From the IMG/VR virus record IMGVR_UViG_3300035698_005636, positions 1 to 33,193 of that record: DNA of 33,193 bases; one strand, 5' to 3'. The notes below the pieces were generated by a model. The model saw only the letters and a list, made by a program, of their open reading frames with translations. It did no database searches and had not been told where the DNA came from. Made by a program: the position numbers and the translations under genes. This DNA comes from a virus. Shown piece after piece: positions 1 through 33,193 of this stretch. The number at the start of each line of letters is the position of its first letter. Position 1 is the stretch's first letter.

Positions 1-44
1 AGCACATCGAGAACAAAAACATTTACCGTGTTATAAATCGCCAT
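1..44 (-). CDS. Partial leftward gene, start only
   Basis: A leftward ATG at 42-44 follows a GAGG ribosome site and reads MAIYNTVNVFVLDVL to the window edge without a stop. It lies 2 bp beyond the stop of the 207-aa gene, so it continues the same operon. It is probably another tail-fibre-side gene. Only 14 codons are visible, so no function can be given. Confidence 0.55.
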   Translation of the reverse strand, partial: MAIYNTVNVFVLDV

Positions 45-46
45 AG

Positions 47-670
47 CTAATAAGCCTCATTCCGTATCTGTAAGTTTCCAAATTTACTCACGCCACCTAG
101 AGCGCTAAACACGCCTGAGTCGAGTCGGACCAAAATTGTCATGTGACCAGTCAGTGCCGCGCCTGCGTAAGCGATGCCGTCCACTGTCACGCTGTTTACA
201 TTAGCCCCAAGCACCAACACGTTACTGCCGTTGGTAGTCAGGATAGATACACTGCCATCCATAATTGTTTGAGCGCCCGCCACATAAGCCACCTCGACCT
301 CGATTTCGGCGTTCTCTATCACAATGTCAGGGATAGTGACCACGCCGCTTGCCACCGTTGCGTTGTTCAAAGGGCTTGTGTCGAGATATCGCAGATTGCG
401 TATCCACCCATCGTGATAACCCGCTCCCACTCTGGCAAATTCGGTGATGGGTTGGGCTGGTGCCACGATATTACCATCTTCATTATCAGTAGAATACGTG
501 ATCACAGTGGGGTATATAGCGGGGTCCCCTAACGCGGAGTAAGCCGCGTGGGTAGCGTACATGTTGGACCCATTGAAGAAATAACGGAGGCCACTACCCC
601 CAGCGTAGTCCACGATGGAACGCACGATAGATCGAACAATAGACCTAATAATAGGTCTCGTATTAGACAT
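47..670 (-). CDS. Putative tail-fibre-region structural protein (207 aa)
   Basis: This unrecognised protein follows the virion genes at the tail end of the operon, where tail-fibre or appendage proteins are usually encoded. Residues 5-20 form a short basic/hydrophobic repeat (IIRSIVRSIVRSIV), of a kind I have seen at the N-termini of phage proteins in this position. The rest is rich in Gly, Thr, Val and Asn and looks like beta structure. A perfect 7-bp hairpin (arms 641-647 and 652-658, 4-nt loop) lies within the first codons and might affect initiation. It starts 3 bp after the 89-aa gene. The role in the virion is inferred from position and composition only. Confidence 0.6.
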   Translation of the reverse strand: MSNTRPIIRSIVRSIVRSIVDYAGGSGLRYFFNGSNMYATHAAYSALGDPAIYPTVITYSTDNEDGNIVAPAQPITEFARVGAGYHDGWIRNLRYLDTSPLNNATVASGVVTIPDIVIENAEIEVEVAYVAGAQTIMDGSVSILTTNGSNVLVLGANVNSVTVDGIAYAGAALTGHMTILVRLDSGVFSALGGVSKFGNLQIRNEAY

Positions 671-673
671 TCC

Positions 674-943
674 CTATGTCCTCATCCTCGCCACATTAGC
701 AATGAAGTCAGCCCCTGCCCCAGTAACCACCCCTAACAATCGAGTGCCATAGCCGCAGCCCACAATCACACTGGCGTCAGCTGTCAGCAGTGTATCAGGG
801 TCTGTGTATGCTTGGAAGGTACCTGTCGAATCCCTAAACCCGAGTTGTAGTGATCCAGTGCCGGATACGGTGATATGTTGCTCACCAGTGTCTGACAGTC
901 CTAAGTCATGCTCACCATCGGCAAGCGGTCCAAAACGATTCAT
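674..943 (-). CDS. Small putative virion protein (89 aa)
   Basis: This small Gly/Thr/Asp-rich protein (MNRFGPLADGEHDLGLSDTG...) has no cysteine-based motif, signal peptide or membrane segment that would rule out a structural role. The ATG at 941-943 has an AAAGG ribosome site 8 nt upstream. It sits between the gp16-like internal virion gene and the tail-fibre-region protein. The composition suggests a short beta-rich domain. The family is not recognised. Confidence 0.55.
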   Translation of the reverse strand: MNRFGPLADGEHDLGLSDTGEQHITVSGTGSLQLGFRDSTGTFQAYTDPDTLLTADASVIVGCGYGTRLLGVVTGAGADFIANVARMRT

Positions 944-1037
944 AATCTATACCTTTAATTGAGCCCCATTTAACTTCATCCACAGGCTGGGGAATGACCT
1001 GCGCAATAGGTGAGTATCCGCACACTCACCCCGGATT

Positions 1038-3050
1038 CTACGCTGCCTTGACGCACTCCAGCAACTGTTCAACCATACTCTTCTGTTTCGCCTGTTGTTC
1101 AAAAGCTCTACCCGTATCCACCTGCTCGTTGACCAGACGACCCAACGCGTTCTTCACGCCTGGGCTGATGTCGAAATTTTCTTGATCCTCGCCGAGCACC
1201 GCATCTATCGCTTGACTTGGGTAATCGAACCCCATCCAATCATCATTGTTGATAGCCTTAACGAGCTGTTGATAGCGAGGGCTGATTTGACCCAGCGATT
1301 CCATCACCTCGTCAGTCGTAGCGTTCTCAGGGAACACGTCCAGAAAGGCGTCTCTCGCTTGATCGTACACTAGCGACGCATCTTTGTAGGCAGGTGGCTC
1401 CTGCGACATCACCACCGCGTCAGCCGCTGCAGGGGTGCCCTGAGGACCTTCCACAGTGAGGCCCATGCGATCGAACACCTCTTGTGGGGTTATGCCGAAG
1501 CGCTGCGCCTGGATGGCAGCAACCGCTGGGTAAAGCTGTGCGGACAGTCGTGACTCGCTTTGGGTGAGTCGTCCGGTCGCCACGAGTTGATCGCGTATAT
1601 CCTCGAAGATGGAATCCGCTTCGGTCTTGATGTCAGCATTGGCTTGAGCGCGCTCAAGTAAACGGCGAACAGTCATGTTGCCACCGTTCTCGATCTCGAG
1701 AGCACTGAGCTGATCGGCACCCATTTTCATATGAGGGCGTAAGATCTCCATCAGCGCCTCATCTTGGGCAATCTCAGCCATGAACGTGTCCATGGGGATT
1801 TCCAGATCGCCACCAAGGCCATCCATCTGCTCGACCAGGAACTGTGGGATCTCTTCCAGTTGTTCAATGATGTCGCTGGGTAGGAACACCGATTGCTCGG
1901 AGCCCGCACCTGCGAGGAATTTCTTGTACACGTCCTGTGATCGAGGGTTGACCTTGCTCTCTTGTGCCAGGGTGATCAATCCGTCCAAACGTTCCTGCTC
2001 AGCCTCGCTGATCGCCAGTGCCTGAGCGTCTTTGACCAGCCCGGTCGCGACCGGGTCACGGTCACGATTTAGTAATTTGTTGGCAGTATGGACCACACTG
2101 GTCTGCACACTCGTACCGACAGCGGTGGCGATCGCTGTCTGTAGCGCAGCGTTGGGTCGTTCTGCCAGATACTCACTAAACGGTTTGTCTGCATTTTCGG
2201 GCAGCATCACCCAATCGTTGAGATCTTGGAATAACGTGGCGACCTGCTCCGTAGGGAGTTCGGTCAACAGCTGATCTCGCATCGTCTTGACGAAACCTGA
2301 GCCCTCAGCCAGATCACCCAACAGTTTGTTCATTGGGATTTTTTCAGTGACGTATTCAATCCCACCCTGGACGACACCGTATGGCAATGCGTTCTCCACA
2401 TCCAGACCTTGTGCGCGTCCTTCTGTGTAACTTAAACCCCCCGCCTGTCCGGCCATTGGGAGCAGGGCAGCACCCTTAGTCGCTGCCATCAGTGTCATAA
2501 AGTTAACCGCACTTCTCACGCCGCTGACAGCTGAGCCGGCCATCTCGTTCTCTATTTCAGGGAACACTTCGTCAGCTTTGTCCTTGCCGGACTCAGCGAC
2601 GCGGCGGAAAAACTCCGCAAATTTTGGGGCCTGTTGAATATCACCGAATGCTTGGAGACCGCCGGCCAACCCTGTACCAATGTCGAGCACGCCTGCGTGG
2701 GCGACACCGAGGATGTCATCCAGTAGAGATGGAGCCATTGCGCTTTCGGTCTTGGTCAAGTTTTCAATATCATCGTGAACAACAGCCGCTGTGTCAGGGT
2801 TGTTGATCAGATCCAACACATTGGGTCCCATCTCACTCTCGGGGACATCACGCACTTGCTCCAAACGTTGGAACTCGTCAAGGTGTGTGTCGACCGACTG
2901 GGTGGGCAATTCGTTACGTGTGGCAATGTCGAGCACCTTAGCGCTGCGATCAGGGTCCTTACGTGTGGCAATATCCAACGACAGCGAGGTGTCAACCCGC
3001 TGGGGTCCCACAGGGGCGAGGAGTTCTTCTTCTTCGCTACTCAGCGGCAT
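1038..3050 (-). CDS. gp16-like internal virion / DNA-ejection protein (670 aa)
   Basis: This is the last and longest of three internal-virion-type genes, in the place of T7 gene 16. The T7 protein forms the ejection conduit; that role here is inferred from synteny. Residues about 1-70 carry short repeats (LDIATRKD / LDIATRNE). A Gly/Ala-rich hydrophobic stretch lies at about 105-215. Around residues 390-450 there is a motif typical of large polyvalent phage proteins (VFLPSDII, IPMDTFMAEIAQ, LRPHMKM). No lytic transglycosylase signature is evident, and the protein is about half the length of T7 gp16. GGAG lies 7 nt before the ATG. The start overlaps the upstream gene by 14 bp. Confidence 0.65.
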   Translation of the reverse strand: MPLSSEEEELLAPVGPQRVDTSLSLDIATRKDPDRSAKVLDIATRNELPTQSVDTHLDEFQRLEQVRDVPESEMGPNVLDLINNPDTAAVVHDDIENLTKTESAMAPSLLDDILGVAHAGVLDIGTGLAGGLQAFGDIQQAPKFAEFFRRVAESGKDKADEVFPEIENEMAGSAVSGVRSAVNFMTLMAATKGAALLPMAGQAGGLSYTEGRAQGLDVENALPYGVVQGGIEYVTEKIPMNKLLGDLAEGSGFVKTMRDQLLTELPTEQVATLFQDLNDWVMLPENADKPFSEYLAERPNAALQTAIATAVGTSVQTSVVHTANKLLNRDRDPVATGLVKDAQALAISEAEQERLDGLITLAQESKVNPRSQDVYKKFLAGAGSEQSVFLPSDIIEQLEEIPQFLVEQMDGLGGDLEIPMDTFMAEIAQDEALMEILRPHMKMGADQLSALEIENGGNMTVRRLLERAQANADIKTEADSIFEDIRDQLVATGRLTQSESRLSAQLYPAVAAIQAQRFGITPQEVFDRMGLTVEGPQGTPAAADAVVMSQEPPAYKDASLVYDQARDAFLDVFPENATTDEVMESLGQISPRYQQLVKAINNDDWMGFDYPSQAIDAVLGEDQENFDISPGVKNALGRLVNEQVDTGRAFEQQAKQKSMVEQLLECVKAA

Positions 3051-4764
3051 TGCGTCTCTCCGATATCATCTGCACGGCTCGAATCCATTCTTCTTGTGTG
3101 GGGTTGCGACCGTCGAAATGGTCATCAACATCCTCAACAACCGTTTGTATTGAAGGCTCCTTGCGTCCACGCAACGTGTCGATGTACGCTTGATTTTTCA
3201 CGATGATTTCAAAGTCGTGCCGATCACCTGACATGCCTTGGCCTGCCATATATGACTGGGCGTTGTTGAATGATTCCCCGTAGTCCGCCTTTAGCTCCAC
3301 CATGTGGATCTGACGAAGGGAGTCAGCGCGAAGCTCAGCATCCTCAACCTCATACACTGGAGCATCGCTGTCCCATAACAGGTCCCAACCACCATCGGGG
3401 TTGACCACAGGTTGGGTGCGACGGGTAACTTCTTTCTCTATCTCAACTTGGGTGGGCTGCTTGCCGTAGGCTGTAACGAACTCATTGCGCCAGTTGTTGA
3501 TCCGAGGTAGTAGCTTAATGCGACCCGCTTTTGACTTGTCGTCAGTGCCTGGGACCAGACCGGCGATGATCTGTTGATCACTCACGCTGCTGGGCGCTTG
3601 GCCTTCTGCAGCAGAGTCGGAAAATTTCTTACGATCGGTGTCCGTCAGGTTAGACCCGAAATTGGAGATGTACATTTCCAGACCACGCCAGTCACCATTT
3701 GCGGCAAGTGACGTGGCCGTGTCATAGGAACCAGGGTCACTGCTCTTTCTGGGGGTGGTCTTATTCGCATCCAACGCGCGGAGATTGCCACGCATTGTCG
3801 GTGTGAGTTTTGACAAGTTGGGTTGGCTGATTTGATCGTATCTCCCACCATCTTCAATGCCCATCGCCAGTGTGTTGTAGTCAGCAATGCGGGTTTCATC
3901 CACAGCGGCATCGTACTGAGATTTCTCAGAGTTATACCGAGTCTCAGCGGCGAGCCGTTCCTTGGGGTCCTTTATCGCGTCAATGACATCCATGTTTACG
4001 GCGCGGGTTTGTGTCATATCAAGCGCGTCAACCGTAGCGATCGACTTGAGTTTGACAGTCTCGACCTTGGCATCACGTTCCATTTTGACGATGACATCTG
4101 GGTCCAAGTTCTGAGCCCATGGTTGGGACAATGCTTCGAGCCTGTCTTCCGGCTCCATCATATTGAGCCGACCCTCGGCTACGCTGTTGCGCATCGCGGA
4201 CTTCTGGTTCTGGGCTTCCGAGGCGGTCAGGTAGTTCTGAGCCACTGCAGATTCCAAACGATTTTCGTACAGTGTGAGAATACCACCAGCGTCTCCTTTG
4301 AGAGCCGCTTTGCGGGCCTCATCACCCATCGCATCGATCTCGGCACGACCTGCGTCACGCTCCTTGACCCATGCCACTTTACCAACGTGATTGCGGGTCC
4401 TTGTGATATAGAGTTCTGATTCGTTGTCGTACTGGGCGCGCAGTTCAGGGTCACCGATCATCGCACCGATCTCACCACGGGCCTTGCTCACACTCTCATC
4501 CGAACGTGTTCGAATGGTGGTGTGGTCAGGGTCCTGGTCGTAAGCCCCTTTTTCATTCTCCAGCGCAACGCTAAGTTTCAACATGGCGTCGTCGTATTGG
4601 GCAACGCCATCAGCATCCTGCTTGGCTTGTATCTCGGCACCGGCTTGACCTATGGCCTGCCCCATGGCACCCAACCCATTGTCGACAACCGGCATCCCAA
4701 TGACACGCTGTTGTCCGCTAGGTTGAGTACGACCGATGTCAGTGGCGTTAGGTATAATTGGCAT
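3037..4764 (-). CDS. gp15-like internal virion protein (575 aa)
   Basis: This is a charged, Ala/Glu/Asp-rich and mostly helical protein in the position of T7 gene 15, between gp14-like and gp16-like genes. The order suggests an ejection protein stored in the capsid and released at infection. Long helical stretches occupy residues about 40-290. No enzymatic motif is visible. The ATG overlaps the stop of the upstream gene (TAATG), and the downstream gene starts inside its last codons, which points to translational coupling of the three ejection genes. Length is somewhat shorter than T7 gp15. Function rests on synteny and composition. Confidence 0.6.
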   Translation of the reverse strand: MPIIPNATDIGRTQPSGQQRVIGMPVVDNGLGAMGQAIGQAGAEIQAKQDADGVAQYDDAMLKLSVALENEKGAYDQDPDHTTIRTRSDESVSKARGEIGAMIGDPELRAQYDNESELYITRTRNHVGKVAWVKERDAGRAEIDAMGDEARKAALKGDAGGILTLYENRLESAVAQNYLTASEAQNQKSAMRNSVAEGRLNMMEPEDRLEALSQPWAQNLDPDVIVKMERDAKVETVKLKSIATVDALDMTQTRAVNMDVIDAIKDPKERLAAETRYNSEKSQYDAAVDETRIADYNTLAMGIEDGGRYDQISQPNLSKLTPTMRGNLRALDANKTTPRKSSDPGSYDTATSLAANGDWRGLEMYISNFGSNLTDTDRKKFSDSAAEGQAPSSVSDQQIIAGLVPGTDDKSKAGRIKLLPRINNWRNEFVTAYGKQPTQVEIEKEVTRRTQPVVNPDGGWDLLWDSDAPVYEVEDAELRADSLRQIHMVELKADYGESFNNAQSYMAGQGMSGDRHDFEIIVKNQAYIDTLRGRKEPSIQTVVEDVDDHFDGRNPTQEEWIRAVQMISERRNAAE

Positions 4765-5213
4765 TAGCTGTTCCCGTACACTTTGCTGGCACCGTCCATC
4801 ACGGTGCTCACGGCTCGAAGTCGACTGGCATTCTTAGCCTGCTTGCCGGTAAATTTATCCATGTCCGCTTGCATGTTTTGACTGTCAGAGCGTAGTCCAC
4901 CCTCATAGATCGCTGCCAACGCGTTATAGTCCGTCACAGCGTCGATGTCGGTCAATGTTGTGATAGCACCAACGTCATCCGTAACCCCACCACTTGCCGC
5001 CATAGCCGCAGCAGCGTCTGATTTAGTCTGGTCACCCTGTCGTTGGATCTCATTGGCGTTGCGAATTCCCTCGGCACTCGATGCCTTGGCGTTGCGTTTA
5101 TTCTGGCGCGCTGTGAATTTCCCAGAAGCCTCGGCAGCATTGCCTTTACCTATTTCACCAAGGGCTGTCATGCCCGTGGATGCTACCACTGCCATTGTTA
5201 TCGGGTCGGCCAT
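4764..5213 (-). CDS. gp14-like internal virion protein (149 aa)
   Basis: The protein begins MADPITMAVVASTGMTALGEIGKG, a Gly/Ala hydrophobic N-terminus followed by an Ala/Gln/Asn-rich helical body. This matches the pattern of short gp14-type proteins, which in T7 form part of the outer-membrane ejection channel. I chose the ATG at 5211-5213 because GGAGG lies 7 nt upstream. A longer reading with 12 more residues lacks a site. It lies between the GNAT-like gp13 equivalent and the gp15-like gene, overlapping both. The identification is from order and composition, not from a specific motif. Confidence 0.6.
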   Translation of the reverse strand: MADPITMAVVASTGMTALGEIGKGNAAEASGKFTARQNKRNAKASSAEGIRNANEIQRQGDQTKSDAAAAMAASGGVTDDVGAITTLTDIDAVTDYNALAAIYEGGLRSDSQNMQADMDKFTGKQAKNASRLRAVSTVMDGASKVYGNS

Positions 5214-5554
5214 TGGAACACCTCCCCACCGCGTGTGCTGGCAAGCCATTGAAAACCAACGTGTTCTAAAAATCTAAAGGCTGTGGGCTCATCTTCATCG
5301 GCCACAGCGTAGACGGGCACAGTTGAGTTTACCATGAGGGCGGTGACCCATCGGGCCATCTTAATGATTGTTTTTGGTGATCTCTTCAGTCCTGGTTTGA
5401 TGTCGGCAAAACACATGCGAGGGTCACTATGACGCAGCCCAGCAATGCCCATCAACTCACCGTTGCACTCAGCAGCGATGGCCCTGACGGTCTCGGGGAA
5501 TGTCTGTCCTGACATCTCAATAATGTCGTCCCGTGTGGCTGGTCGCAAGATCAT
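5198..5554 (-). CDS. gp13-like GNAT-fold virion-associated protein (118 aa)
   Basis: Short GNAT acetyltransferase-like protein. It begins MILRPATRDDI, the usual first strand of GNAT folds, and ends with a typical EPTAFRFLEHVGF helix-strand. T7 internal virion protein A (gp13, 138 aa) occupies the same position between gp12 and gp14 and is a similar small GNAT-like protein, so this is its likely counterpart. The classical acetyl-CoA pyrophosphate loop (Q/RxxGxG/A) is not evident, so it may be structural or assembly-related. It overlaps its upstream neighbour by 4 bp and its downstream neighbour by 16 bp. Confidence 0.65.
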   Translation of the reverse strand: MILRPATRDDIIEMSGQTFPETVRAIAAECNGELMGIAGLRHSDPRMCFADIKPGLKRSPKTIIKMARWVTALMVNSTVPVYAVADEDEPTAFRFLEHVGFQWLASTRGGEVFQWPTR

Positions 5555-8187
5555 TCCGCATCGTCCTCAGTGACTACACCGTAGCTTATGGCGAGTATTG
5601 TAGCGGGTCCAGTGAGCCGCATACAAATCCTTGAGTCAACATCCGCATTTCCATTGAAGGCAAACGGTCGCTCATCGTACTCAGTAACCAACTCATCGGT
5701 GGGTAGGACCGTGCCGAATTCAACTTCAGGCATGATCTCGAGGTTGTCAAAATCAGGACCTGTGATGACAGCTCCCGGCCAATAATCCTCCATCGCCAGC
5801 TGGAAATCCACAATGCGTTTGACCTTACCAATAACGCGGGATGCCCCGGATGCTGTCGCCCAGTAGGAGGCGAGCTTGTTTGATTTGTAGTTACCCTCGT
5901 AGAACAACCCGGCGATGACAGTAGTAAATCCAGCCTCGATGGTAATTTGACCACCCGCCACCAAATATGCACCGAAGATGGGACCGGGTCTCAGTTTTCC
6001 GTCAGCCCACACGAGAACACCTTTCCCCTCAAGGTGGCCCAACCCCGTCAGGGTGGTTCCAGGGCTTGTGTACTGAACTGCACTGTCGTAATGCTCATCC
6101 GTCATCGCTCCCAGTTGGGAGAATTTTTCAAGGTAGAGTGTGCCCTGACGCTCAACGGTGAAGTACACCTGATCCTCAGCAGGTCCTGGTAGCACCACGA
6201 CGTCCTTGAACAGACCGTCTGTAGTGATTCGGCTCCATGCGGCCACATCCTCGGCAGGATCCTCAAGGCGCACTCTCATGGTGCCGTCAGTCAGCACGGC
6301 ATACACCCTGGTCTCAGGCTGTCGAGCCGCAGCCATGCGTACGATGCCGGGCAAGCAAATGCGAGGGTTAAGGGTGGTCAGATCCAGTGTAGATTGGGAG
6401 TCATTGTCGGCAACATACCCTGTGTCCATGATTTTGACACCAGACCGTTGGACAAATAAAAGCTGGTCATCGACCTTGAGAGGTTCGATGGGGGCGACAC
6501 CTTGGGTGGATCCAGACTTGAGATTGCAATTGGACTGGGATAGCACAGTCCCAAATGAGCTTGATCGAACGCTGATCTCATCACTGGCGACCCCCATGAT
6601 AAGACGGGTGCTAGGTGCCAGCCAATCGATACGATCCACGGGACCGAACCCAATGGTTTTGCGTATGGCCTTAGAGTCACCCTCAAGTTCAGAGTCGAAC
6701 GATGAGTATTCATCACTCACAGATCCGTATAATTTATTGATCCCAGCCCACCACAGTCGACCTTCGTACAGTGCCACGGCGCTGGGGTGTTTTCCGTCGT
6801 TGCCCCACTCCATGAAGTACCAGTCCTTGGTCTCATCATAATCACCCATGGCGTCAAGCACCTGGACGTTAGCAACTGTTGAGCTGACCACTTCGAGAAT
6901 GCGCGCGACGCCATCTATGCTACCGGACTCGTAAGTCAGCTGCATGAATACAGTGCCACTGGTGTAATCACCAGCCTCGATCCACAATCGATAGAACAAG
7001 ATGTTGTTGTCCAACTCATCGTTGTAGGTCTTATTGACGGAGTTGCTATAGCTCTCAACGTCTTCCCACGAATTGTTGTCGACACTGCGCTGGAGCGTGA
7101 TTGTGGACACTCCACCACTTGCCTCAACCTTAAATTTTCGAACTGGTCCAACCCCTACCACACGGATTCCATCGGTGCCGGCGTTCTCGTTGGTGACATC
7201 GTTGGTGACGATCTGGCTGGAGCTGGTTAGCTTCAACAATCGACCCACGTCGGTGGATTTGAATAGCTTCTCGCTCGCTGTGATCACCGCATCGCCGTTG
7301 AGTACATCGCTGGCAAGGGTGATCTCGGTGTTGTTAATCAGCCCGAAAGGCCCATCATTCACCCTGTAATCAACCACACTCCATGATTTCTTACCACGGC
7401 GTTCTATCTTGAACTGTCGGGTGCTACTGGTGGCAACGAAAAGTACGTCAGCACTGTGGGCATTACGAATGCTGGGAAGCTCGGCAATGGTGTCGGACAG
7501 CGGTAGCTCAAGGGTCGCCCCGGTGCCAATGCTGATTTGATCAATCGACGCCTTGTATTTCTTGTTGCTCGATACGGTAATGGTGGGCAGTGCCGCAGCG
7601 GGGGTGAAGTTGAGGAAGTGAGTCCCAGGTTCCAACGAACCATCGTATATCTCATCACTGTCAACCCCTGATTCACCGATGCGTATGGAGATCGGAGCGT
7701 CTGCAACGACCACCCGAATGCTGTGCTCTATTCCAATACCCACGCCACCAAAGGTCTGCCACAGTTTTGCTGAGCTGGTCTCAAACCCTGTCAATACGGC
7801 AGCACCTGCGACCCAGACCGCCGTACTACCATTGCCAGACGCATCGGTCCAGTTAGCAAGGTCGGTGTCAAAGAATTGATTCTGCAACGTCATGGTGCCA
7901 GTGGGTTGATCGACAAGTGTGTCGTCAACCCAGACAGTTACCTTGGTGCCCTCGAAGCTGAGGATGGCGAAATCATCGGTGCGCGCGATGAACGGCACTA
8001 GATAATTAGGACCAGCGATGGGCGCGATGAGCAGAGAGCCTGGGCGATATTGACAAGGACCCAGGCGGATCGGGAGAATATTCTCCATCAGCTCACAGGA
8101 GTTGGTGACCTTCTCGACATCATCACGGAGCAGGGCCCTACTATCCAGCTCGCCCCGGTTGAATTTGTTGGTGATACCACGACGCAC
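5551..8187 (-). CDS. gp12-like tail nozzle (tail tubular protein B) (878 aa)
   Basis: This large beta-rich protein should form the distal tube of the short tail, below the gatekeeper ring. The N-terminus has the characteristic pattern of this family: FNRGELDSRALLRDD, then a C-x-x-x-N segment and a GPCQYRPGS motif at about residues 43-51. Size is close to T7 gp12 (794 aa). The start is GTG at 8185-8187, sharing one base with the TAG stop of the gatekeeper gene, which suggests tight translational coupling. It is followed by the gp13-14-15-16-like series, as in T7. Confidence 0.82.
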   Translation of the reverse strand: MRRGITNKFNRGELDSRALLRDDVEKVTNSCELMENILPIRLGPCQYRPGSLLIAPIAGPNYLVPFIARTDDFAILSFEGTKVTVWVDDTLVDQPTGTMTLQNQFFDTDLANWTDASGNGSTAVWVAGAAVLTGFETSSAKLWQTFGGVGIGIEHSIRVVVADAPISIRIGESGVDSDEIYDGSLEPGTHFLNFTPAAALPTITVSSNKKYKASIDQISIGTGATLELPLSDTIAELPSIRNAHSADVLFVATSSTRQFKIERRGKKSWSVVDYRVNDGPFGLINNTEITLASDVLNGDAVITASEKLFKSTDVGRLLKLTSSSQIVTNDVTNENAGTDGIRVVGVGPVRKFKVEASGGVSTITLQRSVDNNSWEDVESYSNSVNKTYNDELDNNILFYRLWIEAGDYTSGTVFMQLTYESGSIDGVARILEVVSSTVANVQVLDAMGDYDETKDWYFMEWGNDGKHPSAVALYEGRLWWAGINKLYGSVSDEYSSFDSELEGDSKAIRKTIGFGPVDRIDWLAPSTRLIMGVASDEISVRSSSFGTVLSQSNCNLKSGSTQGVAPIEPLKVDDQLLFVQRSGVKIMDTGYVADNDSQSTLDLTTLNPRICLPGIVRMAAARQPETRVYAVLTDGTMRVRLEDPAEDVAAWSRITTDGLFKDVVVLPGPAEDQVYFTVERQGTLYLEKFSQLGAMTDEHYDSAVQYTSPGTTLTGLGHLEGKGVLVWADGKLRPGPIFGAYLVAGGQITIEAGFTTVIAGLFYEGNYKSNKLASYWATASGASRVIGKVKRIVDFQLAMEDYWPGAVITGPDFDNLEIMPEVEFGTVLPTDELVTEYDERPFAFNGNADVDSRICMRLTGPATILAISYGVVTEDDAE

Positions 8188-9347
8188 TACGGTCTACCTC
8201 TGTACCCGCCCCTGAAGCGCGACGCTAACCAGTTACCTTGTTGGAGTTTGCGAGGGGGTGATTGCATCGCGTCCGTAGACATGGCGCTGCTCTTACGCTC
8301 CTCATAGACCGCAATCACGCGATCCTCGCGTTGTTGATCGACCAATGTCGGCGCTACATCCTTTGCCATTCGCGAGGCGACATAACGCCTGAAAAAGTCA
8401 GGCCAGACGCTAGGGTTGGTGAGGAAGTCGGTGCTGATGTAACTCACGTAAACCTCGGTGTACTCACAGAACCAGTGGCTCTGCTCGTCTTTGTACATCT
8501 CCAACGGACACCCCATGTACTCATCCGTGTAGATACCGTCCAATCGGTGAAGATCAGGGGGCTTGGGGATGGCGTAGCGTGGGCCAAATGATGGCTGCAG
8601 GCTAGGGTCATAGTTGATTTTCATGCCTTGGAACCCGAACTGCCAGCTCGTATCCTCCAAGATTTCAGCAACGAGACCTGAATCCAGGGTGCGATCAAGC
8701 TTGGCACGTCGGTCTGAGTCATCATCGTTGCGGGTAATTTCATCAAGTCCGAGGATCTGCAAGGCGTCGTTGTAGATTCGACGCCAGCTGTCGGTCATTG
8801 TGACCGTTGAATCGCTCGCCCTTGGTTTGGGTACTTTTGCAATCTCAAGGTCAATGGCGGTGTTGACACGCTCTTTGAACTTGGTCTCGATCAGATCGTA
8901 GTCGTCAGGACTCAGTCTGTTGACCGTCTCGCGCGCCAGATAGGCACCCATAACTCTGAAGAAGCTAGAGGACCATGTGTCGATCGAATACCCGTCTGAC
9001 GTGTAACGCAGCCAGACAGTCTCGTAGTCGCACAGGAGTTGATCACCCTCAATGATGTAGCGGTTGATCTCCTGGTCCAGACGCGCATCGCTGAATGGCG
9101 ACAGTATCGCCACGTAGTCAGCCGGCAAGGTGTGGGTGAAATTGAATGTCTGGGCTGCTGTGCCCGGTGTCATCTTCTCTGTCTTGCTGGCGAAGTTCGG
9201 TTTTACGATCTCCAAGCAAGTGCGGATGGCCTCACGGTTGTAAGCACCGTCCAGTCGGTAGCGGGGCTCTCGTTCCTCTGTGAGCGATGCGAGTTGCCGC
9301 TGACCTAACAGCAGCAGCGCGTCGTTGTAGAGGTCGAGTTGGTCCAT
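8187..9347 (-). CDS. gp11-like tail gatekeeper with two tandem copies of the domain (386 aa)
   Basis: It is the counterpart of T7 tail tubular protein A (gp11, about 196 aa), which rings the portal and closes the DNA channel. This one is twice as long because the domain is repeated. YNDALLLLG at residue 7 recurs as YNDALQILG at 192. CDYETVWLRYTS (106-117) recurs as CEYTEVYVSYIS (294-305), and SFFRVMGAYLARETV (128-142) as DFFRRYVASRMAKDV (317-331). A linker of about 20 residues (170-189) joins the halves. The C-terminal tail is basic and Gly/Arg-rich. It overlaps both neighbours by one base. Confidence 0.82.
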   Translation of the reverse strand: MDQLDLYNDALLLLGQRQLASLTEEREPRYRLDGAYNREAIRTCLEIVKPNFASKTEKMTPGTAAQTFNFTHTLPADYVAILSPFSDARLDQEINRYIIEGDQLLCDYETVWLRYTSDGYSIDTWSSSFFRVMGAYLARETVNRLSPDDYDLIETKFKERVNTAIDLEIAKVPKPRASDSTVTMTDSWRRIYNDALQILGLDEITRNDDDSDRRAKLDRTLDSGLVAEILEDTSWQFGFQGMKINYDPSLQPSFGPRYAIPKPPDLHRLDGIYTDEYMGCPLEMYKDEQSHWFCEYTEVYVSYISTDFLTNPSVWPDFFRRYVASRMAKDVAPTLVDQQREDRVIAVYEERKSSAMSTDAMQSPPRKLQQGNWLASRFRGGYRGRP

Positions 9348-9775
9348 TACGCAGCCAGAGCCTTCATGTAATCCTCAAGCTCCGTGTAGGCCTGCTTCTT
9401 GTTGGGAATTTTCTCAATGACATTCTCGCCTGTCTCACGCTTGACGATACAAAAGCCCAACTGACCACGCTGCTTAACGAAGTAGGGAGCATTCTCTTCG
9501 TCGATCTGATCAGCGTCAACAGCCTCGAACGTAGTGAATTCAGTGATCCGCACACGGATATCGCTGCCGTTGCGGTAGGTGATGTACAGTCGTCCCATGA
9601 ATGAGTCGTCCTCGGCGCGCACTCGGATCTCATCCCCAGGCTTCAACGAAGCGGAGACGTGGGTCCATGATGCGGGGTCGAGAAGGTCGTCAGGACTTGC
9701 GCTCGCAGGCACAATAGCCTCGAACATGTTGTATTTGTGTTGGGCTAACCCAAAGTCGGAAGTTTTGATCTTCAT
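9347..9775 (-). CDS. Hypothetical virion-module protein (142 aa)
   Basis: Acidic soluble protein beginning MKIKTSDFGLAQHKYNMFEA. The pattern of charged strands (GDEIRVRAED, YITYRNGSDIRVRITEF) suggests a beta-barrel-like domain, followed by a C-terminal helix. It is the first gene after the putative terminator that ends the capsid transcript, and its last base is shared with the start of the gatekeeper gene. This position fits a head-completion or tail-assembly factor, but the family is not recognised. Confidence 0.6.
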   Translation of the reverse strand: MKIKTSDFGLAQHKYNMFEAIVPASASPDDLLDPASWTHVSASLKPGDEIRVRAEDDSFMGRLYITYRNGSDIRVRITEFTTFEAVDADQIDEENAPYFVKQRGQLGFCIVKRETGENVIEKIPNKKQAYTELEDYMKALAA

Positions 9776-9797
9776 TGCGTGAATCTCCAGATGATGG

Positions 9798-9824
9798 AAA
9801 ACCCACGCCTTTCGGGGCGTGGGT
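9798..9824 (-). terminator. Putative intrinsic terminator after capsid genes
   Basis: There is a perfect 9-bp inverted repeat (ACCCACGCC at 9801-9809 and GGCGTGGGT at 9816-9824) with a 6-nt loop. Read leftward, the hairpin is followed by four T's. It lies 14 bp after the stop of the 85-aa capsid-associated gene. T7 has its terminator at the equivalent place, just after the capsid gene. The short T tract suggests partial read-through, which would lower expression of the tail genes relative to capsid. Confidence 0.7.
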
Positions 9825-9837
9825 AATCATGGGGTTA

Positions 9838-10095
9838 CTAGATCGCTGTGGTAGAAGCCGCTCCACCGGCAACCACTGCGGAGACGAACGCCAGCGTGAC
9901 AAGCGGTGCGTCGTTGTCGAATATCTCAACAATGTCGCCCACCTCCATGCCGAGGTCTGACCCGTTAGCGAAATAGCTAGCGGCGTTCACTGCAGCTGCG
10001 TTGTCAACAGACGCGTAGCTCCAGGTTGAACCACCACCATTTGAACCCACGCGCTGAGTCTTCAGCGCAGGGGGATTACTTTCGGCATATGCCAT
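9838..10095 (-). CDS. Small capsid-associated protein (85 aa)
   Basis: Small Ala/Val/Gly-rich protein directly downstream of the major capsid gene. Residues 20-60 contain a STWSYASVD... YFANGSDLGMEVGDIVEIFD pattern, a compact beta domain in which the VGDIVEI strand resembles small phage surface or decoration proteins. Ala/Gly-rich residues form the C-terminus. It shares the capsid transcript, lying between the capsid stop and the terminator, so it is probably made in large amounts. A decoration or head-stabilising role is inferred from position. Confidence 0.6.
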   Translation of the reverse strand: MAYAESNPPALKTQRVGSNGGGSTWSYASVDNAAAVNAASYFANGSDLGMEVGDIVEIFDNDAPLVTLAFVSAVVAGGAASTTAI

Positions 10096-10108
10096 GGTCT
10101 ATGCTCCC

Positions 10109-10948
10109 TTAGGACAGAGCAGAGTCGTCGTGTGTCATCAAGATCACACCCGAGTTCTGCAAAAGTTTAGAGCCCATGTAAGTCGAGCAACGAGCCCAAG
10201 ACTTGTCGTTCTTCTCATCATAGCCTACGTGAGTGCTCAATCCCTCAGTATCACAAGCATGGCCAATAGCCTTCTTGTTGTACATGAAGCAATCAGCGGT
10301 TGCTGTTCCGACACCGGGCAAGCCCGCATCAACGATCCAGTTAACACCGTACCAGTTGAAAGCAAGAGATTTACTCACGTTCTCGAAAGGTGACAGTTGG
10401 ATGTAGTCTGCAGAAGCAAACTCTTTAATGCCCATCAGGTAGCCTTGGAAGGCAGGTGTGATCAACGCGAAAATGTCGTCCTCACCGGTTACTGACGCTG
10501 CAAAAGCGTTGGCCAGCTTGGTCTTGGCAGTCGTAATTCGAAGCAAATTGGCAATAGCCGCCGCGCCCCAAGTGTTCGTGCCAGTCAGCAAAGCTGTGTG
10601 GATGTCGTTATCAACCTTTCGATTGATCACGGCCATGCTAGTTTCCTGCATGATGCGTCGACCGTCACCCTGAGATGCGTACAAGTTAAAGTTAGTACGT
10701 TCAGGAACGTCGTGCCACTCTTTGAGTGTAGCAACGTATTGGTTGAGGTTATCGGGACGTGTGGGAATGTCGCCATTCACACCGCGAGTTGTTGCTGTTG
10801 CACCACCGGAGTCAGCAACCAGGAAGGTCGCTTCATTTCCATTGATCTCAGTTTCTGTAGTAACGGTTCGACGCGCTAGCGACTGACGTTTCTCAAAACC
10901 GGCAATGAACTCCTGACGATACATCGTTTGAAAAGCAGAATCGCTCAT
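10109..10948 (-). CDS. Major capsid protein (279 aa)
   Basis: It has the composition and order of elements of a short HK97-fold phage capsid protein of the group found in podoviruses and T7-like relatives. The N-terminal region is helical (AFQTMYRQEFIAGFEKRQSL). A TTRG..GDIPTRPDNLNQ loop follows, then the helical spine around RRIMQETSMAVINRKVDNDIHTAL and beta-rich C-terminal strands. It follows the scaffold gene after one intervening gene and has its own predicted promoter at 11,082-11,110. With the scaffold it should build the procapsid. Confidence 0.85.
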   Translation of the reverse strand: MSDSAFQTMYRQEFIAGFEKRQSLARRTVTTETEINGNEATFLVADSGGATATTRGVNGDIPTRPDNLNQYVATLKEWHDVPERTNFNLYASQGDGRRIMQETSMAVINRKVDNDIHTALLTGTNTWGAAAIANLLRITTAKTKLANAFAASVTGEDDIFALITPAFQGYLMGIKEFASADYIQLSPFENVSKSLAFNWYGVNWIVDAGLPGVGTATADCFMYNKKAIGHACDTEGLSTHVGYDEKNDKSWARCSTYMGSKLLQNSGVILMTHDDSALS

Positions 10949-11066
10949 CGGATGTTCTCCAAAAAAGTTAAGGTTAAAGTTAACTGCTTCTCAGAGTTGG
11001 CCGTTTGATGCGTCTGTCGGGTTGGCCACTTACGTGGGGCCGCTCGACATCGTCAGGGGTCGTTGA

Positions 11067-11110
11067 GCTGTTGTGACTGAATTTATATCAAACCACAACA
11101 GCGAGTGCAA
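11067..11110 (-). promoter_or_regulatory. Capsid promoter with flanking inverted repeat
   Basis: Leftward extended -10 promoter: TTGCAC (11,105-11,110), a 17-bp spacer, and TATAAA (11,082-11,087) preceded by TG-N. It is framed by a perfect 9-bp inverted repeat, GCTGTTGTG at 11,067-11,075 and CACAACAGC at 11,094-11,102, with an 18-bp gap spanning the -10 box. Transcription would begin near 11,075 and run into the capsid gene. The symmetry suggests a dimeric regulator site. The sequence is only partly transcribed, so an RNA hairpin is unlikely to explain it. Confidence 0.65.
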
Positions 11111-11113
11111 GGG

Positions 11114-11719
11114 TTAATTTGCAGGAGGGGAGTCATTACCACCGACCGACACAGGGTCAACGCCACTCAATGCCGCATCGTCGGCCGCATCGTCAAGTAT
11201 TTGCTGTTCTTCGAGAGTGATATACTCGGACAGCTCACCAACCGCGTAGTCCTCAGGCAGTCCCAGCCCATCCAACACCAGCTGAGCCGCTTCTGGGTCC
11301 TCAAACAACCGAGGCGTTGACTCTCCGATCAACCCATCTTCCTGCACTGAAACATTGGCCACAACGTCGGTTATGATCCAACCGAGCACCTTCTTGACCA
11401 TTGATCCCGTTTGATCACCCTCGGGGGCAGCAGGATCGACTGCTATAATACCATCCCCCACATGTGGTATGACCTCTACCTCGGTTACATCAGGTTGCCC
11501 CACAGGGTCCGGCACCTCGTAGTCGTCCAAGTGCTTGGCTCCCATCACCCTGTAAACACCGTTGACCCGGTAGATGGCGTCACCCATCTTGGGCATGTTC
11601 TGGGCGATCCATGCGTCACCGACCTTGATCTCGTCACCATCGTCAGTCACCACACATTGCCCTGCAAACGCGACGATGATGGCCGCGTTGAGTCCTGCTA
11701 TCTGTCTGAATTCCCTCAA
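11114..11719 (-). CDS. Hypothetical virion-module protein (201 aa)
   Basis: Acidic, Asp/Val-rich protein between the scaffold and capsid genes. The N-terminal third has beta-type segments (GQCVVTDDGDEIKVGDAW, GDAIYRVNGVYRVMG). The C-terminal third is acidic and helical (ITLEEQQILDDAADDAAL). No family is recognised. Candidates by position are a capsid assembly factor or minor head component. Its stop lies just ahead of the capsid promoter, so that promoter separates the upstream head genes from the capsid transcript. Confidence 0.55.
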   Translation of the reverse strand: MREFRQIAGLNAAIIVAFAGQCVVTDDGDEIKVGDAWIAQNMPKMGDAIYRVNGVYRVMGAKHLDDYEVPDPVGQPDVTEVEVIPHVGDGIIAVDPAAPEGDQTGSMVKKVLGWIITDVVANVSVQEDGLIGESTPRLFEDPEAAQLVLDGLGLPEDYAVGELSEYITLEEQQILDDAADDAALSGVDPVSVGGNDSPPAN

Positions 11720-11720
11720 G

Positions 11721-12704
11721 TTATTTCTCCTTCATTTGATTTTGAGCGTCAATAAGACTCTGGTATCTAGCCTGAGCCTCAGCGTCTTTGTGCCAACCCG
11801 GTTCGCCCATACGGGCCTCGAGCGCCTTGATCTCATCACCGATCGCCTGGACCGGGTTGTTAGCGTTGGGGACCACCGTGCCGGCAGGGTTGAGCTTGCG
11901 GGCTATGTCACCGAAGTAGACCATTGCCTCGGGTGAGTTGAACAAAGCACGACCATCGGCCATACGGGCACCTAGGAAGTCCTCACGTATCGACTCAGGC
12001 ATTCCATTAAACATACCCCGTACGAGGTTGACGTTGGTAACTTTGTCAGTACCCCACGCCTCAGTGAGCTTGGCATCGGTCTGTTGCTTGTGGATACCAT
12101 CATCCTGTTGGATGCTCTCCAGCTCAGCCTCACGGCCAGCCAAGAACGTATTGACCATGTTGGACATCACGCTATTGGGGACGTTGCCGTCGTGGCCCAT
12201 CTTGTACACTTCGTCCAAAATGGCCTTATCATTGTCACCAATCACCAGCCCTTCAGCCAACTCGACCTTGTATTCACCGGCTTCAGTGGGGATATCGTTG
12301 GCCGCACGGTACTCAGTCAGCTGCTCAGGTGTGGGATTCTCGCCCAACCCTGTACTGATCTGACCATTGCGGATCTTCTCCTGGGCCTCAACGTAGTTCT
12401 TGAGCAACGTGCCCTCATCGACCACGCGCTCCAACATACCACTCGCCTTGGTGGCAGCATCGCCCTCAAAGCCAGCAGCCGTGACCATGCGCGATCTCCA
12501 GCTGTCAGCCGGTGCCGGTGGGTCTCCTGCAGGTGGATCGCCGGCCGGCGGTGTACCACCATCAGCGGGAGGTGTTGCAGGCGGAGCGTCTGCAGGCGGA
12601 GCGCCACCATCAGCGGGAGGTGTGACTATGGTATCAGGTGGTGGCGCTCCGCCTGCAGGGGCAGGGTCGGGGTCTTGGAGCATCGCCCTAAGTAAGTCTC
12701 TCAT
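11721..12704 (-). CDS. Scaffold-like protein (327 aa)
   Basis: It sits upstream of the capsid gene, where T7-like phages encode the scaffold around which the procapsid forms. Residues 11-70 are a disordered Pro/Ala/Gly stretch with APPAD/TPPADGG/DPPAG repeats. The remainder is acidic and helical, with a short segment (LTEYRAANDIPTEAGEYKV) common in phage scaffold proteins. The C-terminus is a helix rich in charged residues, as expected for capsid binding. The Pro/Ala region is high in G+C and repetitive in DNA, so its length may vary between relatives. Confidence 0.72.
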   Translation of the reverse strand: MRDLLRAMLQDPDPAPAGGAPPPDTIVTPPADGGAPPADAPPATPPADGGTPPAGDPPAGDPPAPADSWRSRMVTAAGFEGDAATKASGMLERVVDEGTLLKNYVEAQEKIRNGQISTGLGENPTPEQLTEYRAANDIPTEAGEYKVELAEGLVIGDNDKAILDEVYKMGHDGNVPNSVMSNMVNTFLAGREAELESIQQDDGIHKQQTDAKLTEAWGTDKVTNVNLVRGMFNGMPESIREDFLGARMADGRALFNSPEAMVYFGDIARKLNPAGTVVPNANNPVQAIGDEIKALEARMGEPGWHKDAEAQARYQSLIDAQNQMKEK

Positions 12705-12710
12705 GTGCGG

Positions 12711-12977
12711 TTAATCCTCTTTGATTGCTGTATTGATTGCTTTGGTTATCTGCTGCCCAACGAAGCCTCTGCCTGTCAGGAATGCGGATTGGTCGAACGA
12801 GCCTGGGATATACCCCAGATCGAACGCGCGGGAGAATTTCTTGACGATCACCTCCAGTGCTAGTGTTTGTTGGTGGGGCTCAGCTTCACCTTTGGCTACG
12901 GCCTTGATGGCCACATGTTCAGCCTTGGTTAGCGGTGGTACGTCGAACGCAACGCCTGGGGATTCTTTACGCGACAT
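12711..12977 (-). CDS. Bbp19-like small head-module protein (88 aa)
   Basis: The C-terminal half, FDQSAFLTGRGFVGQQITKAI, resembles the Bbp19-like domain of Bordetella phage BPP-1 and related podophages, with its aromatic-D...A...GRxFVG pattern. The gene lies between portal and scaffold and overlaps the portal end by 11 bp, a typical position for this family. Its molecular role is not established. Family assignment is by eye from the short conserved segment. Confidence 0.6.
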   Translation of the reverse strand: MSRKESPGVAFDVPPLTKAEHVAIKAVAKGEAEPHQQTLALEVIVKKFSRAFDLGYIPGSFDQSAFLTGRGFVGQQITKAINTAIKED

Positions 12978-14535
12978 TCTCTAGTGCCCCGCTCTCAACC
13001 GCAGTCTGTGCGGCCTGCTTCAACTTGGCCTCCTGTACTTGGGCAGGGTCATTCAACCATGTCCCAGGTGCTCCGATACCGTCGATGGCGTCACGTACAG
13101 CGCCTGCGAAGTTGACCTCAGCGGCCACAGATGGATCGAATTGAACAGCCTCAGCGAGTGTCTGACTCATCATGCTAAATCGTGTGGCTTTCTGTTCCTC
13201 CTCCGTCGCGGACAATGGGCTCTCGAACTTAAACTCCACCTCACTGCTGCGTAGGGATTTGGGGATATCGTACGGTGACCCAAGGAACCCAGCCTGCATG
13301 GCAACTTGGAAAGACACCTCGCAAATGGCACCACTATATTCCGCCTCGATAGGGGCGAACAGAGGCAGCGCCTCACGTCGATACTGCTTCTGCAGCTGAG
13401 CAACCTCGTAGGCGGTGCGTTGATGGTTGACCTCTGGGAGTCGCAGTTTGTTCAGGTAGAATGCGCTGTTGAGCACTTCAATGGTGTTGGCCCGCATCTC
13501 AAGTCCGATGGGGAATCCCCCTCGATCCTGTGGCAGTGTTCGCAACGATGCGCCGAGACGCTCGTCGTATTCGTCGTCAACCCACGTAATGCCGTCAGGT
13601 GTGAGGTTAACATCGCCTCGAATGACCTTTTGGGTCGCGATGATGGGCGGTCGTGCATAGCGCTCCCCTGCTTCCATGAGGGTGTGAGTCATCGCCTGGA
13701 GGCATCGAGCGTCAGGCAGTCCGACCACAGTGGCAGGGCTGTACGCGTAGGGCGCACCAGCGATAGTCTGAAAACGTGGGATGACGTATTGATTGTGGTT
13801 CATCCCCACTTCTTCCATGATTTTGTTGTTGTCCAGATCGAAGAAGATGCTCACCCACTCGTAGCTCGCCTCGATCTCATCATCCCGGTACATCACGCTG
13901 GGGATGACCATGTGGCGTACGTTGATCTCTTTGAATGGATTTTTGGTGACGTCCTTGAGTACATGCTCATCGCACTTATCACCAAAGGTGTCAACGAGTT
14001 GGCGTTGGGTGGGCTTCCACTTTCTGCAGACACCACCAACCTGACCGTTCTCGTCGTCAAACCATGCCACGTCTCGCATGTGCCAGCATCGATAGAGCAG
14101 ACCATCCGCCTTGCGGTTCAGCTCAACGCTGATCACACACTGGCCGAACGCAATGTAATCGTGGTCACCCTCTCGAGTGGCCCGGACAAAACCCGCCTTG
14201 CGGCTGTACATCAGACGTCGTAAGTCTCGAGTCTTCTCATCGAGCCATACTTGCCCGAGGTAATCCGGGTTGCCTTGGATGCCCATGTTGTACCAATCGC
14301 CGTCACGCAGCATCGAGCTGAGCGAGTTGCCCAGGTCACGTCGTACGAGCAATGGGTATGAATCAAGCAGGTTATCCGCCAGCTCGGAGCCGACGTTACG
14401 TGTGTTGGTGAAGTCAGCTCGTTCCGGGTAGAAGTGATCCGCTATCGTCTGCCACAGTGACGTGACGGGATAGTGATCCTTGAATATTTGAGCCGCGAAA
14501 TCTCGCAGCTCGTTGATGTCCTGCTTAGCCATCAT
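12967..14535 (-). CDS. Portal protein (head-tail connector, gp8-like) (522 aa)
   Basis: This is the dodecameric ring at the capsid vertex through which DNA is packaged and to which the tail binds. Length matches T7 gp8 (536 aa). The N-terminus (RDFAAQIFKDHYPVTSLWQTIADHFYPERADF) is the characteristic opening of the head-to-tail connecting protein family. I chose the ATG at 14,533-14,535 because AAGAGG lies 9 nt upstream. A TTG extension to 14,574 would add 13 residues without a ribosome site. It overlaps the upstream 60-aa gene by 11 bp. Confidence 0.88.
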   Translation of the reverse strand: MMAKQDINELRDFAAQIFKDHYPVTSLWQTIADHFYPERADFTNTRNVGSELADNLLDSYPLLVRRDLGNSLSSMLRDGDWYNMGIQGNPDYLGQVWLDEKTRDLRRLMYSRKAGFVRATREGDHDYIAFGQCVISVELNRKADGLLYRCWHMRDVAWFDDENGQVGGVCRKWKPTQRQLVDTFGDKCDEHVLKDVTKNPFKEINVRHMVIPSVMYRDDEIEASYEWVSIFFDLDNNKIMEEVGMNHNQYVIPRFQTIAGAPYAYSPATVVGLPDARCLQAMTHTLMEAGERYARPPIIATQKVIRGDVNLTPDGITWVDDEYDERLGASLRTLPQDRGGFPIGLEMRANTIEVLNSAFYLNKLRLPEVNHQRTAYEVAQLQKQYRREALPLFAPIEAEYSGAICEVSFQVAMQAGFLGSPYDIPKSLRSSEVEFKFESPLSATEEEQKATRFSMMSQTLAEAVQFDPSVAAEVNFAGAVRDAIDGIGAPGTWLNDPAQVQEAKLKQAAQTAVESGALENVA

Positions 14536-14707
14536 GTGGGACAACCTCTTGTTCGGGGTTGATGAACTCGCCAATGAACATGCGCCGCCACTCTTTGGTG
14601 CTCATCTTCTCGAGCGTTTTGAGATAGTCATTGTGTAGGTCCGACGTCTCGTCGAGCCAAAACACTTCAATCTCCTCGCTGCTGTAAGCTTCGTCCTGCT
14701 TAGCCAA
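14525..14707 (-). CDS. Small acidic protein before portal (60 aa)
   Basis: Short acidic protein (AKQDEAYSSEEIEVFWLDETSDLHNDYLK...) with a helical centre. The only in-frame start that covers it is TTG at 14,705-14,707, supported by a GGGAG site 8 nt upstream. It overlaps the stop of the preceding gene, and its own end overlaps the portal start, so translation of this cluster is likely coupled. No function is recognised. Confidence 0.55.
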   Translation of the reverse strand: MAKQDEAYSSEEIEVFWLDETSDLHNDYLKTLEKMSTKEWRRMFIGEFINPEQEVVPHDG

Positions 14708-14903
14708 GTGTGCCGCTCCCGTCTGTCATTACTGTGCTGGTGCGACCGGATCGTTTCTTACGCTGCAGTCGTCGCGATTCAGCCTTGGCTTCCATCTCTG
14801 GGTCCGGGGCTGTCTTGGGTTTGGGTAGCTTTGGCGCTTTCGGATCAAGGTCGATGGCACCGAATGTGCTGACCTTGACCGCCTTGCTGATGATCTTGCT
14901 CAT
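14700..14903 (-). CDS. Small basic phage protein (67 aa)
   Basis: The N-terminus is Lys/Pro-rich (PKAPKLPKPKTAPDPE). It is followed by a basic helix and a C-terminal RSGRTSTVMTDGSGTLG segment. Similar short proteins ending in a GR-x-ST-x-hydrophobic-T motif are common between terminase and portal genes in many phages. Their role is not established, but they may associate with the head. It starts 1 bp after the stop of the 57-aa gene. Confidence 0.6.
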   Translation of the reverse strand: MSKIISKAVKVSTFGAIDLDPKAPKLPKPKTAPDPEMEAKAESRRLQRKKRSGRTSTVMTDGSGTLG

Positions 14904-14904
14904 A

Positions 14905-15078
14905 TCAGGTCAACATGGTGCTCTTACGAGCATCACGCCTCGGTTGGGTGGTTTGCTTACGAGTAGGTCGCTGGGTCGCTATCTCAGGCTCCTCGACAGT
15001 GTCGTCGTCCTCATCGTCGTCCATGCCCATGATCGTGCCCAGGGCACCCATCTTAAATAGTTTTTTCAGATCGCTCAT
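14905..15078 (-). CDS. Small acidic/basic protein after terminase (57 aa)
   Basis: Begins MSDLKKLFKMGALGTIMGMDDDEDDD with an N-terminal amphipathic helix, an acidic run at residues 20-26 and a basic C-terminus (RPTRKQTTQPRRDARKST). The start has GAGG 6 nt upstream. It lies between the large terminase stop and the 67-aa gene, with 1-bp spacing to the latter. The split of charge suggests a binding partner protein. The family is unknown. Confidence 0.55.
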   Translation of the reverse strand: MSDLKKLFKMGALGTIMGMDDDEDDDTVEEPEIATQRPTRKQTTQPRRDARKSTMLT

Positions 15079-15104
15079 AGTTCACCTCAGTATTTGTGTG
15101 GAGA

Positions 15105-16475
15105 TTATCGTCGTTGCTGGCTTCTGTCAAACCGGGACGACGAGCGTGACTGCGTGTTGACGTTGGGTGGTCGCCAAACTTCCTTGTTGGAGTTGGTGAT
15201 CTTAGGGAATAGCTCCGTGATGCCCCACACCAGTGCGTCCAGTCGATCCGGTGACTTGAGACCCACGTAACCGCTCAGGTTCATCGAACACATCTGGTCC
15301 TCAAGCTCACTGAAGTAACCAACGTGGTAGACCTTTCCCTGTTCATACAATGCGGCCACCGGCTCGGCTCGTACCACTTTACCCCTGCTGGCATTGACCT
15401 CACGGTACGGGATGTCCGGGTTGACGGCATGGACGATAGCCCGAACCATGTCACCCCCAAAGTTCTTCTCACCGATGACCCGGTCAGCACTGTGGCGACT
15501 GAAAGCCTCGGAGACGACGGTGCCCCAGCTCTCCGGGCTGTATCGACCGGACAGATCCTCGAGCACGTAAGCCTTGCTGTCCTTACCCAAAGCGACGACA
15601 ACGATGCCGATCTCATCGCTTCTGAAGTCCTCAGGACCCGCGCAACCACTGGGGTCGACAGCCACTACAATACGCAGGAACTCAGGGATCTCGTCGCCAC
15701 CGAGCGCACGTTGTTGGTGAAGCAGCTCATCCGTCCACAGTGCCCCATCGGCATCGTCAGCGAACTGTCCCAGCAAGAACCGATTGCGCTCTTTGGTGGG
15801 CATCGACTCAAGTAATCGAATGTAGCCTTTGTCCAGGTTCTGCGTGTTGTCCGCTGGGTTGATCAGGTAGAACCCATAGTCGTATGGGTGCTCAACCGCC
15901 ATCTTGCTGAACGGATCGCGTTTCATGACGAACCGTTGGTAAGTCCAGTGACGCTTGGACGGTGGGTTGAAGTCGGTGAAGCTCTTGAGTTTGAGGTTCT
16001 GGGTCTTCTGTGCGAGTCGAGTCAAGGCCAACAGCATGGACTGATAGGGTATCTGGCTGGCCTCGTTGAAGAAGATGGTCGCAAACTCCATGCCAAGAAT
16101 TTTCTCAACACGCTCCTTGTCGTCCAGGCCACCGAACCAGATCTCGCTACCATTGGGCAACGTCATGTACCAGTCGGTCTTGTTCATCATGCTGTCGGAG
16201 CTGGGCATCTCGGGGAAGCACAGTTTCATGACCTTGGGCAACGTGTCGTTGATGACCGAGGCTTTGACGCTGTTGAACCGGAAGCGGAAGACGACGTGTC
16301 GACTGTTGGGCTCCCGTATCGCCCTGAGAATGACCTGTCGCATCAACAGGAACGTCTTACCGGACCGACTGCCGCCACCAAGGGCGATGTGGACAGCTTC
16401 GGAGATCAGTACATCCCGCGCCTTGTCTTGCGCGGGGGTGATTGTGAATTGGTCAATGTTGGCGGCTGCTGTCAC
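15105..16475 (-). CDS. terL: Terminase large subunit (456 aa)
   Basis: ATP-driven packaging motor with a headful or cos nuclease. Walker A GGSRSGKT is at residues 34-41. The Walker B strand is ATIFFNEAS at about 132-140, with Glu138 as the likely catalytic acid. The RNase H-like nuclease begins with VAVDPSG (271-277). A further acidic segment, SPDRLDALVWGI, lies near the C-terminus and fits the third nuclease site. It works with the small subunit (4-bp overlap upstream) and docks on the portal encoded downstream. The C-terminal 25 residues are Ser/Arg/Gln-rich and probably disordered. Confidence 0.92.
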   Translation of the reverse strand: MTAAANIDQFTITPAQDKARDVLISEAVHIALGGGSRSGKTFLLMRQVILRAIREPNSRHVVFRFRFNSVKASVINDTLPKVMKLCFPEMPSSDSMMNKTDWYMTLPNGSEIWFGGLDDKERVEKILGMEFATIFFNEASQIPYQSMLLALTRLAQKTQNLKLKSFTDFNPPSKRHWTYQRFVMKRDPFSKMAVEHPYDYGFYLINPADNTQNLDKGYIRLLESMPTKERNRFLLGQFADDADGALWTDELLHQQRALGGDEIPEFLRIVVAVDPSGCAGPEDFRSDEIGIVVVALGKDSKAYVLEDLSGRYSPESWGTVVSEAFSRHSADRVIGEKNFGGDMVRAIVHAVNPDIPYREVNASRGKVVRAEPVAALYEQGKVYHVGYFSELEDQMCSMNLSGYVGLKSPDRLDALVWGITELFPKITNSNKEVWRPPNVNTQSRSSSRFDRSQQRR

Positions 16476-16975
16476 GCCTGGACGTCCTTCGAATCCATGA
16501 TGACGGTGATCTCTCCCGACCCTGCCTTCTGGTGATCGTTGAAGGTGTTGAAGGCCTTACCGAGGCTGTCGAGTGCTCCCTTCTTGGTCGCCATCTTGAT
16601 CTTGGTGATGTTACCGGTGATGGGGCACAGGTCGATGCCCTCCATTGCGGCCCGTGTCTCAGGTGGGATGTCGTGGATGTCCCTGAATTCGGTAGTACCA
16701 GGATGGTACAAGTCGGCTAGGTCGTACGTCCCCAGCTTGGACAACTCTTCGATCACCCGTTGTGAGTCGACCTTTAGCTCGTGATAGCACTCGTGTTCCA
16801 GTTGGGCGATGCGGATCTGAATGTCAAGTTGGTCGAACAATCGTTTGGCGTTGGACGCATTGGGTGAGTACCCGGCCCGATCGTACGCCGCCGCCACGCA
16901 GTGGTCGATAATGTACTCGCGACAGAACCGTTCGAAGTTCCGATTCCTCAATGTCAGTGGTGTGATCTCAATCAT
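16472..16975 (-). CDS. terS: Terminase small subunit (167 aa)
   Basis: It should recognise viral DNA and start packaging. The N-terminus, NFERFCREYIIDHCVAAAYDRAGYSPNASNAKRLF, is the HTH region of the terminase_2 family, with the usual FCREY...D...AA..RAGYS pattern. A helical oligomerisation region follows (QIRIAQLEHECYHELKVDS). Its gene overlaps terL by 4 bp. The repeat-rich region at 17,207-17,707 lies about 230 bp upstream and is one candidate for its DNA target, though this is only inference from position. Confidence 0.85.
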   Translation of the reverse strand: MIEITPLTLRNRNFERFCREYIIDHCVAAAYDRAGYSPNASNAKRLFDQLDIQIRIAQLEHECYHELKVDSQRVIEELSKLGTYDLADLYHPGTTEFRDIHDIPPETRAAMEGIDLCPITGNITKIKMATKKGALDSLGKAFNTFNDHQKAGSGEITVIMDSKDVQA

Positions 16976-17150
16976 CAGGTGGCGTCCATCCCAATTCTAT
17001 CAGCTTCGCTCGAATGTCATGATCAATGGCAGCTGGTGACACATCGTACACAATGGCGCCCGCCAATAGCCCACGGAGCGTATCTATCGTAGCCCGTGCG
17101 GTGGACAACCTCTCATCACATATCTCAAACGCTTTTATCGCATCAACCAT
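16968..17150 (-). CDS. Small ORF leading the packaging operon (60 aa)
   Basis: Helical, charged protein (MVDAIKAFEICDERLSTARATIDTLRGLLAG...). I chose the ATG at 17,148-17,150 because GGGAG sits 8 nt upstream. A GTG at 17,175-17,177 would lie inside an inverted repeat and lacks a site. It overlaps the start of the small terminase by 8 bp and is therefore first in the leftward late operon. It is not recognised. Confidence 0.55.
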   Translation of the reverse strand: MVDAIKAFEICDERLSTARATIDTLRGLLAGAIVYDVSPAAIDHDIRAKLIELGWTPPDD

Positions 17151-17171
17151 CGCTCTATCTCCCAAATCGTC

Positions 17172-17203
17172 AATCACCGTAATTTACCACAATAGCGGTG
17201 ATT
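17172..17203 (-). promoter_or_regulatory. Possible late leftward promoter/operator
   Basis: Perfect 8-bp inverted repeat AATCACCG (17,172-17,179) and CGGTGATT (17,196-17,203) around a 16-bp AT-rich centre. A weak leftward promoter can be read through it (TTGCTA, 16 bp, TAAATT). The centre contains GCTATTGTGGT, 10 of 11 bases like GCTGTTGTGGT in the capsid promoter. It lies just upstream of the packaging operon. The promoter call is tentative; the inverted repeat is seen directly. Confidence 0.4.
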
Positions 17204-17206
17204 AGC

Positions 17207-17707
17207 AAATGTCCCGTGTCTACAGTGACGCCAGTGTCTAACGGGACCATCATGGATAGGGCGCTCCATTGATAGTGCCTGCAAACATTGCTTTTGAAAC
17301 GCCCATTCTACGCGACGTCCCGTGTGTCCCGTCGTTTGAAAACCACACGGGACCCTTTAAACGCCCAGTACATGCACCTTTGCGGCAAAATGTCCCGTGT
17401 CCCGTCATTTTTTCCAATTCGCTGGCACTCTGGCACTACCACAGTCATCTCAACGCTGTATCTCTGTATCTCAGCATATCCTTCATTTCCACCGACTTGT
17501 ATATTTAGACGGGACACGGGACATTTTCCCTAAGAAGCCCAGTACATGCGGTCTCAAGACGTCCCGTCCCCTTTTCAAACGCCGAACAACACGGGACGTC
17601 GCGTAGAATGGGCGTTTCAAATCTTATGTTAGTACTCGCTTACCTACCTCCCCAATAGACATAGATGTCCCGTCAGACGCCGCCGTCACCGTAGACACGG
17701 GACATTT
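17207..17707. repeat. 501-bp interrupted palindrome with 13 GTCCCGT boxes
   Basis: Both arms align without gaps around a single centre (base 17,457), with about 64% identity over 247 bp by hand count. The best-matched blocks are 17,207-17,247 with 17,667-17,707 (imperfect), 17,293-17,325 with 17,589-17,621 (perfect, 33 bp) and 17,387-17,406 with 17,508-17,527 (perfect, 20 bp). The 7-mer GTCCCGT or its complement begins at 17211, 17241, 17317, 17326, 17347, 17392, 17399, 17509, 17516, 17561, 17591, 17667 and 17697. Six of seven left-arm boxes have an exact mirror. A 13-bp direct repeat GCCCAGTACATGC is at 17,363 and 17,537. No credible gene lies here. Possible roles: replication origin, terminase recognition site, regulator array or fold-back mobile element. 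Confidence 0.93.
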
Positions 17708-17722
17708 TGCCCGAGATAGAGC

Positions 17723-17786
17723 AATTTCCAGAGTTCGCTATCTTTTCCAGAGTTCGCTATCTTTTCCAGAGTTCGCTATCTTTTCC
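17723..17786 (+). repeat. Three 19-bp direct repeats upstream of rightward promoter
   Basis: The unit TTCCAGAGTTCGCTATCTT recurs three times with a strict 19-bp period (CCA at 17,728, 17,747 and 17,766), followed by a partial fourth copy that runs into the -35 box. Such head-to-tail repeats next to a promoter are typical of activator/repressor arrays or replication iterons. The spacing is just under two helical turns. They lie 16 bp beyond the palindrome. Confidence 0.85.
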
Positions 17787-17815
17787 TTGACAACGTGATG
17801 CCATCACGCTATAGT
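17787..17815 (+). promoter_or_regulatory. Strong sigma70-type promoter with operator palindrome
   Basis: TTGACA (17,787-17,792), a 17-bp spacer and TATAGT (17,810-17,815). The spacer holds the perfect palindrome CGTGATG-C-CATCACG (17,794-17,808), an arrangement expected for a repressor that blocks polymerase. Transcription would start near 17,822 and lead into the first gene of the rightward cassette, whose GGAG site is at 17,834-17,837. Confidence 0.8.
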
Positions 17816-17845
17816 TCGTTCAAGTTAACCAACGGAGAGCCAGTT

Positions 17846-18058
17846 ATGATAGACCTCACAATATACGGCGACCAGGAACTTTCGAAGCAGGTATTCAACG
17901 AGACGTATTTCTACTTCGAACGTAAGAACCGTCCCTACCTCATGGAACTGATTGCCGAGGAGTTCACCCACACACCTGAGCAGATGACGGTGTTGGTCGC
18001 GGACCTGGATGATGACGCTCAGATCGGCGAGAGCGGCTACGACAATGGGAGTCAATAG
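17846..18058 (+). CDS. Small acidic protein, first of rightward cassette (70 aa)
   Basis: Begins MIDLTIYGDQELSKQVFNETYFYFERKNRPYLMEL and ends with an acidic tail (ADLDDDAQIGESGYDNGSQ). The ATG at 17,846 has GGAG 8 nt upstream. A longer reading from 17,795 would start inside the promoter and is rejected. No family is recognised. As the first gene under a strong regulated promoter it may be an early or regulatory factor, but this is only from position. Confidence 0.65.
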   Translation: MIDLTIYGDQELSKQVFNETYFYFERKNRPYLMELIAEEFTHTPEQMTVLVADLDDDAQIGESGYDNGSQ

Positions 18059-18060
18059 CA

Positions 18061-18381
18061 ATGGGCAAATGGATAGAAGAAATCGCACAGGGATGTCGGG
18101 ACTACTCTGTTGAGTACAATTGCAGCCTGTCTGACGCAGTTGATGATTGGGAAGGAGATGGTCCAAATGGTGGGTGGGGTTTGGACAGTGATGCAGATGC
18201 CATGGTGCGATCAGAATTGGGCATAGGTGATAAAATCCCTCTCGACTACGGCACCACCGCCAAGATGCTACCCGGCATTGTGACCGAGTACTTGCGCAAC
18301 CCAACACCCCTCGCACTCATCCTCATCAACATGTCGTATGGTGAACAGGTGGTGCTCGATGAAATCAGGAGACAGTCATGA
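18061..18381 (+). CDS. Hypothetical acidic protein (106 aa)
   Basis: Starts MGKWIEEIAQGCRDYSVEYNCSLSDAVDDW, with GGGAG 9 nt upstream. It is rich in Asp, Gly and Trp in the first half and Leu/Ile in the second (TPLALILINMSYGEQVVLDEI), the latter probably a buried helix rather than a membrane segment. It starts 2 bp after the 70-aa gene and its stop overlaps the next start (ATGA). No function is recognised. Confidence 0.6.
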   Translation: MGKWIEEIAQGCRDYSVEYNCSLSDAVDDWEGDGPNGGWGLDSDADAMVRSELGIGDKIPLDYGTTAKMLPGIVTEYLRNPTPLALILINMSYGEQVVLDEIRRQS

Positions 18382-18527
18382 GGGACACCGACTCAGAACG
18401 CTCCAAACGATACACCGCCAAGCAGCGCGAGCGAGGTCTGGTGCCCGTAAAGGTGTGGGTCCCACCAGAATATCGGGAGGAAATCAAGCAAGTTGCTGCT
18501 GTTTACCGTGGAGATAAATCAAGATAG
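18378..18527 (+). CDS. DUF3018/MazE-antitoxin-like small basic protein (49 aa)
   Basis: It reads MRDTDSERSKRYTAKQRERG then LVPVKVWVPPEYREEIKQVAA. The KQRERGLVPVKVWVPPE core resembles the DUF3018 family (RxxLRxxGLRPVQIWVPD), often annotated as antitoxin MazE-like with a short beta strand followed by a helix, as in ribbon-helix-helix DNA binders. It begins in an ATGA overlap with the upstream gene. No toxin partner is seen beside it, so it may be a small DNA-binding regulator. Confidence 0.6.
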   Translation: MRDTDSERSKRYTAKQRERGLVPVKVWVPPEYREEIKQVAAVYRGDKSR

Positions 18528-18573
18528 ACTTGACTTCTCAAATCAGGCACTAGCCGACAAGGAAGCCCGGCCC

Positions 18574-18879
18574 ATGCCGTTGGAAGACATTGAAGGTTTA
18601 AAATGGATAGGTGGAATTGTCACAACGATGGGTCTCGTTTGGAAGGGGTCCAATGTAATGTCCGGTATGCGTAGCGACATAGATTCCGCCCTCCAGGCCA
18701 ACGAGGCCACCAACGCTCGTATCGACAAGATGGAACAGGCCACCCACGAACGATTCCTACGTCTCACCGACAGCCTCAACACCATGAGTTCCGACCTCAA
18801 ATGCTCCGATCGTGCCGCTGTCAAACGTGGCGACGAGATCCGAAACCAACTCAATCAGTTATTACTGCGCGAAAAATGA
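18574..18879 (+). CDS. Coiled-coil protein with short hydrophobic N-terminus (101 aa)
   Basis: MPLEDIEGLKWIGGIVTTMGLVWKGSN has a weak hydrophobic segment (residues about 11-23). A long helical region rich in Asp, Asn and Lys follows (SDIDSALQANEATNARIDKMEQATHERF...). AAGGA lies 10 nt before the chosen ATG. An alternative TTG at 18,493 would overlap the DUF3018-like gene. A membrane segment followed by a coiled coil fits a lysis-cassette membrane protein such as a holin-associated or inner spanin type, but this is not proven. Confidence 0.5.
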   Translation: MPLEDIEGLKWIGGIVTTMGLVWKGSNVMSGMRSDIDSALQANEATNARIDKMEQATHERFLRLTDSLNTMSSDLKCSDRAAVKRGDEIRNQLNQLLLREK

Positions 18880-18911
18880 CCGTCGTCACCCATGCCAAGG
18901 AGAATCCCCTC

Positions 18912-19253
18912 ATGTACATTGCATCCACAGTACTGGTGACCTTGCTCGGCGGTGGTACATTGGCCCTCAATCCTGGCACTGACGCAACAGCTGACACCCT
19001 CACTGACATGCAGGTCCAAATCGCTCAGATCAGCACCCAACAACAAATCGAATTTGATCGTCAGAATGCCATACACGACGCGCAGGACATCAAGGACATT
19101 CGATCCGACATGAAGTCCGTGAACCGGGAAATTAATCGTCTGCAGTCGTTGCCTACATACTTAGGACGCGAGCTGACGGTTGAAGAGGCGTGGAGCCTCG
19201 ATCAACTCAAGATGGAATGGAAATCACTTCAAGAGGAACTCACCAATGGCTAA
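18912..19253 (+). CDS. Membrane-anchored coiled-coil protein, i-spanin candidate (113 aa)
   Basis: An N-terminal transmembrane segment (IASTVLVTLLGGGTLAL, residues 3-19) is followed by a predominantly helical region (DMQVQIAQISTQQQIEFDRQ...DIRSDMKSVNREINRLQ). This is the topology of an inner-membrane spanin. AAGGAG lies 9 nt before the ATG at 18,912. A second ATG at 18,876 overlaps the previous stop (ATGA) and would add 12 residues. A lipoprotein gene lies two genes downstream and could be its partner. The assignment is by topology and context only. Confidence 0.5.
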   Translation: MYIASTVLVTLLGGGTLALNPGTDATADTLTDMQVQIAQISTQQQIEFDRQNAIHDAQDIKDIRSDMKSVNREINRLQSLPTYLGRELTVEEAWSLDQLKMEWKSLQEELTNG

Positions 19254-19524
19254 ACTCAATCTAGCGGACCCGAAATTACCACCCAACTGGTCCTTCCCTT
19301 CAATGTTGTACAACTTCAAAACAGGCGGGTACGACTCCCGTGGCATGGTCTGGCGTGGAATGAAGCCTTGCACCAAGGACAACATCACTGCGCTACGTGC
19401 CGCACTGGGCCCTCGTGTCAAAGTGGATGGTAATAGCAAGCGTGGTCGCGCTAACCCTAAGTACAACACTTTCCGGTCTCGCAACGTCGGTAAGGGTCCG
19501 TACAAGCAGAGCATAAAACTGTGA
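19246..19524 (+). CDS. Hypothetical basic protein (92 aa)
   Basis: MAKLNLADPKLPPNWSFPSMLYNFKTGGYDSRGMVW is followed by a strongly basic C-terminus (GNSKRGRANPKYNTFRSRNVGKGPYKQ). AGAGGA precedes the ATG at 19,246, which lies inside the end of the upstream gene. There is no membrane segment. The basic tail suggests nucleic-acid or envelope binding, but the family is not recognised. Confidence 0.55.
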   Translation: MAKLNLADPKLPPNWSFPSMLYNFKTGGYDSRGMVWRGMKPCTKDNITALRAALGPRVKVDGNSKRGRANPKYNTFRSRNVGKGPYKQSIKL

Positions 19525-19781
19525 GCACTCGCATAGCAGCGATCATCATGGTCGCAATGGTGTGGGCACTGATGGCCGGGTGTGCTGAGATCAACTCAAT
19601 ACGTTCAGGTATTGGCATGTACGGCCAGCAAGCGTCGGACGGTGCATTGCACGACAGCCTTTGGGCCATCTGCAAGGCCACTCCGGTCGGTGCCATCAAG
19701 CGTAAGTTTAACACGCTGGAAAAGCTCAGGCTGTACGACGCGTTGTGTTCCGACCAGGAGCTACTGACCGAAGCACAATGA
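19521..19781 (+). CDS. Phage lipoprotein (86 aa), possible outer-membrane spanin
   Basis: The signal peptide MSTRIAAIIMVAMVWALMAGC ends in a lipobox (LMAGC) with the acceptor Cys at 21. Ala at +2 favours outer-membrane sorting in Gram-negative cells. The mature part includes YGQQASDGALHDSLWAICKATPVGAIKRKF, a pattern seen in small phage lipoproteins near lysis genes. It lacks the Pro-rich stretch of classic Rz1, so a spanin role is uncertain. GTG at 19,521 overlaps the upstream stop (GTGA), and its own stop overlaps the next start (ATGA). Confidence 0.7.
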   Translation: MSTRIAAIIMVAMVWALMAGCAEINSIRSGIGMYGQQASDGALHDSLWAICKATPVGAIKRKFNTLEKLRLYDALCSDQELLTEAQ

Positions 19782-20242
19782 GAGTCGTCCGATACAGTGG
19801 TGGGTATAAATACCAGATCAAAGGTGACTGGCACATTCAGACGCAGATCCGTGGGTTTGATATTCACACTGCTTTCATCCGGTTGACCAGGGAAGGTTTG
19901 ATGACAGTCCGCAATGGTTACGCCTGCGATGGGCCCAGCGGACCTACCATCGACACCCCGTTGTTTAAGCTCGGGGCATTCACACACGACCCCCTCTATC
20001 AGTTGATCCGTGAGGGTCATTTACCTTTTGAGTACTGGCGTCGGTGTGATTACGAGCTTAAGAGTGCCGTTCTGAGGAAGTTAGAGGAAAAGCGAGATCA
20101 TTCCACACGATGGCGCAAGCTTCGCTCTCAAGCGCACGAGAGAGCATGGGATGTGCGCTTGGTGTGGATCATGGCGGGTCTCAACGCCGCAGCCGGCACT
20201 GCCGCCAAGCCCAAGAACAAGAAAACCATCCACGAAATCTAA
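19778..20242 (+). CDS. DUF1353 family protein (154 aa)
   Basis: Two conserved blocks of this phage family are visible: NGYACDGPSGPTIDTP (about residues 48-63) and GAFTHDPLYQLIREGHLP (about 67-85). The His-Asp pair of the second block looks like part of an active or metal site. The biochemical activity of DUF1353 is not established. I chose the ATG at 19,778, which overlaps the lipoprotein stop. As last gene of the cassette, and with no endolysin visible, it is a candidate lysis enzyme, which is inference. Confidence 0.72.
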   Translation: MRVVRYSGGYKYQIKGDWHIQTQIRGFDIHTAFIRLTREGLMTVRNGYACDGPSGPTIDTPLFKLGAFTHDPLYQLIREGHLPFEYWRRCDYELKSAVLRKLEEKRDHSTRWRKLRSQAHERAWDVRLVWIMAGLNAAAGTAAKPKNKKTIHEI

Positions 20243-20244
20243 CC

Positions 20245-20445
20245 CTACTCCCCTATATCAGTAGAGGCCAATACCCTTTCTGAGCTACGGAAGCTGTCAG
20301 GGTCATCCCATGCCATGCGAAACCCGCCTTCATAGACACGCTCATAATCACGACTCCGCTCTATCGAAGGTCTAGCCTCAAACCATTTATCCATTGCTTT
20401 GTTTAGCGCATATTCATACGCAATCATAAGCTCTTCGCTGCTCAT
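20245..20445 (-). CDS. Small helical protein (66 aa)
   Basis: MSSEELMIAYEYALNKAMDKWFEARPSIERSRDYERVYEGGFRMAW is a highly charged helical sequence. It is the last gene of the leftward small-gene array and ends 2 bp from the rightward DUF1353 gene, so the two operons converge with no visible terminator between them. It is not recognised. Confidence 0.55.
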   Translation of the reverse strand: MSSEELMIAYEYALNKAMDKWFEARPSIERSRDYERVYEGGFRMAWDDPDSFRSSERVLASTDIGE

Positions 20446-20473
20446 TTCATTTCACCTTATGGTTAATAGGGGG

Positions 20474-20695
20474 CTACTTCAGCATCCAAAAACAATAGTC
20501 ACCGTTATCTTTATTTCTGGCGGACATCACCTTTAGACTGCTTACTTGAAACAACTCAGCGGTATCACTGAAACTCAGCATGACCTGCTTGCCATTATTC
20601 GCCATGCACGTACCGATACACGGCCCTTTGTCTGTTTGGTGGTCCGTATAAAACTCTATTCGGTCGCCTTCTTTCATACTCTCTGCTGTAATCAT
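20474..20695 (-). CDS. Small beta-rich protein (73 aa)
   Basis: MITAESMKEGDRIEFYTDHQTDKGPCIGTCMANNGKQVMLSF reads as an SH3-like or small barrel fold, with strands separated by short loops. No metal site is clear from the two Cys (CIGTC). A CGGAGAG site precedes the ATG. The leftward array continues on both sides. Function is unknown. Confidence 0.55.
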   Translation of the reverse strand: MITAESMKEGDRIEFYTDHQTDKGPCIGTCMANNGKQVMLSFSDTAELFQVSSLKVMSARNKDNGDYCFWMLK

Positions 20696-20707
20696 TTCAC
20701 TCTCCGG

Positions 20708-21043
20708 TTAGGCATTGTTTAGGGCTGCTTTGGCTACTCGGCGGCAGTTGTAATAGCCAAGTGTTGAGTCTGGATTATAAATTTTGGTCAATGCCTCCCG
20801 TAGCTTGGCGTTCTCTGCTCCAAGGTCAGATATGATATTGACCAACTTTTGCTTAGAGGCTCCTTGTCTCAGCTCCGCATTCTCTTCTTCAAGGCGCTCT
20901 ATCTCGGTATCACCATCAGAGATGCACTGATTAGCCTCTGCATTCTCTGCTTCAAGGTTGGCTATCTGTTTGCGATACCCTGTCTCTGCGGCTTTGTAGC
21001 AGGCCAGTGTTAGCGGCGTAATTATTTCAAGTGTTTTACTCAT
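20708..21043 (-). CDS. Coiled-coil protein (111 aa)
   Basis: Residues about 23-85 form a long coiled coil with regular LEAENAEAN / RLEEENAELRQ / LGAENAKLREAL heptads. Short ordered ends follow (GYYNCRRVAKAALNNA). Similar small coiled-coil proteins are common in phage accessory arrays, and another one (21,990-22,235) is encoded nearby with the same TAENAELKL motif, so the two may be related or interact. AGGAG precedes the ATG at 21,041-21,043. Confidence 0.6.
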   Translation of the reverse strand: MSKTLEIITPLTLACYKAAETGYRKQIANLEAENAEANQCISDGDTEIERLEEENAELRQGASKQKLVNIISDLGAENAKLREALTKIYNPDSTLGYYNCRRVAKAALNNA

Positions 21044-21214
21044 CTATACAGCTCCTAGGTTGGGCAAAGCTCGCTGGTTTTCTCGCAGGTGGATAGCCCC
21101 TGAGCTACAGGCGGTGCACGTAAGTTGCTGATTTATATAGGCAGCGGGGGTAGGTGGATGTAGCTGGGCGGGTTCAAGACCCGTCGACCACCCCAATTTA
21201 ATTTTCTCATCCAT
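21044..21214 (-). CDS. Small protein overlapping tRNA-like remnant (56 aa)
   Basis: MDEKIKLGWSTGLEPAQLHP is followed by YINQQLTCTACSSGAIHLRE. AGGAG lies 6 nt before the ATG, and the stop immediately abuts the next start, so it behaves like a real member of the array. Residues about 7-21 (GWSTGLEPAQLHP region) are the antisense reading of a tRNA-like sequence on the other strand. The Cys-x-x-Cys segment (TCTAC) might bind metal. It is shorter than most annotation cutoffs. Confidence 0.5.
   Translation of the reverse strand: MDEKIKLGWSTGLEPAQLHPPTPAAYINQQLTCTACSSGAIHLRENQRALPNLGAV
21153..21195 (+). other. tRNA-His-like minihelix remnant
   Basis: On the + strand, GGTGGATGTAGCT (21,153-21,165) resembles the 5' end of a tRNA-His gene. 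It is followed directly by a T arm (stem GCGGG/CCCGT, loop TTCAAGA) and a 3' acceptor strand ending CGACCAC-C-CCA at 21,195. The acceptor arms pair at 6 of 7 positions, and G-1 faces discriminator C73, the tRNA-His identity pair. The D arm, anticodon arm and variable loop are missing. It is a truncated tRNA: an att-type fragment, an integration scar or a small RNA. Confidence 0.6.
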
Positions 21215-21234
21215 CACTATCTCCTCTACTGTAC

Positions 21235-21495
21235 CTATGGGGTGTCGTATTCGATTGCTTCGTGAACCAACTTGGCCAGAGTTTCGATGTCATCCATTTC
21301 CTGTAGTCGCCAAGGTGATCGAAGTCTGTTGTTGGTGGGTAGGCCAAAAATTCTCTCGACTGCTTGGATAATATCTCCCAGGCACGCGAGCTGATCATTG
21401 TGGCACTCAAAATACCCATCATTTTCCAGCCACTCCATACCGGCACCATTGCAGATATCAATCAGCCGTTCTCTCAATTTTCTTTTACTTATCAT
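21235..21495 (-). CDS. Small hypothetical protein (86 aa)
   Basis: MISKRKLRERLIDICNGAGMEWLENDGYFECHNDQLACLGDIIQ is followed by a charged helix ending HEAIEYDTP. AGGAG lies 9 nt before the ATG. There is no membrane segment. Cys residues at the ends of short helices (CNG, CHND, CLG) are not arranged in a standard zinc motif. The family is not recognised. Confidence 0.55.
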   Translation of the reverse strand: MISKRKLRERLIDICNGAGMEWLENDGYFECHNDQLACLGDIIQAVERIFGLPTNNRLRSPWRLQEMDDIETLAKLVHEAIEYDTP

Positions 21496-21507
21496 CTCTA
21501 TCTACTC

Positions 21508-21708
21508 CTATGGTGTTGTGGGGCTAGGGGCATCATCTATGGCGGTTAGAAGTGCATCAGATGAAGTTCTGTGTATTGCATGGCATGTAGGTCTACACTC
21601 CCAAATACCTGAAACTCCAAGCTCATTTACCCTGCCTAAATAGATTCCGTCAGCAACTTCCATCGTTGATTTTTTACATTTCCTGCAACAGATTTCACTC
21701 AAATACAT
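21508..21708 (-). CDS. Cys-rich putative zinc-binding protein (66 aa)
   Basis: MYLSEICCRKCKKSTMEVADGIYLGRVNELGVSGIWECRPTC contains two Cys knuckles (CCRKC and ECRPTC) about 30 residues apart, a typical zinc-ribbon layout. AGGAG lies 7 nt before the ATG at 21,706-21,708. The longer frame up to 21,792 has no site and would overlap a tiny membrane ORF. The C-terminus is Ser/Thr/Pro-rich. The function is unknown. Confidence 0.6.
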   Translation of the reverse strand: MYLSEICCRKCKKSTMEVADGIYLGRVNELGVSGIWECRPTCHAIHRTSSDALLTAIDDAPSPTTP

Positions 21709-21737
21709 CTCTCTACTCCTCATAGCGCTAACAAAAG

Positions 21738-21815
21738 TTAAGGGAATTCCCTTCGCGCAAACGTGACCACAGTGATGGCGACTGCCACCCAAAATGACAA
21801 CTCAAGATAGCTCAT
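21738..21815 (-). CDS. Possible 25-aa transmembrane peptide
   Basis: The ORF reads MSYLELSFWVAVAITVVTF and ends in ARREFP: one hydrophobic segment followed by a basic end. GAGG lies 6 nt before the ATG, and the start overlaps the stop of the upstream gene. It fills an otherwise empty 93-bp gap. A 14-bp palindrome, AAGGGAATTCCCTT, sits at its stop. It could be a small membrane-acting peptide or chance. Confidence 0.4.
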   Translation of the reverse strand: MSYLELSFWVAVAITVVTFARREFP

Positions 21816-21993
21816 TATAAACCTCGATCGCATAGCTTAAGAAGTGGGTTTTGGCAACGGTGTGAACCTTGTTGGTGACCTCGTAAAACAGTTCACCATT
21901 GTAGGCAACCACCTGAAGCTTTTTATCGTTTTCAGCAGCCATCACCATTACCATGCGTGTTGCCGCCATCTGATCATAAATTAAATGACTCAT
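21802..21993 (-). CDS. Small hypothetical protein (63 aa)
   Basis: MSHLIYDQMAATRMVMVMAAENDKKLQVVAYNGELFYEV shows an N-terminal helix followed by a beta hairpin. GAGGT lies 7 nt before the ATG at 21,991-21,993, which overlaps the end of the upstream coiled-coil gene. A longer frame to 22,017 lacks support. It is not recognised. Confidence 0.55.
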   Translation of the reverse strand: MSHLIYDQMAATRMVMVMAAENDKKLQVVAYNGELFYEVTNKVHTVAKTHFLSYAIEVYNELS

Positions 21994-22235
21994 CGTAAGT
22001 ACCTCGCTTCTAACCATTGCAAACGTTTTCGCATTGCCTGGGCGTTCACATTGGCCCTAACCAGCCCTAGTTTCAACTCAGCGTTCTCAGCGGTCAGCAC
22101 CGCCGTTGAAGTGCATTCTCTGCAGTACTCCAGTGCAATCTTGTGTTTGCACTGTGTCGGGTTGCGAGTTTGCAGTTCTTCAATCCGCTTGCGCAATCCG
22201 ACAATGACCACCTGAAGTTGGATGATATTGGTCAT
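21990..22235 (-). CDS. Small coiled-coil protein with Cys pair (81 aa)
   Basis: MTNIIQLQVVIVGLRKRIEELQTRNPTQCKHKIALEYCREC is followed by VLTAENAELKLGLVRANVNAQAMRKRLQWLEAR, a leucine-rich coiled coil. Cys at CKH and CREC could hold a metal. It shares the AENAELKL heptad motif with the 111-aa coiled-coil gene at 20,708-21,043. Start and stop overlap its neighbours by 4 bp. Confidence 0.6.
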   Translation of the reverse strand: MTNIIQLQVVIVGLRKRIEELQTRNPTQCKHKIALEYCRECTSTAVLTAENAELKLGLVRANVNAQAMRKRLQWLEARYLR

Positions 22236-22417
22236 TTTTTCTTCTCCATAACACCTAGATGAATTATCAGACCGTCATGGTACGAGATCTCAACAACACC
22301 CGTGATATTGAAGTCGTTGGTCGCGCCCTCTGTCATCACCCTGGCACTGAGCGCGCCAAAAGCGCTGGCGAAGAATTCCTCGATCTCGGCTTGTTTCTCT
22401 AGGTTGGTTTTACTCAC
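22232..22417 (-). CDS. Small hypothetical protein (61 aa)
   Basis: SKTNLEKQAEIEEFFASAFGALSARVMTEGATNDFNITGVVEISYHDGLIIHLG suggests a helix-strand-strand fold. I chose GTG at 22,415-22,417, which overlaps the upstream stop, over a longer frame to 22,471 inside the neighbouring gene. The last bases overlap the next start. It is not recognised. Confidence 0.5.
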   Translation of the reverse strand: MSKTNLEKQAEIEEFFASAFGALSARVMTEGATNDFNITGVVEISYHDGLIIHLGVMEKKK

Positions 22418-22637
22418 ACGATTTCCCGCATTCTTTACACCACGATGTGTCCGATGCCTCATCAAGTTCAAACCTAGGGATCGGACACACGCAGAAATTC
22501 GGTTTTGGTGGCTCCACCGCCTCAGCCTCAGCCTGCATCGGACCCTGTGCCAGTTTGAGGCACGTCATTTTCCAATCGACGGCAACACCTTGACTCTCTG
22601 CTTGCAGCGCCGTGTTAATATAATTGGTTACGTTCAC
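22410..22637 (-). CDS. Small putative zinc-ribbon protein (75 aa)
   Basis: The N-terminal half is helical (NVTNYINTALQAESQGVAVDWKMTCLKLA). The C-terminal half carries FCVCPIPRF and SWCKECGKSC, two CxC/CxxC pairs spaced like a small zinc ribbon. This layout is frequent in phage host-takeover and accessory proteins. It overlaps its neighbours by 4 and 8 bp. The function is unknown. Confidence 0.6.
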   Translation of the reverse strand: MNVTNYINTALQAESQGVAVDWKMTCLKLAQGPMQAEAEAVEPPKPNFCVCPIPRFELDEASDTSWCKECGKSCE

Positions 22638-22804
22638 GTTTCGTTCTCCTCGGGGAATAGCTCCCCGTATGTGTTGGGGCAGCGTTCTTTCATCTGAGAC
22701 AATTTATCGACTGCGTCATCGTATAGTTGCTCAGCAACGGAGAACATGTCCGCCTTGGGGTTTACGATCAACAGTGATTGGATGTCGTCAAATAATTTAC
22801 TCAT
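22634..22804 (-). CDS. Small acidic helical protein (56 aa)
   Basis: MSKLFDDIQSLLIVNPKADMFSVAEQLYDDAVDKLSQMKERCPNTYGELFPEENET is all helix and acidic at the C-terminus. GGAG lies 6 nt before the ATG at 22,802-22,804. A longer frame to 22,927 would run through the membrane-peptide gene and lacks a ribosome site. It is not recognised. Confidence 0.55.
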   Translation of the reverse strand: MSKLFDDIQSLLIVNPKADMFSVAEQLYDDAVDKLSQMKERCPNTYGELFPEENET

Positions 22805-22967
22805 GGTACGCTCCATAGGGTCTTTTGTTATCGGGGTGTTGAGCCCACTTGTACGACAGTGTGTTGGGTGCTGGTTGCAACCCTTCGACCACAGGTTCAG
22901 GGGCTCTCTCGCTGGTGGCGAACACAATCAATATGATCAACAACCCTAGTGCTAGATTTTGCTTCAT
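22797..22967 (-). CDS. Small membrane-anchored protein (56 aa)
   Basis: MKQNLALGLLIILIVFATS is a signal-anchor or cleavable signal with one basic residue, followed by a short Pro-rich periplasmic-type tail (PEPVVEGLQPAPNTLSYKW). GGAG lies 8 nt before the ATG. Its stop overlaps the next start. It might act at the inner membrane, for example in exclusion or lysis timing, but nothing in the sequence fixes a role. Confidence 0.5.
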   Translation of the reverse strand: MKQNLALGLLIILIVFATSERAPEPVVEGLQPAPNTLSYKWAQHPDNKRPYGAYHE

Positions 22968-23164
22968 TTTAAAAACTCCATAATTTCAGCGTACTCAGGG
23001 TGCATTTCGTATTGACCCACTCGCACAAAAGCTGTGATTGTTATTTGTTTCAGCACATCGGCTCGACTGGCGTATACGAACTTGCCGCGATCCTCCTCAG
23101 CCACGAACTCACTGTTGAGCCAGTGGCGGTACTGCGCCCTGTTCCTGGTGACGACGACAATCAC
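22964..23164 (-). CDS. Small hypothetical protein (66 aa)
   Basis: IVVVTRNRAQYRHWLNSEFVAEEDRGKFVYASRADVLKQ has a strand-helix-strand opening like a small alpha/beta domain (first strand VVVTRN, later strand KFVYAS). GTG at 23,162-23,164 overlaps the stop of the Ala-repeat gene. Its stop overlaps the membrane-protein start. It is not recognised. Confidence 0.55.
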   Translation of the reverse strand: MIVVVTRNRAQYRHWLNSEFVAEEDRGKFVYASRADVLKQITITAFVRVGQYEMHPEYAEIMEFLK

Positions 23165-23946
23165 GCAGCTTCCAGCAACCGGATAAGCTCTTCAGCAATC
23201 AGGTCTAGCTCCGCCGCCAAGTCTGCCGCCAAGTCTGCCAAGTCTGCCAAGTGTGCCGAGCGTGCCGAGCGTGCTGCCGAGCGTGCCGCCAAGTGTGCCG
23301 ACTCTGCCAAGTCTGCCAAGTCTGCCGAGCCTGCCGCCGAGTCTGCTGCCGAGCGTGCCGCCAAGTGTGCCGAGCGTGCCGCCAAGTGTGCCGCCAAGTC
23401 TGCCGCCAAGTCTGCCAAGTCTGCCAAGTCTGCCGCCGAGTCTGCCGCCGAGTCTGCCACCGAGCGTGCCGCCAAGCGTGCCGAGTCTGCCGCCGAGCGT
23501 GCCAATACCCCAGACAACGAATCATCGTGGAGTTGTATGCACTGATCGATGGCTGCGATGACCACGGTTCTCACCGACTCATCTAGGTTGGCCAACGACG
23601 CAACCCGCACGCGGTTAAGGCCGAGAATAAACAGGTTAATCTGGTTGGGAACCTTGGACAAATCGACCCCCGGCTTGATGGCTTCAAGAAACCGTAGCGA
23701 CAGAGTGGGCCACACTTCAGCGCTAGTTCCTTCATGCAGGGAATCCAAGAGATACGCTATTGATGCGGGTACGCCAAGCTCACTCTCGAAATGGGCATGG
23801 GTGTAATTGTTTAAAGTGCAGCCAACAGCGCAGCCCTTGCCGTTCTCAAACCCAGTACCGCGTATCAACTCATCCGCGTCCATATGGGCCTGCATTCTGT
23901 TAATGTAGAAGTCTTTAACTTCTTGCTTGCCGTGATATGCGATCAT
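23161..23946 (-). CDS. Phage Ala-repeat protein (261 aa)
   Basis: The N-terminal domain (MIAYHGKQEVKDFYINRMQAHMDADELIRG...GFENGKGCAVGCTLN) belongs to a protein type I recognise from many phages, with a conserved GCAVGC motif and LGVPASIAYLLDSLHEG further on. From about residue 146 to 250 the protein is a long run of AARSA/ADLAD/ADSAA units predicted to form a continuous helix. The ATG at 23,944-23,946 has GGGAG 7 nt upstream. The repeat DNA makes all frames on both strands open here, but only this frame has the conserved domain. Function is unknown. Confidence 0.75.
   Translation of the reverse strand: MIAYHGKQEVKDFYINRMQAHMDADELIRGTGFENGKGCAVGCTLNNYTHAHFESELGVPASIAYLLDSLHEGTSAEVWPTLSLRFLEAIKPGVDLSKVPNQINLFILGLNRVRVASLANLDESVRTVVIAAIDQCIQLHDDSLSGVLARSAADSARLAARSVADSAADSAADLADLADLAADLAAHLAARSAHLAARSAADSAAGSADLADLAESAHLAARSAARSARSAHLADLADLAADLAAELDLIAEELIRLLEAA
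23200..23510 (-). repeat. Degenerate triplet-phase repeat tract coding for Ala-rich helix
   Basis: This is a 300-bp tract built from short units such as GCCAAGTCT and GCCGAGCGT in varying order (read on the + strand). All lengths are multiples of three, so the coding frame is kept. Units are shuffled rather than purely tandem, which suggests repeated slippage and recombination. It encodes the C-terminal helix of the Ala-repeat protein. Confidence 0.9.
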
Positions 23947-23975
23947 TGCGTCTCTCCCGTGAGTGAGCATGGATC

Positions 23976-24215
23976 TTAATCTATCGTGACGGGGGTGTCA
24001 ACATCTTCGTCCAACATTTCCAATGCTCTTTCTGCGCAGGACAGCACCTCTTCCCACATCTCACGTTCATTGTGACCTTTGTCGCCACCTCGTAGGAGTT
24101 TCTTTGTCGCATGCTCCCTAGGACCACCACCGAGGTTGTACAATTTACAGATACGATACGGGTCCATCTTCACGCCTTTGTAGCTGTAGCGGTAGTGTTT
24201 TCCTTTGTCTCCCAT
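23976..24215 (-). CDS. Conserved small phage protein (79 aa)
   Basis: MGDKGKHYRYSYKGVKMDPYRICKLYNLGG...HATKKLLRGGDKGHNEREMWEEVLSCAERALEMLDED. The DPYRI...HATKKLLRGG...EEV..ERALEM pattern is shared with small phage proteins that resemble DUF3310. Their role is not established. It starts immediately at the stop of the Cys-rich upstream gene (shared base). Confidence 0.65.
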   Translation of the reverse strand: MGDKGKHYRYSYKGVKMDPYRICKLYNLGGGPREHATKKLLRGGDKGHNEREMWEEVLSCAERALEMLDEDVDTPVTID

Positions 24216-24535
24216 CAGAACGGAGCCTCGTCTGGTGTTGAATGGTTTCGGTTCGGGTTGTGTTTCGATATGGGCCTCAGCGATTGCTCTAGGATATAGT
24301 CCTCGCGTTGCTTACAACCAATCGTGTCGACGCGGTGAGGGTGTGGTAGACAGTCGAGCTTGCAAGTGGGACGACGCTTCTCATCGTTGCCAGCCAGCCT
24401 ATCTTTGTCAACAATCATCATCCCACCGCAATCAGGCATGTGGCACACGGGGCGACCTTTGTATTCCTCGGGTCGCTTGCGAAGGTTACGTCGGGCCTGA
24501 CAGGCTCGTTTATTACATCTACAGGGAATTCTCAC
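24215..24535 (-). CDS. Cys-rich zinc-finger-like phage protein (106 aa)
   Basis: The N-terminus reads MRIPCRCNKRACQARRNLRK. It is followed by PVCHMPDCGGMMIVDKDR and further Cys/His (CKLDCLPHPHRV, GCKQRED). With about eight Cys and several His it should bind two zinc ions. A very similar layout is known to me from other phage genomes, without a defined function. It overlaps the upstream gene by 4 bp. Confidence 0.68.
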   Translation of the reverse strand: MRIPCRCNKRACQARRNLRKRPEEYKGRPVCHMPDCGGMMIVDKDRLAGNDEKRRPTCKLDCLPHPHRVDTIGCKQREDYILEQSLRPISKHNPNRNHSTPDEAPF

Positions 24536-24801
24536 ACCCAGCTCCTCGTCAATAATGTAGGGGGTAGCGTCAATGGTACACGCTTAGGTTGTTCGGTGGC
24601 TTGAAACCACTGCACGGGTTTACCTTCGCCGTTAGGGTAGGTTGCGTTGGGATCACTGACCGCCACGGCCTGTCCGTTGAGAACAAGTCGTTGCAACATT
24701 TTACGCAGGGTATTGCGTCTCATCATCGGGAATTTTTCATACGCCTGTTTGTTCGTACGAGGTGCCCCGATGATGAACTCTATCATCTCAATGTCTTTCA
24801 T
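24532..24801 (-). CDS. Winged-helix-like small protein (89 aa)
   Basis: MKDIEMIEFIIGAPRTNKQAYEKFPMMRRNTLRKMLQRLVLNGQAV reads as a helix-turn-helix with a following wing (VSDPNATYPNGEGKPVQWF), as in small winged-helix DNA-binding proteins. The tail is basic. It overlaps the HNH gene by 4 bp. It may regulate the array or bind phage DNA; this is inferred from the predicted fold. Confidence 0.5.
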   Translation of the reverse strand: MKDIEMIEFIIGAPRTNKQAYEKFPMMRRNTLRKMLQRLVLNGQAVAVSDPNATYPNGEGKPVQWFQATEQPKRVPLTLPPTLLTRSWV

Positions 24802-25241
24802 AACGCCATGCTCATCTGGTGTGGTTCGAATTGCCCGAACATGTCGGGTGGTAGATTCTTAACGGGGCACAGATGATCAGGACAATCCGGCCACCAGTTG
24901 TTCGACTTCTGTTGGTTTTCCAGCACGGTCGACCGTTGTAGGTTCCACGGTACGTTGAGTCCGCACACCAGCGTATTTTTCAACGGCACGATATGGTCCA
25001 CTTCATGGATGCCACCCGTCGCACTCTCGTAGATGGTCCGCATACGGTCCCACATCTCCATCGTCATCCACGGGGGTGTCGCCCAATGGATCTGCCGCCA
25101 GTACTGATAGCTGCGCTTGTGGCTCATTGTGGACGCGATGGTGGGCGCATTCTCAACACGTAGCCACCCCGTCATTAAGTTTGGCCGCTCACCTTCCTTG
25201 CGCCCGGTGTTCCAACCACAGGGGTATCGGAAGCGTGTCAT
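24798..25241 (-). CDS. HNH endonuclease (147 aa)
   Basis: The HNH core is visible: HEVDHIVPLKN (first His/Asp-His), VCGLNVPWNLQ (central Asn), and ENQQKSNNW (last motif). It should cut DNA in a metal-dependent way. I chose the ATG at 25,239-25,241 in ATGA overlap with the upstream stop, giving MTRFRYPCGW at the N-terminus. It lies in the accessory array away from the terminase, so it is likely a free-standing nuclease (host DNA breakdown or homing), not a packaging cofactor. Confidence 0.8.
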   Translation of the reverse strand: MTRFRYPCGWNTGRKEGERPNLMTGWLRVENAPTIASTMSHKRSYQYWRQIHWATPPWMTMEMWDRMRTIYESATGGIHEVDHIVPLKNTLVCGLNVPWNLQRSTVLENQQKSNNWWPDCPDHLCPVKNLPPDMFGQFEPHQMSMAL

Positions 25242-25453
25242 TTCTTCAGCTCCCTTTCTAAGTCCCAACCTGCTTTTTTGCGTAGGGTTTCCAGTTTGGA
25301 TATGGCGGCGGGAGCATCCTCAACGTCTCTTTTCTTTTTTCTAATGTCATCCTCCAATACCGAAATACTTTTCATTATGTAGACAGGACAGTGTCTGTTG
25401 TGCTTGCTGTATTTGGCCCGGTCTTCACTGGGTTTGCATGTACAATCACTCAT
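25238..25453 (-). CDS. Small Cys/coiled-coil protein (71 aa)
   Basis: MSDCTCKPSEDRAKYSKHNRHCPVYIMKSISVLEDDIRKKKRDVE is an N-terminal Cys/His knuckle (CTC...H..HC) followed by a charged helix. The ATG at 25,451-25,453 is preceded by AGAGGA and overlaps the upstream stop. It overlaps the HNH start by 4 bp. It is not recognised. Confidence 0.55.
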   Translation of the reverse strand: MSDCTCKPSEDRAKYSKHNRHCPVYIMKSISVLEDDIRKKKRDVEDAPAAISKLETLRKKAGWDLERELKK

Positions 25454-25662
25454 CAATCAATCCTCTTCAACGTTACGCCGGACACGCTGGTGCTGCACTT
25501 CACCGGCAATGGCCACAGGTTAGAGGGAATCTGAACCATCACCGCTTTGTCATTGTGATCCTTCAAATAAAGTTGCGCCCAACCCTTGGGTATCTGATTG
25601 TTCGGTGAGCTTTTAACGCAACGGTGTACCAGGGCAATGCGGTTGTTGAGTAGAATGTTCAT
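25453..25662 (-). CDS. Small basic protein, first gene of the array (69 aa)
   Basis: MNILLNNRIALVHRCVKSSPNNQIPKGWAQLYLKDHNDKAVMVQIPSNLWP looks like a small beta-barrel. GGGAG lies 8 nt before the ATG at 25,660-25,662. A longer frame to 25,719 would start inside the promoter. It is the first gene after the predicted internal promoter at 25,691-25,719. It is not recognised. Confidence 0.55.
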   Translation of the reverse strand: MNILLNNRIALVHRCVKSSPNNQIPKGWAQLYLKDHNDKAVMVQIPSNLWPLPVKCSTSVSGVTLKRID

Positions 25663-25690
25663 TGCAGTTACTCCCATTGGTGAAGGCACG

Positions 25691-25719
25691 ATCCTATAGA
25701 ACACTGACGCACCTGTCAA
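25691..25719 (-). promoter_or_regulatory. Leftward promoter for the small-gene array
   Basis: Leftward TTGACA (25,714-25,719), a 17-bp spacer and TAGGAT (25,691-25,696). The -35 box overlaps the stop codon of the primase-helicase gene. The predicted start is near 25,684, about 20 bp before the first array gene. This would let the accessory array be expressed separately from replication genes. Confidence 0.6.
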
Positions 25720-28088
25720 CCTTCAAAGTTACCTTCTATAACCTGACCGTATCCTTGGGCGTTGATGTAGTGGTCGCGGACGGTTGCAGGGTTGTCGAGT
25801 TGGTGTACGGGGTGGCCTTTGGTGGCAAAGATATAAGGTCGTTTGTTGTCCTCCCATTCCAGCTTGCGGTTGAGACGACCACCATCTGTCAGCCCTGCAA
25901 TTTTAACGTAACCCACGTTGCGTAGTATGGTTTTCATCATCGACGCTGGGCACTGTTTCTCGAGCCCCTCCGTCTTGAGCATTTCCTTCAACTTGTGCGA
26001 TGAGATATACCCACCTCGGAACCCATGGCTCTGATCCGCTACTGCAGTGTTTATCGCAGCTTCGACATTGCCCATGTTTTCTTGAACCGCTTCGGCTCTA
26101 CTGCTGGTCATTGGTGCGCGACGACTGCCTACTGCGGGGTTCATCTCGTCAGGTATCACGGCATGCTTCATTTCATACGCGCAAATTTCAAGACCGCCTT
26201 CTTCGTACAACCACTTCGTCAATTTGTTGAAGTATTCAGTGGTCAGCCCAGCAGCGATCAGATCCTCATGATCTTGGGGTGTGGTCCAGAAGATGCCCCA
26301 TCGACGATCTTCGTTCTGAATGGGCACACCTGTATGCCAGTTGGTCGATGCGAGGAAGTTGGCACACTGGCGCTTAGTCGTTTGATCGACACCCTTCGCG
26401 GTAACCTGGACGTAGGGTTCGGTGATGTAGGCTTTCATTTTCTCCATGACTTCCCACTTGTTACCGACTTTGATCTCGTCAATGTGGATGAGAATATTGC
26501 TGGCAATGTATGAGTTGAAATTATTGTCGATGTCACTCGGGTCCAGCTTATGAACATTCTTCATCGTGTGACCTCCAACAGCGTACGCCAAAATGTTAGC
26601 GATGATTCCCTTTCCACAACCTTGAGGTCCCTGCATCAACGGCATCCACAATGCTTTAACGCCTGGGTTCTGAACGACAAAACACAAGTACCCGTATAAT
26701 TTCCGCCAGTCGTCCTCCACATTCCAAAGTCTGCTGAAGACGTCATACATGGGGGCGGCATTGCCTTGGCGCATAACCACCTTGGGTAGCATGCAGACAT
26801 TGACCATCGTCTCGCCACCCTCGTTGAAGACCTCACCATAGGGCTTGTCAGGTCGAAAGCAGGATGTGTGTACTTGAGGTGGTCTGAAATTTTTGTTGTT
26901 CATAAAACCCTCCCAGGCGTTGGTGGTTGACTTGCTGTTGTCCTCGTTGAGTGAGAATTCCCCACCCCCGTAGACTGATTTGAACACGTCAGGTTTCACG
27001 ACACCCCATTGCGGCGTCAGCACCCTGTGTTCCCCAGCGATGTAGATGCAGCCCACGAACCGCTTGTGGATTGACCCCGCCAAGAATGCCCCTGTACTGG
27101 TGCCATCTTCGTGGACCACCGCTGGCTCGAGCACCTTGGTGGCTTTGTCTTGCCACACTTGGGTGCAGGCGTTCACCGCGTTGGTGATGGTGAATTTCGA
27201 CAGATACTCCTTATGACCCGTCCACTTCTCTCTGACGAGCCCTGAGCGCCACATGAGCCGCTCTATGCGTTCGTGGTTCTTACCGGTCGCCCATGCCAAT
27301 CGTGCCGCCAGCGACTGGTCAGCGTTGCTCTCGTCGAAGTCTCGACTCTCATCTGGCCACTTGCGACCCAGCGCCTCTACGTTGCGAGTCCACAGATCAT
27401 CGAAGCAGATGTCCTGAATGGGTTGACCACCAAATACAGCAGCCGCCTCGGGCTTAGGTTTGATGGACCGCAGCTTCTCGATCAGCTTGTCGTCGTCCTC
27501 AATACCATTCCACTCGTCGACTGGTGTGTTGCGCCATTCCACCAGCGTCACATCAGTCGGGGCGAACCATGCATTAATCAACGGGGATGGGTCTATCACA
27601 GTGGCGGCATCGCCTACCGCATTGGGCATGTCACCCAGTGCGATGTAGCGATCCGAGCTGTAGAATTCTGCATTGATGCTGGCGTTTTTCTTACGGTGTT
27701 CGGGCATCTCCCCATGCCATGAGAAAAACGCGTGAAACCCGGTGCCGCTGACAGACGTCTCAACCAATGCGCCTGGGAGATAGGACAGCAATTGCCCAAC
27801 AATCGGGGACCACGTCCCATCTGGTAGCAAACAACTGTCACCATCGAGACCAAGGAAGGGGTCATTTTTGGTGAGCACAAACCCCATCCCCAGCTGGGCC
27901 GGGAACGCCGCGCACATTGCCACCGCGTCAAGGTATGTCATCCAATTGACGGGGTCCAAGTGGTTGCCGCCAGGAACGCCGTCAGGAGTACAGGGCACCT
28001 TGCGTGGTTTCTTCGTGGGGTCGACGTTGGAGATCGACGTCCATACCACCCACTGGGGATACCGGGTCATCTCGTCATAGGTTGACAC
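25716..28088 (-). CDS. PrimPol-SF3 primase-helicase (790 aa)
   Basis: This is a bifunctional replication protein. The N-terminal primase-polymerase domain carries LDGD (81-84, catalytic Asp pair) and SGTGFH (114-119). A helical bundle with NHERIERLMWRSGLVREKW and YLSKFTITNAV (271-305) matches the helicase-binding domain of NrS-1-type polymerases. The C-terminal SF3 AAA+ helicase has Walker A GPQGCGKG (487-494), Walker B LIHIDE (533-538), sensor STN (581-583) and the DRRW arginine region (594-597). It would both prime and unwind. It follows the TetR-like gene by 3 bp, and its stop overlaps the -35 of the array promoter. Confidence 0.9.
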   Translation of the reverse strand: MSTYDEMTRYPQWVVWTSISNVDPTKKPRKVPCTPDGVPGGNHLDPVNWMTYLDAVAMCAAFPAQLGMGFVLTKNDPFLGLDGDSCLLPDGTWSPIVGQLLSYLPGALVETSVSGTGFHAFFSWHGEMPEHRKKNASINAEFYSSDRYIALGDMPNAVGDAATVIDPSPLINAWFAPTDVTLVEWRNTPVDEWNGIEDDDKLIEKLRSIKPKPEAAAVFGGQPIQDICFDDLWTRNVEALGRKWPDESRDFDESNADQSLAARLAWATGKNHERIERLMWRSGLVREKWTGHKEYLSKFTITNAVNACTQVWQDKATKVLEPAVVHEDGTSTGAFLAGSIHKRFVGCIYIAGEHRVLTPQWGVVKPDVFKSVYGGGEFSLNEDNSKSTTNAWEGFMNNKNFRPPQVHTSCFRPDKPYGEVFNEGGETMVNVCMLPKVVMRQGNAAPMYDVFSRLWNVEDDWRKLYGYLCFVVQNPGVKALWMPLMQGPQGCGKGIIANILAYAVGGHTMKNVHKLDPSDIDNNFNSYIASNILIHIDEIKVGNKWEVMEKMKAYITEPYVQVTAKGVDQTTKRQCANFLASTNWHTGVPIQNEDRRWGIFWTTPQDHEDLIAAGLTTEYFNKLTKWLYEEGGLEICAYEMKHAVIPDEMNPAVGSRRAPMTSSRAEAVQENMGNVEAAINTAVADQSHGFRGGYISSHKLKEMLKTEGLEKQCPASMMKTILRNVGYVKIAGLTDGGRLNRKLEWEDNKRPYIFATKGHPVHQLDNPATVRDHYINAQGYGQVIEGNFEG

Positions 28089-28091
28089 GGG

Positions 28092-28388
28092 CTACACCAG
28101 TGAGTTTGCGATGCGTACCTTCAGGTCCTTGGGCAACCGGCGCACCATGGGGTGGCGCATCGCCAGACCTTGTCCGAGTATTCTCAGATTGATGTGTTCA
28201 CGAGCATATCGAATGACCTCGAGCTGCAGTTCTTCCATGGTGCTAAAATATTTATTGACTAATCCCGTTGCACACTGGGCCTTCTTGGCCACGTCGTCGC
28301 GCTTAACGTTCATGTAACCCTTTGTCTCTGCTAGCTTTACGGCAGCCGTGAGTATTTGAACAGCGCGATCTGGATTGGGGTGGCTCAT
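28092..28388 (-). CDS. Short TetR-type HTH protein (98 aa)
   Basis: The sequence RAVQILTAAVKLAETKGYMNVKRDDVAKKAQCATGLVNKYFST is a typical TetR N-terminal DNA-binding domain: helix 1, HTH, then the conserved YF after the recognition helix. The large ligand-binding domain of TetR proteins is missing; only about 45 residues follow. It should bind operator DNA without a classical inducer pocket. It directly precedes the primase-helicase gene and has its own promoter upstream. Confidence 0.75.
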   Translation of the reverse strand: MSHPNPDRAVQILTAAVKLAETKGYMNVKRDDVAKKAQCATGLVNKYFSTMEELQLEVIRYAREHINLRILGQGLAMRHPMVRRLPKDLKVRIANSLV

Positions 28389-28413
28389 TGAAAATCTCCT
28401 TGATGGGTTGTCG

Positions 28414-28443
28414 ATACTAATGACTATGGTGTCACGGTGTCAA
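28414..28443 (-). promoter_or_regulatory. Leftward promoter for TetR-like and primase-helicase genes
   Basis: Leftward TTGACA (28,438-28,443), an 18-bp spacer and TAGTAT (28,414-28,419). Near the -35 is a direct repeat GGTGTCAC-GGTGTCA (28,428-28,442, + strand). The -35 overlaps the stop of the VRR-NUC gene. The adjacent TetR-like protein could regulate this promoter, which is inference. Confidence 0.5.
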
Positions 28444-28895
28444 GTGGTGAACTTAAAATCACCACCGCGAGCGATCACTAACTCTCCAAATTTACGTTGT
28501 GCAATCTCTCTTGGTGTACCGGTGTATTTCCATCCTGGCTTCTTCACCTCGCGCGCTGTGAATTGGCCTATCTTGTATCCGACCATCTGCGGGGTCACTA
28601 GTACTTGTGTTATCCCAACTAGATCTGACGACTTTGTTTTCTCATTCATTGCCTTGGATTCGTTGGCCAAACCGTAGCGAATAAAATTACCACTGGTATC
28701 CTCACAAGCCCCAACATTATTTCTCCACAGTAGGTCGCCAGCGTATGCAGCATCCAACCTCACTCGTTGTGACGCACCTGCCTCACTCGTTGCCCCCACT
28801 GACACGGGAGCTTCGAACAGTCCCATCTCTTTCCTGAGGTCGTCCACCGCTGCTTGGGATATCCCCCACTTGATTGCCCATGTGTAATAGTTCAT
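28440..28895 (-). CDS. VRR-NUC endonuclease (151 aa)
   Basis: This is a VRR-NUC restriction-fold nuclease. It shows LLWRNNVGA (55-63), a core Asp in KSSDLVGI (D91), and the catalytic pair in QFTAREVKKPG (E116-x-K118), followed by QRKFGELVIARGG (about 133-145). Phage members are thought to act as Holliday-junction or flap nucleases in replication and recombination. The gene overlaps the SF2 helicase by 4 bp, suggesting the two work together. The N-terminal 45 residues (HTH-like, KWGISQAAVDDLRKEMG) may help bind DNA. Confidence 0.82.
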   Translation of the reverse strand: MNYYTWAIKWGISQAAVDDLRKEMGLFEAPVSVGATSEAGASQRVRLDAAYAGDLLWRNNVGACEDTSGNFIRYGLANESKAMNEKTKSSDLVGITQVLVTPQMVGYKIGQFTAREVKKPGWKYTGTPREIAQRKFGELVIARGGDFKFTT

Positions 28896-30532
28896 TCCAC
28901 TTCTCCTAGGTACTCATTGATAATGGTCGCTAGCTTCGCAGCCTCCGGTTTCCCTAGAGCCTGCGCACTCAACACGTCGATTCCGAACAGGTGATAGAAC
29001 ATTCGATAGCTCTCACTGTCGGGCTTTCCTTTGGTCTGTTGAAGGTGGGCGAACCATGCAATTGATTCGCGTAACGCACCTTGCATTTCCTGCCTAGCTT
29101 TACCCACCTTCAACTGCGAGTTAACAACAATACCCGCCATGCCTGCATGCTTCATTCGCTCAGCGCGCGCATAAATGTCCTCATCAATTTTAGCCACTTC
29201 CCCACGCATTTCCGCTAGTGCTGTGGGGTCCAACTCATGCAGGTCACCATCGACATGTTCCGGTGCGCTGCGATCCGCAGGAACATGGTAGTGTCCACAC
29301 CAGGGGCAGAGCTTGTTTGTCATTGGGTAAGGTTGGGTGCATTCAACACAGTATCGAAGGGGTATTTCATCGTCGCGGTTCTTATTTTTAGGTGACCCCA
29401 TCCTGTCGTCCAGTGTCCACTGGCGGTCTTTGTCAGGCAGTCCGTGCAACTGAACGTTACCCGCGTGATCGATGATAATGGCGTGGGTCTTACCTTCCAT
29501 GGGCCGAAGGGCACGACCGAACTGTTGACAATACAGACTATAACTCATGGTACGTCGTGCCATGCTCACCACTTCAATGGCAGGTAGGTCAAACCCCTCA
29601 CCGAACAGATCCACATTGACAAGTTGTAATAATTTACCGTCACGAAATTGCTGGATGATTTCAGAGCGCATTCTGTCAGGGGTCTTGGCGCTGACGACTT
29701 CAGCAGGCACCCCCGCTGCGTTGAACTGTCTGGCGATGTCCGACGCTGTCTGCACATCCGTGGCAAAAGTAACGCCGCGTTTCCCAGGAGCGATGCGTAG
29801 GTAGTGTTGCACGACGTCACCGATGAGATGGGACTCACGGACTGCTGTTTTTAATTTCTTCTGATTATAATCACCTGTCGCGGTGATGTTGACCTCTTGG
29901 TAGTTGACATCACTGGGGGGAGCGAACACTCGATATTCCGTGAGGTATCCCGTCTCGATCAGTTCTCTCATTGACACCGACTCGACCATATAATCGATGA
30001 TACCGCTGGCGTGACGACCTAAGCCCTTGCCGTCTGCCCTGCAGGGGGTGGCCGTGACGCTGAGCCCTAGCGCGTTGGGCATCATGGCGCAGGCTTTGCC
30101 CCACTTGTTATCCCGTATGACGTGATGGCCTTCATCCGTGACCCACAGTGAGACGGAGTGGAGCCATTGTTTGTAGGCTTTTCCTCGACTCATCAGTGTG
30201 TCGACGCCAATAACGGCAACGGGTGCGTTGGGGTACACCCTATTGCTTCCGAACTCTTTTAGGTGCTGACCGACAATGAACTTTTGAAGGGGTGAAGGGG
30301 CAATGATCCTGTGGTCAACCCCCTGCCGACCGATGGCCATACTGAGCTGGCTGACTAACTCTTGGCGGTGAGCGATGACCGCCACTGTCCCATTGTGCTC
30401 GTCGACAATCTCGCCAACCGTGTGGGACTTACCTCCACCTGTTGGCATCACCCCCATAACATTAGTATGACCAGCACCCCACGCGTTGTAGATATCTTGC
30501 TTCCATGTTTGTTGATAACCACGATCACTCAT
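28892..30532 (-). CDS. SF2 DNA helicase with C-terminal zinc ribbon (546 aa)
   Basis: DEAD/DEAH-type superfamily 2 helicase. Motif I PTGGGKS (30-36), motif II DEGH (133-136), motif III TATP (160-163) and motif VI QFGRALRP (337-344) are all present. A four-Cys zinc ribbon follows (C395, C398, C409, C412). The C-terminal 120 residues are helical and may bind partners. It should translocate on or unwind DNA during replication, repair or recombination together with the VRR-NUC nuclease. It is the first leftward gene from the divergent promoter region. Confidence 0.87.
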   Translation of the reverse strand: MSDRGYQQTWKQDIYNAWGAGHTNVMGVMPTGGGKSHTVGEIVDEHNGTVAVIAHRQELVSQLSMAIGRQGVDHRIIAPSPLQKFIVGQHLKEFGSNRVYPNAPVAVIGVDTLMSRGKAYKQWLHSVSLWVTDEGHHVIRDNKWGKACAMMPNALGLSVTATPCRADGKGLGRHASGIIDYMVESVSMRELIETGYLTEYRVFAPPSDVNYQEVNITATGDYNQKKLKTAVRESHLIGDVVQHYLRIAPGKRGVTFATDVQTASDIARQFNAAGVPAEVVSAKTPDRMRSEIIQQFRDGKLLQLVNVDLFGEGFDLPAIEVVSMARRTMSYSLYCQQFGRALRPMEGKTHAIIIDHAGNVQLHGLPDKDRQWTLDDRMGSPKNKNRDDEIPLRYCVECTQPYPMTNKLCPWCGHYHVPADRSAPEHVDGDLHELDPTALAEMRGEVAKIDEDIYARAERMKHAGMAGIVVNSQLKVGKARQEMQGALRESIAWFAHLQQTKGKPDSESYRMFYHLFGIDVLSAQALGKPEAAKLATIINEYLGEVE

Positions 30533-30550
30533 TTAATTTATTCTCGGTGC

Positions 30551-30594
30551 TTGACAAGTGGGTCACTGTATACGATGATCAATCCGTAAGTCAA
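30551..30594. promoter_or_regulatory. Overlapping divergent promoters
   Basis: Rightward: TTGACA (30,551-30,556), 17 bp, GATGAT (30,574-30,579). Leftward: TTGACT (30,589-30,594), 16 bp, TATACA (30,567-30,572). The two boxes interlock, so polymerase can occupy only one at a time. This links expression of the helicase side and the DUF2800/DUF2815 side. Both -10 boxes are imperfect, so confidence is moderate. Confidence 0.5.
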
Positions 30595-30622
30595 CAAACC
30601 AAACCTTCAGAAGGACAAGAAA

Positions 30623-31288
30623 ATGCAACTGACACTTGATAATTATGAATCGCTGGGAACACTTCGGGCTGCTGCTAAGTTCATCAGTGAGATAGCTGAC
30701 CACCGTGAGGCCAACCCTTGCGACGACAACCCATTCGGCGATGTTTTGACCGACGCCATTGCAATAGGTGCTGATGTGGCAACCCCCAACGAGCCGACCG
30801 TCGCGTTACTGACCGAGGTTGCCAAGCTCGACCCCACCACTGTGATTCCTGAGTCAATCAATCTCAACAGCCCCGATGTAGATAGCGCTGGATACCCACA
30901 TGATGAGCGTATTCACAGTGGTGGCAAGACTGCCAATAAGGACGGCACTTGGAAGAAGCGCAAAGGCGTTGAGGCAGCACTCGTTGAACAGGTGCAAGCC
31001 GAATTGATGTCAACGCCTGTCGTCGCCGACGCGGCAGACGTAACAGCCGCTGCGGTGTTTGGCAACAACCAGCAGACAGTACCTGTTGTCGTTACTGAAC
31101 AACCCGTTCAGACTTCCGCAACCCCAACATGGCCCGACGTATTGCAGCAGATTGCTACAAAGCGTAACGCGGGTGCGCTTGACGAGAACATCTTGAACAA
31201 CTTCATGTCGGCGAATCAGGTCAGCGCATTCCCATTGCTGGCCACCCGTACTGACCTGTTCCCTGCGCTGCTCCAGGCTATCTCGTAA
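30623..31288 (+). CDS. Conserved phage protein with DERIHSG motif (221 aa)
   Basis: Function unknown. The segment DSAGYPHDERIHSGGKTANKDGTWKKRKGVE (about residues 87-117) is a conserved signature I recognise from phage and prophage replication-region proteins. N-terminal helix (residues 1-30), then an Ala/Val/Thr-rich linker (130-170) and a C-terminal helical part (WPDVLQQIATKRNAG...). A site (AGAAGGA) precedes the ATG. Its stop overlaps the start of the nuclease gene (TAATG). It probably takes part in replication or recombination. Confidence 0.65.
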   Translation: MQLTLDNYESLGTLRAAAKFISEIADHREANPCDDNPFGDVLTDAIAIGADVATPNEPTVALLTEVAKLDPTTVIPESINLNSPDVDSAGYPHDERIHSGGKTANKDGTWKKRKGVEAALVEQVQAELMSTPVVADAADVTAAAVFGNNQQTVPVVVTEQPVQTSATPTWPDVLQQIATKRNAGALDENILNNFMSANQVSAFPLLATRTDLFPALLQAIS

Positions 31289-32463
31289 TGGAATTGGCAC
31301 ACGCACCGCTGGCACCATCGTCCGCACCTCATTGGGTATTCTGCTCAGGGAGTGTGATGGTGTCAGCGGGGGTTGTACTCGACGAGACGGATGATCAGCG
31401 TGAGGGTACAGCGACACACTGGGTTGGTGAACGCATATTAGCCAGCTATAAACCAGACATGCCCATCATTATAAGCGCTGACATCATCGGCACACAGGCT
31501 CCCAACGGAGTACTCGTGGTCGAGGAAATGTGGGACGCGGCTCAGGTGTACGCCAATGAAATTCTGATGGACTGCATGGTCGATGGACTGTTGGACGAAT
31601 TGCATGTTGAGGAGCGCGTGATCTGCACTGCGATCCATGAACATTGCTGGGGGACCCCAGACTGCTGGTCGTTCGACATGGCCAAGCGGGTTCTGCACTT
31701 GTGGGATTTCAAATATGGTCACAGTTCGGTTGACGCCTTTGAGAATTGGCAGATGATTTGCTACATCCTTGGGATACTAGATATCATCACAGGTGGTAAG
31801 CCATTGCAGGACCACGGCATAAAGGTCGTCGTGAAAATTGTGCAGCCACGGTGCTACGACGGTCAAGGTCCGATTCGTACATGGGAGTTCGATGCTATTG
31901 ACATTCGAGCGTACGTCAATACTCTCAGCGCTGCGGCCCATAAGGCAATGGCAATCGGGGCGCAGTGTGTGACCGGTCCTCATTGTAAAAATTGCACGGG
32001 TTCGATGCACTGCCCGGCGATACGTGATGCCACCGCCAACATCATCGACCATGCGCGTGACGCAGTGCCCTCACCCATGAGCGACGTAGGTCTGGCTTAC
32101 GAGCTGGGTAAGTTGGAGAGTGCTGAAATCCTGATCAAGGAACGCAAGGATGCTCTGAAGATAGACGCGGAGCATCGCATTAGAGCAGGCACGTTGATGC
32201 CCGGACTGGCTTTAGAACAGCAGTACGGCAACAAGAAATGGAACATGGAACCGAGCATGGTGATCAGCACAGGTGAACTGCTGGGGGTTGATTTAGCGAA
32301 GCCCGTTGACGTTCTTACGCCGACACAAGCCGTGACCATGTTGAAGAAGAATAACGTGGACCCATCAGTAATTGACGGTCTCTACAGTTCACCCCAATCG
32401 TACATGAAATTAGTTGTGGACGATGGATCAAAAGCAAAACGCATTTTTAACGGAGCAATATAA
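31288..32463 (+). CDS. DUF2800 family Cas4/RecB-like nuclease (391 aa)
   Basis: PD-(D/E)XK nuclease of the DUF2800 family. Visible features are the N-terminal WVFCSGS with Cys19, EGTATH (39-44, motif His), the Asp in GTPDCW (D125), and the core LWDFKYG (D140-x-K142) followed by NWQMICY (153-159). Three more Cys (C233, C236, C242) near the end of the domain could, with C19, bind an iron-sulphur cluster as in Cas4/AddB. It probably processes DNA ends for recombination. It lies between the DERIHSG protein and the DUF2815 protein, a standard phage neighbourhood. Confidence 0.82.
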   Translation: MELAHAPLAPSSAPHWVFCSGSVMVSAGVVLDETDDQREGTATHWVGERILASYKPDMPIIISADIIGTQAPNGVLVVEEMWDAAQVYANEILMDCMVDGLLDELHVEERVICTAIHEHCWGTPDCWSFDMAKRVLHLWDFKYGHSSVDAFENWQMICYILGILDIITGGKPLQDHGIKVVVKIVQPRCYDGQGPIRTWEFDAIDIRAYVNTLSAAAHKAMAIGAQCVTGPHCKNCTGSMHCPAIRDATANIIDHARDAVPSPMSDVGLAYELGKLESAEILIKERKDALKIDAEHRIRAGTLMPGLALEQQYGNKKWNMEPSMVISTGELLGVDLAKPVDVLTPTQAVTMLKKNNVDPSVIDGLYSSPQSYMKLVVDDGSKAKRIFNGAI

Positions 32464-33193
32464 TGACTGATTTACTCATGCCACCCGGTCGACTCGTCGC
32501 CGGTAGTGTACACAATGCCAACACGACTGACTGGCAGGGTAACCCTCTGACCACGAAGACGGGACCCAATGCTGGCCAACCTCGCATCGAATACTTCTTC
32601 GCTGTGGCCATTGCCAAGGGTCAGGAGCAGCACTGGGCCAATACTGAATGGGGTCAAGTGATCTGGGGTGTTGGTGGTACTGGATTCCCCAACGGCGAAA
32701 CGCAGCGCCCAGACTTCGCGTGGAAGATCACCGATGGTGATTCACAGGTTCCAAACAAAAACGGAACGCTGCCTTGCAGCAAGCCTGGGTATCCTGGTCA
32801 CTGGGTGTTGGGCTTCAGCTCAGCCTTCCCTCCCAAGCTGTACAGCGCAGACGGACAGTCACAAATCACTGACCCCAATGCGATAGTACTCGGGTATTAT
32901 ATTCAAGTGTTTGGTAGTGTTGCCCCCAACGGCAATCCCGGCAACCCTGGTGTTTACTTGAACCACTCTCTAGTGGCTTTGGCAGGATACGGTGAGGTGA
33001 TATCAACAGGGCCTGACGCAGCCGCTGTAGGCTTTGGTGGATCACCTGCCCCCGTTGGCATGACTCAGCAGCCGCCCGCAGGAACGTTCAACCCAGCGCC
33101 CCCAATGCAGCAACAGCCAATGCAGCAACAGCCAATGCAGCAACAGCCAATGCAGCAACAGCCAATGCAGCAACAGCCAATGCAGCAACAGCC
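32463..33193 (+). CDS. DUF2815-like ssDNA-binding protein, 3' end beyond the window
   Basis: The open frame starts at ATG 32,463, overlapping the DUF2800 stop, and runs without a stop to the window edge (243 codons seen). The N-terminal half (IEYFFAVAIAKGQEQHW, later GHWVLGFSSAFPPKLY, VLGYYIQVFGSVAPNGN, GVYLNHSLVALAGYGEVI) has the pattern of DUF2815, an OB-fold family that partners DUF2800 nucleases and behaves like a single-strand binder. The C-terminus is disordered and Pro/Gln-rich with PMQQQ repeats, as in SSB tails. True end not visible. Confidence 0.75.
   Translation, partial: MTDLLMPPGRLVAGSVHNANTTDWQGNPLTTKTGPNAGQPRIEYFFAVAIAKGQEQHWANTEWGQVIWGVGGTGFPNGETQRPDFAWKITDGDSQVPNKNGTLPCSKPGYPGHWVLGFSSAFPPKLYSADGQSQITDPNAIVLGYYIQVFGSVAPNGNPGNPGVYLNHSLVALAGYGEVISTGPDAAAVGFGGSPAPVGMTQQPPAGTFNPAPPMQQQPMQQQPMQQQPMQQQPMQQQPMQQQ
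33105..33193 (+). repeat. 15-bp minisatellite coding for PMQQQ
   Basis: The unit ATGCAGCAACAGCCA repeats from 33,105 with a strict 15-bp period. Five full copies and most of a sixth are seen, all identical, up to the last base of the window. Identical copies point to recent expansion. The repeat adds PMQQQ units to the C-terminal tail of the DUF2815-like protein. Confidence 0.95.

Follow-up and report, generated by a model that had tools for sequence, protein, structure and literature searches.

The 501-bp centred palindrome at positions 17207–17707 of the window (the whole 33,193-nucleotide stretch analysed here, a 33-kb viral contig) is, with a probability of roughly three in four, the replication origin of this phage. 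As judged from sequence, its GTCCCGT heptads would be read by the phage's own initiator, most likely through the C-terminal domain of the primase-polymerase/SF3 helicase encoded at 25716–28088 on the minus strand. An origin was among the candidates put forward in an earlier sequence-only reading of this DNA, and the comparative evidence described below supports it.

When bases are paired so that their coordinates sum to 34,914, 160 of 250 pairs are complementary; centres across the window average 62.4 (sd 7.2), and the runner-up reaches 97. The axis proposed from the sequence alone is thus the best palindrome centre of the whole window, and a repeat search returned the same three nested arm pairs that had been noticed then (17207–17247/17667–17707, 17284–17353/17561–17630 and 17384–17425/17489–17530). 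The window contains 16 copies of GTCCCGT or its complement ACGGGAC, where shuffled sequence has 4.5 ± 1.8 (none of 100 shuffles reached 16), and 13 of the 16 copies fall within 17211–17703, as originally counted. The exact mirroring of six of the seven left-arm boxes, also reported before, is far above that of non-box 7-mers (22 of 165, p=3.5e-5). A blind search for any mirrored 7-mer found 6 pairs at this array and never more than 2 at shuffled loci.

The innermost boxes are contiguous tandem heptads (GTCCCGTGTCCCGT at 17392–17405 on the plus strand, facing a second pair at 17509–17522 on the minus strand), which converge across a 103-bp central spacer (17406–17508). The spacer contains GTATCTC repeats and is the proposed unwinding site. 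Exactly 45 bp outside the inner boxes, start to start, there is an outward-facing box on each side, at 17347–17353 (minus) and 17561–17567 (plus). Auxiliary boxes start at 17317 and 17326 (17317–17332, plus), the latter being the only box with no mirror partner, and the mirror of 17317 lies at 17591–17597 (minus). The ends of the array are formed by two inverted box pairs, one on the left (17211 plus and 17241 minus, 17211–17247) and one on the right (17667 plus and 17697 minus, 17667–17703). The spacing between starts is constant at 30 bp in four box pairs. The central spacer is 57% A+T, compared with 46% in the arms; relatives' spacers have 76–89%, and that of phage L183 has 40%. GC skew, which had been suggested as a check for an origin, showed no origin-like switch in the window. 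Both 45-bp intervals also carry a direct repeat (CGCCCAGTACATGC / AGCCCAGTACATGC, at 17361–17375 and 17535–17549), and AAACCCAGTA-like words occur in the matching intervals of L003 and L208; a second, asymmetric motif may therefore be present there.

To the left of the array lie the genes for the terminase small subunit (TerS, PF03592, 16472–16975, minus), whose start is about 230 bp from the end of the array, the large subunit (TerL, 15105–16475, minus), a head-tail connector and tail proteins. Since it carries its own terminase, connector and tail proteins, the window is not a phage-inducible satellite island. On the right side, three perfect 19-bp direct repeats (TTTCCAGAGTTCGCTATCT, 17725–17786) lie directly upstream of a strong sigma-70-like promoter (TTGACA-17-TATAGT) of a rightward operon and are possibly an operator; by sequence, the operon looks like a set of lysis genes. 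Further right is a leftward replication module encoding a ResIII/DEAD helicase (28892–30532, minus), an unnamed protein, a 98-aa TetR_N protein (28092–28388, minus) and the 790-aa primase, with a DUF2800 exonuclease beyond (31288–32463, plus). The order helicase-TetR-primase is common to the window, Klebsiella phage KpV52 and Shewanella phage SppYZU01. The array is about 8 kb beyond the 3' end of the primase gene.

Located between divergent operons, with the promoter and the 19-bp repeats adjoining its right side, the array could be an operator or activator of late genes (packaging leftward, lysis rightward), read by the TetR-like protein, whose gene stands beside the primase in both the window and L183, or by another regulator. 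However, the arrays of L183, L003 and the L105 family are not between divergent operons, TetR_N is also present in Jedunavirus KpV52 and in SppYZU01, both without the array, and at least 12 boxes in mirror order over 500 bp go far beyond a usual operator. We consider this reading very unlikely. The TetR protein was rejected as a general reader of the boxes; among the tested phages with an array, four lack TetR_N.

Sites of the omega and ParR type typically consist of contiguous heptads in direct and inverted order, and a partition or silencing centre bound by a ribbon-helix-helix (RHH) or similar protein would account for this arrangement; in phage G001, a second carrier of GTCCCGT boxes, an RHH gene follows the array. 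Yet no ParA or RHH gene was recognised among the window proteins searched, and the neighbour conserved beside arrays across phages is an SF3 primase, which makes a partition or silencing role extremely improbable.

A scan for GTCCCGT clusters in other phages, as the sequence-only reading had recommended, revealed one other viral contig with the pattern (L083/G001), which has nine boxes. In G001 a DUF5906 primase gene comes just before the array, and DUF2800-like, DUF2815-like and polymerase genes are also present. Its head genes appear, from their sequences, to be Mu-like and unrelated to those of the window, and no TerL match was found. By blastp, the two phages clearly share only the DUF2800 exonuclease and the primase-helicase. 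A second pattern was found in a group of related phages (L092, L097, L099, L100, L102, L103, L105, L106 and L107), in which the array starts in or just past the 3' end of the DUF5906 primase gene; as a control, DUF5906 was present in 3/40 and 1/48 other viral contigs. In all, G001, the L105 family, L018, L183, L197–L216 and Paenibacillus phage Wanderer have their arrays 0–3 kb downstream of a DUF5906/VapE SF3 primase gene, and in NrS-1, L105 and L197 the array is directly 3' of the primase. The boxes associated with relatives of the L105-family primase are AAGTGAC, GTGACA, GGTTCAAG, GTAGCAA, AACCGTA, CCGCTAC and CTGTAAC, while L018 has TGTTCCG boxes beside a VapE-type primase.

The sequence of the box differs from phage to phage but the plan does not: convergent tandem boxes surround a spacer of 73–106 bp, often with an outward box 43–46 bp away. 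We compared 14 arrays of unrelated phages that differ in their box, and in every one the boxes on either side of the largest gap (73–106 bp) point into it. An outward box at 45–46 bp is shared by the window, L183, the L105 family, L197 and others, and the plan also fits four additional array carriers of one TerL family, with a spacing of 43–46 bp. Tandem-pair cores were detected at 24 loci in 2.5 Mb and at none in 2.3 Mb of shuffled sequence. Each lineage thus seems to have its own "start here" box in the same layout. Absence of the symmetry in close relatives had been named as an argument against function; relatives were found to have the symmetry. In L003, which is closest to the window by TerL, a centred palindrome occupies the same place; its box is GTCCTTA, and its centre shares the GTATCTC repeats. 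L183, whose NrS-1-type primase is 35% identical to that of the window, has a 12-box array (box ACCCCGT) in which five of six boxes are exactly mirrored. Among L183, L233 and L235, boxes are 80–84% identical and spacers 42–52% (p 1e-6 to 5e-10), in support of the selection on boxes suggested earlier.

A genome-wide pattern scan gave 15 matches, mostly chance or simple repeats, and GTCCCGT arrays are absent from KpV52, PEAT2 and SppYZU01, the closest named relatives by primase. Many of the phages with an NrS-1-type primase that we examined (Jedunavirus, PEAT2, SppYZU01 and most of L174–L193) have no such array, and Listeria phage P40 has none near its primase. With respect to the palindrome itself, a blastn search against phages returned no match. 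Its long imperfect inverted arms with subterminal repeats resemble a fold-back (MITE-like) mobile element that the phage might have captured, as had been proposed. Nevertheless, no target-site duplication was seen at the window array, comparison with 50,697 phage records found nothing similar to its DNA, and in relatives the geometry and position stay the same but the box sequence differs. We therefore reject this origin for the palindrome, its probability being close to negligible.

Several further loci were noted during these searches. Paenibacillus phage Wanderer, a named and cultivated example of the array class, carries, immediately behind its annotated DNA primase, GTAACAG boxes that surround an AT-rich spacer (L229, 5370–5640). 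L145, an exception to the association with SF3 primases, has a CAGTGTA array with the same sign order before TerS (701–1036); its helicase is of DnaB type by sequence, and no SF3 primase was detected on this 20-kb fragment. Dense TTCGGGACA/TTCCCGTTT repeats in a Nitrosomonas MAG (L166, 7640–7900) resemble another box array. In GC-rich viral contigs that gave no PF19263 match (L110, 1934–2050; L155, 2932–3048; L128, 7623–7728), GTCCCGT clusters are arranged in another, partly divergent way.

Since the arrays of the window, L003, L183 and L145 lie directly before TerS, which is a common place for cos sites, and the array of NrS-1 also touches TerS, we put to the test the proposal that the array is a terminase recognition site (pac or cos), where TerS would bind the boxes and packaging would begin. 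We collected 80 phages with an L183-type TerL and counted the 43 with at least 7.4 kb of sequence upstream of TerL. Arrays were present in 3/6 phages with an SF3 primase and in 0/37 without one (p=0.0016). Within one TerL family, therefore, arrays occur only with the SF3 primase, and their presence does not track the terminase family; in four further array carriers of this set, the sequence ends before the primase region. Moreover, a near-perfect palindrome provides no packaging direction, and the arrays of G001 and the L105 family are kilobases away from TerS. A terminase site thus fits less well than a replication origin, and we regard it as unlikely, also in view of two natural changes of box in relatives, described next, in which the differences cluster in the primase C-terminus and not in TerS and, in one of them, homologous arrays persist despite strongly diverged TerL.

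In the first switch, most genes common to phages G066 and G067 show about 98% identity, but their box has changed throughout the array (AACCGTAAC/AACTGTAAC). Their TerS proteins differ at 3 of 168 residues. Their primases differ at only 6 of 557 core residues but at 10 of the last 75 (p=1.4e-6). Modelling predicts a winged helix for this C-terminus (pLDDT 80). In structural comparison it came closest to RFX (Z 8.4), followed by origin-bound Cdc6/Orc1 (6.9) and the origin-binding domain of P4 (6.5), and the tail domain of NrS-1 also aligns with it (Z 5.5). In the predicted fold, N71K and I72G are at the start of the recognition helix, and V87S, K89R, G92D and S94L are in the wing. In the second switch, phages with GTCCC or GTCAC boxes have homologous arrays and replication genes that are mostly 94–99% identical, although their TerL proteins are only 33% identical. 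Here the primase C-terminus differs by 24% and the core by 5% (p~5e-8). Pairs with the same box showed C-terminal/core divergence ratios of 0–2.4, mostly near 1. At the level of sequence, the box is coupled in both switches to the C-terminus of the primase and not to TerS. Each switch could be a single recombination patch that carried array and C-terminus together. A chimeric array, with GTCCC boxes on the left and GTCAC boxes on the right, is present in L107 (10359–10780) and also in L196, as if two box specificities had recombined.

The primase of the window matches the profiles of the SF3 helicase domain (PF19263, E=6e-18) and VapE-like proteins (E=1e-5), contains the NrS-1 HBD (PF22763), and matches the solved domains of NrS-1 polymerase. 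A single-sequence search for its viral relatives gave none, but an alignment-based search did find some. Its C-terminal domain has a winged-helix-like topology; Foldseek returned no significant fold match for it, and the best Z in structural comparison was 6.2. Because of this, because arrays are missing from most of the examined phages with NrS-1-type primases, and because in one NrS-1-type phage pair a small change of box (TACCCCG/TTCCCCG) came without excess C-terminal divergence, we only infer that the window primase is the reader of its boxes.

NrS-1 encodes a homologous primase-polymerase with HBD and SF3 helicase domains, and has an array of the same class. Eleven of its 14 genomic TTACACT boxes fall in the 400-bp gap that separates the primase stop (17051) from the TerS start (17459), around a 100-bp spacer that is 76% A+T in a genome of 59%. 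The array differs from that of the window in its box, in adjoining the primase and in being less symmetric. The order primase-array-TerS in NrS-1 suggests that this order is ancestral and that primase and array became separated by other genes in the window. The annotated hypothetical gene NRS1_29 (L312, 17055–17456) spans the array proposed as origin and is unlikely to be a true gene. The paper on the NrS-1 structure had suggested no more than two 8-nt recognition sites as a possible origin (PMC7102993).

The statement in the sequence-only reading that no element of this design had been described is half right, since the origins of SaPIs and PICIs, the phage-inducible islands of S. aureus and E. 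coli that use Rep or Pri-Rep, share its basic organisation. These consist of two oppositely oriented sets of iterons flanking an AT-rich segment, and a PICI pri-ori plasmid is maintained (PMC6092414). The SaPI Rep protein reads iterons located just downstream of rep through its C-terminal domain, apparently as two hexamers (PMC7581432). Likewise, the window has two sets of short boxes in opposite orientation around a spacer and a gene for an SF3-type initiator, and the covariation of box and primase C-terminus in the relatives, as read from their sequences, would parallel C-terminal reading of iterons. On the other hand, the element belongs to an autonomous tailed phage and not to a satellite island, it forms a 501-bp palindrome in which additional outward pairs stand at fixed distances of 30 and 45 bp, and its spacer is weakly AT-rich. 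While the island ori is directly 3' of rep, that of the window would be 8 kb from the initiator gene, so that two features of the PICI definition, satellite carriage and location directly 3' of the initiator, are missing. In phage P4 (ori/crr), the initiator-primase-helicase alpha reads short repeats via a winged helix (PMC4234260); the modelled primase C-terminus of L213 aligns with its origin-binding domain (1ka8, Z 6.5), although alpha has a TOPRIM primase. Finally, pRN1 has a stem-loop origin of about 100 nt 3' of a primpol-SF3-winged-helix gene, as also noted in phage BIP-1 (PMC4234260). It resembles the arrays in being downstream of a prim/pol-SF3 initiator gene and in its inverted-repeat symmetry, but has no iterons.

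Taken as an origin, the array of the window might work as follows. The heptads would be recognised by the phage's own initiator, for which we infer the primase, and the two groups of boxes facing each other across the ~100-bp spacer would load two helicase hexamers head to head. The loaded hexamers would open the central spacer as the melting site, and two forks would start, giving bidirectional replication. The outer inverted pairs could add affinity or serve copy control. We further lean towards the view that tailed phages, including NrS-1, whose origin had not previously been identified, share an unrecognised origin architecture: an outward box, ~45 bp, convergent tandem heptads and a spacer of ~75–105 bp, all mirrored. 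In it the geometry would be conserved and the heptad would be a freely evolving password, changed across the array in concert with the winged helix of the SF3 primase-polymerase. Such a design across autonomous phages would amount to a widespread way of initiating phage replication and would connect satellites with their helper phages, and origins could be predicted from sequence by geometry alone, with no need to know the box. Near-identical phages with different boxes provide a ready system to study how initiator specificity changes. A concrete origin is also proposed for NrS-1 polymerase, and, since this enzyme has already been purified and crystallised, the proposal is directly testable.

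Two other repeats were observed in the window. The C-terminal half of a 269-aa protein (23161–23970) is a degenerate Ala/Ser/Asp/Leu repeat (ADSAADLADLAA...) encoded by dense DNA repeats, and at the contig end (33106–33193) a tandem 15-bp repeat encodes QQPMQQQP in the last open frame.
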